From: Pseudomonadota bacterium
Lineage (GTDB): Bacteria; Pseudomonadota; Gammaproteobacteria; Burkholderiales; Burkholderiaceae_C
Direction of reading: 5' to 3'
DNA: 64,000 nucleotides
NCBI GenBank assembly: GCA_020161775.1
Contig: JAIUOW010000012.1
Location: 1-64,000 of the forward strand
Shown: piece after piece, positions 1 to 64,000 of the stretch
How positions within the stretch are numbered: position 1 is the stretch's first letter
How the letters are laid out: every line of letters begins with the position of its first letter
The notes under the pieces: model-generated
What the model saw: only the letters and a program-made list of their open reading frames with translations
Told to the model about the DNA's origin: nothing
Database searches by the model: none
Program-made: the position numbers and the translations under genes

Positions 1-1083
1 GTCGGTTCGTCGCAAGCGCCGACCGCCGCCGTGGACAAGTCTCTCAGCGCCTCGAACACAAAAATTCAGACAGCCCCCCATCTCTAAAGCTGCGTTCTTT
101 TGGTGGGCCGCTTTAAGCTCACCTCTAAGCTTGTCTATTTCAGTGTACTTTGCCTCATGGCGCCGCTTTTCATGCTCAAAAGCGGCCTGCTTTTTCTCAA
201 AGTCTTTGCGCAGCTTTATATATAAGTCCCGCTCAGAAATAACTCGCTCAGCAGATACTTTCAGCGCCTTATTCGACTTAATTAGCTTTTTAAGTGCGGG
301 CTCAAATGTCTTTTTGAACTGCTCTTTCACCTGTTTAGGCGTCGAAACAAATGACAAGTTATCTACAAAGTCTGTCAACATCTTATCGATAACTTGCAAG
401 AAATCTTCATTTGTTGCCATTTTCATCCTCCTTCTAAATTCTTTTATTGTTATGTTTTTGGCTAGGCTGCCCTCTTCGCCGCGCTTGAGGCCGTACTTTT
501 CGTTAGCCTGGGCATGAGCAGTCACAAACTTGGTCCAGTATTCTGGGTTCCATCGTTTTGCATTCAAAACAGTTTTGATCACTGTTTTTGTACCAAAACG
601 ATTTTTATGGGTGACTTCTTTTTTTTCCTCGGGGCTTATCAAGATGTGAAGGTGCGGGCTGCTTTCATCCAGGTGTAAGACCGCAAACTTGACCGCATCG
701 GGACCAAACTGGCCCCGCACCAAGTCCAGTTCAGTGGCTTTCCACAGGTCTATTTTTTGGCGGCCTTGTGGGGTGATGTGGCCATCTTTGTGCCACTCCC
801 CCCAGAACTCAGGTGACGCTGAAAGCATCAGGTCGATAGCTAAGACGCTATCTTTTTTGACTTCGATTTCGTTCTTTTCGAAATGCTCAAAGAACTTGGC
901 CCCGAGATCAGCTTTGATTTTGGACGCCCCAAACTCGTTAATTAAGACTTCGTTAAACTTAATTCGTTGAGGGTCAATTCTGTCTTTATCTGCTGCGCTT
1001 AGCTTGATGCGCATGTTGTGAATTGCGATGCTGGCGAACTCTGCTCTCGTCTTGACTTTGCGAAATCCTTGTATAGAATACAT
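1..1083 (-). CDS. MobV-family (Pre/Mob) relaxase, C-terminus outside window
   Basis: Relaxases of this family nick one strand at the transfer origin and lead it into a recipient cell. Reading the minus strand from the ATG at 1081-1083 gives 361 codons without a stop to the window edge, so the 3' end is missing. The core signature HLDESSPHLHIL fits the HxDExxPHxH metal-binding motif of MobV enzymes. The start is preceded by AGAAGG at good spacing. A charged, Lys/Glu-rich stretch resembling a coiled coil follows around residues 240-335. The last 25 or so codons turn abruptly Arg/Gly-rich and GC-rich, so a frameshift or junction near position 75 is possible. Composition is clearly poorer in G+C than the chromosome to the right. 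The family call rests on the motif and general layout. Confidence 0.8.
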   Translation of the reverse strand, partial: MYSIQGFRKVKTRAEFASIAIHNMRIKLSAADKDRIDPQRIKFNEVLINEFGASKIKADLGAKFFEHFEKNEIEVKKDSVLAIDLMLSASPEFWGEWHKDGHITPQGRQKIDLWKATELDLVRGQFGPDAVKFAVLHLDESSPHLHILISPEEKKEVTHKNRFGTKTVIKTVLNAKRWNPEYWTKFVTAHAQANEKYGLKRGEEGSLAKNITIKEFRRRMKMATNEDFLQVIDKMLTDFVDNLSFVSTPKQVKEQFKKTFEPALKKLIKSNKALKVSAERVISERDLYIKLRKDFEKKQAAFEHEKRRHEAKYTEIDKLRGELKAAHQKNAALEMGGCLNFCVRGAERLVHGGGRRLRRTD

Positions 1084-1149
1084 ATATGCCTTCTTTCTTG
1101 TTTTTATAGTTGTGGCTCTTCTATATTAACAAAAGATTGATGCTAGTCA

Positions 1150-1233
1150 AGAAATCCCCTATTAAGGGGATTTCTAGCTAGCATTACATACAATACCGAG
1201 CTAGAAAGTAACTGCGTTACTCCTTTAGCTCGG
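1150..1233. other. Candidate oriT / structured region upstream of the relaxase gene
   Basis: Two strong inverted repeats lie between the integrase end and the relaxase start. The first is AGAAATCCCCT at 1150-1160 paired with its perfect complement at 1165-1175 across a four-base loop. The second is nested: CCGAGCTA (1196-1203) pairs with TAGCTCGG (1226-1233) and, inside it, AGTAAC (1207-1212) pairs with GTTACT (1216-1221). MobV transfer origins commonly lie directly upstream of the mob gene and contain inverted repeats. The position fits, but no nick-site sequence was recognised, so this is inference. The hairpins could instead regulate mob. Confidence 0.4.
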
Positions 1234-1238
1234 CACCA

Positions 1239-1268
1239 TAAAAAAACCCGCTTTCGCGGCTTTTTTTA
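1239..1268. terminator. Bidirectional intrinsic terminator-like hairpin
   Basis: A run of A, then CCCGC-TTT-CGCGG-like arms, then a run of seven T gives a short GC stem flanked by A and T tracts. It could act on either strand. On the minus strand it would back up the integrase terminator and separate it from the relaxase gene. Confidence 0.6.
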
Positions 1269-1317
1269 TTTTGTATGCCAAAGGGGGTTCCCCCCTCTGG
1301 ACTCTCCCCTTAATGCA

Positions 1318-1344
1318 AAAACGGGCACTTCATGCGCCCGTTTT
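1318..1344 (-). terminator. Intrinsic terminator of the integrase gene
   Basis: AAAACGGGC at 1318-1326 and GCCCGTTTT at 1336-1344 are perfect inverted repeats around a nine-base loop, about 20 bases past the integrase stop. On the minus strand the stem is followed by a T run, the normal layout of a rho-independent terminator. Confidence 0.7.
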
Positions 1345-1362
1345 GTTTGTCTTTTCGCGTTG

Positions 1363-2631
1363 TTATTCTTGACAGAGCTTCGCGTAAATTCTGCGCTGTG
1401 CTGGCGCAACGAGCTCAAAAAGCTGCTCTAACGTGTAGGGTGTTGTATATAAATCTATGTTGGTGTTGTCCAGTTCGTGCCCAAAAAACTGGCTTCGGGC
1501 TTCCAGCGCAACACCTGCTTTTGCATAGAAATTGTTGGCGTATTTGCGCAAAGAATGGAACACCAACTTTCGGTCACTCAGTCCAACCTCTCCAAGTCTG
1601 CGGCTGAATTTCTTGCCAACGGCGTTGCCTTTTCCACGCCCTTCACGCTCAACATATTTGAAAATTGGCCCCGATTTCTGGGCCAGGTAGTCCGAAAAAC
1701 CGCCAGCAAATAGCTCAGAAATAACGGGGATATCGCGTTTTCCGTTGGCCGTTTTGTCGTCTCGAATCCTCAAGAACCAGACCCCGGAGTCAGTTTTTTT
1801 AATGTCTGAGGTCGTCAAATTTGTGAGGGCTCCAACCCTGACACCGAGCACAACAGCCAGCAAACAGACATAAAAATAGTCGGGGTCTTTGGTCTTCTCG
1901 GGCTCGAAATAGCCCTTTTTGAAGATCAAAGAGATATCTTCATCGTCAAAAATCTCGTAGCTGACTGCCCGTTTTTGGGCCTTGGTCATGATCTTGACTG
2001 AGACAGGGTTTACATTGAGGTAGTGAAACTCCCTTGCAAAGTTGAAAACAGCCTTGAGCAAGTTAACCCGGTTTTGTACCGTTTGAAGGGCAAGACCTGA
2101 GGCCTTGAGCTTTTCAGCAAACCCGGTCACATCGGTTTTTAATATTTCATCGATGGGCTTTTTCTTGCCCACGTAGGTGGCGAACTGCAAAACAGCATTC
2201 TTGACCGCTGGTATAGAACCAGCGGCAAGGGGTCTCATTTGCAAATACTTGTCCAACAACGCTACTAGCGTGATGCCCGTAGGGGAATGAGCGGTATTTT
2301 CAGGCGCCGCCGAAGGCGTTGAAACGGCGCGAGCCTTTGGCACAGCTTGCAACGCTGCTATAGCTTGCATAGCGCGCAAGTGGTCAGCTTCGTCATTCGC
2401 TTTGATGCGAACGCCGTCGATTTCTATCTCATAGCGTTTGACAGCGGAGCTGTCAAAACCGAAATCCGAGAGCTTTGGTTTGCTCATATATAAAACAGTC
2501 AGGAGCTTGAGGGCCAGCAGCCGGGCTAGCTCAGGGTCTGACGTTTTGAGGGAGCGTTTGAACTGGCGCTGACCTATCCGGCAGTGCAGATAGTAGGTGT
2601 TTTTGCGCCTGTAAATGGGCAGAGAGAGCAT
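1363..2631 (-). CDS. Tyrosine-type site-specific integrase
   Basis: This integrase should catalyse insertion and excision of the element at the adjacent tRNA-Ser gene. The 422-residue protein has a short N-terminal segment with a DUF6538-like look (YRRKNTYYLHCRIG), a SAM-like core-binding region around residues 110-200, and a C-terminal catalytic domain. Visible catalytic residues are Arg in VLGVRVGALT, His and Arg in HSLRKY, the GH of FFGHELD, and the Tyr nucleophile in IDLYTTPY. The frame stays open to a TTG at 2643, but the ATG at 2629-2631 is preferred because related proteins begin close to M-x-x-LPIY. It has its own terminator and AT-rich composition. The identity is firm; the target site is inferred from position. 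Confidence 0.92.
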   Translation of the reverse strand: MLSLPIYRRKNTYYLHCRIGQRQFKRSLKTSDPELARLLALKLLTVLYMSKPKLSDFGFDSSAVKRYEIEIDGVRIKANDEADHLRAMQAIAALQAVPKARAVSTPSAAPENTAHSPTGITLVALLDKYLQMRPLAAGSIPAVKNAVLQFATYVGKKKPIDEILKTDVTGFAEKLKASGLALQTVQNRVNLLKAVFNFAREFHYLNVNPVSVKIMTKAQKRAVSYEIFDDEDISLIFKKGYFEPEKTKDPDYFYVCLLAVVLGVRVGALTNLTTSDIKKTDSGVWFLRIRDDKTANGKRDIPVISELFAGGFSDYLAQKSGPIFKYVEREGRGKGNAVGKKFSRRLGEVGLSDRKLVFHSLRKYANNFYAKAGVALEARSQFFGHELDNTNIDLYTTPYTLEQLFELVAPAQRRIYAKLCQE

Positions 2632-2634
2632 TTT

Positions 2635-2653
2635 TGCTACCAAAAATGCTACC
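2635..2653 (-). repeat. Two direct repeats GGTAGCA just upstream of the integrase start
   Basis: On the minus strand GGTAGCA occurs twice, 12 bases apart, directly before the integrase ATG. Such short repeats at the end of an integrative element may be arm-type integrase binding sites or part of autoregulation of int. This is a positional inference. Confidence 0.35.
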
Positions 2654-2707
2654 AGCCCTTAAGTCAGAATCAACGTAAGTTGTTGATTTTGAACGATTTT
2701 TTTGCCT

Positions 2708-2800
2708 TGGCGGAAACGGAGGGATTCGAACCCTCGATGAGGCTCTACACCCCATACTCCCTTAGCAGGGGAGCACCTTCGGCCACTCGGTCACGTTTCC
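2708..2800 (-). tRNA. tRNA-Ser (anticodon GCU)
   Basis: The minus strand folds as a long-variable-arm serine tRNA. The acceptor arm GGAAACG pairs with CGTTTCC, followed by discriminator G and an encoded CCA. The anticodon loop CTGCTAA gives GCU, and the T arm contains GGTTCGAATCC. Its 3' end faces the integrase gene about 75 bases away, so its 3' half is the likely attachment site (att core) of the element to the left. lysC lies just upstream on the same strand. Confidence 0.95.
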
Positions 2801-2839
2801 TGGCTAAAAAAAGATTATCTCACGACTTGGGCGCGCAAA

Positions 2840-4108
2840 TCAGGCCGCCGGCTGGTCCAGATCGAATGCCTTGTGCAGGGCGCGCACGGCCAGCTCCATG
2901 TACTTTTCATCAATGACCACCGAGGTCTTGATTTCGCTGGTGGAGATCATCTGGATGTTGATGCCCTCCTCGCTCAGCGAGCGGAACATCTTGCTGGCAA
3001 TGCCCACGTGGCTGCGCATGCCGATGCCCACGATGCTGACCTTGCAGATCTTGGTGTCGCCTTCGATCGTGTCGGTGCCCAGCGTGGGCAGGACCTTGGC
3101 TTTCAGCAGATCCACCGTCCTGGCGTAATCGTTGCGGTGCACGGTGAAGCTGAAGTCGGTCTTGCCGTCCTTGGAGATGTTCTGGATGATCACGTCCACC
3201 TCGATGTTGGCGTCGGCCACGGCACCCAGGATGTTGTAGGCAATGCCGGGCTTGTCGGGCACGCCCAGGATGGAGATCTTGGCTTCGTCGCGGTTGAATG
3301 CGATGCCGGATACGACGGCTTGTTCCATTTGTTCGTCTTCCTCAAAAGTGATCAACGTGCCGGACTTGGCTTCTTCGTTGATGTCAATGTCCCACGGGGT
3401 GAAGCTGCTCAGCACGCGCAGCGGCACCTTGTATTTGCCGGCAAATTCCACCGAGCGGATCTGCAGCACCTTGGAGCCCATGGACGCCATTTCCAGCATC
3501 TCTTCAAAGCTCACGGTGTGCAGGCGGCGGGCTTCGGGCACCACGCGCGGGTCGGTCGTGTAAACGCCGTCCACGTCGGTGTAGATCAGGCATTCGTCGG
3601 CCTTCATGGCGGCGGCCACGGCCACGGCCGAGGTGTCGCTGCCGCCACGGCCCAGCGTGGTGATGTTGCCTGCGTCGTCCACGCCCTGAAAGCCGGTGAC
3701 GATCACCACGCGGCCCGCGGCCAGGTCGGCACGCACCTTCTTGTCGTCAATGGATTCAATGCGGGCCTTGGTGTAGGCGCTGTTGGTCTTGATGGGCACC
3801 TGCCAGCCGGCATAGCTGACGGAGCCCATGCCCTCGGCCTGCAGCGCAATGGCCAGCAGCGCGGACGAGGCCTGCTCGCCGGTGGCGGCCAGCATGTCCA
3901 GCTCGCGGGCGGTGGCGTCGGACGATTTGGCCGGGGCCAGCTCCTTGGCCAGGCCCAGCAGGCGGTTGGTTTCGCCGCTCATGGCGCTGGGCACGACCAC
4001 CATCTGGTGGCCGGCGCGCGCCCATTTGGCCACGCGCTTGGCGACGTTGCGGATGCGCTCGGTGGAGCCCATCGACGTGCCGCCGTATTTGTGAACGATC
4101 AATGCCAT
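2840..4108 (-). CDS. lysC: Aspartate kinase
   Basis: It phosphorylates aspartate in the first step towards lysine, threonine, methionine and diaminopimelate. The 422-residue protein begins with the kinase signature KYGGTSMG (residues 7-14) and contains the VTGFQG and GRGGSDTSA motifs of the amino-acid kinase fold. Two ACT regulatory domains follow from about residue 265 (SILGVPDKPG and VSIVGIGMRSHVG). Length and layout match the single-function bacterial enzyme regulated by lysine and threonine. It lies upstream of the tRNA-Ser on the same strand. The 92 bases separating it from tilS make co-transcription with that gene possible. Confidence 0.97.
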   Translation of the reverse strand: MALIVHKYGGTSMGSTERIRNVAKRVAKWARAGHQMVVVPSAMSGETNRLLGLAKELAPAKSSDATARELDMLAATGEQASSALLAIALQAEGMGSVSYAGWQVPIKTNSAYTKARIESIDDKKVRADLAAGRVVIVTGFQGVDDAGNITTLGRGGSDTSAVAVAAAMKADECLIYTDVDGVYTTDPRVVPEARRLHTVSFEEMLEMASMGSKVLQIRSVEFAGKYKVPLRVLSSFTPWDIDINEEAKSGTLITFEEDEQMEQAVVSGIAFNRDEAKISILGVPDKPGIAYNILGAVADANIEVDVIIQNISKDGKTDFSFTVHRNDYARTVDLLKAKVLPTLGTDTIEGDTKICKVSIVGIGMRSHVGIASKMFRSLSEEGINIQMISTSEIKTSVVIDEKYMELAVRALHKAFDLDQPAA

Positions 4109-4200
4109 TGGATTGGAGGAAAAGACAGACGCGGCGGGTTGCGGGGGATCGTGCTTTCAGGGCTCTTTTGCAGCGGGCCGCACCGCGCAAAACCTGGGGA

Positions 4201-5193
4201 TTATACGGGGGCGATGAAGGCCAGCCGCTCCCCTGCCCGCTCGACGAATCCCGTGCCCACCTTGATGCGGATGCGGTGGCCGCGCGTGGTGCAGGCCTGC
4301 AGCTGGTCCAGCAACTCGTCCAGCTGGGCGGCGGTGGCCGCCGTGCCGTGCGTACGGCGCAGCCAGTAGCGCAGCGCGTTGCCCTGCCGCTCGCGGCTGA
4401 GCGCGCGCAGCGCGGCGATGGCGGGGGGCTCGCCTGCGGCCTGCAGGTCCAGCGCGGCCAGCTCGTCCAGCAGCGCCTGCGCCTGGGCTGCGTGGCGGGC
4501 TGATCGCGCAAAGGTCTCACGAAACTGCGGGAAGGCCTGCGCGATCGCCGGCAGCAGGCCGTGGCGGATGCGGTTGCGGGTGTAAGCGGTGTTGGCGTTG
4601 CTGGGGTCGTCCACCCAGACGATGTGCTGGCTGGCCAGCCAGGCGCGGATGGCCTGGCCACTCACGCCCAGCAGCGGCCGGCCAAAGGCCATGCCATGGC
4701 GTTCAAAGCGGGCCGGCATGGCCGCCAGCCCGGGCAGGCCGGCGCCGCGGCTCAGGGCCAGCAGCAGGGTTTCGGCCTGGTCGTCGGCGTGCTGGGCCAG
4801 CAGCACCTGCCGGGCGCCGCAGTGGCGCGCAGCGTCGGCCAATGCGGCGTAACGGGCCTTGCGGGCGGCGTCCTCGGGGCTTTCGCCGCTGGCGTGGCGG
4901 GCGTCCACATGCACCACCTGCAAGGGCACGCCCAGCGCGGCGCATGCGCCTTCGCAGTGCCGCGCAAAGCCATCGGCTGCGGCCTGCAGGCCGTGGTGGA
5001 TGTGGATGGCATGGATCTGGCCCGGCCAGCGCGCGGCACAGGCCAGCAGCAGCGCGGTGGAATCGGCGCCGCCGCTGTAGGCCACGGCCAGCGGCGGGCT
5101 TGCCTGCCAGCCCGCCAGCGCAATGGCGGCCGGGTTGGCAGCCGGGTTCAGGGAATCAGCGGGCGTCGGCCTTGGTGTCGGTGTAACGGCCAT
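4201..5193 (-). CDS. tilS: tRNA(Ile)-lysidine synthase
   Basis: TilS attaches lysine to C34 of the CAU-anticodon isoleucine tRNA so that it reads AUA. The 330-residue protein carries the PP-loop ATP-binding motif SGGADST at residues 40-46, then HIHHGLQ and [11 protein letters not shown], typical of the N-type PP-loop ATPase domain. A substrate-binding domain follows from about residue 215. At 330 residues it is about 100 shorter than the E. coli protein and probably lacks the extreme C-terminal domain. The ATG start overlaps the end of accA by 38 bases and no clear ribosome site was seen, which suggests translation coupled to accA. Confidence 0.93.
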
Positions 5194-6133
5194 AACTTTG
5201 CAGCCGTTCGTAGCGCCGGTCCAGCAGCTCGCGCACCTTCAGGTCGCTGACCTGGCGGTAGGCGTCGTTCAGCGCGCGCTTGAGGAAAGCCGCCATCTGC
5301 TTGTGGTCGCGGTGCGCGCCGCCCACGGGCTCGTTGACGATTTTGTCCACCAGGCCCAGGGCCTTCAGGCGGTGGGCGGTAATGCCCAACGCCTCGGCGG
5401 CGTCCTGCGCCTTGTCGGAGGTCTTCCAGAGGATGGAGGCACAGCCTTCGGGGCTGATCACCGAATAGATGGAGTACTGCAGCATGAGCACCTGGTCGCC
5501 CACCGAGATGGCCAGCGCGCCACCCGAGCCGCCTTCGCCAATGATGGTGGTGATGATGGGCACTTCCAGCTGGGCCATCTCGTAGATGTTGCGGCCAATG
5601 GCCTCGGACTGGCCGCGCTCTTCGGCGTCTATGCCGGGGTAGGCGCCGGGCGTGTCCACGAACGTGAAGACCGGGAGCTTGAATTTCTCGGCCGTCTTCA
5701 TCAGGCGCAGCGCCTTGCGGTAGCCCTCGGGCTTGCTCATGCCGAAGTTGCGCAGGCCGCGCTCTTTGGTGTCGCGCCCCTTCTGGTGGCCCAACACCAT
5801 GCAGGCCGTGCCGTTGAAGCGGGCCAGCCCGCCCACGATGCTCAGGTCGTCGGCAAAGTGCCGGTCGCCGTGCAGCTCGACGAAGTCGGTAAAGATTTCG
5901 TTGACGTAGTCCAGCGTGTAGGGCCGCTCGGCGTGGCGCGCGATCTTGGTGATCTGCCAGGGCGAGAGGTCGCTGTAGATGTCCTTGGTGAGCTGTTGGC
6001 TCTTCTTGCTGAGCTGGTCGATTTCTTCAGAGATATCGACCGCCGACTCGGTCTGCACGTAGCGCAGTTCTTCGATCTTGGTCTCGAGTTCCGCAATCGG
6101 CTGCTCGAAGTCGAGGAAGGTTTTCTTTGCCAA
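5156..6133 (-). CDS. accA: Acetyl-CoA carboxylase, carboxyltransferase subunit alpha
   Basis: With AccD it forms the carboxyltransferase that makes malonyl-CoA, the first committed step of fatty acid synthesis. The chosen TTG start at 6133 gives 325 residues beginning (M)[10 protein letters not shown], the usual N-terminus, with AAGGAG at 6141-6146 seven bases upstream. The frame is open much further, but the next ATG would lie inside alkA. Recognisable parts are the N-terminal helical segment, GRHFADD-like ([17 protein letters not shown]), and [11 protein letters not shown], part of the crotonase-type fold. No accD is in the window. Confidence 0.96.
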
Positions 6134-6173
6134 GGTTTTGCTCCTTGTGTGTTGGCTTGGGCCCCGCCGCCGG

Positions 6174-6833
6174 TCAATAAGACACCGGGAGAGGGTCGAG
6201 CGAGCGCCAAATATACCAAGTCGCCACGCTGCGGTACGGCGCCCAGGCGTCGGCCACCTCGCGCGCGTCGCTGCGGCTGACCGGGTCGCCGGAAAAGTAG
6301 TTCTGGCTGATGCCGTTGATGAGGCCAATGTCGTCCAGCGGCAGCACATCCGGGCGCATCAGGTGAAAGATCAGGAACATCTCGGCCGTCCAGCGACCGA
6401 TGCCACGGATGGCCACCAGCTCGGCAATGATGGCTTCGTCGTCCATGGATTCCCATGCCTTGACATGGACCGCGCCCGAGTCGAAATGCAATGCCAGGTC
6501 CACCAGGTATTCGATCTTGCGCGCGCTCAGGCCCGCGGCGCGCATGTCGTCCACCTTGAGCTTGAGCACATTGGCCGCGGTCAGCTTGCGTGGCAGTTTT
6601 TCAAACCGGTCCCACACCGTCTGCGCAGCCTTCACCGAGATCTGTTGGCCCACGATGCTGCGCGCCAGCGTGGTGAACGCGTCGCCGCGCGACTGCAGGC
6701 AGGCGTCGCCAAACTGCGGGATCAGCCGCTTCATGACCCGGTCTTTTTTGGCCAGGTGGCGGCAGGCTTCTTCCCAGTAGGCAGGCGTGGCCACCTGCAC
6801 CACGGGCTCGGCCGCCTTGCGCGTGGCGTTCAC
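6174..6833 (-). CDS. DNA-3-methyladenine glycosylase II, HhH-GPD family
   Basis: It should excise alkylated purines in base excision repair. The 219-residue protein shows the helix-hairpin-helix [11 protein letters not shown] followed by PLDDIGL, whose second Asp is the expected catalytic residue of the HhH-GPD superfamily. [11 protein letters not shown] matches the conserved region before it. There is no N-terminal Ada-type or extra AlkA domain, so it is the short form. Its ATG overlaps the cysS stop by four bases, indicating coupled translation. It could be given the symbol alkA, but the short form is often left unnamed. Confidence 0.88.
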
Positions 6834-8206
6834 TGCGCGGCCTCCCAGGTGGTACCAGCGGCCGAATCCTTGAGCACGATGCCCTGGGCCAACAACGCGT
6901 TGCGGATGCGGTCGGCCTCGGCGAAATCTTTTGCCTTCTTGGCGGCGGCGCGCGCCTCGATCTGCTGCTGGATACCGGCCTCGTCGAGCGCGGCGCCAGC
7001 CTGCAGGAAGGCCTGCGGATCGCCTTGCAGCAGGCCCAGAACGCCGCCCAGCGCCTTGAGCAGGCCCGCCACCTGGGCCGACTTGCTACGGTTGGCCTCG
7101 GCGGCCAGCTCAAACAGCACGGCCACGGCTTCGGGCGTGCCGAAGTCGTTGTCCATTGCGGTCTTGAAGCGCGCGGCATGCGGCTGAGCCCAGTCGATCG
7201 CCACGTCGGCGGGTGGCACCGCCTGCAACGCGGTGTACAGGCGCTTGAGCGCGTTGCGCGCGTCGTCCAGGTGCACGTCGCTGTAGTTCAGCGGGCTGCG
7301 GTAGTGCGCACGCACGATGAAGAAACGGATGGTCTCGGCGTCGAACTTCTGCAGCACCTCGCGGATGGTGAAGAAGTTGCCCAGGCTCTTGGACATCTTT
7401 TCGTTGTCGATGTTCACAAAGCCGTTGTGCATCCACACGTTGGCCAGGGTTTTGCCGTTGGCGCCTTCGCTCTGGGCGATTTCGTTTTCGTGGTGGGGGA
7501 ACTGCAGGTCGGCCCCGCCGCCGTGGATGTCAAAGGTTTCGCCCAGGGTGGCGCAGGCCATGGCCGAGCATTCGATGTGCCAGCCCGGGCGTCCCTTGCC
7601 CCAGGCACTGTCCCACTGGGCGTCTGCCGGCTCGGTGGGCTTGGCGGATTTCCACAGCACAAAATCAAGCGGGTCGTCCTTGCCGTCCAGCACGGCCACG
7701 CGTTCACCCGCATGCAGTTCGTCCAGCGATTTGCCCGACAGCTTGCCGTAGCCGTCAAACTTGCGCACCGCATAGTTCACGTCGCCCGCCGGTGTCTGGT
7801 AGGCCAGGCCCTTGTCCTGCAGCGTCTTGACGATGGCCAGCATCTGCGGCACGTAGTCGGTGGCGCGCGGGTCGTGGTCGGGGCGCTGCACGCCCAGGGC
7901 GTCGAAGTCGCGGTACATCTCGTCGATCATGCGCGCCGTCAGCGCCTTGATCGGCTCGCCGTTCTCCACGGCGCGGCGGATGATCTTGTCTTCGATGTCG
8001 GTGATGTTGCGCACATAGGTCACGCGCAGGCCACTGGCCTTGAGCCAGCGCTGTACCAGGTCAAATGCCACGGCCGAGCGCGCATGGCCGATGTGGCACA
8101 GGTCGTACACCGTGATGCCGCACACATACATCCGTACATGGCCGGGCTCGATCGGTGACAGGTTCTCCAGTTCACGCGACAGCGTGTTGTAGATGCGCAG
8201 GCTCAT
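6830..8206 (-). CDS. cysS: Cysteinyl-tRNA synthetase
   Basis: It charges tRNA-Cys with cysteine. The start at 8206 gives a 458-residue protein beginning [10 protein letters not shown], the normal N-terminus; the frame stays open far upstream but that part is antisense to the next genes. The HIGH motif is at residues 38-41 after the zinc-ligand Cys in [17 protein letters not shown] supplies another zinc ligand, and KMSKSLGN is the second class I signature. It is the first gene of a minus-strand run cysS-alkA-accA-tilS. Confidence 0.97.
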
Positions 8207-8297
8207 GAATGGGTGGTGCGGCGACGGCCTGGCGTAGGTGACGGGCGGGCGCGGAATTCGACGGTTGTTCGGGTTGTCTGGGGCTGTGCCAGGGGGT

Positions 8298-8323
8298 TTG
8301 GAGAGACACCCCTCGGCTACAAT
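8298..8323 (+). promoter_or_regulatory. Possible sigma-70 promoter of the TPR gene
   Basis: TACAAT at 8318-8323 matches a -10 box well. The TTGGAG at 8298-8303 lies only 14 bases upstream, short for a -35 box, so the -10 box is the better part of this call. It sits in the 177-base gap between divergent cysS and the TPR gene. Confidence 0.3.
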
Positions 8324-8383
8324 CCAGCGCAGTATATAGCCCCGTCTTCGGGCTTGCCACACGCGTTCGACACAAGAGGTTTT

Positions 8384-9424
8384 ATGACGCACGCCCGCTC
8401 CCCGGTCTCCAAAGCCTTGCGCCTGCTGGCGCTGGCCGCCCTGTTCAGCTTTTCCGCCGTGCATGCCGACGAATACGGCGACGTGGGCCAGCTGCTGCGC
8501 TCGGGCAAGCTGGCCGAGGCCCTGACCAAGGCCGACCAATACCTGGCCACCAAGCCGCGCGACCCGCAGATGCGCTTTCTGAAGGGCGTGATCCAGACCG
8601 AATCGGGCAAGCCGGCAGACGCCATCAACACGTTCACCAAGCTCACCGAAGACTACCCCGAGCTGCCCGAGCCCTACAACAACCTGGCCGTGCTGTACGC
8701 GGGCCAGAGCCAGTTTGACAAGGCGCGCGCCGCGCTGGAAATGGCCATCCGCACCAACCCCAGCTACGCCACCGCCCACGAAAACCTGGGCGATGTGTAT
8801 GCCAAGCTGGCCAGCCAGGCCTACAGCAAGGCCCTGCAACTGGACAGCAACAACACCGGCGTGCAACCCAAGCTCGCGCTGATCCGCGACCTGTTCGCCC
8901 CCGGCGCCAAGGGCCAGCGCCCCACCGCCCCCGCTGCGGCGGCACCTGCGGCGGCACCTGCGCCGGCGGTTGTGGCCAAGGCCCCCACGCCGGCACCGGC
9001 CCCTGCGGCCGGCCCCTCGGCCAGCGGCACCGTTACACCTGCACCCGCTGCACCGGCCGCGGCTGCCGCCGCCGCGGCCAGCCCGGCCGCCAAGGACGTT
9101 GAAGCCTCCGTGCGCGCCTGGGCTGCTGCCTGGGCCGCCAAGGACATGGGCGCCTACCTGGGCGCCTACGGCAAGGAATTCGATCCGCCCGGCAACCAGG
9201 ACCGCAAGGCCTGGGAAGAAGAGCGCCGCGCCCGCATCGTGGGCAAGTCGCGCATCACCGTGCGCCTGAGCGACCTGGAAGTCGCCGTCAACGGCAACCG
9301 CGCCACGGCGAAGTTCCGCCAGGCCTACAGCGCCGATTCGCTGAACATCTCCAGCCGCAAGACGCTGGACATGGTGAAGGCCGGCGAACGCTGGGTCATC
9401 GTCAAGGAATCCACGGGCGGTTGA
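8384..9424 (+). CDS. Secreted TPR protein with C-terminal NTF2-like (Cds6-type) domain
   Basis: The chosen ATG at 8384 follows AAGAGG and gives 346 residues beginning with a Sec signal peptide that ends near SAVHA-D (about residue 27). TPR-like helices span about residues 30-175. An Ala/Pro-rich linker of about 60 residues follows, then a domain of about 105 residues starting [13 protein letters not shown] that resembles the NTF2-like domain at the C-terminus of Cds6-type L,D-transpeptidase proteins. The next gene, an L,D-transpeptidase, ends in a domain of the same type, so the two probably work together in the periplasm on peptidoglycan. The exact function is not known to me. Confidence 0.8.
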
Positions 9425-9428
9425 TCGC

Positions 9429-10742
9429 GTGTCCATGACACGTACATCCCTCGCCACCGGACTCCTTTGCCTGGCCCTGCTGATGCAGGCTGGCTGGGCC
9501 GGTGCCGCCGACGAGAAGAAAAAGCGCAAGAAAAAGCCGCAGCAGACCAGCCAGCAGGCGAGCAAGGCCGAGCGCCAGCGCAGCAAGGCTGCCGCACCGG
9601 CTCCAAGGCCGGTGGCGCGCCCCGCGGTGCGCGACGGCGAGACCGAGGCCCGCCTGATCGAGGTGTACCGCCTGATCGGCCAGGCCCGCGGGCGCGACGC
9701 ACTGGCCCGGGCCGAGGCGCTGGTGCGCGACCACCCCAACTTCCAGCTGGCGCAGCTGGTGTACGGCGACCTGCTGGCCGCGCAGGCCCGGCCGGTGCGC
9801 ATGCTGGGCGACGTGCCCGACACCACGGCCCGCGCGGGTGCCGCGCTGCTGGCCGAGCTGCGCGACGAATCGCAGGTGCGCATGCGCGCGCTGCGCGAGC
9901 GCCCGCCCGAGGGCACCGTGCCCTCGCAGTTCCTGGCGCTTTCGCCGCGCGTGAAGCACGCCATCGCGGTCGATGCCTCGCGCTCGCGCCTGTACCTGTT
10001 CCAGAACACCGCCACCGGCCTGAAGCTGCTGGCCGATTACTACATCTCGGTAGGCAAGCTGGGGATCGAGAAAGTGGTCGAAGGCGACCAGCGCACGCCG
10101 CTGGGCGTGTATTTCATCACCAGCAACCTCGACCCGAAGTCGCTGAAGGATTTCTACGGCTCGGGCGCGCTGCCCATCAACTATCCCAATGCCTATGACG
10201 CGCGCCGCGGCAAGACCGGCAGCGGCATCTGGCTGCATGGCACGCCGCCCAACCAGTTCTCCCGCGCACCCAAGGCCACCGACGGCTGCGTGGTGCTGGC
10301 CAACCCCGACCTGGAGCGCATCATCAGCACGGTCGAGGTGCGCACCACGCCGGTGGTCATCGCCCAGACGCTGCAATGGGTGGCCCCGCAAAGCACGCGG
10401 AACGAGGCGCAGCGCTTTGAAGAGGCGCTGAATGCCTGGCGCACGGCCAAGTCCAGCGGCGACGCGGAGCGGGCATTGGGTTTTTACGCGGCCGACTTTT
10501 CCGCCGGCGGCAAGAACCTCGCGCAATGGGCGCCGACGCTGCGCAGCGAGGTGGAACGCGTGCGCGGGCGCGAGATCGAACTCAAGGACCTGACCTACCT
10601 GCGCTGGACCGATACCGCGGACACCATGGTGGTAACCTTTGGCGAGGTGGCCAGCGGCGCGCGCAGCGGCGCCACCAAGCGCCAGTACTGGGTGCGCCAG
10701 GGCCAGCAATGGAAAATTTTCTACGAAGGAGTGACCGGATGA
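9429..10742 (+). CDS. L,D-transpeptidase (YkuD domain) with NTF2-like C-terminus
   Basis: It should act in the periplasm, making or removing cross-links between peptidoglycan and other groups. The N-terminus is a signal peptide followed by a very Lys-rich patch ([10 protein letters not shown]). A TPR-like or helical part precedes the YkuD domain, whose active site reads HGTPP...TDGCVVL, with the catalytic Cys and upstream His visible. The last 110 or so residues resemble the NTF2-like domain of the preceding gene product. GTG at 9429 has the better-spaced purine-rich stretch; the ATG at 9435 is an alternative start. It lies four bases behind the TPR gene and overlaps the next start. Confidence 0.9.
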
Positions 10743-11425
10743 ACGCATCCCTCATGGCCGTGACGCGCCGCGCCACGCTCGCCACCCTGGCGCTGGGGCT
10801 GGCGGCTGGCGCTGTATTCGCGCAAGACACGCCCAAGGTGAAGTTCGCCACCTCGGCAGGCGATTTCGTCGTGGAGCTGTACCCCGACAAGGCGCCCAGG
10901 ACGGTTGAAAACTTCCTGCAGTACGTGAAGGACAAGCACTACGACGGCACGATCTTCCACCGCGTGATCGACAACTTCATGGTCCAGGGCGGTGGCTACA
11001 ACGCGTCCTACGTCGAAAAGAAAACCCGCCCGCCCGTGCCGCACGAGGGCCGCGAAGCCCTGGCCAAGGGCGGCCCGAAGAACATGGTGGGCACGCTGGC
11101 CATGGCGCGCACCAACGACCCGAATTCCGCTGCGGCACAGTTCTTCATCAACGTCAAGGACAACGCCTTCCTGGATCCGACCCTGATCCCGGCAGGCGAC
11201 CCGGTGGCCAGGTTCGAGTACGGTGGCCGCGTCTATGAAAACATCCCCCGCGCGCAGCTGATGGCCGCGCCGCAGCTCTATGGCTACACCGTGTTCGGCA
11301 AGGTCGTGAGCGGCATGGATGTGATCAACAGGATCAAGGCCACCCCCACCGGCCCCGGCGGCCCCTTTGGCAGTGACGTGCCCAAGACCGCCATCACCAT
11401 CAACAGCGCTTCCCTCGTGAAGTGA
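10739..11425 (+). CDS. ppiA: Periplasmic cyclophilin-type peptidyl-prolyl isomerase
   Basis: It isomerises proline peptide bonds in exported proteins. The 228-residue protein starts at an ATG overlapping the previous stop (ATGA). It has a clear signal peptide ending near AVFA-QDTP and then a cyclophilin domain with [13 protein letters not shown] and AAAQFFINV. Sequence between YNASYVEKK and the FFINV motif shows small insertions relative to PpiB. The gene directly following is its cytoplasmic paralogue. Confidence 0.92.
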
Positions 11426-11450
11426 TCCACAAGTCAACAAGGCATTCATC

Positions 11451-11957
11451 ATGAGCAACCCCAAAGTCGAACTGCACATCGCCAAGCTGGGCGTCATCAC
11501 CCTGGAGCTGGACGAAGCCAAGGCGCCGAAGTCCGTCGCCAACTTCATCAGCTACGTGACCAAGGGCCACTACAACAACACCATCTTTCACCGCGTGATT
11601 CCGGGCTTCATGGTCCAGGGCGGCGGCTTTGAGCCCGGCATGGGCCAAAAGCCCACCGACGCGCCGATCGAGAACGAGGCCAATAACGGCCTGAAGAACG
11701 ACAACTACACCGTGGCCATGGCCCGCACGCAGGCGCCGCATTCGGCTACCGCGCAGTTCTTCATCAACGTGGCCGACAACGCCTTCCTCAACCACACCGC
11801 GCCCAGCATGCAGGGCTGGGGCTACGCCGTGTTCGGCAAGGTGGTGGCCGGCACCGACGTGGTGGACAAGATCAAGGCCGTGAAGACCGGCCGCAAGGGC
11901 TTTCATGACGACGTGCCCAACGAAGACGTGGTGATCGAAAAAGCCGTCGTCGTCTGA
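11451..11957 (+). CDS. ppiB: Cytoplasmic cyclophilin-type peptidyl-prolyl isomerase
   Basis: The 168-residue protein has no signal peptide and is a single cyclophilin domain: [15 protein letters not shown], the ATAQFFINV core and WGYAVFGKV. It catalyses prolyl isomerisation in the cytoplasm. It follows ppiA by 25 bases and is followed by lpxH two bases later, so the genes form one transcription unit. Two cyclophilins side by side with different predicted locations are most simply an old tandem duplication. Confidence 0.95.
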
Positions 11958-11959
11958 TC

Positions 11960-12733
11960 ATGGCCCCTGTCGTGCCCGGGTTCGCGCAGCTGCAAGCTCC
12001 CGCGACCTGGCGCACGGTTGATTTCATCTCCGACCTGCATCTGCAGGCATCCGAGCCGGCGACGTTTGACGCCTGGCGCCGCTACATGCAGGCTACACCG
12101 GCCGATGCGGTCTTCATCCTGGGCGACCTGTTCGAAGTATGGGTGGGCGACGACGTGCTCACCCAGCCAGGCTTTGAAGCCGAGTGCGCGGCCGTCATGC
12201 ACGCCGCGTCGCAACGCCTGGGCCTGTACTTCATGCACGGCAACCGCGACTTCCTGGCCGGTGACGGCCTGATGGACGCCACCGGCGCCACGCTGCTGCA
12301 AGACCCGACCGTGCTGGTCCTGCACGGCCAGCGGTTCGTGCTGACCCACGGGGACGCGCTGTGCCTGGACGACCACGACTACATGGCCTTTCGCGCGCAG
12401 GTGCGCACGCCGTCGTGGCAACAGGGTTTTCTGGCGCAGCCGCTGGCACAGCGCCAAGCCGTGGCCCGCGGCCTGCGCGAGGCCAGCGAATCACGCAAAC
12501 GCAGCAACGCCAGCGACTATGCCGACGTGGACACCCCAGCCGCGCGCGCATGGCTGGCCAAGGCGCAGGCAGGCACGATGATCCACGGCCACACGCACAA
12601 GCCCGCAGCGCATGACCTGGGGGGCGGCATGCAGCGCGTGGTGCTCAGCGACTGGGACGCCGCGGCGCAGCCGGCGCGCCTGGAAGTGCTGCGCCTGGAC
12701 AGCGGCGGCCTGCACCGCCTGGCGCTGGGCTGA
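11960..12733 (+). CDS. lpxH: UDP-2,3-diacylglucosamine diphosphatase
   Basis: It hydrolyses UDP-2,3-diacylglucosamine to lipid X in lipid A synthesis at the inner membrane. The 257-residue calcineurin-like phosphoesterase shows the metal-binding motifs SDLHL, GDLFEVWVGDD, GNRDF, THGD and HGHTH in the correct order. The N-terminal extension of about 20 residues is slightly long. The stop overlaps the start of mtfA by one base. Confidence 0.94.
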   Translation: MAPVVPGFAQLQAPATWRTVDFISDLHLQASEPATFDAWRRYMQATPADAVFILGDLFEVWVGDDVLTQPGFEAECAAVMHAASQRLGLYFMHGNRDFLAGDGLMDATGATLLQDPTVLVLHGQRFVLTHGDALCLDDHDYMAFRAQVRTPSWQQGFLAQPLAQRQAVARGLREASESRKRSNASDYADVDTPAARAWLAKAQAGTMIHGHTHKPAAHDLGGGMQRVVLSDWDAAAQPARLEVLRLDSGGLHRLALG

Positions 12734-13494
12734 TGTTTGGCTGGTTGCGCCGGCGCCAGGCGCCCCGCCCCATCCCCGACGCACTGTGGCAAGACACGCT
12801 GGCGCGGTACCCCTTTCTGGGTGACCGGCCCGCGGCCGAGCTGGAGCAGTTGCGCGCATTGACGGCGGGGTTCCTTGCCACCAAGGAATTTCATGGCGCG
12901 CAGGGCTTTGTGATCACCGACGAGGTTGCGGTGGATATCGCGGCGCAGGCGGTGTTGCCGGTGCTGCACCTGGGCCTGCGCTGGTATGACGATTTCGTGG
13001 GCATCGTCGTGCACCCGGACGAAGTGGTCGCCCGGCGCGAATTCGTGGACGACGCCGGCGTGGTGCACCATTACGACGAAGTGCTGGCTGGCGAAGCCAT
13101 GGAAGGCGGGCCCGTGATGCTGAGCTGGCGTGACGTGGTGGATGCCGGCACGGCCGCGCGCGAGGGCTACAACGTGGTGATCCATGAGTTCGTGCACAAG
13201 CTGGACATGCGCGATGGCGAGCCCGATGGCTGCCCGCCCCTGCCTTCGGCGCAGGCGCGGCGCGACTGGCTGGCCGTGATGCAGGCGGAGTACGACGCGT
13301 TTCGCGAGCAGGTCATCATTGCCGAGCGCTTTGGCGGGGAGCCCCCCTGGATGGACGCGTACGGCGCACAGTCCATCGACGAATTCTTTGCCGTGGCAAG
13401 CGAGGCGTACTTCGTCAACCGGGCGCGTTTTGGGGCCGGGCACGCCGGGCTGTTGCGTCTGCTGGACAGTTTCTTCAAACCCCTGAAAACCTAA
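12733..13494 (+). CDS. mtfA: Zinc-dependent peptidase, MtfA (DgsA anti-repressor) family
   Basis: In E. coli MtfA binds the Mlc repressor and relieves repression of ptsG, and it also has aminopeptidase activity. The 253-residue protein has the zinc motif HEFVHKLD (residues 151-158) and a downstream Glu in SIDEFFAVASEAYF as in this family. Betaproteobacterial homologues often occur without an Mlc system, so the Mlc link is not assured here. It is the last gene of the run that starts at 8384. Confidence 0.9.
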   Translation: MFGWLRRRQAPRPIPDALWQDTLARYPFLGDRPAAELEQLRALTAGFLATKEFHGAQGFVITDEVAVDIAAQAVLPVLHLGLRWYDDFVGIVVHPDEVVARREFVDDAGVVHHYDEVLAGEAMEGGPVMLSWRDVVDAGTAAREGYNVVIHEFVHKLDMRDGEPDGCPPLPSAQARRDWLAVMQAEYDAFREQVIIAERFGGEPPWMDAYGAQSIDEFFAVASEAYFVNRARFGAGHAGLLRLLDSFFKPLKT

Positions 13495-13527
13495 GTCGTC
13501 AAGACAATGCAACAGTCTGAAATCCAG

Positions 13528-13555
13528 TTGCCAATTCGTGGAGGCTTGTGACAAT
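13528..13555 (+). promoter_or_regulatory. Possible promoter of the orphan gene
   Basis: TTGCCA at 13528-13533 and GACAAT at 13550-13555, 16 bases apart, resemble -35 and -10 boxes. They lie in the gap after mtfA, before a ribosome site AAAGGA and the ATG at 13594. Confidence 0.3.
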
Positions 13556-13593
13556 CGCACGGGATCATTTTTGCTGCGAAAGGAAAAGCCACC

Positions 13594-14475
13594 ATGCCCG
13601 TCATCGATATTTTTGTATTTGCGCGCCAGCGGGTAGACAACAAGGGCATTGGCTCGCGCATCAAGAACTCCGCCAAATTCCATTCGCTGCGCAGCGCTTT
13701 GAGCAGCAAGGGCTCGTTCGCCTCCAAGGGTCTGTCCGTGGTGGCCATGGGCGTGCGTTCGGCGTTCAAGCTGATCCCGATCCCCATCATTGGTGACCTG
13801 CTGGGCGCGGCGGAAAAGGCCATCGAGGGCAAGGTGCGCGGCTATCACCGCTCCAAGCGGCTGGGCGAGGCCACCCGGGCCCAGAACGTGGAAGACAAGG
13901 TCAAGTTCGCGCTCAAGGACCTGAGCATCGAGAACCTGGACCGCTACCGCTGGAAGCTCAAGGACGCCATCACCGAGCTGAACACAAAGGCATCGGGCTT
14001 TGATGCGCTGCTGCTGAGCAAGACCGATAGCCAGAAGCCCTGCCATGCCTACCTGGAGATGGCCGAGGCCGTGGCCCAGGCAGAGCGGCGCTTTGAGAAA
14101 CTGGACCAGGCCTGCCAAGTGCTGATCGAGGCACTTAACGAGACCGTGTCCTGGTGCGCGACACAGAACACCGAAATCGCCCGCTTCAAGAACCAGTACA
14201 CCACCTTCTTTGGCAACCAGGTGGCGCTGGAGGCCCGCCAGCTTGCGTCACTGGAGGCGGCCACCGCGGGCCAGGGTGTCTATGCCATGACCACCAAGCA
14301 CCTGAACTGCGAGCACTACTGCTATTACAAGGAGTGCGCGGAGACCGACAACTGGGCCACCACGCGCAGCAACCTGGCGGCCTTCGCGCGCGAGGTGTCG
14401 GCGCCGTTCGAGGTCGAATCGTTTGTGTCGTTCGACGGCTCGGCGTTCAAGAAGGCACCTGAGACGCCGAGCTGA
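13594..14475 (+). CDS. Hypothetical protein, unrecognised family
   Basis: A 293-residue protein with a good ribosome site (AAAGGA) and GC-rich codon use like its neighbours, so it is probably a real gene. I recognise no domain. Visible features are a basic N-terminus, a small hydrophobic stretch AFKLIPIPIIGDLLG (about residues 57-71), long helical stretches, and a late Cys/His-rich segment HLNCEHYCYYKEC with four Cys or His residues close together, which could bind metal. No signal peptide is obvious. It has its own possible promoter and ends 15 bases before a convergent gene, so it appears to stand alone. Confidence 0.75.
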   Translation: MPVIDIFVFARQRVDNKGIGSRIKNSAKFHSLRSALSSKGSFASKGLSVVAMGVRSAFKLIPIPIIGDLLGAAEKAIEGKVRGYHRSKRLGEATRAQNVEDKVKFALKDLSIENLDRYRWKLKDAITELNTKASGFDALLLSKTDSQKPCHAYLEMAEAVAQAERRFEKLDQACQVLIEALNETVSWCATQNTEIARFKNQYTTFFGNQVALEARQLASLEAATAGQGVYAMTTKHLNCEHYCYYKECAETDNWATTRSNLAAFAREVSAPFEVESFVSFDGSAFKKAPETPS

Positions 14476-14490
14476 GCGCTTCGTCGCGCC

Positions 14491-17277
14491 TTATCCGCGC
14501 AGCAGCGCCTTCAGCACATTCTGCAGACGGCGCGCGGCCTGGGCGTCGTGCGCGCTGGCGAGCACTTTCGCTGTGTCCTGACCCCAGGTTTGCGCGGGCG
14601 AAGGGTCGTTGCGGCGCGTGAGCAACTGCAGTTGCAGCGCACGCCGGGCATTGATGTGCTCGGCGGGCGTCGGCACCTCGGCGGCCATTTCCAGGCGCAG
14701 CAGTGCTTCTGACGCATCGCCAGCCGGCGCGGCGCCCAGCGCCTGCACCCAGGTCCCCCGCACGCCCGCGGCCACGGCGCGGCCCAGTTCCTGCTGGGCT
14801 GGCACCTGGTCGGCGGCGCGCTGCTCCCAGGCAGACAGCAATTGGGTCAACGCCTCGCCATGGGCCTGCGCAGCCAGCTTCTTCAGGGCTATCTGCGCAT
14901 GCTCCAGCGCGTCACGCTGGGCGCGGAAGGCCACGTCGCCCAAGCGCGGGCCACGGTCTTCCCGCTCGGCACGGTCGCCAAAGCGCCCGCCCCGGTCGTC
15001 ACGGCGCGGCTCGAACTTGTTGTCCATGCCGCCACGGCCGCCACCGGGCGCGCCTTTGCGGTCGCCAAACTTGCCGCCACGCGCGGGTTGCGCGGGCTCA
15101 GCCTTTTTCATGCCGGGGCGGTCGTCGCCACGCATGGCCACCACGGGCCGGGCCGCCGGCTTGGGCGCCGGGGCTGCGGCTTCGGCAGCAGCGTCCCCCG
15201 CAGCCTCGGCGGAACCGTCGGCCGTTGCCGTCGCGCTGGCCGCGGCAGTCGCATCGGCGGGCGCGGCAGCAGCCATGGCCTGCTGGTGTTCCTTCGCGGC
15301 TTTGTCCTGGCTTGCCACCTCGGCGGCGGCCTGGGCCTGGCCACGCAGCGCCGCGTCCAGCGCGGCCATGGCAGCGCGGATCTTCTGGGCGTCGCCCGTG
15401 GCATTGGCGGCTTGCAGCGCCTTGGACGCCTCCAGCACCACGCGGTCGCGCTCGCTCAGTGCGGCAGCGGCCTTTTCGCGGTCTTCCCCCTTGCGGTTAA
15501 AAGCGTCGTCGATCGGCTTGCGGAACGCATCCCACAGTTTCTGTTCGTGCTTGCGGTCCAGCGGCACCGTCTGCGCCTCGGCCTGCCAGCGCTGCTGCAG
15601 TGCCTTCACGGCATCAATGCGCATCATGGGCGCGGCGCCCAGCACCTTGGCCTCTTCGATCATCGCGTGGCGGCGCTCCAGGCTAGCCTTCTGCACAGCC
15701 TCCAGCGGAGCCAGCGCGGCCTTGAAGGCGTCTTTCCAAACGGGCTGCAGCTCGGCGTAGGCCTTCTCGCTCAGGTGGCCCGCGTCGCGCCAGCGGTCAC
15801 TGAACTGGTGCAGGACGCGGTTGAAGCCCTTCCAGTCGCCGCCCCTGGCGGTGGTGTTGTCGGCGGCCCAGGCCTTGAGTTCCTCGATCAGCGCCAGGCG
15901 CTGGGCCTTGTGCTCGGCCGCCTCGGACTTGACCTTGTCCAGCCACGCTTCCACCACCTTGTAGGCTTCATTGCAGGCTTCATCAAAGCGCTTCCACAAG
16001 GCATGGTTGGGCACGCCCCCCTGGTCGGTCTGCTTCCACTGCTCGCGCAGGGCACGCAGGGTTTCCTGCATCTTGCGCCCGCCAAAGCGGGGCTTGGGCG
16101 CGGCCGGGGCAGCGGGCGCTTCGCCTTCGGCTACCGGCTTGTCCGCCGGCTTTTCAAACAGGCCTTCGGCCTTGGCCACCAGTTCCTGGCGCAGTTGGTC
16201 GGCGCGCCAGCGCTGCCAGCCTTCCAGTTCGCCGGCGGCGGCCAGCGCGGCGTGCGCCTGGTTTTCCAGCTTGTCGTCAATCAGCTTGCTGTTGTCCTTC
16301 AGCGCGTTACGCAGCGCGGCAGCCGCGCCGGCGCTGGCCTTGCCATGGCCTTGGGCGATTTCCTTTTCCAGCGTCTGCAGCACAGCGCGCACAGCCTGGG
16401 TGGCCTTGGCGCGCAGTTCCGGGTCCACCTTGGGGCGGGCCGGGCGCGGCGCGGGTGCCTCGGCCTGCCCGCCGCGCGCCACGCGCAGCTCGTCAGCCCA
16501 TACGGGCACCGGCGGCAGCGGCGCGGCAGCGTCATCCGCCGCCGCGGCGGCCAGGCCCAGCGCGCTCTGGAAGGCGTCCCACACCACCTGCAGTTGCGTG
16601 CGTGAAGCCTCCAGCAGCGACGGGAACTTGCTGTCCAGGCTGGCCCAGTTCGCGTCGGCCTGCAGGGCGTCGGCCTGGGCCTGCCAGGCGGGTACATCAT
16701 TGCGCAGGGAGTCAGCGGCCGTCTGCGCGTCGCGCCAGGATTTGGTGGACAGGATTTCAATGCGCTGGGCCAGCAGCACGGCGGCCTCGCGCTGCACCTG
16801 CACGCGGTGCTGCAGGTCTTCAATGCCCTTGACGCGTTCGGCCAGCTGGGCCTTCAGCCCGGCCAGCGGCTCCCTGGACAGCGGCGCGCCGGCCTTGGCG
16901 GCGTCGCGCTGCCAGGCCATGGCGTCGGCGATGTTCACCTTGGCCAGGGCCAGCAGGGCCTGTGCCTTGTCAGCCCATTCCGCGGCGATGGCTTCTTGGC
17001 CCTTGCTGCGGCGGATGTCATCGAGCTTTTCACGCAGCAGCCTGGCCGCGCCCTTGTCGCGCGCGCTCAGGTCCTTGTACACATCCTGCATCTGCTCGGG
17101 CGTCGGGTTCGTGGCCAGCCAGTCGCGCACGCGGGCGGCGCGCTCGCCCGAGGTGGGCGCTGAAAACGCGCCGCCGGTCAGGGCGTCAAGTGCTTGGGTA
17201 TCGGTGGTTTTGGGGCTGGCTTGGGTCACTGCAAAGGTTTCTTGAGAAATCAGGCCGTCAAACGGCGAAGCCGCCAT
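14491..17277 (-). CDS. DUF349 repeat-containing protein
   Basis: A 928-residue protein with several copies of a helical unit of about 70 residues typical of DUF349 (for example DQGGVPNHALWKRFDEACN and LDRKHEQKLWDAFRKPID). It is very rich in Ala, Lys, Glu and Gln and is likely long and helical. The middle (about residues 660-790) is Ala-rich then Arg/Gly/Asp-rich and probably disordered. No signal peptide is seen. DUF349 proteins have no settled biochemical role known to me. It lies 21 bases behind the DUF748 gene on the same strand. Confidence 0.85.
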   Translation of the reverse strand: MAASPFDGLISQETFAVTQASPKTTDTQALDALTGGAFSAPTSGERAARVRDWLATNPTPEQMQDVYKDLSARDKGAARLLREKLDDIRRSKGQEAIAAEWADKAQALLALAKVNIADAMAWQRDAAKAGAPLSREPLAGLKAQLAERVKGIEDLQHRVQVQREAAVLLAQRIEILSTKSWRDAQTAADSLRNDVPAWQAQADALQADANWASLDSKFPSLLEASRTQLQVVWDAFQSALGLAAAAADDAAAPLPPVPVWADELRVARGGQAEAPAPRPARPKVDPELRAKATQAVRAVLQTLEKEIAQGHGKASAGAAAALRNALKDNSKLIDDKLENQAHAALAAAGELEGWQRWRADQLRQELVAKAEGLFEKPADKPVAEGEAPAAPAAPKPRFGGRKMQETLRALREQWKQTDQGGVPNHALWKRFDEACNEAYKVVEAWLDKVKSEAAEHKAQRLALIEELKAWAADNTTARGGDWKGFNRVLHQFSDRWRDAGHLSEKAYAELQPVWKDAFKAALAPLEAVQKASLERRHAMIEEAKVLGAAPMMRIDAVKALQQRWQAEAQTVPLDRKHEQKLWDAFRKPIDDAFNRKGEDREKAAAALSERDRVVLEASKALQAANATGDAQKIRAAMAALDAALRGQAQAAAEVASQDKAAKEHQQAMAAAAPADATAAASATATADGSAEAAGDAAAEAAAPAPKPAARPVVAMRGDDRPGMKKAEPAQPARGGKFGDRKGAPGGGRGGMDNKFEPRRDDRGGRFGDRAEREDRGPRLGDVAFRAQRDALEHAQIALKKLAAQAHGEALTQLLSAWEQRAADQVPAQQELGRAVAAGVRGTWVQALGAAPAGDASEALLRLEMAAEVPTPAEHINARRALQLQLLTRRNDPSPAQTWGQDTAKVLASAHDAQAARRLQNVLKALLRG

Positions 17278-17298
17278 TTTCGCTGTTTATCGGCCGGT

Positions 17299-20200
17299 CT
17301 ACTGTGTCGCCAGGTTCAGCTCTGCGCGCGGGCTCCATTTCGCCTCGGGCGCCACGGCCCTGGCCGCCCCCAGGAACAGGCGCTGGGCAGGCAGTTCGCG
17401 CCCCGCCAGGTAATCACGCACGGCCACGCCGCGCTGCACCGCCAGCTCGCGCGCCGTGCTTTCGTCCACCGAAATGTTCGCCAGCAAAAGCGCGCGCATC
17501 TCGGCCGGTGGCAGATCCTTGGCCAGGCCGATCAGGTTGCGCGGCTTGGTGATGTCTGCCCTGCGGTACACCGCGGCCAGCAACGCAGGCTCTTCGCCCG
17601 GCTCCAGCGTCACGGCGGCGGTGGCGGCCAGCCCGGCCGCGCGGCGTTTTTCGGCGCGCAGCAGTGCGGCGAGCCTTTCGCGCTTGAGCGCCTCGCGCTC
17701 GGCGTCCAGGCTGGCGGTGCCCACCACCGTCATGCGCAGCGCCGGGCGCTCAGCCAGCGCGCGCGCCACCTTGTCCAGGCCGGCACGCGCGTCCGGGCCC
17801 AGCGTGGCAGAGCCCGCCTCGAAGGCGACCATGCTGAGTTCCTCCCCGCCCCCACCCAGTGCGCCGGCAAGCAGGCTGAACGGTGCCGTGACGGCCTTGA
17901 CCACCAGGTTCACGATCAACCTGAAAATCAGCGGGCCCAGGCGGAACTGCGGGTCGTTGAGCGAACCGCTGATGGGCAGGTCCACGTCGATCACGCCATT
18001 GCGGTCAGCCAGCAACGCCACCGCCAGTTTCACGGGCAGGCTGGCGCTGGCGCCATCCACCTTGTCGCCAAAGCTCAGCTGGTTGAGCACCAGCCGGTTG
18101 CTGGCGGTGAGCTGCCCATCGGGGCGCACCACATAGTTCACGTCCATGCTGAGCTTGCCGCGCTGGATGCCGTGGCCTGCATATTTCACGGAATACGGCG
18201 ACAGCGGCGGCAGTTCCAGGTCGCGCATGCGCCCGCGGATGTCCAGCGCCAGCGGCTGGGCCAGCGGGTTGAGCTTGCCGGTGACTTCCAGTTCGGCCGT
18301 GCCCTCGGCCTTGCCGCGCAGCGCCAGGTCGGCCATCTCGGGCGCACCGCCGGCTGGCGTGGATGAAAAGCCGCCCAGCCGGCCGGTGAGCTCGCTGAGG
18401 TTGGCCGAGTAATTGGGCTTGATAAACCGGTCCGAGAAAAACACCTTGCCGTTGAGCAGGCTGACCGGGCCGATGCGGATGACCGGCGGAGGGGTGGGCG
18501 CCGGTGTGGGCGACGCGGCGGCAACCGCCACCGTGGCCGTTCCAGCGGTGTTCGCCGCGCCCCGCCGGCCCAGGTCCTGCAGGTTGATGCGGCCGGCCTC
18601 ATTGATGACCAGGCGGGCGTAGAAGTCGCTGAGAGAGGTTTCGCGCACGCTGACCACCGTGGCAGTGCCCGGTGCCATCGACACGTCCAGCCCGCCCAGG
18701 TTCAGGGAAGTCCAGGCGAGCAGTTCCTCGCCTGTTGCAAAGCCTGCCGTGCCTGTGCCAGGCAGGCTGTTGGCGCGCAAATCTTCCAGCGCCGCGTCGC
18801 CCGACAGCCGCAGCACGGGCCCGCCCGGCGCCGCGGTGTAACGCAACGTGCCCTTGAACGCCGCATCCGCACGCAGCAACTCCAGATTCAGCACATCACC
18901 CAGATAAGGGGCCAGCGCGTGCAAGGGGATTTCGGCGGCATCCAGCGTGCCCTGGGCCTGCAAAGGCGCCAGCGCCCCTGTGCCGCGGTAGCTCAGCCGT
19001 CCAGGCTCGGCCTGACCGGACGACACGCGCGCCGACAGGGCCAGCGTCGCGGGTGGCGGCTGGCTGGCACCCGGCGGCAACGGCCCGGGCAGCGTGAGCC
19101 GGGATGCCTGCAGTTGTATGGCCGTCAGGTCCAGCGCCACGGGTTTGCCGGGCATGGCATCGCGCCAGCCAAGCTGGCCGCCCTGCACGGCCAGGTTGTC
19201 CAGTGTCACGCGCCAGGGTTGGCCCGGCGGCGTTGCCGGCCCGGCGGAACCTGGCGCAGGCGGGTTTTTGAGCCAGCTGTCAGCCATCAGGCGGCCCTGT
19301 GCGTCGCGGCTGGCCGCCAGGCGGGGCTGGTCGATCACCAGCTTGCCGATGTGGGCCGTGTTGCGGGCCAGGTCCACACGTGCATCAGCCAGCGCCAGCT
19401 GCCGCACGGAAGCAACCGGGCTGGTGCTGGCACCAGGTTCGCGCAGGCTCAGCCCATCCAGCGTGAGGCTGGAGACAATCAGCTGTACCGCGTCCACGCC
19501 GCCAGGCGCCTGCGCCGCCTGCCAGGTTGCGCCCGCACTGGCGCTCAGGCTGCCGCCCAGGGAGGGCCGCAGGTACGGCGTCAGGTACGGGGCTGCCGTG
19601 CCCAGCGCCAGCCGCGACACTGCAACCGTGACAGAGGCTGCGCTGGCCGTCGCCGATCCGGCAAAGGTGAGCGAAGCCTGGGGCGGGCGCGAGGCCAGGG
19701 TGGCCGAGCCATTGAATTGCAATGGCTGCACCAGAGGCCACTGGATCGCGCTGGCGTCCAGCGACAGGCCCGCCAGCGTGACACTCGCGCGCGGGCTGAC
19801 CGACCGGTCGTCCAGCGCGGCCACGCCGTCGCGCACCGAAAGCCGGTCAACCGAGAAACGCCAGGCAGGTTGGGTGGGGGTTGCGGCAACGGGCTGCGTG
19901 CGCGTGGCACCACCCAGCGCCAGGTTCAGCCGGCCCTGGGCATCGCGACGTACATCCACGCGCGGCCCGGCGAGGTTGACCGCCTGGATACGGGCCACCC
20001 GTTCCAGGGGGCGCACATCGTCCAGCTGCACCGTCAGCGTGTCAAACCCCAACAGAGGGGCGGCATCCGCCGTTGCCAGGCGCGCGCCGCGCGCCGTCAG
20101 GGTGCCGCTGAGCCTGACGGCGGGCGCAGGTGCCCGCTCAAACGCCAGGCGCAGGTCCGCATCCAGCACCGCCGCCTGCAACTTCACCGGCAGGCCGGCT

Positions 20201-20931
20201 GGCAGGTAACGCAGGTAAGGCGCCAGGTCAAAGCCGGTCACGCGCACGCTGGCGTCGGTCTTGCGGGTCTGGGTAAAGGGGGTGCCCTGCGCCGCCGTGT
20301 CAAACCGGCTGCCATTGAGCACAAAGGCCAGCTGCGGCTGGACCGTGACCTCACGGTACGACGGCAGGTTGCTCAGGAACGGGATGCCCAGGTTCAGCTC
20401 GCGCACTGTGTGGGTGCGCTGCACCGCGGCGTCGGTGTAGTCCACCGACCCGCCCCGCAGCACCAGGTTGTGCAGGGCAAACCGCTGCGGCTGGGTGGGC
20501 TGGGTGGGCTCGGTAGCGGCCGGCGCCCGCAGCCGCGCAAAGATGTCATCCACGTCGTAACGCCCGCCTCCCAGGTGCGAGATGCGCAGCTGCGGCTCAT
20601 CCACCTGCACGGCATCCACCACGGGCGCCAGCCGCAGCAGGGACTGCAGCTCTGCATCTATATAGATACGGCGAACCTGCAGCTGGGGTGCGCCACCGTC
20701 GGCCTGCGCCACGCTCAAGTCGTGCAGGGTCAACTCCAGCGACCAGGGGCTGAATTCCACGCGCCCCACCTGGACCGAGCGCCCCAGCGCCGCTGAAGCC
20801 GATTGCTCCAGGCTGCGCTTGAGCAGCGGCGGCACGGCCAGCCAAGCCAGTGCCCACAACGCCAACACCCCCATCACCCCCCAGGCGATGCGCCGCGCCC
20901 AGCGAGCGCCCTTGAGTTTTTCGTACAGCAT
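17299..20931 (-). CDS. AsmA-like protein with DUF748
   Basis: A large envelope protein, 1210 residues from the ATG at 20931, with one N-terminal membrane segment (about residues 16-38, WGVMGVLALWALAWLAV) and a long periplasmic part of repeating beta structure. This is the pattern of AsmA/TamB/YhdP-related proteins, a group linked to phospholipid transport across the periplasm. The C-terminal third, including ISGSLNDPQF, matches the DUF748 type, and the tail resembles a weak OmpA-like region (AFEAGSATLGPDA). A TTG at 20973 would add 14 residues. Its lipid-transport role is inferred from the family. Confidence 0.85.
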   Translation of the reverse strand: MLYEKLKGARWARRIAWGVMGVLALWALAWLAVPPLLKRSLEQSASAALGRSVQVGRVEFSPWSLELTLHDLSVAQADGGAPQLQVRRIYIDAELQSLLRLAPVVDAVQVDEPQLRISHLGGGRYDVDDIFARLRAPAATEPTQPTQPQRFALHNLVLRGGSVDYTDAAVQRTHTVRELNLGIPFLSNLPSYREVTVQPQLAFVLNGSRFDTAAQGTPFTQTRKTDASVRVTGFDLAPYLRYLPAGLPVKLQAAVLDADLRLAFERAPAPAVRLSGTLTARGARLATADAAPLLGFDTLTVQLDDVRPLERVARIQAVNLAGPRVDVRRDAQGRLNLALGGATRTQPVAATPTQPAWRFSVDRLSVRDGVAALDDRSVSPRASVTLAGLSLDASAIQWPLVQPLQFNGSATLASRPPQASLTFAGSATASAASVTVAVSRLALGTAAPYLTPYLRPSLGGSLSASAGATWQAAQAPGGVDAVQLIVSSLTLDGLSLREPGASTSPVASVRQLALADARVDLARNTAHIGKLVIDQPRLAASRDAQGRLMADSWLKNPPAPGSAGPATPPGQPWRVTLDNLAVQGGQLGWRDAMPGKPVALDLTAIQLQASRLTLPGPLPPGASQPPPATLALSARVSSGQAEPGRLSYRGTGALAPLQAQGTLDAAEIPLHALAPYLGDVLNLELLRADAAFKGTLRYTAAPGGPVLRLSGDAALEDLRANSLPGTGTAGFATGEELLAWTSLNLGGLDVSMAPGTATVVSVRETSLSDFYARLVINEAGRINLQDLGRRGAANTAGTATVAVAAASPTPAPTPPPVIRIGPVSLLNGKVFFSDRFIKPNYSANLSELTGRLGGFSSTPAGGAPEMADLALRGKAEGTAELEVTGKLNPLAQPLALDIRGRMRDLELPPLSPYSVKYAGHGIQRGKLSMDVNYVVRPDGQLTASNRLVLNQLSFGDKVDGASASLPVKLAVALLADRNGVIDVDLPISGSLNDPQFRLGPLIFRLIVNLVVKAVTAPFSLLAGALGGGGEELSMVAFEAGSATLGPDARAGLDKVARALAERPALRMTVVGTASLDAEREALKRERLAALLRAEKRRAAGLAATAAVTLEPGEEPALLAAVYRRADITKPRNLIGLAKDLPPAEMRALLLANISVDESTARELAVQRGVAVRDYLAGRELPAQRLFLGAARAVAPEAKWSPRAELNLATQ

Positions 20932-21419
20932 TGCCCGAGTCTTCAACGCATGCCGCAAAAGGTCAATGCGCAACTACCGCCACCAACAAGAAAGCCCGGA
21001 CGGGACCGGCCTGCAGCCTGCCCCGCCGGGCTTGACGGCTGGCGCAAGGCCCATGCCGTCTGGGTGCGCGGCGGGGAGATTGAGGTCCGCGCCGCGTCGG
21101 AGGCAATAGATTGCCTCCATGAGTGGCCGGGGCTGCTTCGTCGTCCATCGGCTGATGGCGCCTGGCTCCTACCGGCTTGATGCTTGAATGAACAAGCCCC
21201 GCAAACTTATGCCATGCGCGCCGGGAATTCAAATCGGATTTTCAATGGCACGGCACCCATCCATTGCGCCAATTGGCTTGACAGGGGAAATAGAGGCATC
21301 AATCCAGAAAGGCGGTTACATCCAGGTACAGCCAGCGGCCTCAACAGCCCCATGCGTACGCAGAAAAGAGGCACAAAAGCGCTGAAAACGACTTTGCAGC
21401 GGGGATTTTCCGATGAAAA

Positions 21420-21435
21420 CTGTATTTATATACAG
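21420..21435. promoter_or_regulatory. LexA (SOS) box
   Basis: CTGT-ATTTATAT-ACAG is an exact fit to the LexA operator CTGT-N8-ACAG used by beta- and gammaproteobacteria, and even the AT-rich centre agrees with strong boxes. It lies in AT-rich sequence far from any annotated start: 260 bases before the transglycosylase gene and 490 bases before the divergent DUF748 gene. The regulated transcript is not evident. Confidence 0.65.
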
Positions 21436-21479
21436 ATTTCTAAATGTAAATTAATGAATAAAAAACTTCCCCTTTATGA

Positions 21480-21508
21480 TTGACTGGGTATTTTGATTCC
21501 ATCAAAAT
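21480..21508 (+). promoter_or_regulatory. Probable promoter of the transglycosylase gene
   Basis: TTGACT at 21480-21485 and CAAAAT at 21503-21508 with a 17-base spacer fit a sigma-70 promoter. The same stretch can form a hairpin: ACTGGG (21483-21488) with CCCAGT (21512-21517) and TTTTGAT with ATCAAAA inside it. Transcription from here would give a leader of about 180 bases. Confidence 0.4.
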
Positions 21509-21524
21509 CCGCCCAGTCCCGAAA

Positions 21525-21661
21525 AGCTAGGGACAACCCGAACCCGCTGCCGACCCCGGCTAAGTCAAATCGCTGCAACATGTCTTGAGGACGGCGCAGG
21601 ATTCTGATGGCGTACCAATCCAAACGAGGAGCCTGAGTAAGTGATGCTGGCAACCCAGCAT
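21525..21661 (+). ncRNA. Structured 5' leader of the transglycosylase mRNA, family unknown
   Basis: Several stems can be drawn: AGCTAGGG (21525-21532) with CCCCGGCT (21554-21561, one mismatch), GGATT with AATCC near 21599-21620, and a perfect ATGCTGG (21644-21650) with CCAGCAT (21655-21661). The region is unusually conserved-looking for a leader, but I do not recognise a riboswitch family in it. It may be a regulatory leader or chance pairing. Confidence 0.3.
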
Positions 21662-21695
21662 GACAAGCCAGGCCCGCGCGTAGAAAGGAAGTGCT

Positions 21696-22511
21696 ATGAC
21701 AGCGTTAGGACAAATCGCCCAGGGCCTGCGAACCTTCGCATCCGATGTCGCCCAGGGCTTTTTTGAGATCACGCACAACGGCTTTGCCCTCGTCGGGCTG
21801 GCCGTGGTTTTTTCCGTGATCACCCTGACCGCCCGGCCCGACTTGCGTCAGGCTGGCGAAGTGAAACTCATCGGCTGGCTGCAGGCCCGCCAGATCGCCT
21901 CATTGGGCATGGAAGTGGAAAGCGACGCCATTGATCGCGCCACCGCAACCAACCCCAAGAGCCTGCCCAAGCAGCAGGCGGCCGTGGCCTTCTGGCTCAG
22001 TCGCAAATACCGTGTGGCACCCGAGCCGCTGGGCGCACTGGTAGCCGAAGCCTATGACATCGGTGCGCGCACCAAGCTCGACCCCACGCTGATCCTGGCC
22101 ATCATGGCCGTGGAATCCGGCTTCAACCCGTTCGCCCAGAGCGCCGTCGGGGCCCAGGGCCTGATGCAGGTCATGACCGGCGTGCACAGCGACAAGTACG
22201 AGAGCTTTGGCGGCAAGCTGGCCGCCTTTGACCCCGTGACCAACCTGCGCGTGGGCGTGAAGGTGCTGCAGGAATGCATTGCCCGCGCCGGCTCGCTCGA
22301 AGGTGGACTGAAGTTCTACGTGGGCGCAGCCAACCTGGAAGACGACGGCGGCTACGCCGGCAAGGTGCTGGCCGAGCACCAGCGGCTGCTTCAGGTGGCC
22401 GGTGGCAAGGCAATTCCCGCCTTCAACCCGCCGGTACAGGCCATCCCTGTCGTGGCGCCGCCAATGCCCGCCCCTGCCGTCGAGAAGGTCGCCGCGCTGG
22501 CCAGTTCCTGA
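21696..22511 (+). CDS. Membrane-anchored lytic transglycosylase (SLT domain)
   Basis: It should cleave peptidoglycan glycan strands, forming 1,6-anhydro ends. The 271-residue protein has an N-terminal membrane segment (about residues 30-47) and no cleavable signal peptide. The SLT fold has the catalytic Glu in AVESGFNPFAQS, then GAQGLMQVM and a later LEGGLKFYVGAANL region. An Ala/Pro-rich tail follows. GAAAGGAAG precedes the ATG. It stands alone ahead of the glyA riboswitch, with its own promoter and structured leader. Confidence 0.9.
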   Translation: MTALGQIAQGLRTFASDVAQGFFEITHNGFALVGLAVVFSVITLTARPDLRQAGEVKLIGWLQARQIASLGMEVESDAIDRATATNPKSLPKQQAAVAFWLSRKYRVAPEPLGALVAEAYDIGARTKLDPTLILAIMAVESGFNPFAQSAVGAQGLMQVMTGVHSDKYESFGGKLAAFDPVTNLRVGVKVLQECIARAGSLEGGLKFYVGAANLEDDGGYAGKVLAEHQRLLQVAGGKAIPAFNPPVQAIPVVAPPMPAPAVEKVAALASS

Positions 22512-22532
22512 GCGGCTGGGCTACACTAGCCG

Positions 22533-22648
22533 GGTGCGCGACTGGCGATAGGCGCGGCCCCTTGTGGCGCCGCTGCGGACGTGGATGACCACTGGGAAGC
22601 GCACCGCACCGGCCCCGGCCGGCTGCGTTTCAGCCGTTCGCCTGGGCA
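22533..22648 (+). ncRNA. ZTP (pfl-type) riboswitch upstream of glyA
   Basis: The region shows the ZTP/ZMP riboswitch layout. P1 is GGTGCGC (22533-22539) with GCGCACC (22599-22605). The conserved GACTGGCG follows the 5' strand, GTGG-ATGA-CCAC forms the inner hairpin (22581-22592), and the 3' part has a hairpin GGCTG/CAGCC (22621-22635) followed by CGCCTGGGCA, whose CGCC can form the pseudoknot with GGCG. This RNA senses the purine intermediate ZMP/ZTP, which builds up when 10-formyl-THF is low, and it is often found before glyA. There is no T-tract terminator, so control of translation is likelier. Confidence 0.85.
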
Positions 22649-22690
22649 GCCCTGGTTTCACTCAGGGACCACCGTCTAAGGACTGCCACC

Positions 22691-23935
22691 ATGTACGACC
22701 GCTCCATTCTTGTTGAACAGACCGACCCCGAACTCTGGGCCGCCATCCAGGCCGAAAACGCGCGCCAGGAACACCACATCGAGCTGATTGCCAGCGAAAA
22801 CTACGCTTCGCCGGCTGTCATGGCCGCCCAGGGCACGCAGCTCACCAACAAATACGCCGAAGGCTACCCCGGGCGCCGCTACTACGGCGGCTGCGAGCAC
22901 GTGGACGTGGCCGAGCAACTGGCCATTGACCGCGTCAAGCAGATCTTTGGGGCGGAAGCCGCCAACGTGCAGGCGCATTGCGGCGCGTCGGCCAACGAGG
23001 CCGTGTTCCTCGCCTTCCTGAAGCCGGGCGACACCATCATGGGCATGAGCCTGGCAGAAGGCGGCCACCTGACCCACGGCATGGCGCTCAACATGAGTGG
23101 CAAGTGGTTCAACGTCGTGAGCTACGGCCTGAACGACAAGGAAGAGATCGACTACGACGCGATGGAGCGCAAGGCGCACGAGATGAAGCCCAAGCTCATC
23201 ATTGCCGGCGCCTCCGCCTACAGCCTGCGCATTGACTTCGAACGATTCGCCAAGGTGGCCAGGGACGTGGGCGCCATTTTCATGGTGGACATGGCCCACT
23301 ATGCCGGCCTGATCGCCGCAGGCGTCTACCCCAACCCGGTGCCGCATGCCGACGTGGTGACGTCCACCACCCACAAGAGCCTGCGCGGCCCGCGCGGCGG
23401 CATCATCCTGATGAAGGCCGCCCATGAGAAAACCATCAACAGCGCCATCTTCCCCGGCCTGCAGGGCGGCCCGCTGATGCATGTGATCGCGGCCAAGGCC
23501 GTCGCCTTCAAGGAGGCGCTGCAGCCCGAATTCAAGCTGTACCAGCAGCAGGTGGCCAAGAACGCCGTGGTGGTGGCCGAAACCCTGGTGCAGCGCGGCC
23601 TGCGCATCGTCAGCGGCCGCACCGAAAGCCATGTGATGCTGGTGGACCTGCGCGCCAAGGGCATCACCGGCAAGGAAGCCGAAGCCGTGCTGGGCCAGGC
23701 CCACATGACCATCAACAAGAACGCCATTCCCAACGACCCGGAAAAGCCGATGGTCACCAGCGGCGTGCGCATCGGCACCCCGGCCATGACCACCCGCGGC
23801 TTCAAGGAAGAAGAAGCCCGCGCCACGGCCAACCTGATCGCCGACGTGCTGGACAACCCGCGCGACGAGGCCAACATCGCGGCGGTGCGCGCCAAGGTCA
23901 ACGCTTTGACCGCCCGCTTCCCTGTCTACAAGTGA
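22691..23935 (+). CDS. glyA: Serine hydroxymethyltransferase
   Basis: It converts serine and tetrahydrofolate to glycine and 5,10-methylene-THF, the main source of one-carbon units. The 414-residue PLP enzyme has [29 protein letters not shown] and the Lys-containing [16 protein letters not shown] that forms the Schiff base. AAGGA precedes the ATG. The upstream ZTP riboswitch links its expression to folate status. nrdR follows ten bases later. Confidence 0.98.
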
Positions 23936-23945
23936 CAGGCATCCG

Positions 23946-24395
23946 ATGAAATGCCCGTTTTGCGGCCACGCCGAAACCCAGGTGGTGGAAACGCGTGTGT
24001 CCGAGGACGGGGATTTCATCCGCCGCAGGCGCCAGTGCGGCGCCTGCGAGAAGCGATTCACGACCTACGAGCGGCCCGACGTCAATTACCCTGCCGTCGT
24101 CAAGAAAGATGGCCGGCGCATCGAATTCGAACGGGCCAAGCTGCAAGCGTCCATGAACCTGGCACTGCGCAAGCGGCCGGTCAGCACCGAGCAGATCGAC
24201 AGCGCGATCGAGCGCATCGAGGAAAAGCTGCTGAGCCTGGGCGTGCGCGAAATCCCGTCCAACCGCATTGGCGAGCTGGTGATGCGCGAGCTGAAAAAGC
24301 TCGACAAGGTTGCCTATGTGCGGTTCGCCAGCGTGTACCGCAGCTTTGAAGACATTGACGAGTTCAAGACGCTGGTGGATGAGGTTCGGCGGTAG
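23946..24395 (+). CDS. nrdR: Transcriptional repressor NrdR
   Basis: NrdR represses ribonucleotide reductase genes in response to ATP/dATP binding. The 149-residue protein has a four-Cys zinc ribbon (CPFCG near residue 3 and CGACEKRF near residue 31) and an ATP-cone domain from about residue 49. It lies between glyA and the first pilin operon; in many proteobacteria nrdR is directly followed by the riboflavin genes, which here are separated by pilin genes. No NrdR box was looked for in detail. Confidence 0.97.
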
Positions 24396-24494
24396 CGCGT
24401 AACTGCCCCGCAGCCGGGCTCCGCCCGTCTCTTCCAGCCATCCGTTCGTCCGCCGCCGTGCAGCCCGCCAGCCAGGCTGGGCAACACTTGCGCC

Positions 24495-25058
24495 ATGCAC
24501 AAAAGCCAGCATGGTCTGACCCTGATCGAACTGATGGTCGTCCTGGCCATCGCGGCCATCCTGGCGTTCCTGGCTGTTCCCTCGTTCACCTCGATGATCC
24601 GGTCCAACGCCATATCGGGCAGCGTCAACACCTTCCTGTCTGACATGCGCTATGCGCGCAGCGAGGCGATCCGCCTGGGCGGTGGCGTGGTCGTATGCCG
24701 CAGCGACGACCCGGAATCCGCCACGCCTGCTTGTGGGACAGGCCACGGCCCGGGCAACAAAGGCTGGGTCAGCGGCTGGATCATCTTTCACGACCTGGAC
24801 AACGACGGCGCCTGGGATTCGGGCGAAAGGGTGCTGCGGGTCCAGGCGGCCATGTCTTCCCCTGACCAGATCGTGGAGGACGGGGCCAGCTCTTCCACCG
24901 TGTTCCGCTTCACGGCCACGGGCCGGCTACTGAGCAGCGCCTCAGCCACCACCATGCGTTTTGGCAGCGCGGCCAATGGCACCGCGCGCCGCACGGTCTG
25001 CGTCAATGCGGGCGGCCGCGCCCGCGCGGACACCAGTGGATCGGCTGTTTGTGAATAG
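24495..25058 (+). CDS. fimT: Type IV minor pilin FimT/GspH, operon 1
   Basis: A minor pilin that primes or decorates the type IV pilus and, in some species, binds DNA during uptake. The 187-residue protein starts MHKSQHG and has the prepilin site G-LTLIELM with Glu at +5 and a hydrophobic helix (residues 8-30). The GspH/FimT body ends in a conserved region with a Cys (RTVCVNAGGRAR) and another near the end (AVCE). It is first of six genes fimT-pilV-pilW-pilX-pilY1-pilE. Its 98-base upstream gap is GC-rich with no clear promoter. Confidence 0.88.
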   Translation: MHKSQHGLTLIELMVVLAIAAILAFLAVPSFTSMIRSNAISGSVNTFLSDMRYARSEAIRLGGGVVVCRSDDPESATPACGTGHGPGNKGWVSGWIIFHDLDNDGAWDSGERVLRVQAAMSSPDQIVEDGASSSTVFRFTATGRLLSSASATTMRFGSAANGTARRTVCVNAGGRARADTSGSAVCE

Positions 25059-25068
25059 GAAGGGCCAC

Positions 25069-25629
25069 GTGACGAACCCGTCTTCGCTGCATCGCCAGTC
25101 CGGCGCCTCGCTCATTGAGGTGCTGGTATCCATGCTGATCCTGGCGTTTGGCATGCTGGCGCTGGGCGGCATGCTCAGCTACGCCGTCCAGATGCCCAAG
25201 CTGGCGGGTTACCGGGCCACCGCAGCCATGATCGCCGCAAGCCATGTGGAACGCATGCGTGCGAATGTGGATGGTTTCACATTGAACCAGTACAAGGAAA
25301 CCCTGACCTATCAGCACAGCCCGCCTACCGGCACGCTGTGCAACTACCCCTCCTGCAATGCGACGTCGCTCGCTTTCAGGGACAGGGTCGAGACGCAGAA
25401 CACACTGCGCAGCGAGCTGAGGCCGCTGGCCGGAATGCGCGTGACTTGCGAGGCCAACAACTGCGACTTGCGGCGCGGCGACATCTGGATCATCTGGGAC
25501 GAGCCCTCGGTGTTTGTGGGCCTGGATTCCGCAACGTCGGATGAATGTCCTGACCCCAACGTTGCCCCCACCTTCCCTGCTTTCGCAACCCCTCGGCCCC
25601 GCTGCCTGCATGTGAGGTTTGCGCTATGA
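25069..25629 (+). CDS. pilV: Type IV minor pilin PilV, operon 1
   Basis: The start is a GTG at 25069 preceded by AGGAAGGG, giving 186 residues, exactly the length of the second PilV. The prepilin motif is SGASLIEVLVSML, with the hydrophobic helix following and a Cys-containing body. PilV is part of the tip or priming complex with PilW, PilX, PilY1 and FimT. Its stop overlaps the pilW ATG (ATGA). Confidence 0.87.
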   Translation: MTNPSSLHRQSGASLIEVLVSMLILAFGMLALGGMLSYAVQMPKLAGYRATAAMIAASHVERMRANVDGFTLNQYKETLTYQHSPPTGTLCNYPSCNATSLAFRDRVETQNTLRSELRPLAGMRVTCEANNCDLRRGDIWIIWDEPSVFVGLDSATSDECPDPNVAPTFPAFATPRPRCLHVRFAL

Positions 25630-26570
25630 GCGCCATTCGGTCCGTGCCGCCTGGCGCCCGCTCGTTGCGCATGTCGGGCCTGTCGCTGGTCGAGCTGATG
25701 GTGTCCATCGCCATCGGCCTGGTCGTGACGATTGCCGTGCTGTCTTCCTATATCGGCTCACTGGGCGCCACCCGGATGGCCGAGGCACAGGTCCGCATGA
25801 ATGAGGACGGCCAGGCGGCTCTGACCATCCTGGCCCAGACCATCCGGATGGCGGGCAACAACCCCAAGCAACAGGACTACGCCAGCACCACGCCACGCAA
25901 CCCGATCACCACCACATTCATCATCCGGGGGTGCGACGGCACGTTCAGCAATATTGATGTTGCCGCCACCACAAACTATGCCGACCTGACCTGTGCCGGC
26001 AGCGGCGGTCCGGATTCCATTGCCGTGCGCTATGAGGCGGACAGATACAACACAGTCCCCAATACCGCGGGCGGGCTGCCCACCGACTGCCTGGGCCAGG
26101 ACCTGCCTGTCATCACGGGCAATGTTCTCAAGAACGTACCGGCCGTTCCCACCGACGTGACATACACCGTGGCCGACAACCGCTTCTACGTGTCCTCCAC
26201 CGTCAGCCTCTCGCCGGGCCTGTATTGCAAGGGCAATGGCGGTGCCACGGCGCAACGCCTGGTGGAAAACGTGGAGGACCTGCAGTTCATCTATGGCGCG
26301 GCGCCCATTGCCGCCGCGACGCCACCCGTTGCCGGCTACATCACGGCATCCACACTGGACGGCCTGGACCCTGACATCGCGCTGCGCTGGAGCAAGGTGG
26401 CGACAGTCCGCATCTGTGTGCTGATTCGCAGCGAGGAAGCAGTGGCGCCGGACGCTGCCTCGGCAGGCTACACGCAGTGCGACGGGACAACGAACAGCAG
26501 TCCGCCAGATCTGCGGCTGCGCAAGGCGTATTCGACCACGGTTGTCCTGCGCAACCGCCAGGCACCCTAG
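25626..26570 (+). CDS. pilW: Type IV minor pilin PilW, operon 1
   Basis: The 314-residue protein has an N-terminal leader and prepilin site MSGLSLVELMVSIAIGLVVT, with Glu at +5 in the LVEL context. A long globular part with several Cys follows (GCDGTF, LTCAGSGG, DCLGQD, YCKGNGG), probably disulphide-bonded as in other PilW proteins. It is coupled to pilV through a four-base overlap. It works in the minor pilin tip complex. Confidence 0.9.
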   Translation: MSAIRSVPPGARSLRMSGLSLVELMVSIAIGLVVTIAVLSSYIGSLGATRMAEAQVRMNEDGQAALTILAQTIRMAGNNPKQQDYASTTPRNPITTTFIIRGCDGTFSNIDVAATTNYADLTCAGSGGPDSIAVRYEADRYNTVPNTAGGLPTDCLGQDLPVITGNVLKNVPAVPTDVTYTVADNRFYVSSTVSLSPGLYCKGNGGATAQRLVENVEDLQFIYGAAPIAAATPPVAGYITASTLDGLDPDIALRWSKVATVRICVLIRSEEAVAPDAASAGYTQCDGTTNSSPPDLRLRKAYSTTVVLRNRQAP

Positions 26571-26593
26571 CGCCAGCAGGAGTTGACGACACC

Positions 26594-27184
26594 ATGCACA
26601 AGTTGCCTTCCCTTTGCGGCCACCCGCCACGGCTGCCGCACCGCGCACAGCGTGGCGTCGTGCTCATTATTTCGCTGATCATGCTGGTCATCCTGTCCAT
26701 GCTGGCCACGGTCAGTATCCGCAATGCCACCTCTTCCGAAAGTGTGTCCGGCAACGTGCGTACCACCCTGTTGGCAACGCAGGCCGCCGAGATGGCCTTG
26801 CAGCATTGCGAGAAGTGGGCCGTGCAACTGGCGGGTGTTGTGAACCACGGACTGACCGATGGCCCGCCGCAGGAAGTTGCGGCGGTGAGCGCCGGCGCCA
26901 CGCCCACCTGGCAGGTCCTGTCCACCTGGGACAGCGGCAGCGCGGCCGAGGTGTACGCCATTCCTCTGACCCTCGTGAACCACGATGCGGCCGCACCCAC
27001 CTATGCCCGCGCCCCCGAATGCATGATCGAAAAAATATCGGTCGTCAACAGCGCTGGCAACCTCACTGACACATCCACCCGCGTCATCACCGCGCGCGGC
27101 TTCGGCCCCGACGAGACCGGGGCGGCAAAGACCCGGCCAACGGGCAGCGAAGTGTGGATGCAATCCACCATCGAACTCAAGTAG
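26594..27184 (+). CDS. pilX: Type IV minor pilin PilX, operon 1
   Basis: From the ATG at 26594 the protein is 196 residues. Its N-terminus QRGVVLIISLIMLVIL is the PilX_N type, a prepilin-like hydrophobic helix without a clear Glu at +5, and the EMALQHCE that follows is typical of the family. It is 23 bases behind pilW. PilX helps assemble the tip complex with PilW and PilY1. Confidence 0.87.
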   Translation: MHKLPSLCGHPPRLPHRAQRGVVLIISLIMLVILSMLATVSIRNATSSESVSGNVRTTLLATQAAEMALQHCEKWAVQLAGVVNHGLTDGPPQEVAAVSAGATPTWQVLSTWDSGSAAEVYAIPLTLVNHDAAAPTYARAPECMIEKISVVNSAGNLTDTSTRVITARGFGPDETGAAKTRPTGSEVWMQSTIELK

Positions 27185-27195
27185 AGGAACCGGCA

Positions 27196-30100
27196 ATGAA
27201 CACCTCCAGACCCCTCCTGCGTCGCATGGCATGGTGCGCCCTGGCCGGCTTGGCCACCCTGCCCCTGCAAGCACAGATCGCCCAGGACCCGCTGCTGTCG
27301 CGCACGGCCGCGGTGGAGCCCAACATCGTCTTCATGTTTGACGATTCAGGCTCCATGCCAGCCACCGCCATCTACCAGTACGGTGGCGTTCCCAGCGGCA
27401 TGGGCATGACCGGCCCCAACAATGATGCGGTGTTCACCGGCGGCGGCAGCATCAGCCCAACCTGGCTGAACCTGCCTACGACCTTCTATGGCCGCTCGCC
27501 GGACGTGAACCTGATCTACTACGACCCGCGTGTGACCTACAAGCGCCGCGTCAATGCCGACGGTTCCGAGCAGGCCGCCGGCTCGACCAGCGGGATCAGT
27601 TCTTTTAATGTTTACTTTTACAAGCCGGCGGCGACCAATCTGTACAGCGTTTCAAGCGTCAGCGTCTTGAACAAGGGCAGTGGCTATCCCGGCACCGGTG
27701 TCACTGCGGCATTCCCCGCCCCGCCCGCAGGTGGCACCCAAGCCACGGCCACAGTGCAGACGGCCTCCACACAACGGGTCACATCCGTAACCGTCAACAC
27801 ACCTGGCGCAGGCTATCCAAGTTCCGGCATCGTTGCCACGTTTTCCGACCCTCCCGCGGGCGGGGTGCGTGCCACGGGTAACGTGACCACGGGCAACTTT
27901 TCCAACGCGGTATCTGCCGTCACCGTCACCAACCGCGGCCGCGACTACCCGGCTACCGGGGTCATTGCGACCTTCTCCGCGCCCCCGGTTGGCGGCACGC
28001 AGGCTGCCGGCTACCCCATCATCAGCGCAACCAAGAAGGTCGGGTCGGTCGCGGTCTCCAGCATGGGAGGCAACTACGGAACCGCCCCCACCGTCACGTT
28101 CAGCGATCCGCCCGCGGGCGGCGTGCGGGCAACCGGCACGGTGTCGACGGGCGTCGTCGGTGACCTCGCCTCCATCGCGGTTGTCACTGGCGGATGCTTC
28201 CCGAATGGGGTCACCGTGACGATCTCTGCACCGCAAATGCCCGGCGGTGTCAGGGCAACAGCAGATGTCAATCGCGCTGGCAGCGGTTTTGGTTGCGGTG
28301 GGGGGCGTCGCCCCATCGCCTCATTCACGATCACCAACGGGGGCTCAGGCTACACATTGCCACCGACGCTGACATTCTCCACCGCCGGCACTGGCCTTCC
28401 GGTTTTTACACCCATCCTGGGTACGACCCGCGTCATCACGGGCATCACCATCACCAATCCCGGCATCGGCTACACCAGTGCGCCCACGCTGACCCTCGGC
28501 AATACGGGCGGCGGCACCGGCGCCGACCTGGACGCGGTGTTGGCCGACACCAACTGGATCACCGGATTCACCGTCACCCACCCCGGCTCCGGCTACGCCA
28601 GCAATCCGACGATCTCGCTGAGCAACACAGGCGGTGGCACGGGTGCGACGTTTACGACGAGCCGCAATACGGTGCGCGGCATCACCGGCATCACGGTGAC
28701 CAATGGTGGATCGGGCTACACCAGCACCCCGACCATCACGATCAGCGCCAGTTCCGGCGGCGGTGCCTCCTTCACAGCCAACATGGGCACCACCAATGTC
28801 ATCTCGGGCATCACCATCACCAACCCGGGCGCAGGTTACACCACGCAACCCGTACTCACACTGTCGGGCGCCTCGGGCGGCTCCGGCGCCACCTTCAGCT
28901 ACAACTACGCATCCACACTGGCACCCGTTGTCAACAAGACCTGGGACGGCGCGGGCACGCCCACCACATCGGCCAGCTATTTCACACCCAGCTACACCCC
29001 GGATGCTGGCAGCCCTCTGGCCATTGGGGCGACCTCGATCGCCTACCCCAATACCGCCACGTCCAGCGTGACGAGTTACCCCAAGTTCCGTAACCGCACC
29101 GACTGCGGCGCCACCGCCTGCACCTGGGCGCAGGAACTGCAGAACTACGCCAACTGGAAGGCCTACCACAGCACACGCATGGAGCTTGCCAAGACTGGCA
29201 TCGGCCTGGCCTTCCAGCCGCTGAACCCGACCTTCCGCCTGGGCTGGGGCACGATCAACAAGCTCAACGATGACAGCGAGCTGCACAAGGGTGTGCGCCT
29301 GTACAACTCCACCGTGCAGGGCGAGTTCCTGACATGGCTGTACGGCCGCAACGTGGGTGGCGGCACGCCCAACCGCCGCGCGCTGAACAAGGTGGGGCAG
29401 TACTTCGAGCGGCATGACGCCGCGGGCCCCTGGGCCGATGCACCGGATGGCAGCAGCGTCAGCGTCACCTCCGCCGGCGCCGAGGTGACAACGCATGCGG
29501 CCTGCCGGCGGTCTTACGCCATGCTGATGACCGACGGCTATTACAACGACAGCTTCAGCCTCACCGACGAAGACACGTCCACGCCGCCGGCCATCACAAC
29601 CCCCACGAGCTACCAGTACTCGCCGATCGGCCCCTACAGCGACAGCATTGATGGCACCAAGATCAACAACACCTTTGCCGACGTCGCGATGAAATACTGG
29701 GTGCGCGACCTGCGCCCCAACATCGCCAACACGGTCAAGCCGGTGCCGGGTGACGAGGCTTACTGGCAGCACATGAATTTCTACGCCATCGGCCTGGGCC
29801 TGGTAGGTACGCTGAATGCCAGCGACCCTGCGGTGCTGGCCGAACTGACCGGCAGCTCCACCAGTTCACCCCCACGCACGCGCAACTGGCCGTCGCCGAG
29901 CACCGAAAACCCCACCTCGATTGACGACATGTGGCACGCCACCGTCAACGGCCGCGGCAAGATGCTCAACGCCAAGACAGCGGCGGAACTCAACAGCGCC
30001 ATCGTGCAGATGATGTCCGACATCAGCGGCAAGGAGGCCACGCAGTCCGGCGTGGCGGTATCGACCGCCAGCCTGACGCAAGGCACCAAGAAGTACACGC

Positions 30101-32199
30101 CCAGCTACACCTCGGTCAGCTGGAACGGCAACGTCACCGCCTTCAACCTCGATCCAAACACCGGAAACCAGACAGGCGTTGCATGGCAGGTGGAGACCTT
30201 GATCTCCACCGACTTGGTCACGGGCAAGAAAACCTACTCCTCGCTGATTCCCAACCATGCCAGCCGCAACATCTACGTAGGCAATGGCGCCACGAGCGGT
30301 ACGCGCGCGGTGGAGTTCAAGTACGACACCATGGGTGCGACGCTGCGGGGCCAGATGACCGGCACGGTCAATACCGACCTGATCAATTTCCTGCGCGGGG
30401 ACGATTCGAAGGAGCACTCCAGCGTGACCGAGAGCGACCCGACGGCGATTTACCGGCCTCGCTCCACGCGACTGGCGGACATCGTCAACTCCACGCCCGT
30501 GTTCGTGAAGGACACGGTGGACCTTGCCTACGAAAGGCTGCCTGCCGGCACCGCCGGACGCGATAGCTATCGCGCCTTTGTCGATGGCGCGGGCGCGCCG
30601 GCCGCCGGTGGCAAGAAGCAGCGCCCCGAGGGCGTGCTGTTCGTGGGCGCCAATGACGGCATGCTTCACGCGTTTCGCGATGGCGCGGTCGATTCGTCGG
30701 GCAACGTGACCAGCCAGGGCGGGCTTGAAGTTTTTGCCTATGTTCCCAATGCGTTGCTGCCGTCCCTGCACCTGTTGGCCGACGAGGCCTACCAGCACCG
30801 CTACTACGTGGACGGCCCCAATGTTGAAACCGACGCATTTTTTGCAGGTAGCTGGCAGAACCTGGTCATCGGCACCACCGGCGCCGGGGCGGGCGTGCTG
30901 GCCAGCTCCGGCGTCAGCCCCCGGTCGGCCGTCTATGCCATCAACACGACCAGCCTGAATTCCGGGCCGGCCACCCTGAACGCGTCCCATGTGATGTGGG
31001 AGATCAGCTCCAATCAGGCCAATTTCAGCGAGTTGGGCTATGTGCTGACCGATGTGCAGGCGGGCGCGTCCCTGAACAGCACCCACCCCTGGATTGCTGT
31101 TTTTGGCAACGGCTACGAGAGCAAGTCCTGCAAGGCCATGCTGTATGTCGTGAACCTGCAGACGGGTGCACGCATCAAGGAAATCGACACCGGCGTTGGC
31201 AACTGCACCAATGCCAGGAATGGCCTGGGCGGCGTGCGCGTGGTGCGCAATGCGATGCAGCAGATCATCGGCGCCTACGCAGGCGACCTGCGTGGCAATG
31301 TGTGGAAGTTCAGCTTCAACAACACCGACACCAACGCATGGGGTGTTGACCTTGGAGGGATTCCACTGCTCAAGGCTGGCGCGACGCAGCCGCTCACGGC
31401 GCCGCCGTCGGTATTGAAAATGCCGCTCGCCACGAGCGTACCCGTGGGGCCGACCGCTGGCTACGTGGTGGTGGCTGGCACGGGCAAGTTCTTTGAACTG
31501 AGCGACATCACGACCACCGCGCAGCAATCCCTTTACAGCATCTGGGATCCGCTGGAGTTTGGCGTGACCGCCCCGGCGGGCACACACCTGGACATGTCCA
31601 TACCGTCGGACAAGGCCAAGCTGGTCGAGCAGACCATCGGTTCGTCCGTTACCACGACGGTGAACACCTTCTCCACCGTTTCATCCAACACAGTGGACTA
31701 CACAGCGACCCCAGCCAAGCGCGGCTGCTTCCTGAACTTTGCAGGCACGGGCCAGCGCATGGTGTACCCGATCGACATCCTGGCCAACCGGCTGGCGATT
31801 GTGGACACGATTTCGCCCTCCAACGTGTCCCTGGACCCGTGCGTGAACGAGAACGGCGGGTCGGCCTCTGTGTACATCCTGGACGCGCTGACTTGCGGCG
31901 CAACCAGCAAACCCCTGCTGGATACCAACGGCGACGGCAATGTGGACGAATCTGACCTGGTGGTCAGTGGATTTGCATCACCCGCCGACGGCCGCAACGT
32001 GACCCTGGAAGTGGGTGAGACGGGCCGGTTTGTAAATTGCAGCGGCGGCTCGCCAGGGTGTACCCAGATCGCCCCCAACTGCGCAGACTTGGGAACCTGC
32101 ACGTGCACGGGCCCGGATTGCCCCTGCACGAATCCGGCAGGCTGCTCCAATGGCTCTGGCCTCAAGAGCCGTGAATGGCGGCAGCTGTTTATGAGGTAA
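27196..32199 (+). CDS. pilY1: PilY1 tip adhesin with inserted tandem repeats, operon 1
   Basis: PilY1 caps the type IV pilus and controls adhesion and retraction. The start at 27196 gives 1667 residues with a signal peptide (cleavage near residue 26) and a von Willebrand A region carrying the MIDAS start D49-D-S-G-S53 and a later YAMLMTDGYYND. Ten tandem repeats of 39-50 residues occupy residues 155-577 within that region. The C-terminal half is the PilY1 beta-propeller (FVGANDGMLHAF; IIGAYAGDLRGN). A calcium-loop-like DTNGDGNVDESD starts at residue 1576, followed by a Cys-rich tail. It is about 490 residues longer than the second PilY1, nearly all explained by the repeats. It lies 11 bases after pilX. 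Confidence 0.93.
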   Translation: MNTSRPLLRRMAWCALAGLATLPLQAQIAQDPLLSRTAAVEPNIVFMFDDSGSMPATAIYQYGGVPSGMGMTGPNNDAVFTGGGSISPTWLNLPTTFYGRSPDVNLIYYDPRVTYKRRVNADGSEQAAGSTSGISSFNVYFYKPAATNLYSVSSVSVLNKGSGYPGTGVTAAFPAPPAGGTQATATVQTASTQRVTSVTVNTPGAGYPSSGIVATFSDPPAGGVRATGNVTTGNFSNAVSAVTVTNRGRDYPATGVIATFSAPPVGGTQAAGYPIISATKKVGSVAVSSMGGNYGTAPTVTFSDPPAGGVRATGTVSTGVVGDLASIAVVTGGCFPNGVTVTISAPQMPGGVRATADVNRAGSGFGCGGGRRPIASFTITNGGSGYTLPPTLTFSTAGTGLPVFTPILGTTRVITGITITNPGIGYTSAPTLTLGNTGGGTGADLDAVLADTNWITGFTVTHPGSGYASNPTISLSNTGGGTGATFTTSRNTVRGITGITVTNGGSGYTSTPTITISASSGGGASFTANMGTTNVISGITITNPGAGYTTQPVLTLSGASGGSGATFSYNYASTLAPVVNKTWDGAGTPTTSASYFTPSYTPDAGSPLAIGATSIAYPNTATSSVTSYPKFRNRTDCGATACTWAQELQNYANWKAYHSTRMELAKTGIGLAFQPLNPTFRLGWGTINKLNDDSELHKGVRLYNSTVQGEFLTWLYGRNVGGGTPNRRALNKVGQYFERHDAAGPWADAPDGSSVSVTSAGAEVTTHAACRRSYAMLMTDGYYNDSFSLTDEDTSTPPAITTPTSYQYSPIGPYSDSIDGTKINNTFADVAMKYWVRDLRPNIANTVKPVPGDEAYWQHMNFYAIGLGLVGTLNASDPAVLAELTGSSTSSPPRTRNWPSPSTENPTSIDDMWHATVNGRGKMLNAKTAAELNSAIVQMMSDISGKEATQSGVAVSTASLTQGTKKYTPSYTSVSWNGNVTAFNLDPNTGNQTGVAWQVETLISTDLVTGKKTYSSLIPNHASRNIYVGNGATSGTRAVEFKYDTMGATLRGQMTGTVNTDLINFLRGDDSKEHSSVTESDPTAIYRPRSTRLADIVNSTPVFVKDTVDLAYERLPAGTAGRDSYRAFVDGAGAPAAGGKKQRPEGVLFVGANDGMLHAFRDGAVDSSGNVTSQGGLEVFAYVPNALLPSLHLLADEAYQHRYYVDGPNVETDAFFAGSWQNLVIGTTGAGAGVLASSGVSPRSAVYAINTTSLNSGPATLNASHVMWEISSNQANFSELGYVLTDVQAGASLNSTHPWIAVFGNGYESKSCKAMLYVVNLQTGARIKEIDTGVGNCTNARNGLGGVRVVRNAMQQIIGAYAGDLRGNVWKFSFNNTDTNAWGVDLGGIPLLKAGATQPLTAPPSVLKMPLATSVPVGPTAGYVVVAGTGKFFELSDITTTAQQSLYSIWDPLEFGVTAPAGTHLDMSIPSDKAKLVEQTIGSSVTTTVNTFSTVSSNTVDYTATPAKRGCFLNFAGTGQRMVYPIDILANRLAIVDTISPSNVSLDPCVNENGGSASVYILDALTCGATSKPLLDTNGDGNVDESDLVVSGFASPADGRNVTLEVGETGRFVNCSGGSPGCTQIAPNCADLGTCTCTGPDCPCTNPAGCSNGSGLKSREWRQLFMR
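27658..28926 (+). repeat. Ten tandem repeats in pilY1-1 (about 42 residues each)
   Basis: Each unit begins with a beta strand like ITVTN, then a G-x-GY motif, then xxPTxTxS and a Gly/Ala-rich half. Units 1-5 share PPAGGxxATxxV; units 6-10 share GYTSxPTxTL and a Gly-rich turn. Such GxGY repeats are common in large bacterial surface proteins. The two sub-families suggest stepwise growth by duplication. Confidence 0.85.
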
Positions 32200-32232
32200 G
32201 TTACGCTTGCAATGAACCAACAGGAATTCACC

Positions 32233-32712
32233 ATGAGATCGCCCATCGCATCCGTCAACCCGATGTCGCAACGCATCCAGGGCTTCACCCTGATCGAGGT
32301 CATGATCGTGCTGGTGATCGTGGGCGTGCTAATGGCCATCGCGCTCCCTTCCTACACCAGTTATGTCGCACGCGCCAACCGCGCCGACGCCAGGGGGCAG
32401 ATGCTGCAGGTGTCGCAGTTCATGCAGCGGTTTTACGCCGCGAATGACCGGTTTGACCAGGATCGGGCAGACCCGCCTAACGAGAATGATGACGGAGAGC
32501 GTGTCCCAGCGAACCTGTTGCGCTCCCCGGCGGACGGAACCCAGTTGTATGGCTTGACAGTAAGGGCCACCGCCGTCGCCTTCACTGTCACGGCCGTCCC
32601 TCTGACGGGCACCAAAATGGCCGGCGACCCCTGCGGCTCGCTGACCTTGACCTCCACCGGCGTGCGCGGCGTCGATGGCGCCACCCTGTCACGCGACGAA
32701 TGCTGGAAATAG
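32233..32712 (+). CDS. pilE: Type IV pilin PilE, operon 1
   Basis: The ATG at 32233 follows AGGAA and is preferred over the one at 32212; it gives 159 residues. The prepilin site is [18 protein letters not shown] with Glu at +5, followed by the long hydrophobic helix and a small body. The body ends with a two-Cys loop (DPCGSL ... DECWK), the D-region disulphide of the PilE type. It closes the first pilin operon, 33 bases after pilY1. Proteins of this group linked to pilY1 are usually minor pilins rather than the major subunit. Confidence 0.9.
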
Positions 32713-32744
32713 ACGCCTGAGTAGCCCACGAACGCGACAGCGGG

Positions 32745-33857
32745 ATGCCCCTAGACCCCATCAGCCGCGCGCTGCAGCTTGCGCGTAGCGCGCTCGGCAC
32801 CACCTCCCCCAACCCCAGCGTGGGTTGCGTCCTGACGGACGCGGCCGGGCAGACGCTGGGCGAAGGCCATACCCAGCGTGCCGGCGGCCCCCACGCCGAG
32901 ATCATCGCGCTGCGCGACGCGGCGGCCAGAGGCCATGACGTGCGCGGCGCCACCGCCTGGGTCACGCTGGAGCCATGCTCACACCATGGGCGCACCGGGC
33001 CGTGCTGTGACGCCCTGGTCGCGGCGGGCATCCGCCGCGTTGTTGCTTCCCTGGCCGATCCGAATCCGCTGGTGGCTGGGCAAGGCTTCGGCCGCCTTCG
33101 CGCCGCCGGTGTGGAGGTGGAAGTGGGCGCGGGTGCCGATGAAGCCCGCGAACTCAACATCGGCTTCTTCAGCCGCATGGAGCGCCAGTTGCCCTGGGTC
33201 CGCCTCAAGGCTGCAGCGTCGCTGGATGGCCGCACGGCGCTGGACAACGGCCAGAGCCAATGGATCACGTCGCAAGCTGCCAGGGTGGACGGGCACGCCT
33301 GGCGCGCCCGCGCGTGCGCCATCCTGACTGGGGTGGGCACGGTACTGCAGGACAACCCCCGCCTGGACGTGCGGCTCGTCCAGACGCCCCGCCAGCCCCG
33401 GCTGGTGATCGTAGACAGCCAGTTGAACACCCCGCCTGATGCCGAGCTATTCAGCCCGTCGCGTGAGGTATGGATCTATACCGCATGCCCAGACGCGGCC
33501 CGGCAGGCCGCACTTGCGTCGCGCGGCGCGGTGGTCATCGCCTTGCCCGGTGCGGGCCGCAAAGTGGACCTGGTCGCCATGCTGCAAGACCTTGCCCGGC
33601 GTGAGATCAACGAACTGCACGTGGAAGCAGGCCACAAACTCAACGGATCGCTGTTTCGCGAGGGGCTGGTCGATGAGCTTTTGCTCTACGTCGCCCCCAG
33701 GCTGCTGGGCCAAGGCGCCGGCATTGCCCATCTGGGCCCCTACACCAGCTTGTCAGAGGCACCGACACTGGATATTCATACATGTGAACGTGTAGGCCCG
33801 GATCTGCGCATCCTGGCCCGTCGAGTGCAGGCCATCCACAAGTCTTTTGAAACATAA
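32745..33857 (+). CDS. ribD: Bifunctional riboflavin biosynthesis deaminase/reductase
   Basis: It deaminates the pyrimidine from GTP cyclohydrolase II and then reduces its ribosyl chain. The 370-residue protein has the zinc deaminase motif HAEIIALRDAA with PCSHHGRTGPCCDAL in the N-terminal half and a reductase domain from about residue 155 (GVGTVLQDNPRLDVR). It lies between the two pilin operons, 32 bases after the first pilE. No FMN riboswitch is visible upstream. Confidence 0.96.
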   Translation: MPLDPISRALQLARSALGTTSPNPSVGCVLTDAAGQTLGEGHTQRAGGPHAEIIALRDAAARGHDVRGATAWVTLEPCSHHGRTGPCCDALVAAGIRRVVASLADPNPLVAGQGFGRLRAAGVEVEVGAGADEARELNIGFFSRMERQLPWVRLKAAASLDGRTALDNGQSQWITSQAARVDGHAWRARACAILTGVGTVLQDNPRLDVRLVQTPRQPRLVIVDSQLNTPPDAELFSPSREVWIYTACPDAARQAALASRGAVVIALPGAGRKVDLVAMLQDLARREINELHVEAGHKLNGSLFREGLVDELLLYVAPRLLGQGAGIAHLGPYTSLSEAPTLDIHTCERVGPDLRILARRVQAIHKSFET

Positions 33858-33882
33858 AATACGCATTTTCTGGAAAATAGCA

Positions 33883-33911
33883 TTTACTAATTACATCTTC
33901 TTACCTATACT
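33883..33911 (+). promoter_or_regulatory. Promoter of the second pilin operon
   Basis: TTTACT at 33883-33888 and TATACT at 33906-33911 are spaced by exactly 17 bases in an AT-rich patch in an otherwise GC-rich region, a good sigma-70 promoter. It sits 103 bases before the fimT start. The first operon has no comparable promoter visible. Confidence 0.6.
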
Positions 33912-34013
33912 ACTTTCGACTCATTGGTGAAATCGACTGAACGCCGATGTCACCGAAGAGGGTCAGCAGGCCGGGCATGGCGCCCTTTCCTCAATGTCCT
34001 TCAGGTGGTCGAA

Positions 34014-34550
34014 ATGAAAAAGTCACTGGGTTTCACCCTCATCGAACTGCTCGTCACGCTGTCCATCCTGGCAACGTTGGTCACATTGGCCGCGCCATCG
34101 GTGGCAGGGCTGGTCCAGTCGGGCAACGTCGCTTCCGCTGTCAATACATTCCTGGCAGACCTGCGGTTTGCCAGGGCGGAGGCCATCCGCCGGGGCAGCG
34201 CGGTCGTCATCTGCCGCAGTGACGACCCCGAGGCCGCCTCGCCCGCCTGCACCAACACATCCGCGCGCGGCTGGGCCGACGGCTGGATCGTCTATGAAGA
34301 ACGTGACGGCGCAGACGGCCTGGGCGGCGGCGACAAGCTGCTGCGAATCCAGGCACCCTTGACCGGCGTGGACGGCGCCAGCAGCGCCAAAACAGACTTC
34401 ACCTTCACGCCCCTGGGCCGCAGCCAGTCCGCGAGTGTCAATGTTGTGTTCGGGGTTGGCATCCCGCCCGAGCGCAGGCGCAAGATCTGCATCGGCTTTA
34501 CCGGCCGCGCCCGTCTCGCCGCTGACGCGTCGGCCGATTGCAACAGCTGA
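34014..34550 (+). CDS. fimT: Type IV minor pilin FimT/GspH, operon 2
   Basis: The ATG at 34014 is preceded by AGGTGG and gives 178 residues starting MKKSLG-FTLIELLV, a six-residue leader and prepilin site with Glu at +5. The longer open frame upstream has no prepilin sense. It is a paralogue of the protein at 24495 (shared CRSDDPE and a C-terminal GRARL region). It is first of the second fimT-pilV-pilW-pilX-pilY1-pilE operon. Confidence 0.88.
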   Translation: MKKSLGFTLIELLVTLSILATLVTLAAPSVAGLVQSGNVASAVNTFLADLRFARAEAIRRGSAVVICRSDDPEAASPACTNTSARGWADGWIVYEERDGADGLGGGDKLLRIQAPLTGVDGASSAKTDFTFTPLGRSQSASVNVVFGVGIPPERRRKICIGFTGRARLAADASADCNS

Positions 34551-34558
34551 GGTCGTGC

Positions 34559-35119
34559 ATGCGCCGCGCCCATTCATCGCACTGGCCCGCGGGTTCGATG
34601 CGCGGTGCCACCTTGATCGAGATCCTTGTCTCCATTCTGGTGCTGTCATTCGGCCTGCTGGCCATCGGCAACATGTTGGCCTATGCCATGCAGTTGCCCA
34701 AGGTCGCCGGCAACCGGGCGGTTGCGTCCAACCTGGCGCAAGAGCTGATCGAGCGCATGCGCGCCAACGTCGCAGCATTTCAGGCCAACCACTACGGCGC
34801 CATGACCTATACAGGCACGGCCGACCTGCCCGCCACAAATCCTGGCAACCAATGCAACTATCCCAACTGCACCGCCGAGGCACTGGCCATTCAAGACATC
34901 GATGAAGTCTCCCGCGCAGCCCGCATGCAATTGCCGTCGGGTGGCGTAATGGTCGAAAACCCGGGTGTGTCCGCCGCTGGTGAAGGCCGCGTCTTCATCC
35001 TGTGGAAAGAAGCCGCCAGCGCCGGCAGCCTCGGCAACAAGGGCGACATCTGCCCTGCCTTGACCTCGGACCTGGCAGACAGCGCCCCGCGCTGCGTGAT
35101 GATCAAGTTCCGGCCATGA
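34559..35119 (+). CDS. pilV: Type IV minor pilin PilV, operon 2
   Basis: From the ATG at 34559 it has 186 residues with the prepilin motif MRGATLIEILVSIL, preceded by a leader of about 16 residues. It shares CNYPxC and ERMRANV with the first PilV, showing common descent. The stop overlaps the pilW start (ATGA). The function is as a minor pilin of the tip complex. Confidence 0.87.
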   Translation: MRRAHSSHWPAGSMRGATLIEILVSILVLSFGLLAIGNMLAYAMQLPKVAGNRAVASNLAQELIERMRANVAAFQANHYGAMTYTGTADLPATNPGNQCNYPNCTAEALAIQDIDEVSRAARMQLPSGGVMVENPGVSAAGEGRVFILWKEAASAGSLGNKGDICPALTSDLADSAPRCVMIKFRP

Positions 35120-36048
35120 AACCGCAACACGTGCCCATGCACCACCGTGGCGTGACCCTGGTCGAGCTGCTGGTGTCGCTGGTGATCGGGCTGGTCGTCA
35201 TGCTGGCCGCCAGCCAGGCCTACCTGGCCACCTCCAGCTCCACCCGCATCAATGACGCGCAAGCAAAGATGAATGAGGACGCGCAAACAGCCCTCGCGAT
35301 CCTCACCCAGCAACTGAAACTCGCTGGCGCCAACCCGATACGCCCTGACCGCGCGCAAGCGTCCTTGCGCAACGCCTTGACCGCCACGTACACCCTGCGC
35401 GGCTGCGACAGCAGCTTCACCAACACCTCCGTGGCATCCATTGACGCCCTGAGCTGCACCCACACAGCGGCCAGCACGGGGCCGGATGCCATCGCCATCC
35501 ACTACGAAGCCGATGCCTTCAATTCGTCCACCCAGAAGGCCAGCACCACACCCACCGACTGCGTGGGGTATGGGCTGGACGGCTTCTCCACCAGTTTCAC
35601 CGACTGGTCCGGCACCGGGCGGCAGACGACGATGTTCGTGGCAACGCCCGTCTACTACCTCAGCATCAGTGACAACCGTACGAGCCTGTCGTGCCGCAAC
35701 CTCGGCAGCATCAGAGGCCAGCCGCTGGTAGAGAACGTGATTGACCTGCAGCTGCGCTATGGCACGGCCAGCCCTGGCAACCCCGGTGCCGTGCTGGGCT
35801 ACCTGACAGCCCAGCAGATTGACGATCCCGCGGGGCTGATCGTCGGCACCACGTCGGCGGCGCAGCGCTGGGCGTTGGTCAAGACGGTACGTGTGTGCAT
35901 CCTGATGGTCAGCGACAGCGCCATCGCCACCAGCGCGGAATCGGCCCAGTACCGTAACTGCAGCGCAGACCTGGTGCAAAACCCGCCGGACCTGAGGCTG
36001 CGCCGCGCCTATACCACCACGGTGTTTCTGCCCAATCGCTGGGAATGA
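35116..36048 (+). CDS. pilW: Type IV minor pilin PilW, operon 2
   Basis: The ATG at 35116 gives 310 residues. The prepilin site RGVTLVELLVSLVIGLVV has Glu at +5. The body shares INDAQAKMNEDAQTAL-like sequence and the ending PPDLRLRxAYTTTV with the first PilW, and has similarly placed Cys residues (GCDSSF, LSCTH). It overlaps pilV and pilX by four bases on each side, so the genes are translated together. Confidence 0.9.
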   Translation: MKPQHVPMHHRGVTLVELLVSLVIGLVVMLAASQAYLATSSSTRINDAQAKMNEDAQTALAILTQQLKLAGANPIRPDRAQASLRNALTATYTLRGCDSSFTNTSVASIDALSCTHTAASTGPDAIAIHYEADAFNSSTQKASTTPTDCVGYGLDGFSTSFTDWSGTGRQTTMFVATPVYYLSISDNRTSLSCRNLGSIRGQPLVENVIDLQLRYGTASPGNPGAVLGYLTAQQIDDPAGLIVGTTSAAQRWALVKTVRVCILMVSDSAIATSAESAQYRNCSADLVQNPPDLRLRRAYTTTVFLPNRWE

Positions 36049-36614
36049 CCATGAAGACAAACGCTTCCCAACAAGGCGTCGTGCTGATCATGTCGCTGCT
36101 GATGCTGGTCATCGTGTCGCTGCTGGCCACCGCGACCATGAAAAGCGCGCTCTCCGGCGAAGCCGTCAGCAGCGGTGTACGGCAGAACCAGCTGGCCCAC
36201 CAGGCCGCCGAGATGGCCCTGCGGCATTGCGAGGACGCTGTGTTCAACCACGCGAACAGCGGCGCGGCCCTTCCTTCAGGCCTCGCTATCCAGGACTTCA
36301 GCATCACGCCAAGCTGGCAGGCCACCGCCACCACCTGGGACCAGGTCAACCTCGCCATTTACGTCCTGTCGCTGAATGACGTGAACAACAACGGAGCCCC
36401 CTACCAGCGCCCGCCTGAATGCCTGGTGGAGCACCTGGCGGCCGCAGGCACGCCGGAGCACAACACCGTGTTCGTGGTCACGGCACGCGGCTTCGGCCCT
36501 GAGGTGCCCAAAGCAGGCGACTCAGCGGACCGCAGGCCCAAAGGAAGCGAAGTCTTTCTGCAATCCACGCTGCAGCTGGTAGAGATCCCGCCCGCAACGC
36601 CGGCCGCGAACTGA
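36045..36614 (+). CDS. pilX: Type IV minor pilin PilX, operon 2
   Basis: The 189-residue protein has the PilX_N start QQGVVLIMSLLMLVIVSLL and then EMALRHCE, as in the first PilX. Its C-terminal part shares ARGFGPE and KGSEVFLQSTLQL with that paralogue. It is coupled to pilW by an ATGA overlap and precedes pilY1 by 15 bases. Confidence 0.88.
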   Translation: MTMKTNASQQGVVLIMSLLMLVIVSLLATATMKSALSGEAVSSGVRQNQLAHQAAEMALRHCEDAVFNHANSGAALPSGLAIQDFSITPSWQATATTWDQVNLAIYVLSLNDVNNNGAPYQRPPECLVEHLAAAGTPEHNTVFVVTARGFGPEVPKAGDSADRRPKGSEVFLQSTLQLVEIPPATPAAN

Positions 36615-36629
36615 CCCAAGGAGCTCAAC

Positions 36630-39600
36630 ATGACGCTTGCCAACACCCTGCGCGCCCTGGCCGCCGCAACACTGACGGGCTTGCTGGGCGCAACTGCAAG
36701 CGCCGCCCTGCCCCCGTCTGAACCCACCCAGTACCCATTGCTGTCGCGGGCGCCTAACGTACCACCCAACCTGATGCTGATCCTGGACGACTCCAATTCA
36801 ATGGACTACTTCTATGTGTACCAGGACATCAAGCCCGACAACTGGAACTTGCCACCGGAAGACTTCAAGGAAGGTCAAAGGCCCTCCACGGACCAATATG
36901 CCTTCTGCTCACCCGAAGTGAACAGAATCGCCTACAACCCCGACAACCTCTACCTGCCTGCCCGCAATGCCGACGGGACATACCGGGCGGCCGGGTCCAC
37001 AGCGGCTGCCCTCGCCAACCCTGCCTGCAAAGATGCGGACGGGCATCCCCGCATCTACCGGTACATCAGCGGCCGTTACCACCGTGCCAGCAACTACAAA
37101 GCCATCAGCATCGCACCCTCCACCACCAGTTACACCAAATCCATCAAGCGAATCGATTGCAGCGCCGCGGGCTGCACCTATGCGCAGGAACTGCAGAACT
37201 ACGCGAACTGGTATCAGTACCACCGGCGCCGCCTTTTCATGGCCAAGACGGCGCTGAGCGACATCATTGCCAATGCCCCCGAGGGGTTGCGCTTTGGCTG
37301 GGCCAGCATGAACCACCTCGCTGTGACCGGCACGATCGCCTCGGGTGTGGCGCCCCTGGGGCCTTTGAGCTCCGGCAATACACCCGGAAGCCCACGCGCC
37401 AATTTCCGCGCCTGGCTTGATGCGCTCACGCCCGGCACAACCATCCAGGGCACGCCCAGCAACGAGGCATTGAGCAGGATGGGGCAGTACTTCCAACGTG
37501 TGGATGCCAAGGGCCCCTGGGCCAATACACCCTCAACGGGCACAACAAGCTATTCAGTCTCCACTCCTGCACCATCCGCCAAGGCACAGCGGGCCTACGC
37601 AAGCTGCCGCCGCTCCTACACGATGATGCTGACCGATGGCTACTACACCGACAGCATTACCGGCATAGGCAACGTGGACAACAAGCTCGGAGACGAGCAC
37701 AGCACGCCCGGAGGGCAAAAATGGCGCTACGAGCCAATAGCGCCGTACAAGGACAGCCATCAGAACTCGCTGGCCGACATCGCCATGAAATACTGGGTAA
37801 CGGACCTGTTGAAAGATGTGGATAACACTGTGACGCCCACCAAGGGAACGCAGGGCGATCCGGCCTTCTGGCAGCACATGAATTTCCTGGCGATCACGCT
37901 GGGCCTCGAGGGTTCCATACCGCAGACGCAGACCAGTCTCAGCGCACTCAGCTCCGGAAGCATGCAATGGCCCGCACCGGGGCGCGGCATCACGGCCGTT
38001 GACGACCTGTGGCATGCAACCCTCAACGCCCGCGGCACATTCATCAACGCGGGCGACTCCAAAGAATTGTCCAGCGCACTGAACTCGCTGGTCACTGGCA
38101 TCCTGCGAGCCTCGGCAACACAGGGTGGCGTGGCCGCGTCAACGCTCAACCTGACCGTCGGCACCAAAAAATTCATCCCGGTTTACACGTCCGGCCAGTG
38201 GACGGGTAACCTCATCGCCACAGAGCTTGACCCCAAGACGGGCGTGGAACTCGAAACTCTTTGGCAGGTTGAAAGAACAGACCCCATCACTGGTGAAGAA
38301 GCTTCCAATAAGTTCCCTATCGCCGCCAATCGCAACATCCTGGCGGGCAACAAGCCCGGCGTCGCCCCTCCAGCCGTCCCATTCAAATGGGCCGACCTGC
38401 AAGCGGCGGCGCTGACAACGGTGATGGGCACCGAGACCACGCCGTCGCTTGTGACGTACCTGCGGGGCAATCGTACCTATGAGCAAGGAGACGACCCGCT
38501 GTACCGCAAGCGCGCCTTCCTTCTGGGCGACATCGTCAACTCGAACCCGACCGTGGTCGGCCCAGCCATCGACCACGGGTATGCCAAGCTGGCCAACAAG
38601 ACATTGGCGGACGCCTACGTCACCTACCTGAACGGCAAGCGCGAACGCGGCGAAGGCCTGGTTTTTATCGGCGCCAACGACGGCATGCTGCATGCGTTCC
38701 GTGAAAGCGACGGCAGGGAAGTATTTGCCTACGTGCCCCATGCCGTTTTGCCCATCATCAACCAACTCGCTCGCAAGGAATACGTCCACCGCTACTTCGT
38801 GGACGGCCCCACGAGCCAAGGCGATTTTCACAACGGAACCACGTGGCGTACCGCCTTGATCGCCACAGCAGGAGCAGGGGCCAAGTCGGTCTTCGCCATC
38901 GACGCCACCACCAATACGCTGGACGCCAGCAGCGTGCTCTGGGAAATTCACACCGGCATCGACGCCTACCGCGACATACTGGGCAACGTACTGTCAGAAG
39001 TGCAGACTGGCCGCCTGATGGGCAGCCGCTGGGGCGCGGTATTCGGCAACGGCTACTACAGCGCGGAAGGCAAGGCCCAGTTGCTGATCGTGGACCTGAA
39101 AACCGGTGCGCTGATCAAGGCCATCGACACGAATGTGGGCGAGGGCAACGGTCTGGGCGGTGTGCACCTGGTGCGCAATGCCGCCAGTCAGGTCATCGGC
39201 GCCTACGCTGGCGACCTCAAGGGCAACCTCTGGAAATTTCACCTCAACGACCCGGACCCCGCCAACTGGAAGGTCAGCAAGGCGGGGGGCACGGGCAAGC
39301 CGCTTTTTGTCGCCAAAGACACCTTGGGCAACCCCCAGCCCATGACGGCGGCGCCGCTCGCTGTTGCCCACCCCGATGGCGGCTATATCGTCGTCGCGGG
39401 CACGGGCCGGTTCTTTGATGCCTCCGACGTCAGCACCACCGCCACCCAGACCATCTACGGCATCCGCGACGAGAAGGGCTTTGAGGCCAATGAGGTGCTG
39501 CCAGTCAACGGCACGACCACCCTGGTGCTGCAAACCATCATCGAGAAAAAGGACGAATCGCGCATCATCACCTCCTTCGACGACACCACGTCTACCCAGA

Positions 39601-40160
39601 CGGTGACCTTCTATGAGGTGTCAGTCAACCCGATTGACTGGAGGGTCAAGAACGGCTGGTACTTTCAGCAGCCGTATTCGGGGCAACGCATGGTCTACCC
39701 CGTGTCAAGGATCGCCGGGCGGCTGGCCAAGGTAGACACCATCGTGCCGGGCGGTCTAGCCTCTGATCCCTGTGCATCGGCCACGCCCGGCAAGGGCTAC
39801 AACTACATCATTGACGTGCTGACAGGCGGATCGCCGCAGGGCCCGTTCCTGGACACCAATGGGGACGGCGTGGTCGATGCGAAGGACGTGGCGGCCAGCG
39901 GCTACAGCACCGAGCTTGATGGCAGAGATACCGTGCTGACGATCGGCGCCGCTCCTCCTGCTACTACCTCTACCTGCACCACGCCACCGTGCACTTGCAC
40001 CACCCCCCCTTGCCCGGACGATTGCGCCGGATTGTCCGGCAGCATCAGGATCGCAATTCTGAGTTCGACGGCTGGGGCCATCAGTGCTGAGAAAAATTGC
40101 GGTGGCCCCAAGCCCAACGTCAAACGCAAGAGCTCGTGGCAGCAGCTCTTCATCCGCTGA
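36630..40160 (+). CDS. pilY1: PilY1 tip adhesin without repeats, operon 2
   Basis: The 1176-residue paralogue of the protein at 27196. It has a signal peptide (cleavage near residue 26), a von Willebrand A region with D53-D-S-N-S57 and YTMMLTDGYYTD, and the PilY1 propeller domain (FIGANDGMLHAF; VIGAYAGDLKGN). A calcium-loop-like DTNGDGVVDAKD begins at residue 1075 near the end. Here the YxYISGRYHRAS segment leads directly on, where operon 1 has the tandem repeats. Length is close to that of well-studied PilY1 proteins. AAGGAG lies ten bases before the ATG. Confidence 0.94.
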   Translation: MTLANTLRALAAATLTGLLGATASAALPPSEPTQYPLLSRAPNVPPNLMLILDDSNSMDYFYVYQDIKPDNWNLPPEDFKEGQRPSTDQYAFCSPEVNRIAYNPDNLYLPARNADGTYRAAGSTAAALANPACKDADGHPRIYRYISGRYHRASNYKAISIAPSTTSYTKSIKRIDCSAAGCTYAQELQNYANWYQYHRRRLFMAKTALSDIIANAPEGLRFGWASMNHLAVTGTIASGVAPLGPLSSGNTPGSPRANFRAWLDALTPGTTIQGTPSNEALSRMGQYFQRVDAKGPWANTPSTGTTSYSVSTPAPSAKAQRAYASCRRSYTMMLTDGYYTDSITGIGNVDNKLGDEHSTPGGQKWRYEPIAPYKDSHQNSLADIAMKYWVTDLLKDVDNTVTPTKGTQGDPAFWQHMNFLAITLGLEGSIPQTQTSLSALSSGSMQWPAPGRGITAVDDLWHATLNARGTFINAGDSKELSSALNSLVTGILRASATQGGVAASTLNLTVGTKKFIPVYTSGQWTGNLIATELDPKTGVELETLWQVERTDPITGEEASNKFPIAANRNILAGNKPGVAPPAVPFKWADLQAAALTTVMGTETTPSLVTYLRGNRTYEQGDDPLYRKRAFLLGDIVNSNPTVVGPAIDHGYAKLANKTLADAYVTYLNGKRERGEGLVFIGANDGMLHAFRESDGREVFAYVPHAVLPIINQLARKEYVHRYFVDGPTSQGDFHNGTTWRTALIATAGAGAKSVFAIDATTNTLDASSVLWEIHTGIDAYRDILGNVLSEVQTGRLMGSRWGAVFGNGYYSAEGKAQLLIVDLKTGALIKAIDTNVGEGNGLGGVHLVRNAASQVIGAYAGDLKGNLWKFHLNDPDPANWKVSKAGGTGKPLFVAKDTLGNPQPMTAAPLAVAHPDGGYIVVAGTGRFFDASDVSTTATQTIYGIRDEKGFEANEVLPVNGTTTLVLQTIIEKKDESRIITSFDDTTSTQTVTFYEVSVNPIDWRVKNGWYFQQPYSGQRMVYPVSRIAGRLAKVDTIVPGGLASDPCASATPGKGYNYIIDVLTGGSPQGPFLDTNGDGVVDAKDVAASGYSTELDGRDTVLTIGAAPPATTSTCTTPPCTCTTPPCPDDCAGLSGSIRIAILSSTAGAISAEKNCGGPKPNVKRKSSWQQLFIR

Positions 40161-40170
40161 GGGGCCGGCC

Positions 40171-40644
40171 ATGCATCACACCCAACCCGCGCGCGGCTTC
40201 ACGCTGATCGAGCTGATCGTTGTCGTGGCCATCATCGGCATCATTGCCACGCTGGCCATGCCGGCTTACACCAATCACATCGCACGGGCTCACCGCGCGG
40301 ATGCACGCACCACGCTGCTGCAGGCAGCCCAGTACATGCAGCGTTTCTACGCGGCCAACGACAATTTTGAAAAGACCCGGCCAGACAGCGACGGCAACCA
40401 GGTCAATGTACAGGACGAAATGCCTGCCGTCCTGAAACAGACGCCCGCCAATGGCGCAGCAATTTACGCGCTGAGCGTCACAGCCAGCACCGACGCCTAC
40501 ACCCTCACCATGGCACCCGCAACCGGCACCACCATGGCTGCGGACAAATGCGGCAGCTTCGTCGTCAATTCGCTGGGCCGCACCAGCAACACGAAGGACG
40601 GCACCGAGCTGCCCACCGACGAGCGCAACGCCTGCTGGAAATAG
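40171..40644 (+). CDS. pilE: Type IV pilin PilE, operon 2
   Basis: The ATG at 40171 gives 157 residues, with leader MHHTQPARG and site FTLIELIVVVAIIGII. The body is close to the first PilE ([22 protein letters not shown]) and it ends in the same two-Cys loop (DKCGSF ... NACWK). It closes the second pilin operon and is 42 bases before ribE. Confidence 0.9.
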   Translation: MHHTQPARGFTLIELIVVVAIIGIIATLAMPAYTNHIARAHRADARTTLLQAAQYMQRFYAANDNFEKTRPDSDGNQVNVQDEMPAVLKQTPANGAAIYALSVTASTDAYTLTMAPATGTTMAADKCGSFVVNSLGRTSNTKDGTELPTDERNACWK

Positions 40645-40686
40645 CCCCGCCAGGCCCCGCTCTCCAATCCCTGCGAAAATGCGGAG

Positions 40687-41328
40687 ATGTTCACCGGAAT
40701 CATCACCGGCGTGGGGCGCATCGCCGCCCTCCACGACCTGGGAAGCTCTTTACTGCACGGCAAGCGCCTGACCATCACGGCGCCGCCCGGCTACCTTGAC
40801 GATACCGGCCTGGGCGACAGCATTGCCATCAACGGCGCCTGCATGACCGTCACCTCGCTGGATCTGCCCCACCACACCTTCACCATCGACATTTCAGCGG
40901 AATCGCTGGACAAGACCGCGGGGCTGGCCCAGCCCGGCCCCGTCAACCTGGAAAAGGCCCTGCGCGCCCATGACCGCCTGGGCGGACATATTGTGTCGGG
41001 CCATGTGGACGGCGTGGGCACCGTCACTCATTTCGCCCAGGTGGGCGAAAGCTGGGAACTGCGCGTTCTGGCACCCCGGGCGCTTGGCAAATACCTGGCC
41101 TACAAAGGCTCCATCACCATCAACGGCGTGAGCCTCACGGTCAACCGCATCGCCGATACCGACGCCGGCACCGAGGCCAGCATCAACCTCATTCCCCACA
41201 CCGTGCAGAACACGGCGTTGGGTTCGCTTGCCGCGGGCAGCCGCGTCAACCTCGAAATCGACCTGATCGCCCGCTATGTGGAACGCATGCTCAGCGATGG
41301 CGCACACCCCCTGAAAGAAACCCCATGA
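40687..41328 (+). CDS. ribE: Riboflavin synthase, alpha subunit type
   Basis: It dismutates two molecules of dimethyl-ribityllumazine to riboflavin. The 213-residue protein has the N-terminal [10 protein letters not shown] and the internal duplication of the lumazine-binding barrel ([14 protein letters not shown] in the first half; [13 protein letters not shown] in the second). It is called ribC in E. coli nomenclature. Its stop overlaps the ribBA ATG by four bases. Confidence 0.97.
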
Positions 41329-42440
41329 CAGCCCCCACACCCGCCGGCATCTCCCCGGTTGAAGACATCGTTGCCGACATGCGCGCCGGCAGGATCGTCA
41401 TCCTGATTGACGAAGAGGACCGCGAAAACGAGGGCGACCTGGTGCTCGCGGCTGACCACGTCACGCCGGAAGCCATCAATTTCATGGCGCGCTACGGCCG
41501 CGGCCTGATCTGCCTGACGCTCACACGCGAGCGCTGTGAGCGTCTGCGCCTGCCACCCATGGTGCCGCGCAACGGCACCAAGATGGGCACGGCCTTCACG
41601 GCGTCCATCGAGGCGGCCGAAGGCGTGACCACCGGTATTTCCGCCGCCGACCGCGCCCGCACGGTGCAGGCCGCCGTGGCCCGCAACGCCAGGGCCGAAG
41701 ACCTGGTCCAGCCCGGCCATATCTTTCCGCTGCAGGCGGTGGACGGCGGCGTGCTGATGCGTGCCGGTCATACCGAGGCCGGCTGCGACCTGGCCACCAT
41801 GGCCGGCTGCACGCCAGCCGCCGTGATCTGCGAGATCATGAAGGACGACGGCACCATGGCACGCCTGCCCGACCTGCAGCTGTTTGCCGCCGAGCACGGA
41901 CTGAAGATCGGCACCATTGCGGACCTGATCGAGCACCGCAGCCGCAACGAGTCACTGGTGGAGAAACTGGGCGAACGCACCCTGGAAACCACGTTTGGTA
42001 CGTTCACGGCCCATGCGTTCAAGGACAAGCCATCACAGGGCCTGCACCTCGCACTGGTCAAGGGCACCTGGCAGGCTGGCGATACGGTGGCCGTGCGCGT
42101 GCACGAACCGCTGTCGGTGCTGGACGCACTGGAAGTCAACCGCTCCATGCATTCCTGGGGTCTGGACGCCAGCCTGAAATACATCGCCAAGGAGGGCAAG
42201 GGCGTGGCCGTGCTGCTGAACTGCGGTGAAAGCGCCGACCAGTTGCTCACCCAGTTTGAAGGCACGGCCCGCGCCGCGCAGGCCCCCGAGCGCGGCCGCA
42301 TGGACCTGCGCACCTACGGCGTGGGCGCGCAGATCCTGCGCGAATGCGGCGTTCACCGCATGAACCTCATGGGCAACCCCCGCCGCATGCCCAGCATGGC
42401 GGGCTATGGCCTGGAAATCGCGGGCTACATCGCCCGCTGA
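41325..42440 (+). CDS. ribBA: Dihydroxybutanone phosphate synthase fused to a degenerate GTP cyclohydrolase II domain
   Basis: The N-terminal half (to about residue 205) is a standard RibB with [12 protein letters not shown] and [12 protein letters not shown], which makes 3,4-dihydroxybutanone 4-phosphate. The C-terminal half keeps the RibA fold ([21 protein letters not shown]) but lacks the expected SECLTGD and RCDCG motifs whose three Cys bind the catalytic zinc. GTP cyclohydrolase II activity is therefore unlikely, and a separate ribA should exist elsewhere. This state is common in betaproteobacterial RibBA proteins. It is coupled to ribE by overlap, with ribH next. Confidence 0.93.
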
Positions 42441-42469
42441 CGCGACACATCACCCAAGGAATCATCAAC

Positions 42470-42934
42470 ATGTTTGGCGCAGACAAAGGCACCTCGGACA
42501 AGCTGGATGGCAGGCGGCTGCACATCGGCATCGTGCAAGCCCGTTTCAATGAAGGCATCACCAACGCGCTGGCCGCCGCCTGCAAGGCAGAGCTGGCCGC
42601 GCTGGGCGTAGAAGACAAAAACATCACCCACGTGCTGGTGCCCGGCGCGCTGGAAGTGCCATTGGCCCTGCAGGCCCTGGCTGAAAAAGACAGCTTTGAT
42701 GCGCTGATCGCGCTGGGCTGCATCATCCGCGGCGAGACCTACCATTTCGAGCTGGTGGCCAATGAATCCGGCGCCGGGGTCACCCGCATCGGGCTGGACT
42801 ACCAGGTGCCAATTGCCAACGCCATCCTCACCACCGAAAACCTGGACCAGGCCGTGGCACGCCAGACCGACAAAGGCCGCGACGCGGCCCGCGTGGCGGT
42901 AGAGATGGCCAACCTGCTGGACGATCTGTCATGA
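42470..42934 (+). CDS. ribH: 6,7-dimethyl-8-ribityllumazine synthase
   Basis: It condenses the RibB product with the pyrimidine from RibD. The ATG at 42470 follows AAGGA and gives 154 residues. The motifs [18 protein letters not shown] and [12 protein letters not shown] are characteristic. Its stop overlaps the nusB ATG. Confidence 0.97.
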
Positions 42935-43491
42935 GCACCGACAGCACCACGCCCCCATCGCCGCCTTCCCCCGGCGGCGCTGCCGGCAAGCCGCGACAAT
43001 CCCGCACCGGCCTGACCTCCACCGGCGCGCGCAAGGCATCCGCCAAATCAACCCGCAGCCGCGCACGCGAATTTGCGCTGCAGGCGCTGTACCAGCACCT
43101 GGTGGGGCGCAATGAAGCCACGGCCATCGATGCCTTCACGCGCGACCTGGCGGGGTTTCACAAGGCCGACTCCGCCCACTATGACGCCCTGCTGCACGGC
43201 TGCGTGGCCGAAGCGGCCGAGCTGGACGCCCTGATCGTGCCGCTGCTGGACCGCAAGCTCGAAGAAATCTCCCCCATCGAGCATGCCGTGATGTGGATCG
43301 GCGCGTATGAATTCCGCCATTGCCTGGACGTGCCGTGGCGCGTGGTGCTCAATGAATGCATCGAACTGGCCAAGGAATTCGGTGGCACCGACGGCCACAA
43401 GTACGTCAACGCCGTGCTCAATGGCCTGGCGCCTTCGCTGCGCGCCACCGAAGTGCAGGCCGACAAGGCCAGTGGCAAAGCACGCGGATGA
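42931..43491 (+). CDS. nusB: Transcription antitermination factor NusB
   Basis: NusB with NusE (S10) forms part of the rRNA antitermination complex. The 186-residue protein has an N-terminal disordered Ser/Pro/Gly-rich tail of about 45 residues, then the NusB fold ([42 protein letters not shown]). The extended tail is longer than in the E. coli protein (139 residues). Placement after ribH is the normal order. It overlaps the next gene by four bases. Confidence 0.96.
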
Positions 43492-44672
43492 AGATTGCCG
43501 CGCGCGCGCAGCGCATCGAACCCTTTTACGTCATGGAAGTGGCCAAGGCCGCCTCGGCCCTGGCGCAGCAGGTTGCCCACGGCGACCAGCCCATGATCTT
43601 CCTGAACATCGGCGAGCCGGACTTCACCGCGCCGCCGCTGGTCCAGGAAGCCGCTGAGCGCGCCGTGCGCGATGGCGCCACGCAATACACGCATGCCACG
43701 GGCCTTGCGCCGCTGCGCGAACGCATCAGCGGCTGGTATGCGAGCCGCTTTGGCGTGAACGTGCCGGCCCGGCGCATCGTTATCACAGCTGGCGCGTCGG
43801 CCGCCTTGCAGCTGGCCTGCCTGGCGCTCATCGAGGCGGGCGACGACATCCTCATGCCGGACCCGAGCTACCCGTGCAACCGGCACTTTGTCAGTGCGGC
43901 CGAAGGCAATGCGGTACTGATACCGGCCACCGCGCAGGAGCGTTTCCAGCTCAGCGCGGCCAAGGTCGAGGCTGCCTGGACGCCACGCACGCGCGGCGTG
44001 CTGCTGGCGTCGCCGTCCAACCCCACGGGCACGTCCATCCATCCCGCAGAGATGGCGCGCATCCACAACGTCGTCAGCAGCCGGGGCGGCATCACGCTGC
44101 TGGATGAAATTTATCTTGGCCTGAGCCACGACGACGCATTTGGCCAGACCGCGCTGGCGCTGGACGACCAGCTCATCAGCATCAACAGTTTTTCCAAGTA
44201 CTTCAACATGACCGGCTGGCGCCTGGGCTGGCTGGTGGTGCCCGACGCGCTGGTCCCGGTGGTGGAGCGCCTGGCGCAAAACCTGTTCATCTGCCCCAGC
44301 ACCATCGCGCAATATGCGGCCCTGGCCTGCTTTGAGGCCGCGAGCATTGCCGAATACGAACGCCGCCGCGCCGAGTTCAAGGCCCGGCGCGACTGGTTCA
44401 TCCCCGCACTGAACGCCATGGGCCTGAACGTGCCGGTCATGCCCGACGGCGCGTTCTACGCATGGGCCGACTGCACGGAAGCCTGCGCCAAGCTGGGCAT
44501 TGAAGGCTCCTGGGATTTCGCCTTCGAAGTGATGCGCCGCGCCCACGTGGCCATCACGCCGGGGCGAGACTTTGGCAACCACGACATGCACCGGTACGTG
44601 CGCTTTTCCACGGCCAGCAGCATGGCCCAACTCCAGGAAGCCGCGGCACGGCTCCAGGCGCTGCTGGCATGA
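43488..44672 (+). CDS. PLP-dependent class I aminotransferase
   Basis: The ATG at 43488 overlaps the nusB stop (ATGA) and gives 394 residues. Fold type I motifs are visible: [19 protein letters not shown] and the PLP-Lys region [15 protein letters not shown]. The substrate cannot be told from the sequence; aspartate/alanine-type enzymes are the nearest by appearance. It also overlaps ybgC, so it is translated with nusB and the tol genes, a conserved-looking arrangement whose reason is unknown to me. Confidence 0.9.
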
Positions 44673-45073
44673 CGCAAGCAGTGTTCCAGTGGCCCGTGCG
44701 CGTCTACTGGGAAGACACCGACGCGGGCGGCATCGTGTTTTATGCCAATTACCTGAAGTTCTTTGAGCGCGCCCGCACGGAATGGCTGCGTTCGCTGGGC
44801 CTGGGCCAACAGCAGTTGCGTGACAGCACCGGCGGCATGTTCGTGGTCAGTGAAACCAGCGTACGCTACCTGCACAGCGCCAGGCTGGACGATGAACTTA
44901 TTGTTACGGCGCAGCTCACAGAATCAGGCCGGGCTTCCATGACAATTGCCCAGCAGGCCATGCGGCAGGGTAAAGTGCTTTGCGAAGGCACGATCCGCAT
45001 CGGCTGGGTTGACGCTGCAAACCTTCGGCCCGCCCGCATTCCCGCCCCCATTCTGGAAGCACTCACTACATGA
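44669..45073 (+). CDS. ybgC: Acyl-CoA thioesterase YbgC, Tol-Pal system
   Basis: The 134-residue hotdog-fold thioesterase has YWEDTDAGGIVFYANYLKFFERARTEWL-type sequence with the catalytic Asp in the DTDAGG motif. It hydrolyses short-chain acyl-CoA or acts on phospholipid synthesis near the Tol-Pal system, with which it is almost always encoded. It overlaps both the preceding and following genes by four bases. Confidence 0.94.
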   Translation: MTQAVFQWPVRVYWEDTDAGGIVFYANYLKFFERARTEWLRSLGLGQQQLRDSTGGMFVVSETSVRYLHSARLDDELIVTAQLTESGRASMTIAQQAMRQGKVLCEGTIRIGWVDAANLRPARIPAPILEALTT

Positions 45074-45768
45074 ACCAAGACCTGTCCATCCTCCATCTGG
45101 TGCTCAATGCCAGCCTGGTGGTGCAACTCGTCATGCTGCTGCTCGTGGTCGTCTCGGTGACCAGCTGGGCCGCCATCTTCCGCAAGCTGTTTGCGCTCAA
45201 GCGCGTGAAATCACTCAACGACGACTTCGAGCGCGAGTTCTGGTCCGGCACCAGCCTGAACGACCTGCTGGCCGCCGCCACGCAGAACGCCAAGCAGGCC
45301 GGCCCCATGGAGCGCATTTTTGCCAGCGGCATGCGCGAATTCCAGAAGCTGCGCGAGCGCCGCATCAGCGATGCCGGCACGTTGCTGGACGGGGCCCGCC
45401 GGGCCATGCGGGCCAGCTACCAGCGCGAGCTGGACGCGATCGAGACCAACCTGTCGTTCCTGGCGTCGGTGGGCTCCGTATCGCCGTATGTGGGCCTGTT
45501 TGGCACGGTGTGGGGCATCATGCACGCCTTCACCGGCCTGGCCAGCCTGCAGCAGGTCACGCTCGCTTCGGTGGCGCCCGGCATTGCCGAAGCCCTGGTC
45601 GCCACGGCCATCGGCCTGTTCGCGGCCATTCCTGCGGTCGTGGCCTACAACCGCTTTGCACGCGACATCGACCGCGTGGCCATCAAGCTGGAGACCTTCA
45701 TCGAGGAGTTCTCCAACATCCTGCAGCGCAACGTGGGCGCGCATGCCGCGTCGGCTTCAGGTCACTGA
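45070..45768 (+). CDS. tolQ: Tol-Pal system proton channel subunit TolQ
   Basis: TolQ with TolR uses the proton motive force to drive TolA, which supports outer-membrane constriction and lipid homeostasis. The 232-residue MotA/ExbB-type protein has a membrane segment at about residues 17-37, a cytoplasmic part, and two helices late in the chain (YVGLFGTVWGIMHAF and ALVATAIGLFAAIPAVV). Its ATG overlaps ybgC; tolR follows after 11 bases. Confidence 0.95.
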   Translation: MNQDLSILHLVLNASLVVQLVMLLLVVVSVTSWAAIFRKLFALKRVKSLNDDFEREFWSGTSLNDLLAAATQNAKQAGPMERIFASGMREFQKLRERRISDAGTLLDGARRAMRASYQRELDAIETNLSFLASVGSVSPYVGLFGTVWGIMHAFTGLASLQQVTLASVAPGIAEALVATAIGLFAAIPAVVAYNRFARDIDRVAIKLETFIEEFSNILQRNVGAHAASASGH

Positions 45769-45779
45769 CAGGGACGACC

Positions 45780-46205
<426 letters not shown>

Positions 46206-46211
46206 CGCGCC

Positions 46212-47057
46212 ATGAACGCAGCCGCCGATCGGCTTGAATTCGCACCACCGCCGCAGCCCGGCCTGTTGCGCGCGTTCGTGCTGGCTGTCGTGGCCCACCT
46301 GCTGTTGCTGGCCGCGCTGACCTGGGGCGTGCGCTGGAAGAACGACACACGCGAGCTGTCAGCCGAGGCCGAGCTGTGGTCCAGCGTGCCCGTGCAGGCC
46401 GCGCCCAAGCTGGTGGAAGCGCCGCCCGCGCCACCGCCACCGCCCAAGGTGCAACCGGCGCCCGCGCCGCCACCGCTGCCGCGCGAAGCCGACATCGCCC
46501 TGGAGCGCGAAAAGCAGAAACAGGCTGAGGCCAAAAAGAAGCAGGACGAGCTGGAGCGGCAAAAGCGCCTGCAGGCTGAAAAGCTGGAAGCCCAGAAGAA
46601 GCTGGAGCTGGCCAGAAAGGCCGCCGAGGACCAGAAAAAGCAGGACGCAGCGCTCAAGGCCCGCGAGCAGCAGGAAGAAGCCAAACGCCTGGAAGCCCAG
46701 CGCCAGGAGAACCTCAAGCGCATGGCGGGGCTGGCCGGTGCCACGGGCGGCCCCACGGCCACTGGCACGGCCCAGCGTTCCGCCGGCCCGTCGGACAGCT
46801 ACGGCGGGCGCATCCGCGGCCGCGTCAAACCCAACATCGTGTTCACCGACGACATCCCCGGCAACCCGGTGGCCGAGGTGGAGGTACGCGCCGCGCCCGA
46901 CGGCACCATCGTGGGCGTGAAAATCATCAAGTCCAGTGGCACGAAGTCATGGGACGACGCCGTGGTGAAAGCCCTGCACAAAACCGAGGTGCTGCCGCGC
47001 GACATCGACGGGCGCGTGCCCTCGCCCATCGTCATCAGCTTCCGGCCTAAGGACTGA
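46212..47057 (+). CDS. tolA: Cell envelope protein TolA
   Basis: TolA spans the periplasm and links TolQR to Pal and TolB. The 281-residue protein has an N-terminal membrane helix (about residues 18-37), a Pro-rich stretch, a long Lys/Glu/Ala-rich coiled coil (EREKQKQAEAKKKQDELE and on), and a C-terminal TolA/TonB-like domain from about residue 195 (PDGTIVGVKIIKSSGTKSWD). tolB and pal, which often follow, are not in this window; palindromic repeats come next. Confidence 0.93.
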   Translation: MNAAADRLEFAPPPQPGLLRAFVLAVVAHLLLLAALTWGVRWKNDTRELSAEAELWSSVPVQAAPKLVEAPPAPPPPPKVQPAPAPPPLPREADIALEREKQKQAEAKKKQDELERQKRLQAEKLEAQKKLELARKAAEDQKKQDAALKAREQQEEAKRLEAQRQENLKRMAGLAGATGGPTATGTAQRSAGPSDSYGGRIRGRVKPNIVFTDDIPGNPVAEVEVRAAPDGTIVGVKIIKSSGTKSWDDAVVKALHKTEVLPRDIDGRVPSPIVISFRPKD

Positions 47058-47088
47058 GCTGTTATTGTTCTTGCTCTTGCTCTTGTAC

Positions 47089-47320
47089 GCAAGGTTGTGG
47101 GTGGGGCTGCTGGCGCTTCACTGCGACGGTCCGGCCTGTGGCCGGACTTCCCTGCGCTGCTCAAACTGCGGGGCGGAGTTTGAGCACTTCGCAATGGCGC
47201 TGATACGCGCCATTCCATAAATCGCCCAAACCCCGGTCCGCCCTGCAGGCGGACTGCCCCCGCAGTTCTGCGCTGCTCGGCGTCGCAGAGGCGCGCCAGC
47301 AGCCCCACCCACAACCTTGC
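47089..47320 (-). repeat. Palindromic structured element, copy 1 (232 bp)
   Basis: The copy is bounded by perfect 28-bp inverted repeats (47089-47116 and 47293-47320). Inside are further hairpins: GTCCGGCC with GGCCGGAC, a TCAAACT/AGTTTGA arm, the core AATGGCGC with GCGCCATT (core at 47187-47224), and a GTCCGCC/GGCGGAC hairpin. The reverse complement of this copy aligns along its whole length with copy 2. There is no transposase. Open frames in it contain MEWRVSAPLRS but are products of the repeat. Confidence 0.85.
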
Positions 47321-47398
47321 AGCCTGCGTGCTTGTGCGCCACTGGTCACGTTGACCAAGGGCCCGGCTGTTGAACCTTTGCGTGCCAACAGTGTTGCT

Positions 47399-47629
47399 GC
47401 AAGGACGGGGGGTAGGGCTGCAGCGGCGCCTCTGCGGTGCCGAGCACCGGAGTGCAGCGGGGGGAGTCTGGCCGTAGGCCAGACCGGCGAGGACGATTTA
47501 TGGAATGGCGCGTATCAGCGCCATTGCGAAGCGACCGCAGCCGCCCCGCGGAACGAGGAGCGCAGGGGAGTCCGGCCATCGGCCGGACCACCGCAGTGAA
47601 GCCGCTGCGGCCCTACCCCCCGTCCTTGC
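47399..47629 (+). repeat. Palindromic structured element, copy 2 (231 bp)
   Basis: Bounded by 29-bp inverted repeats with one mismatch (47399-47427 and 47601-47629). It aligns with the reverse complement of copy 1, with an identical 38-bp core (47494-47531). The arms differ: this copy has AAGGACGGGGGG where copy 1 has AAGGTTGTGGGT, yet both stay self-paired. One inner hairpin is GTCTGGCC/GGCCAGAC where copy 1 has GTCCGCC/GGCGGAC. The two copies lie 78 bases apart between convergent tolA and dnaE. Confidence 0.85.
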
Positions 47630-47680
47630 CGACGGGATGAGAAAGGCAACTCGCAGACTGCTCGATTGCCGCAGCCCGTG

Positions 47681-50600
47681 CTATTCGTAGACGATCTGCG
47701 CCTGGCCTTGGTCGGCCTGCGCCATCCAACTAGCCAGAGCTGCATCGCTAGGAAAGAACTTTTGATCATCCAAACGCACTTTGTCTTCGGCCACAAAGTC
47801 TGGATATATCAAGCGGAAGCGCACACCTAAGCCTCGAATCAGTTCACCTTGTTCTGACATTTCCCGTTGGGCAGGGAAACTCTTGAACAATTGCTCAACG
47901 CTGGGAGGTTTTCCTCCATCTGAACGATTGACCTGCACTCGCAAGAATTTGCCGAAGCGGCAGCGCGCCGTGGCCAGGTCCCAGACCTGGTTCACGGTCA
48001 GTTGCAGGCCGCCCGAGAAACGGTCGGGCTGCAGCTTGCCCATCACGATGATGAGTTCGTCTTCCTTGAGCAGGTTGCGGTTGGCGTTGATCAGGGCCTC
48101 GTCCGCACGCGCGTCAATCGTTGCCGATTTGTCGTCCAGCTTGAACAGCGCCAGCTTGCCGCGCTGGCCGTTGATCACGCGAAAATCGCTGACGATGCCC
48201 GCCAGCAGCTGCGGCTCGCGGCTGTCGATCAGTTCACCGATCTCGCGCCTGACGAAGCGCCGGACCTCCTGCGACACCTCATCGAACAGGTGACCCGACA
48301 GGTAAAAGCCCACGGCCGTCTTCTCAAAAGTCAGACGCTCTTTCACGCCCCAGGGCATGGCCTCGACCAGGTCGGGCTCCTGCGTGCTGGCGGCGTGGCT
48401 GTCGCCCATGTCAAACAGGCCGCCCTGGTTGGCATTGGCCTCGGTGGTGCTGGCAAATTCGAACGCCCGGTCAATGGATGCGACCAGCGAGGCGCGGTTG
48501 AGCTGCAGGTTGTCAAACGCACCGGCCTTGATCAGGGCCTCCACCGTGCGCTTGTTGATGCGCGTGCGGTCCACCCGCACGCAGAAGTCATACAGGCTGG
48601 TGAAGGCGCCGCCTTCCTGGCGCGCCCGCACAATGGCCTCAATGGCCTGCTGGCCCGTGCCCTTGACGGCACCCAGGCCGTAGCGGATGACCTTGTCGGA
48701 CATCGGCTCGAAGCGGTAATTGCCGCGGTTGACGTCAGGCGGCTCGAACGTCAGGCCGAAGTTCTTGACGGCGTCCTCAAACAGCACCTTGAGCTTGTCG
48801 GTGTTGTCCATTTCCACCGTCATGTTGGCGCAGAAGAACTCCGCCGTGTAATGGACCTTGAGCCAGCCCGTGTGGTACGCCAAAAGGGAATACGCGGCCG
48901 CGTGCGACTTGTTGAAGCCGTAGCCCGCGAACTTCTCCATCAGGTCGAAGATTTCATCGGCCTTGTCCTGCGGGATGTTGTGCGTGGCCTGTGCACCGGC
49001 GCGGAATTTCTCGCGGTGCTCGGCCATCTCGTCGGCTTTTTTCTTGCCCATGGCGCGGCGCAGCAAGTCCGCGCCGCCCAGCGAGTAGCCGCCCAGGATC
49101 TGCGCGGTCTGCATCACCTGCTCCTGGTAGACCATGATGCCGTAGGTCTCCGACAGCATCTGGGCCACCGCCGGGTGCGGATACTCCACCTCTTCGCGGC
49201 CGTGCTTGCGCGCCACAAAGCTGGGGATCAGGTCCATGGGCCCTGGGCGGTACAGCGCGTTCAGGGCAATCAGGTCTTCCAGCCGCGTGGGCCGCGCGTC
49301 GCGCAGCATGCCCTGCATGCCGCGGCTTTCAAACTGGAACACGGCTTCGGTCTTGCCGTCGGAAAACAGCTTGTAGGTCGGCTTGTCATCCAGGGGGATG
49401 TTTTCAAAGGCGAAGTTTTCCTGCCCCTTGTGACGCGCGACGATGAACTCCTTGGCAATTTCCAGGATGGTCAGCGTGGCCAGGCCCAGAAAGTCGAACT
49501 TCACCAGGCCCGCGGCCTCCACGTCGTCCTTGTCGTACTGGCTCACGGCCGAATCACTGCCCGGCTGCTGGTACAGCGGCGTGAAATCGGTGAGCTTGCC
49601 CGGGGCGATCAGCACGCCGCCCGCGTGCATGCCCACGTTGCGGGTCATGCCCTCCAGCTTCTGCGCCAATGCCAGCAGCGTCTTGACGTCGTCTTCCTTT
49701 TCCAGCCGCTCGGCCAGCAAGGGCTCGACCTTCAGCGCGCCGTCAATCGTGATGTGCTGGCCCGGCTTGTTGGGGATGAGCTTGCTGATGCCGTCGCAGA
49801 AGGTGTAGCTCATGTCCAGCACGCGGCCCACGTCGCGGATGGCCGCGCGCGCGGCCATGGTGCCAAAGGTGGCGATCTGGCTCACCGCGTTCTTGCCGTA
49901 CTTGTCCTTGACGTAATCGATCACCAGGTTGCGGTTGGTCTGGCAGAAGTCGATGTCGAAGTCGGGCATGGACACCCGCTCGGGGTTCAGGAAACGCTCG
50001 AACAGCAGGTTGTACTGCAGCGGGTCCAGGTCGGTGATCTTGAGCGAATACGCCACCAGCGAGCCAGCGCCCGAGCCCCGGCCTGGGCCGACCGGGCAGC
50101 CATTGGCCTTGGCCCAGTTGATGAAGTCGCCCACGATCAGGAAGTAACCGGGAAAGCCCATCTTGAGGATGGTGCTGATCTCGAACTCCAGCCGCTGCAC
50201 GTAGCGCGGCATCTCGCGCTCGCGCTGTGCTGCGTCCGGGTACAGCCGCAGCATGCGCTCCTTCAGGCCCTCATGCGAGGCAAAGCGGAAGTACTCCTCG
50301 ATGGGCATGCCGTTGGGCGTGGGAAAGTCCGGCAGCCGGGGCTTGCCCAGCTCCAGCGTCAGGCTGCAGCGGCGTGCGATTTCCGCCGTGTTGGCAATGG
50401 CCGACGGCACATCGGCAAACAGCGCCTGCATCTGCGCGGCCGACTTGAAATACTGCTCGCGCGTGAACTTGCGCACGCGCCGCTGGTTGCCCAATATCTC
50501 GCCTTCAGAGATGCACACGCGCGCCTCGTGCGCCTCGTAGTCGTCCTCCAGCGTGAACTGCACCGGGTGGGTGGCCACCACCGGCAGCTTCAGCCGCGCG

Positions 50601-51157
50601 GCCAGCTGCACCGCCGCCGTCACATGGGCCTCGTCGTCCGCCCTGCCCGCGCGCTGCAGCTCGATGTAAAAGCGGTGCGGGAACATGGACGCCAGCTGCA
50701 GCGCGACCTCGGCCGCGCGGGCTTCGTCGCCCTGCACCAGCGCCTGGCCCACCGGGCCGGCCTGCGCGCCCGACAGCACGATCAGGCCCTCGCCCAGCTC
50801 CTGCAGCCAGGCGGGCTTGCACACGGCCTGGGCCTTGACCACATTCTGCGTCCAGCCTCGGGCCAGCAGCTCGCACAGGTTCAGGTAGCCCTGGCGGCCC
50901 TGCACCAGCACGATGATCCGCGACAGCTGGGCCGGGTCCTTGGCCAGGCCTTGCACCATGACCTCGGCGCCAATCAGCGGCTTGACCCCCTTGCCCCGTG
51001 CTTCCTTGTAGAACTTGATGGCGCCAAACAGATTGTTCAGGTCGGTGATGGCCAGCGCCGGCTGGCCATCGGCCGCGGCGGCCTTCACGATGTCGTCAAC
51101 GCGGTTGGTGCCGTCAACGACGGAGAATTCGGTGTGCAGGCGCAGATGGACAAACAT
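47681..51157 (-). CDS. dnaE: DNA polymerase III subunit alpha
   Basis: The catalytic subunit of the replicative polymerase. The start at 51157 gives 1158 residues beginning MFVHLRLHTEFSV, the usual PHP-domain N-terminus. The polymerase active site is visible as SMPDFDIDF with its aspartates, after GPGRGSGAGSLVAYSL. The C-terminal part has the helix-hairpin-helix, an OB fold region (GIVSDFRVINGQRGK) and a tail. Length agrees with the family. It is divergent from trhO and faces tolA. Confidence 0.97.
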   Translation of the reverse strand: MFVHLRLHTEFSVVDGTNRVDDIVKAAAADGQPALAITDLNNLFGAIKFYKEARGKGVKPLIGAEVMVQGLAKDPAQLSRIIVLVQGRQGYLNLCELLARGWTQNVVKAQAVCKPAWLQELGEGLIVLSGAQAGPVGQALVQGDEARAAEVALQLASMFPHRFYIELQRAGRADDEAHVTAAVQLAARLKLPVVATHPVQFTLEDDYEAHEARVCISEGEILGNQRRVRKFTREQYFKSAAQMQALFADVPSAIANTAEIARRCSLTLELGKPRLPDFPTPNGMPIEEYFRFASHEGLKERMLRLYPDAAQREREMPRYVQRLEFEISTILKMGFPGYFLIVGDFINWAKANGCPVGPGRGSGAGSLVAYSLKITDLDPLQYNLLFERFLNPERVSMPDFDIDFCQTNRNLVIDYVKDKYGKNAVSQIATFGTMAARAAIRDVGRVLDMSYTFCDGISKLIPNKPGQHITIDGALKVEPLLAERLEKEDDVKTLLALAQKLEGMTRNVGMHAGGVLIAPGKLTDFTPLYQQPGSDSAVSQYDKDDVEAAGLVKFDFLGLATLTILEIAKEFIVARHKGQENFAFENIPLDDKPTYKLFSDGKTEAVFQFESRGMQGMLRDARPTRLEDLIALNALYRPGPMDLIPSFVARKHGREEVEYPHPAVAQMLSETYGIMVYQEQVMQTAQILGGYSLGGADLLRRAMGKKKADEMAEHREKFRAGAQATHNIPQDKADEIFDLMEKFAGYGFNKSHAAAYSLLAYHTGWLKVHYTAEFFCANMTVEMDNTDKLKVLFEDAVKNFGLTFEPPDVNRGNYRFEPMSDKVIRYGLGAVKGTGQQAIEAIVRARQEGGAFTSLYDFCVRVDRTRINKRTVEALIKAGAFDNLQLNRASLVASIDRAFEFASTTEANANQGGLFDMGDSHAASTQEPDLVEAMPWGVKERLTFEKTAVGFYLSGHLFDEVSQEVRRFVRREIGELIDSREPQLLAGIVSDFRVINGQRGKLALFKLDDKSATIDARADEALINANRNLLKEDELIIVMGKLQPDRFSGGLQLTVNQVWDLATARCRFGKFLRVQVNRSDGGKPPSVEQLFKSFPAQREMSEQGELIRGLGVRFRLIYPDFVAEDKVRLDDQKFFPSDAALASWMAQADQGQAQIVYE

Positions 51158-51209
51158 GCGGGCATTGTAGGAAATGAAGAGCGCTTGACACCTTCTTAAA
51201 ATCACGGGT

Positions 51210-51953
51210 GTGAACGACGTCCTCAATATTTCCGCTTACAAATTCGTCCCGCTGCATGACACGGCCGCGCTGCGTGCCACGCTGCTGGAGCGGGCCCAGG
51301 CGCTGGGCCTCAAAGGCACCGTGCTGCTGGCCGAAGAAGGCATCAACCTGTTCCTGGCCGGCACGGCAGACGCCGTGCGCAGCTTTGTGCGGCAGCTGGC
51401 CAGCGACGCGCGCTTTGCCGACCTGCATCCGAAGGAAAGCTGGTCCGCCACGCAGCCCTTTGGCAAGCTGCTGGTCAAGGTCAAGCGCGAGATCATCCGC
51501 ATGAACCACCCGGCCATCCGGCCCGCGAGTGGCCGCGCACCGGCAGTGGACAGCGCCACGGTGAAACGCTGGCTGGACCAGGGCCATGACGACGCAGGCC
51601 GTCCCGTGGTGACGCTGGACACCCGCAACGCGTTTGAAGTGGACCACGGCACGTTCGAGGGCGCGATCGACTGGCGCATCAGCAAGTTCACCGAATTCCC
51701 TGACGCACTGCAGGCGCACAAGGCAGCGCTTGCGGGCAAGACCGTGGTGAGTTTTTGCACCGGTGGCATCCGCTGCGAAAAGGCCGCCATCTACATGCAC
51801 GAGGCGGGGCTTGAGAACGTCTACCAGCTGGACGGCGGCATCCTCAAGTACTTCGAGGAAACGGGTGGGGCCCACTTCAAGGGCAACTGCTTTGTGTTTG
51901 ATGGGCGCGAGGCATTGGACGCCTCGCTGGCGGCCACCCGTTCGGGCGGCTGA
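51210..51953 (+). CDS. trhO: tRNA uridine(34) hydroxylase, rhodanese-like
   Basis: TrhO (YceA family, UPF0176) forms 5-hydroxyuridine at position 34 of certain tRNAs, the first step to cmo5U. The GTG start gives 247 residues. An N-terminal domain is followed by the rhodanese domain with [13 protein letters not shown] and the active loop [11 protein letters not shown]. Only 52 bases separate it from divergent dnaE. Confidence 0.93.
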
Positions 51954-51967
51954 ATCAGGCAGCTGAA

Positions 51968-52615
51968 TCAGGCGGACGGCGAAGCCCGCCGTGCCTTCCA
52001 GGCACCGAAAAGCACGATCAGCCCCGGCACGAGGATCAGGCCCCAGATGATCTTGTCCAGGTTGGCCTTGACCCAGGGCAGGCTGCCCAGGAAGTAGCCG
52101 GCCGTCACGATGCCCAGCACCCAGATCAGCGCGCCCACCACGTTGTAGGCGGTGAACTTGGTGCGCGTCATCTCGGCCACGCCGGCCACGAACGGCGCGA
52201 AAGTGCGCAGGAACGGCATGAAGCGCGCCAGGATGATGGTGATGCCGCCATATTTTTCGTAGAACGCATGGGCCTGGTTGAAGGCGCGCTTGTTGAAATA
52301 GCGCGACTGCTCCCACTGGAACACCTTGGGACCGAAATAGCGCCCGATGGAATAGTTGCACTGGTCACCCAGGATGGCGGCAGCAATCAGCACGGCGCAG
52401 GCCACCGGGTAGCTCATGAAGCCCACGCCGCACAGCGCACCCACCACGAACAGCAGCGAATCGCCCGGCAGGAACGGCATGACCACCACACCCGTTTCCA
52501 CAAAGATGATGAGGAACAGCAGGGCATAGACCCAGGTGCCATAGGTGTGCACAAAGGCTTCAAGGTGCACGTCTACATTCAGGATGAAGTCCACCAGAAA
52601 AGCAATGATTTCCAT
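51968..52615 (-). CDS. DedA family membrane protein
   Basis: DedA (VTT/SNARE-associated) proteins are inner-membrane proteins linked to phospholipid recycling across the membrane. The 215-residue protein shows FVETGVVVMPFLPGDSLLF near the N-terminus, the GDQCNYSIGRYFG motif and several hydrophobic helices. It converges with trhO, leaving 14 bases between, and is divergent from the sensor kinase gene. Confidence 0.93.
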   Translation of the reverse strand: MEIIAFLVDFILNVDVHLEAFVHTYGTWVYALLFLIIFVETGVVVMPFLPGDSLLFVVGALCGVGFMSYPVACAVLIAAAILGDQCNYSIGRYFGPKVFQWEQSRYFNKRAFNQAHAFYEKYGGITIILARFMPFLRTFAPFVAGVAEMTRTKFTAYNVVGALIWVLGIVTAGYFLGSLPWVKANLDKIIWGLILVPGLIVLFGAWKARRASPSA

Positions 52616-52640
52616 GGCGGGGGATTATGCTCGGGTCTTC

Positions 52641-54794
52641 ATGACCACCGACCCGATGCTTCACAGCCAGCGGCGCCTGCCCGTGCTGGGCGTGTTGTTA
52701 CTGGGCGCGCTGCTGGCCATGCTGACCTGGCTGGCGGTGGCCCGGGCGGACCTGCAGGTGCTGGAGCTTGAGCACGACCGACGGTTTTCACAGATTGCCT
52801 ACGACGTAGAAAGCCGCACCATTCAGGCGCGCAATGTGCTGCGCGGCCTGCAGGGCCTGTTCATCGCCAGCGACGAGGTCTCGCGGCTGGATTTTCACCA
52901 GTATGCGCAGGCGCTGGAGATCGAGGAAGGAACGTTGGGATTGCAAGCGATTCAGTTTGCGCGCCTGGTTCCGCACGGCCAGCGCGATGCCTTTGAGGCC
53001 CGCGTGCGCGCGGACACCTCGCTGGCACCCGGCGGCTACCCGCAGTTCAGCATCCGCCCGGACGGCACGCGCAGCTTCTACGTCGCCACCGAATACAACG
53101 AGCCCATGCCCGGCAATGAATCGGCCTTTGGCTTTGACACCGCCTATGGCCCGGTCCGCATGGCCGTGCTGGCGGCCGCGCGCGACACGGGCGAAGCCCG
53201 CGCTTCGGCGCCGTTCAACCTGGTGCAGGGCTCGCAGGTGGGGGTGGTACTGCGCGCGCCCATCTACCGTAACGGCGCAGCCACCAACACCCTGCAACAA
53301 AGGCGCGATGCGTACCTGGGCCAGGTGTCGGTGGTGTTCATCGTGGACACCCTGCTGGGCGCGGCGCTGAGCAACCATCTCGGACCGGATACCCAGGTCA
53401 CGCTGACCGATATGGGGTCCGCGGCCGACGGCAACGCGCCGCCCGAGGCCGATTCACTGCTGGGGCGCTACGGCCAGTTGCCCGACCGCAGCCTGTGGCG
53501 CACCTCGCTGGACGCCTCGCAGACCCTGATCGTCGCGGGGCGCTTCTGGCAGGTGCGCATGCAGTCGCATCCACCGACCCCCTACCTGGAAGTCAAGGCG
53601 CTGACGGCAGGGGCGCTGGTGTTTGCGCTGACGCTGCTGGCGCTGGTCATGGCCAGCCGCGTGCTGGGCCAGCGCGACCGCGCCCAGGCGCTGGCCAGCG
53701 GCCTGCGCGAAACGCTGGTGCAGTCGGAGGCGCGGGCCGCCGCCCTGCTGGAGGCCACGCTCACCGGCATCATCACGCTGGACAGCTCAGACCGCATCCG
53801 CAGCGCCAACCCGGCAGCCACGGCGCTGTTCGGCTATTCCGAGGCCCAGCTTGAAGGCATGGCGTTTGCCGAGCTGGTGCCTGGCCTGCGCCCGGACGTC
53901 CTGCGCGCAGGCACCACGCAGGACGTCACGGTCATCACGCGCGACCAGCGCTCCCTGCCGGTGGCCATGTCGCTGGGCGAGGTGCGGCACGGCAACGAAT
54001 ACCTGCTGCTCGCGTCGTTTCACGACATGACGGCACAAAAGCGCCTTGAAGAACAGCAGCGTGCCTTTGCCCAGGCCATGGACGACACCGTGCGCGAACG
54101 CACCGCCGAGCTCACGCGCGTGAACCGCGAGCTGGAGGCGTTTGCCTATTCGGTCGCGCACGACCTGCGCGCGCCAGCGCGCCATGTGCATGGTTTTGCG
54201 CGGGTGATCGAACAGCGCCACGGCGCCCAGCTGGACGCCACGGCGCTCAATTACCTGGGCCGCATCCAGCGTGCGTCGGCCGACATGGGCCGGCTGATTG
54301 ACGGCATGCTCGCATTTGCCCAGCTGGGCAACCATGCGCTGCTGCTGACGGACGTGGACCTGGGCGCGCTGGTGCAGCGCACCCAGGCCGCGCTGGAGCC
54401 CGAGCTGGAGGGCCGCAACGTCCAATGGGAGATTGGCCCCCTGCCCACGGTGCGCGCCGACCAGAGCCTGATGACGCAGGTCATCTCCAACCTGCTGGGC
54501 AATGCGGTCAAGTATTCGGCACGCAGCAACCCGGCGGTGATTCAGGTCTTTGCCGACGCGTCGGTGCCAGGTGAACACCGCATCTGCGTGGCAGACAACG
54601 GCATCGGCATCGACATGCGCCACGCGTCGCGGCTGTTCCAGGTGTTCTCGCGGCTGCACCATGCCGACGAATTTGACGGCACGGGCATCGGCCTGGCCAC
54701 GGTGCACCGCATCCTGGAGCGGCACGGCGGGCGCGTCTGGGTGGAAAGCGAGCCTGGCCAGGGTGCGCGCTTCTGGTTTGCCCTGCCTGCCTGA
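52641..54794 (+). CDS. Sensor histidine kinase with CHASE and PAS domains
   Basis: The ATG at 52641 gives 717 residues. A membrane helix (about 15-33) is followed by a CHASE extracellular domain with GLFIASDEV and LVPHGQRDAFEARVR, and a second helix at about 313-335. A PAS domain (about 370-480) comes next. The HisKA H-box FAYSVAHDLRAP has the phosphorylated His at residue 507, and the HATPase has NLLGNAVKYS and DGTGIGLATV. The kinase core is of the type found in bacteriophytochrome-like kinases. The small response regulator 21 bases downstream is the likely partner. The signal it reads is unknown. Confidence 0.92.
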   Translation: MTTDPMLHSQRRLPVLGVLLLGALLAMLTWLAVARADLQVLELEHDRRFSQIAYDVESRTIQARNVLRGLQGLFIASDEVSRLDFHQYAQALEIEEGTLGLQAIQFARLVPHGQRDAFEARVRADTSLAPGGYPQFSIRPDGTRSFYVATEYNEPMPGNESAFGFDTAYGPVRMAVLAAARDTGEARASAPFNLVQGSQVGVVLRAPIYRNGAATNTLQQRRDAYLGQVSVVFIVDTLLGAALSNHLGPDTQVTLTDMGSAADGNAPPEADSLLGRYGQLPDRSLWRTSLDASQTLIVAGRFWQVRMQSHPPTPYLEVKALTAGALVFALTLLALVMASRVLGQRDRAQALASGLRETLVQSEARAAALLEATLTGIITLDSSDRIRSANPAATALFGYSEAQLEGMAFAELVPGLRPDVLRAGTTQDVTVITRDQRSLPVAMSLGEVRHGNEYLLLASFHDMTAQKRLEEQQRAFAQAMDDTVRERTAELTRVNRELEAFAYSVAHDLRAPARHVHGFARVIEQRHGAQLDATALNYLGRIQRASADMGRLIDGMLAFAQLGNHALLLTDVDLGALVQRTQAALEPELEGRNVQWEIGPLPTVRADQSLMTQVISNLLGNAVKYSARSNPAVIQVFADASVPGEHRICVADNGIGIDMRHASRLFQVFSRLHHADEFDGTGIGLATVHRILERHGGRVWVESEPGQGARFWFALPA

Positions 54795-54815
54795 TTGGGG
54801 TAACCTGCCGGCCTG

Positions 54816-55256
54816 ATGCCGCAACTCTCTCCCATCCTGATCGTGGACGACAGCGAAGATGACGTCGAGCTGTTTCGCCTGGGCCTGGCAGACCTGAACC
54901 TGGCCAACCCCATCGACGTGTGCCGCGACGGCGAGGAGGCGCTGGACTACCTGCTGCGCCGGGGCCGCTACGCGGACCGCCTGGACCTCACGCCGTTGTT
55001 CGCGCTGGTGGACATCAAGATGCCCCGCATGGGCGGCATCGAGCTGCTGACCGAAATGCGCAAGATCGATGCCCTGAAGCTGGTGCCGGTGGTCGTCATG
55101 ACCTCGTCCAACCAGCCGCGTGACGTGCAGGCCGGCTACGCCGCCGGAGCCAACGGTTTCGTGGTCAAGCCGGTGGACTTTGAAAAGCTGGTGGACAGTG
55201 CCCGCGCCATCGGCATGTTCTGGGGGATGTTCAACCGGCCGCCGGTGACGTCTTAG
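54816..55256 (+). CDS. Stand-alone response regulator receiver (Rcp1/CheY-like)
   Basis: The 146-residue protein consists of only a receiver domain, with the acidic pair DDSEDD (residues 11-16), the phosphorylated Asp 66 in VDIKMP, the Ser/Thr in MTSSNQ and the Lys in VVKPVD. There is no output domain, so it must pass its signal to another protein. The larger loop after residue 35 (RDGEEALDYLLRRGRYAD) resembles Rcp1-type regulators paired with phytochrome-like kinases. Confidence 0.93.
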   Translation: MPQLSPILIVDDSEDDVELFRLGLADLNLANPIDVCRDGEEALDYLLRRGRYADRLDLTPLFALVDIKMPRMGGIELLTEMRKIDALKLVPVVVMTSSNQPRDVQAGYAAGANGFVVKPVDFEKLVDSARAIGMFWGMFNRPPVTS

Positions 55257-55278
55257 GCCAGCGACCTAAAATGCCCGG

Positions 55279-57147
55279 GTGCCTGATCTCACCCTGCCTG
55301 CTCCCACCCTCGGCCCCACCCGCCGGCCCATCCGTGACCTGCCCGACGAACTGATCAGCCAGATTGCGGCGGGCGAAGTGGTGGAGCGGCCCGCGTCCGT
55401 GGTACGCGAACTGGTGGACAACGCGCTGGATGCTGGCGCCACCCAGGTCACCGTGCGGCTGCTCGCGGGCGGCGTGCGGCTGGTATCGGTGGAAGATGAC
55501 GGCGCGGGCATCCCGCGCGAAGAGCTGCCCGTGGCGCTGCGCCGCCATGCCACCAGCAAGATCGCGTCGCTGGCCGACCTTGAATCGGTGGGCACCATGG
55601 GCTTTCGCGGCGAGGCACTGGCCGCCATCAGCTCGGTGGCCGAGCTGTCGCTTCTGTCGCGCACCGAGGGTCAGGCCAGTGCCTTCTTGCTGGACGGCCG
55701 CAGCGGCGAGCTGCGCCCCGCCGCCCGCGCCACCGGCACCACGGTGGAAGTGAAGGAGCTTTTCTTCAGCACCCCCGCACGGCGCAAGTTCCTGAAAACC
55801 GACGCCACCGAGCTGGCGCATTGCATCGAGGCCGTACGCCGCCATGCGCTGGCCCGCCCCGAGGTGGGCTTTGCCATCTGGCACGAGGGCAAGCTGGTGG
55901 AGCAGTGGCGCGCCGCCACGCGCGACCAGCGCCTGGCCGACGTGCTGGGCAACGAGCTGCTGGAACAAAGCGTGGCGGTGGACTACCAGGCCGGGCCGCT
56001 GCGGGTCACGGGCCGCGCCGGCATCCCCGACGCCGCGCGCTCGCGGGCCGACCAGCAGTTTGCCTACGTGAACGGCCGCTATGTGCGCGACAAGGTGCTG
56101 ACCCACGCGGCCCGCAGCGCCTATGAAGACGTGCTGCACGGCCACCGCCAGCCGGTGTATGCGCTGTATGTGGAAATGGACCCGGCGCGGGTGGACGTCA
56201 ACGTGCACCCGACCAAGATCGAGGTGCGCTTTCGCGACAGCCGCGAAGTGCACCAGGCCGTGCGCCACGCGGTGGAAAACGCGCTGGCCGCGCCGCGTGC
56301 CGCTGCGGCCGCCGCCGCCGCGCTGGCCGCCGCCACCGGCGCCGACCCGCAGCAGGCCATGGCCGGCGCGAGCGGCCAGGCCGCAGGCGCCGCCTATGCG
56401 CCCTGGTCCGCGCCGCAAGCGCAGGCCGCGCAGACTGCCCTGTATTTCACGCCGCCGCCGGGCCCCGGGCATATCGTGTCGGATGTGGCCGCGCTGTGGC
56501 AGCCGCATGCCCCGGCAGGCGCGGAGGTGGCCCCTGCGGCCCCCGCCCCGCTGCCCGCGGGCGACTGGCCCCTGGGCCGTGCCATCGCGCAGCTTCAGGG
56601 CATCTACATCCTGGCGGAGAATGCCCAGGGCCTGGTGATCGTGGACATGCATGCGGCGCACGAGCGCATCGTCTATGAGCGGCTCAAGGCGCAGATGGAC
56701 GCCCACGCCATCCAGAGCCAGCCGCTGCTGATCCCGGCCACCTTTGCCGCCACACCGCAGGAGGTGGCCACGGCCGAAAGCAATGCCGACACACTGGCCA
56801 TGCTGGGCCTGGAGATCACGCCGTTTTCACCCAAGACCCTGGCGGTGCGCGCCGTGCCCACCACCCTGGCCCAGGGCGACGCGGTGGAGCTGGCCCGCGG
56901 CGTGCTGGCCGAGCTGGCCCAGCACGACGCGTCCACCGTGATCCAGCGCGCGCAAAACGAGCTGCTGGGCACCATGGCCTGCCACGGCGCGGTGCGGGCC
57001 AACCGCAGGCTGACACTGGACGAAATGAACGCGCTGCTGCGCCAGATGGAAGAAACCGAGCGCTCCGACCAGTGCAACCACGGCCGGCCCACCTGGCGGC
57101 AAATGACGGTGCGCGAGCTGGACGCGCTGTTCATGCGCGGGCGCTGA
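55279..57147 (+). CDS. mutL: DNA mismatch repair protein MutL
   Basis: The GTG start gives 622 residues. The GHKL ATPase has ELVDNALDAGA, DDGAGI and GFRGEALAAISSV. The C-terminal part contains DMHAAHERIVYE, matching the metal-binding DQHAxxExxxxE endonuclease motif with Met for Gln, plus CNHGRP and a final FMRGR. MutL proteins of species lacking MutH carry these and nick DNA themselves. An Ala/Pro-rich linker spans about residues 335-430. It starts 22 bases after the response regulator. Confidence 0.96.
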   Translation: MPDLTLPAPTLGPTRRPIRDLPDELISQIAAGEVVERPASVVRELVDNALDAGATQVTVRLLAGGVRLVSVEDDGAGIPREELPVALRRHATSKIASLADLESVGTMGFRGEALAAISSVAELSLLSRTEGQASAFLLDGRSGELRPAARATGTTVEVKELFFSTPARRKFLKTDATELAHCIEAVRRHALARPEVGFAIWHEGKLVEQWRAATRDQRLADVLGNELLEQSVAVDYQAGPLRVTGRAGIPDAARSRADQQFAYVNGRYVRDKVLTHAARSAYEDVLHGHRQPVYALYVEMDPARVDVNVHPTKIEVRFRDSREVHQAVRHAVENALAAPRAAAAAAAALAAATGADPQQAMAGASGQAAGAAYAPWSAPQAQAAQTALYFTPPPGPGHIVSDVAALWQPHAPAGAEVAPAAPAPLPAGDWPLGRAIAQLQGIYILAENAQGLVIVDMHAAHERIVYERLKAQMDAHAIQSQPLLIPATFAATPQEVATAESNADTLAMLGLEITPFSPKTLAVRAVPTTLAQGDAVELARGVLAELAQHDASTVIQRAQNELLGTMACHGAVRANRRLTLDEMNALLRQMEETERSDQCNHGRPTWRQMTVRELDALFMRGR

Positions 57148-57215
57148 GCGGCGGCTTGACGCCCGCTTGACACATCCGGGTGAACTTTTTGGCCAGCGCC
57201 CTGTCTTTCAGGCTC

Positions 57216-58052
57216 ATGAAACGCTGGCACCTCTTCACCGCTTTTGCCCTGACGCTGGGGCTGTTGGCCGGCTGCGCCACCCTGGACGAAAAGCAGCGGG
57301 CCTGGATCTTCCAGCCCAGTGACCGCAGCTGGGGCGGCGCGTCAATGGCCGAAGGCATGCAGGACGTCTGGATCAGCTTTGACTCGCGCCTGACCGGCCA
57401 GCCCACCCGGCTGCATGGCCTGTGGCTGGCGGCCGAGCGGCCCGGTGCGCCGGTGCTGCTGTACCTGCATGGCGCGCGCTGGAACGTGACCGGCTCGGCC
57501 ATGCGCATCCGGCGCATGCAGGAGCTGGGCTTTTCGGTGCTGGCCATTGACTACCGCGGCTTTGGCAAAAGCACGCAGGACCTGCCCAGCGAAAGCATGG
57601 CCGCCGAGGACGCCCGCGCCGCCTGGGACTGGCTGGCAGCACAGCACCCCAAGGCCCAGCGTTACATCTTTGGCCATTCGCTGGGCGGCGCCATCGCCAT
57701 CGACCTGGCCGCCCAGGTCAGCGATGAGCGCGGCGTCATGGTGGAAGGCACCTTCACCTCCATCCCCGACGTGGCCAGCACCATGAAGTGGGGCTGGCTG
57801 CCGCTGGGCCCGCTGATCACCCAGCGTTTTGACTCCGAGCGCAAGGTCACCCGGATCGGCTCGCCGCTGCTGGTGGTGCACGGCAGCGAAGACCGGCTGA
57901 TCCTGCCCGCGCTGGGCCGCAAGCTGTACGAGGCCGCGCGCGGCCCCAAGGAATTCGTGCTGGTGCAAGGCGGCTCCCACCACAACACCAATTCGGTGGG
58001 CCAGCCGCAATACCGCGAAGCGATTGCGCGGCTGTTCAGCCTGGCGCCGTGA
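57216..58052 (+). CDS. Alpha/beta hydrolase lipoprotein
   Basis: From the ATG at 57216 the protein is 278 residues with a lipoprotein signal ending LLAGC-A. The hydrolase fold has GHSLGGAIA with the nucleophile Ser, and an Asp in HGSEDRLI and His in SHHNTNS completing the triad. It is probably an envelope-attached esterase or thioesterase of unknown substrate. Its stop overlaps the next start (GTGA). Confidence 0.88.
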   Translation: MKRWHLFTAFALTLGLLAGCATLDEKQRAWIFQPSDRSWGGASMAEGMQDVWISFDSRLTGQPTRLHGLWLAAERPGAPVLLYLHGARWNVTGSAMRIRRMQELGFSVLAIDYRGFGKSTQDLPSESMAAEDARAAWDWLAAQHPKAQRYIFGHSLGGAIAIDLAAQVSDERGVMVEGTFTSIPDVASTMKWGWLPLGPLITQRFDSERKVTRIGSPLLVVHGSEDRLILPALGRKLYEAARGPKEFVLVQGGSHHNTNSVGQPQYREAIARLFSLAP

Positions 58053-58585
58053 AGTACCTGGGTGGCTACCCCGCAGCCCTGCAGTCGCAGGCCCAGCAGT
58101 TGCTGGACCAGGGCCGCCTGGGCCCCATGCTGGCGCAGAAATACCCCGCGGCCCACGGCGTGCGCAACGACCGCGCGCTGTACGACTACGTGATGGCGCT
58201 GAAGGCCGAGTATCTACGCAGCTCGGACCCGCTGGGCAAGGTGTGTTTTGACGGCAAGCTGCAGGTGGTGGCCCACGCTCTGGGCACGCACACCGCCGTG
58301 TCGCGCGTGCAGGGCAGCAAGCTCAAGGCCAAGCGTGAAATCCGCGTGGCATCGCTGTTCAGGGACGGCCCGGCGCAGTTCCTGCGCATGATCGCCGTGC
58401 ACGAGCTGGCCCACATCCGCGAGAAGGCGCACGACAAGGCCTTCTACAGCCTGTGCACCCACATGGAGCCGGCCTACCACCAGCTGGAGTTTGATGTGCG
58501 GCTGTACCTGACGCACCTGGACGGCGGCGGCGCGCCACTGTGGGCGGCACCGGGCGCGGGCACCGCGGGCGTTCTGCTAACCTAG
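58049..58585 (+). CDS. YgjP-like zinc metallopeptidase
   Basis: The 178-residue protein begins at a GTG overlapping the previous stop. It has the zinc motif VHELAHIREKAHDKAFY with the second-site His, as in the YgjP (M48-like) family, and no signal peptide. In the family the body is a single domain with the motif near the middle to C-terminus; this fits. Its substrate is unknown. Confidence 0.87.
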   Translation: MKYLGGYPAALQSQAQQLLDQGRLGPMLAQKYPAAHGVRNDRALYDYVMALKAEYLRSSDPLGKVCFDGKLQVVAHALGTHTAVSRVQGSKLKAKREIRVASLFRDGPAQFLRMIAVHELAHIREKAHDKAFYSLCTHMEPAYHQLEFDVRLYLTHLDGGGAPLWAAPGAGTAGVLLT

Positions 58586-58590
58586 CCCGG

Positions 58591-59817
58591 ATGTCTGAAT
58601 CCGCCGCCAAGGCCATGCCCCCCGGCCTGGTGGTGCTGCTGCTGGCCCTTCTGTTGGGCATCCAGCCCGTCACCACCGACCTGTACCTGCCCGCCCTGCC
58701 CGCGCTCACCACCGAGCTGGGTGCCACCGTGGGCCAGGGGCAGCTCACGCTCACGGCGCTGCTGCTGTGCTTTGGCCTGTCGCAGCTGGTCTTTGGCCCG
58801 CTGTCGGACCGCTTTGGCCGCCGGCCCATCCTGCTGGGCGGCATGGCGCTGTACACGCTGGCGGGCGTGGCCAACATGCTGGCCACCAGCATTGAATGGC
58901 TGATCGTCACGCGCGCGGTGCAGGGCGCGGCCATGGGCGCAGCCGTGATGTGCGCGCGCGCCATCATCCGCGACCTGTATGCGCCAGCCGACGGCGCGCG
59001 TGTCATGGCGCGTTCGTTGGGCGGCCTGGGCGTGATCGCCTGCCTGAGCCCGCTCTTGGGCGGTTTGCTGGCGCCCCTGGTGGGCTGGCGCTGGTCGCTG
59101 GCGACGCTGGCCGCGTTCGGCCTGGTGTTGCTGGTGCTGCTGATGCTGCGGTTTGAAGAAACCTCGCACCAGCGCACCCCGCTGCATCCCGCCTCGCTGC
59201 TGCGCAACTGGCTGCGCATTGCCAGCCACCCGGGCTTTCTGGCCTGGGCCGGGCTGCAGGCGGCGGCCTACGGCGGGCTGTTCACGTTCCTGGCGGCATC
59301 GGCGTTTGTGTTCCTCAACGTGTACGGCGTGTCGCGGCCCCTGTATGGCGCAGCCATGGCCACGGCGTCGCTGGCCTACATCGGCGGCACCTTCATCTGC
59401 CGCCGGCTGCTGGCGCGCGTGGGGCTGCAGGGCGCGGTCAAGACCGGCGCGGTGCTGAGCCTGGCCGGGGGCAGCCTCATGGGCGTGCTGGCGCTGGCAG
59501 GCGTTCACACCTGGTGGGCCTTCCTGCTGCCGCACTACCTGTTCATGGTGGGCCACGGCATCCACCAGCCCTGCACACAGACGGGCGCGGTGGCGCCCTT
59601 CCCGCAGATGGCGGGCGCGGCCTCGGCGCTGTCGGGCTTCTTTTTGACGGTGGTGGCCTTTGCCATCGGCGCCTGGCTGGGCGCGCGCATTGACGGCACG
59701 GTGTTTCCGCTGATCAACGGCATCTGGTTCTGGGCGGTGGTGATCGCGCTGATCGCCTGGGGGCCGGTGCAACGCTGGGGCAACGTGTCGCACCCGGTGC
59801 TGGCGGGCGCGAAATGA
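58591..59817 (+). CDS. Multidrug exporter of the Bcr/CflA family (MFS)
   Basis: The 408-residue inner-membrane transporter has twelve hydrophobic segments, with the family-typical [12 protein letters not shown] near helix 1 and [11 protein letters not shown] in the loop after helix 2. The family exports bicyclomycin, chloramphenicol, sulphonamides or cysteine. The specific substrate cannot be read from sequence. It starts at an ATG in a short gap after the metallopeptidase, and overlaps miaA by four bases. Confidence 0.93.
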
Positions 59818-60745
59818 AGCTGTCGCCCCTCTGCCTGGCAGGCCCCACCGCATCGGGCAAGACGGCGGCGGCGCTGGCCGTGGCGCAGCGCCTCCCGGTG
59901 GAAATCATCAGCGTCGATTCCGCCCTGGTGTACCGCGGCATGGACATCGGCACGGCCAAGCCGTCGGCCGCCGAGCTGGCCGCCGTGCCGCACCACCTGA
60001 TCGACATCCGCGACCCGCTGCAGGCGTACAGTGCCGCCATGTTCGTGGCCGACGCCACCCGGCTCATCGGCGAGATACAGGCCCGCGGGCGCAGGCCGCT
60101 GCTGGTGGGCGGCACCATGCTGTATTTCAAGGCGCTGTTTGACGGGCTGGACGCCATGCCCGCGGCCGACCCGGCGGTACGCGCCCGGATTGCGGCCGAC
60201 GCGCAGCAGCGCGGCTGGCCCGCGCTGCACGCCGCGCTGGCGGCGGTGGACCCGACCACGGCGCAGCGGCTGGCCCCGAATGATTCACAACGCATCCAGC
60301 GCGCGCTGGAGGTCTGGCACACCACGGGGCAGCCTCTGTCGGCCTTTCACGTTCGTGACAAGGCGGGCGCGCCCGATGGCCCAGTGCGCCCGGACGCCCT
60401 GATCTCGCTGGAGCCGCAAGACCGCGCCTGGCTGCACGCGCGCATCGCGCAGCGGTTTGACGCCATGCTGGCGGCCGGCTTTGTGGACGAGGTACGGGCC
60501 TTGCGCGCGCGCGGCGATTTGTCGGCCGACCTGCCCAGCATGCGCTGCGTGGGTTACCGCCAGGCCTGGGAGTCACTGGACGGCACCTATCCCATGGCGG
60601 CGTTGCGTGAACGCGGCATTGCCGCCACGCGCCAGCTGGCCAAGCGCCAGATCACCTGGCTGCGCAGCATGCCGCAGCGCCAGGTGGTGGCCTGCGACGC
60701 GCCCGATGCACTGGCGCAGGTGCTGGCGCGCCTGGAGCGGATGCC

Positions 60746-60749
<4 letters not shown>
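59814..60749 (+). CDS. miaA: tRNA dimethylallyltransferase
   Basis: It adds a dimethylallyl group to A37 of tRNAs reading codons that begin with U. The 311-residue protein has the P-loop [30 protein letters not shown], and [12 protein letters not shown]. Length is normal. The ATG overlaps the previous stop and its own stop overlaps the ABC gene, so it is part of one run from mutL onwards. Confidence 0.97.
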
Positions 60750-61393
<644 letters not shown>

Positions 61394-61423
61394 TCCGTGT
61401 CCGGGCAGACCTGTTATTCGGCG

Positions 61424-62200
61424 TTACTGCGCTTCACCTGGTGTCGCCGGGTGCAGCGGCCGCGACCAATACGCATATTCCCAAGCCAGCGCAAAACCGG
61501 CGCGCCGGTACAGCGCCTGGGCATGGGTGTTGGCGCTCTCTACCTGAAGAAAGGCCCGCGTGATGTCGCGCCGCTGCGCCTCGCGCGCGATGGCCCCCAG
61601 GATCTGGCTGGCCAGGCCCTGGCCACGAAACGGCGCCAGCGTGCGCATGCCGTGCACGCTGGCCCAGCCGCGGCTGAAGCTGCCCACGCCGGCAGCCACC
61701 GTCTGGCCGTCCACGCACACCTGGGCAAACACCGCATGCTGCGCCCGCGCCAGAATCTGCACCCGGCTGGCGCCGTCCACCGGGTCAAAGCCTTCACCCA
61801 GGAACACCGCCCGCCAGGCGTCGTCGGGCTGCGCCAGCAGCTGTACCGCCGCGCCGTCCGCCATGTCGGCCATGCGGCTGACCTCGCCAGTGAAGGTGCA
61901 GGTGGGTTTGCTGCGCACATAGCCCCGCGCCATCAGCTCGGCGCGAAAGGCCACAAAGCTTTTCTGGGCCGGCACCCTGAACACCGTGCCCAGGCCGTTG
62001 CCGTCGTAGATCGACTCGATCGGGCCCACCACGCGCGCATCGGTGGCGGTGTGGGCCATGGGCACGGCGCTGTGGGCCCGGCCCACGGTGCCATGGTCGA
62101 TGGCCACAAGCCAGCGGCCCAGCCGGGCCGTTCCCTCCGGTGGCACGGCGTCCAGCGTGGCGCGTTCGATGTCCTCGATGTCTTGCGGTGTCAGGTTCAT
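61424..62200 (-). CDS. GNAT family N-acetyltransferase
   Basis: The 258-residue protein has an N-terminal extension and a C-terminal GNAT domain with the acetyl-CoA motif RTLAPFRGQGLASQIL and a final ANTHAQALYRRAGF. The substrate is unknown. It starts inside the end of the dehydratase gene by a four-base overlap, so the two are translated together. Confidence 0.9.
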   Translation of the reverse strand: MNLTPQDIEDIERATLDAVPPEGTARLGRWLVAIDHGTVGRAHSAVPMAHTATDARVVGPIESIYDGNGLGTVFRVPAQKSFVAFRAELMARGYVRSKPTCTFTGEVSRMADMADGAAVQLLAQPDDAWRAVFLGEGFDPVDGASRVQILARAQHAVFAQVCVDGQTVAAGVGSFSRGWASVHGMRTLAPFRGQGLASQILGAIAREAQRRDITRAFLQVESANTHAQALYRRAGFALAWEYAYWSRPLHPATPGEAQ

Positions 62201-63168
62201 GATGTCAGCAGTTGGGCGTAACGCGCCAAGTCTACGTTGCCCCCGCTCACGATCACGCCCACGCGCTGGCCGCGCAAATCCAGCCCGGCGTGAAAGGCCG
62301 CTGCCAGGCTCAGGCAGCCGGTGGGCTCCACCACCAGCTTCATGCGCTGAGCGTAAAAGCGCATGGCGTCCACCAGTTGCGCGTCGGTCACGGTCACGAT
62401 GTCGTCCACATCGCGGCGTATCACTTCAAACGTGTACTGACCCAGATGCTGCGTCTGCGCGCCGTCGGCAATCGTGCGCGGGGTTTCAATATGCACGATG
62501 GCGCCACTGCGCAGCGATTGCTGGCCGTCGTTGCCGGCCTCGGGCTCCACGCCATAGACCTTGCATTTCGGTGCCAGCGCCCGCGCGGCCAGCGCGCAGC
62601 CGCTGAGCAGCCCGCCGCCGCCCAGGCAAACCAGCAGCACGTCCAGCGGGCCGGTTTCTTCGAACAGCTCTTTGGCCGCCGTGCCCTGCCCCGCCATCAC
62701 ATGTGGATGGTCGTAGGGCGGAATGGGCGTCATGCCACGCCCGGCGGCCAGCTGCGCCGTCATCGCTTCGCGGTCCTGCGTATAGCGGTCGTACAGGACC
62801 ACCTCGCCCCTTTCGCCCAGGTAGCCGCGCGTGGCGTCCACCTTGGCCTGCGGCGCATCCAGCGGCATCAGGATGGCCGCGGGAATGCCGAGCAACCGCG
62901 CAGACAGCGCAATCGCCTGTGCGTGGTTGCCGGATGAGAACGTGACGACGCCCGCGCGCTTTTGTTCAGGGCTGAACTGCGCCAGCGCGTTGTACGCCCC
63001 GCGAAACTTGAACGCACCCATGCGCTGGAAGTTCTCGCACTTGAAGAACAGCTGCGCGCCCAGCAGGGCATCGGCGGTGGCGCTGCGCAGCACGGGGGTG
63101 CGGTGGGCCTGGCCCTGCAGGCGCCGCGCGGCCTGCTCTACATCGGCATAGGTAGGGAGGGTCAACAT
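62197..63168 (-). CDS. PLP-dependent serine/threonine dehydratase-like enzyme
   Basis: From the ATG at 63168 it has 323 residues. The PLP-Lys motif is FKFRGAYNAL near residue 54, with FSSGNHAQAIALSA and the Gly loop CLGGGGLLSG. It belongs to the group of catabolic threonine dehydratases, serine racemase and 3-hydroxyaspartate dehydratase (fold type II); the exact substrate is not decided. There is no regulatory ACT domain, unlike biosynthetic IlvA. The GNAT gene is coupled downstream. Confidence 0.9.
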   Translation of the reverse strand: MLTLPTYADVEQAARRLQGQAHRTPVLRSATADALLGAQLFFKCENFQRMGAFKFRGAYNALAQFSPEQKRAGVVTFSSGNHAQAIALSARLLGIPAAILMPLDAPQAKVDATRGYLGERGEVVLYDRYTQDREAMTAQLAAGRGMTPIPPYDHPHVMAGQGTAAKELFEETGPLDVLLVCLGGGGLLSGCALAARALAPKCKVYGVEPEAGNDGQQSLRSGAIVHIETPRTIADGAQTQHLGQYTFEVIRRDVDDIVTVTDAQLVDAMRFYAQRMKLVVEPTGCLSLAAAFHAGLDLRGQRVGVIVSGGNVDLARYAQLLTS

Positions 63169-63230
63169 GGCCGCCAGCTTAGCGCAGGCGCGGGATTGCC
63201 CTGGCGGACACATCCTGCTCTTTCGCATTC

Positions 63231-63246
63231 GTGAAACTTCATTCAC
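63231..63246. promoter_or_regulatory. Possible operator palindrome in the divergent promoter region
   Basis: GTGAA-N6-TTCAC is a perfect palindrome midway between the divergent dehydratase and enoyl-CoA hydratase genes. This is an apt position for a repressor site controlling one or both. No regulator gene is adjacent, so its identity is unknown. Confidence 0.3.
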
Positions 63247-63308
63247 ATATGAGAAATGAGGGCCGCCAGCCATTGCGGCCCGCACAGTGGCCACCCATAC
63301 TGCAAGCC

Positions 63309-64000
63309 ATGTACCAATCCATCCGAATCGAGAAACAGGGCAGCGTCTGGCGCGTGGTGCTCAACCGCCCCGAGGTGCGCAACGCGCACGACCTGGACAT
63401 GTTCCGCGAAATTGCGCAGGCCTTTGACGAGGTGGAGAACGACCCGGCGTGCCGCTGCGCCGTGCTGACCGGTGAAGGCGATTTTTTCTGCGCCGGCCAG
63501 GATCTTCGCTTCACGCGCCATGCCGACGCTCAGGCCATTGACGCCTATGGCCGGGCCAATGTGGCGGCACGCCAGCGCATCCAGCGCAACTTCAAGCCCG
63601 TGGTGGCCGCGGTGAACGGACCGGCGATTGGCGGCGGCGTGTACCTGGCCACCGCTTGTGACCTGATCGTGTCGGTGGACACGGCGTTTTTCCAGATGCG
63701 CGAGATCCAGGCGGGCAACCACAGCGGCGGCGCGTTCCTGTTCACCGTGGGCCGCGCTCGTTCCCTGGAGATGTCGCTGTTGGGCCGGCGCATTCCCGCT
63801 ACGCAGGCCGAGGCCTGGGGCCTGATCAACCGCAGCGTGCCTGCGGCCGAATTCAACGCCGCCGTGGACGACTATGTGAACGCGCTGCTGGAGCTGCCGC
63901 CGCTGGGCATCCGCTACACCAAGAGCGCGACCAACCTGCTGCTGGACAACGCGGGTTTCTCAAGCCACCTGGACGCAGGCGGCGCCATGCAGCGCTACCT
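63309..64000 (+). CDS. Enoyl-CoA hydratase/isomerase family protein, C-terminus outside window
   Basis: The frame from the ATG at 63309 is open to the window edge (230 codons), so the end is missing. It is a crotonase-fold protein: FFCAGQDL gives one half of the oxyanion hole and GPAIGGGVYL the other. Glu residues in MREIQAG and SLEMSLLG lie where the two catalytic glutamates of hydratases fall, so hydratase activity is likely. The pathway is unknown because the downstream genes are not seen. Confidence 0.9.
   Translation, partial: MYQSIRIEKQGSVWRVVLNRPEVRNAHDLDMFREIAQAFDEVENDPACRCAVLTGEGDFFCAGQDLRFTRHADAQAIDAYGRANVAARQRIQRNFKPVVAAVNGPAIGGGVYLATACDLIVSVDTAFFQMREIQAGNHSGGAFLFTVGRARSLEMSLLGRRIPATQAEAWGLINRSVPAAEFNAAVDDYVNALLELPPLGIRYTKSATNLLLDNAGFSSHLDAGGAMQRY

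Follow-up and report, generated by a model that had tools for sequence, protein, structure and literature searches.

A ~560-bp inverted doublet of palindromic units recurs across the family of its bacterial host and appears to be mobile

A composite of two inverted units

Between two convergent open reading frames, presumably tolA and dnaE (names carried over from the original prediction), the window, that is, the whole 64,000-nt stretch that was analysed, holds a composite of ~560 bp (~47076-47637) that consists of a palindromic unit A, a 78-bp linker and an inverted unit B and that lies 19 and 44 bp from the flanking frames. Unit A (47089-47320) is bounded by a terminal inverted repeat of 28 bp, perfect throughout, and unit B (47399-47629) by one that is perfect over 20 bp and extends to 29 bp with one mismatch. 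The units lie in inverted orientation, with 77% identity along their length and a 38-bp core (47187-47224 in A) that is the same in both, such that the 28-bp and 29-bp ends, the opposite orientation and the core named in the original prediction were all reproduced from the sequence. That prediction had further taken A and B for two copies of a 231-bp element, which we rejected because the composite recurs as a whole in the host's own genome; A and B are instead halves of a single element whose order is fixed and whose linker is nearly so. Its features, with Type 1 denoting the subfamily of this composite and R1 a covariance model described below, are as follows.

47076-47637, plus strand: whole composite (Type 1), comprising head, A, linker, inverted B and head; aligns end to end with copies C1, C9, C20 and C21 of the same genome at 86-92%
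47083-47088, plus strand: left head motif TTGTAC, T-rich outside; GTAC precedes A in 6/6 Type 1 A units, TTGTAC in 5/6
47089-47320, plus strand: unit A, with a ~40-bp outer stem carrying conserved mismatches, inner hairpins and core; R1 match of 133 bits
47116-47123, plus strand: 5' side of the conserved internal loop, CTTCACTG; GCTTCACT is invariant in 15/15 Type 1 units
47129-47147, plus strand: inner hairpin 1, GTCCGGCC/GGCCGGAC; other complementary pairs substitute in other copies
47187-47224, plus strand: 38-bp core found identical by unit comparison, including the hairpin AATGGCGC/GCGCCATT
47236-47254, plus strand: inner hairpin 2, GTCCGCC/GGCGGAC; two-sided indels between the near-identical copies C12 and C9
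47286-47294, plus strand: 3' side of the conserved internal loop, CAGAGGCGC; AGAGGCGC is invariant in 15/15 Type 1 units
47321-47398, no strand assigned: linker, containing the tail motif GTGCGCCACTGGT, which has a related counterpart in the linkers of Type 2
47399-47629, minus strand: unit B, inverted; R1 match of 132.6 bits
47630-47636, minus strand: right head motif, CCCGTCG on the minus strand; CGTCG precedes B in 6/6 Type 1 B units

Under a simple independent-base model, a perfect 28-bp arm pair this close together is expected ~2e-9 times per 64 kb. Folded as DNA, unit A reached -98.3 kcal/mol versus -51.6 +/- 3.4 for shuffles (z -13.6), and the composite can alternatively fold as one long hairpin instead of two separate units (-237.4 kcal/mol, z -17.7). 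Intact units measured 206-248 bp.

Copies in the host genome and among its relatives

Searching the host's own genome (32 contigs) with unit A, and scoring all 40 candidates, returned 40 matches, many of them close inverted pairs. These revealed full-length Type 1 composites at C12, C1, C9, C20 and C21, copies shortened by deletion at C18 and C22, and single units at C27 and, with GCGC at the left head position, twice at C6. A Type 2 subfamily of ~535 bp possessed the same architecture and resembled Type 1 in its internal loop, with a linker motif related to that of Type 1 and arms that are quite different; AGAGGCGC was also present in Type 2 A units and altered in Type 2 B units. The covariance model R1, built from 34 trimmed units and giving rough E-values, yielded 49 matches at E <= 0.001 among the best 150 of 7370 candidates in the genome, comprising 47 full-length units, one gutted unit (C20:41083) and one weak match (C11:100366). 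A further weak match within the window (10315-10429; 19.3 bits, E 0.004) reads as coding and is probably due to chance.

The doublet arrangement was strikingly regular. All 18 neighbour pairs within 700 bp in the own genome ran plus then minus, that is, tail to tail, with start spacings of 275-311, and so did all 39 neighbour pairs in four other genomes (G163, G091, G182 and G096, with 24, 14, 18 and 40 matches, respectively, summing to 96), where spacing was mostly 281-284 and, in G182, mostly 371-375. Of the 49 own-genome matches, 13 had no neighbour (one of them weak, and one at C18 with a gutted partner), as had 18 of the 96 from the other four genomes, and no second such palindrome adjoined any of six lone Type 2 units inspected; lone units may reflect single-unit movement or may be remnants. 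At C6, two like units (95%) lie 2.2 kb apart (L027:1841-3790) with a 326-aa ORF between them, which had no Pfam match, and a nucleotidyltransferase-like ORF just beyond them. The stretch between the two inserted units is possibly a small island. We considered this locus as a candidate cargo-bearing or autonomous version of the element; no transposase was recognised there.

Across the host's family, to which the survey was confined, R1 matched 168 of 299 sampled genomes and 88 of 141 genera, with at most the best 8 candidates scored per genome and rough E-values. Plain DNA similarity recovered 34 of 250 genomes, and an exact-pattern search for the internal loop matched 13 of 399 family genomes (3 with a backward control), a pattern too strict and therefore replaced by the covariance model. 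The double architecture was visible by eye in G105, G163, G103, G158, G171 (one half gutted) and G232. In G232 a doublet was nested within another repeat with arms of its own (L065:1055-1620, with similar stretches at L143 and L146), and this may represent an additional subfamily whose outer arms differ. The original prediction had called for a count of copies in related genomes and had weighed the alternative of only two copies in one genome with no covariation; the counts show a multicopy element in many genera, and covariation is strong (below).

Relatives identified through TolA include by name Ramlibacter, Rhodoferax, Curvibacter, Polaromonas and Hydrogenophaga, all of which we take to be Comamonadaceae. 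Four unit references compared with 41 TolA loci, of which 23 covered the gap after tolA and not all had dnaE next, gave no full-length unit and three matches of 31-44 bp (E 0.001-0.005). Spread by plasmids was rejected, as blastn against 72,556 plasmid records gave no match, and a single exact pattern match among viral contigs, with no palindrome there by eye, was taken as chance.

Paired changes and strand polarity within units

Paired substitutions between arms and within inner hairpins, which the original prediction had seen in two copies, proved real and extend to the other copies. Double-sided changes were found at 26 of 82 pairs in Type 1 (15 units; four columns in which a wobble is the commonest pair were excluded from this first count) and at 50 of 79 pairs in Type 2 (20 units). 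Over 117 distinct units from five genomes, in an alignment fitted to the model and hence biased towards pairing, 94.0% of 4382 cells were paired versus 74.8% after shuffling, and 779 cells were double-sided versus 224 in shuffles (sd 10.6), a value reached in 0 of 500 shuffles; slid controls were 37-48% paired. Further pair types were not above shuffles (69 versus 72.5). Compared with the reverse complement of the other arm, own arms had a mean identity of 0.905 within a unit versus 0.54 between units, and this contrast was weaker in G091, G163, G096 and G182 (0.81-0.86 within, 0.59-0.72 between); identities were taken over fixed 33-nt windows for 115 of 120 matches in 68 loci, the five lowest-scoring having been dropped. 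The stems held 3223 pairs, 136 other mismatches and 71 indel columns.

Such covariation, together with the very stable fold of unit A and the many copies near gene ends, is what one would see if dispersed copies encoded a structured RNA, or an mRNA 3'-end stabiliser or terminator, with pairing selected in the transcript. RNA helices usually change via G-U intermediates, and the scarcity of wobbles therefore fits RNA selection poorly: outside helix 8, only 17 of 3926 cells were GT and 97 were AC, and transversion-type changes outnumbered transition-type ones 2:1 (479 versus 241). Helix 8 ran against this pattern (47 GT, 6 AC), and we think its alignment is ambiguous. Indels were matched on both arms (6+6 nt in the A unit of C10, 1+1 nt in C14a and in C23). 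Because of the few wobble pairs, the excess of transversion-type swaps and these matched indels, we favour a DNA-level process over RNA selection, be it selection for a DNA hairpin and/or copying from arm to arm.

The mismatches also possessed a strand polarity. In the outer arms of 115 units, read in unit orientation, we counted 54 distinct AC events versus 24 GT events (binomial p 0.0009, a value that is optimistic since copies are related); by unit, AC exceeded GT in 42 and fell below it in 14, with 59 ties. The own-genome alignments gave 31 AC versus 10 GT events, at 8:1 (A units) and 6:3 (B units) in Type 1, 9:1 (A) and 10:5 (B) in Type 2, and 1:1 in lone units. As A and B are inverted and yet show the same sign, the bias points to the bottom strand of the unit and not to a transcript, perhaps through better tolerance of G-T in that strand's hairpin or more deamination of it; one transcript does not account for both. 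No terminator-like or promoter-like site was found in 46900-47800, and Rfam returned nothing at gathering score (best match RsmW, 21.3 bits versus a cut-off of 52). We therefore consider selection on an RNA unlikely to explain the element.

Mobility and relation to known repeats

Copies occupy unrelated loci, intergenic in those inspected. Six comparisons covering four loci showed congeners without the copy, and on this basis the copies appear to be mobile. At one locus in G163 the conserved flanks stand ~420 bp apart, versus 63 bp in the congener G047. Eight loci of G096 were compared with four congeners. The element was absent from L366 in three of them, where 170 bp (G270), 30 bp (G391) and 51 bp (G196) separate the flanks, and from L361 in G270 (90 bp); the joined flanks of L363 align with G270 through the junction at 72% identity and ungapped where they meet. 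At the remaining five loci only single flanks or nothing matched, and no empty site was obtained. The intergenic DNA at most of the empty sites is diverged, and the congeners may have lost the element instead of its having been inserted in the other genome. A terminator hairpin beside the L363 insertion is also present in G270, and would be either older than the element or kept after its loss. At L390 of G270, the site of the G096 L366 element, there is a different long-stem palindrome, which may mark an insertion site used again or be a gutted unit.

The original prediction had proposed mapping insertion sites and flanking duplications, and at the flanks inspected by eye no target duplication was seen, nor any extra bases at the L363 junction (at its 72% identity). 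This bears on the reading of the element as a DDE-transposase MITE, in which the heads would serve as terminal inverted repeats. Heads are partly alike at both ends (in G096, ends of the TCGGGTGGGGC kind), as such an element predicts, but each unit is palindromic in itself, the inner structure also covaries and duplications were not seen, which makes this the least probable of the explanations considered here. Neither a transposase nor an excision product was found.

The insertion context differed between genomes. By hand and with a codon-composition heuristic, 19 own loci were assigned as 4 convergent, 13 co-directional, 1 divergent and 1 undetermined. The 30 nt outside the heads were enriched in T, at a fraction of 0.31 against 0.18 for the 28 own heads and of 0.38 against 0.17 for the 22 heads of G096. 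Terminator-like sites lay outside 8 of the 22 G096 heads, for which shuffles averaged 0.35, and outside 0 of the 28 own heads, for which they averaged 0.2. Several G096 copies (among L358-L368) sit a few bases past an intrinsic terminator, which is not so in the own genome. Terminators as a general target were rejected because none of the 28 own head flanks has one, an absence that also speaks against the RNA reading above.

Among described systems, the layout is closest to REPINs, doublets of REP sequences that form hairpins, in which the doublet is regarded as what replicates and single REPs as its remnants (Bertels and Rainey 2011, PMC3116915); the passages on them in that paper place REPINs in extragenic space, with a spacer of set length and compensatory changes noted by the authors. 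Our element likewise has two inverted palindromes, a set spacer and a recurring doublet (18/18 own and 39/39 other pairs). Unlike the short REP of that account, its unit is ~230 bp with a branched inner structure, its arms covary within each unit, and it is not associated with Y1_Tnp in the sampled genomes. It also resembles BIME/REP sequences in being extragenic palindromes of alternating orientation, but REPs working with TnpAREP are described as 21-65 nt long with a GT[AG]G tetranucleotide foot (PMC6006769, in its part on REPs), and own feet read by eye were GTAC or GTCG (Type 1) or CGCG/CTCG-like (most Type 2), not GTAG/GTGG. A term search of the main text of a further REP/TnpAREP paper (PMC3733652) found none of six Burkholderiales terms. 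The Betaproteobacterial repeat element (BRE) is, as summarised in PMC3110155, ~90 bp, sometimes tandem, mostly intergenic, multicopy and present in Comamonadaceae; ours shares the mostly intergenic position, the multiple copies and the inclusion of Comamonadaceae, but differs in size and layout, no double palindrome being described there, and is set apart by description, not by sequence. A description of such a family was not found in the open-access literature among the matches listed, and with no Rfam match at gathering score this agrees with the original prediction, whose author knew of no named family but allowed that the repeat may already be catalogued in related genomes.

A true REPIN or BIME with unusually large REPs, mobilised by a RAYT (a Y1 HUH transposase), would account for the inverted doublet with its linker and for the alternative folds as two units or one long hairpin, and the host does have one Y1_Tnp match (C1:279035). 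Across the family, however, Y1_Tnp (PF01797, E <= 0.001; 222 of 299 genomes) does not track the element: 122 genomes had both, 46 the element only, 100 Y1 only and 31 neither, so that Y1 was present in 122/168 genomes with the element versus 100/131 without it (Fisher p 0.51). No Y1 match was found in 15 of 58 genomes with at least 8 R1 matches, and no R1 match lay near the host's Y1 gene among the matches listed. For this reason RAYT was rejected as the mover, and a Y1 transposase does not appear to be it. As unit size, foot sequence and Y1 association all fail, the element works like a REPIN but we do not file it as one, and a RAYT-driven REPIN is in our judgement improbable.

The explanation we consider reasonably probable is a non-autonomous mobile inverted doublet of giant hairpins, akin to an oversized REPIN. 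Such an element would be moved as a folded single strand by a trans-acting enzyme encoded elsewhere, and complementarity between the arms of each unit would be maintained at the DNA level, through selection favouring DNA ends that can fold and/or through copying of one arm from its partner when hairpins are repaired. The mismatched loop CTTCACTG/CAGAGGCGC, which is conserved, is a putative protein recognition mark. More tentatively, the copies could represent a family-wide, non-RAYT class of hairpin DNA in which one arm keeps being recopied from its partner when the element is single-stranded, and in which the mismatch polarity shared by both inverted units marks the exposed strand. If this is true, it would let the arms of separate copies drift far apart yet remain complementary.

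The finding would add a widespread repeat family to a large bacterial group, with 47 full-length units in one genome, and offers a handle for finding an enzyme that acts on hairpins. It also carries a caution, as double-sided covariation, which is usually taken to prove an RNA, can arise with few wobbles in what appears to be mobile DNA. The clean covariation of the arms is a natural record of how bacterial DNA palindromes stay perfect.
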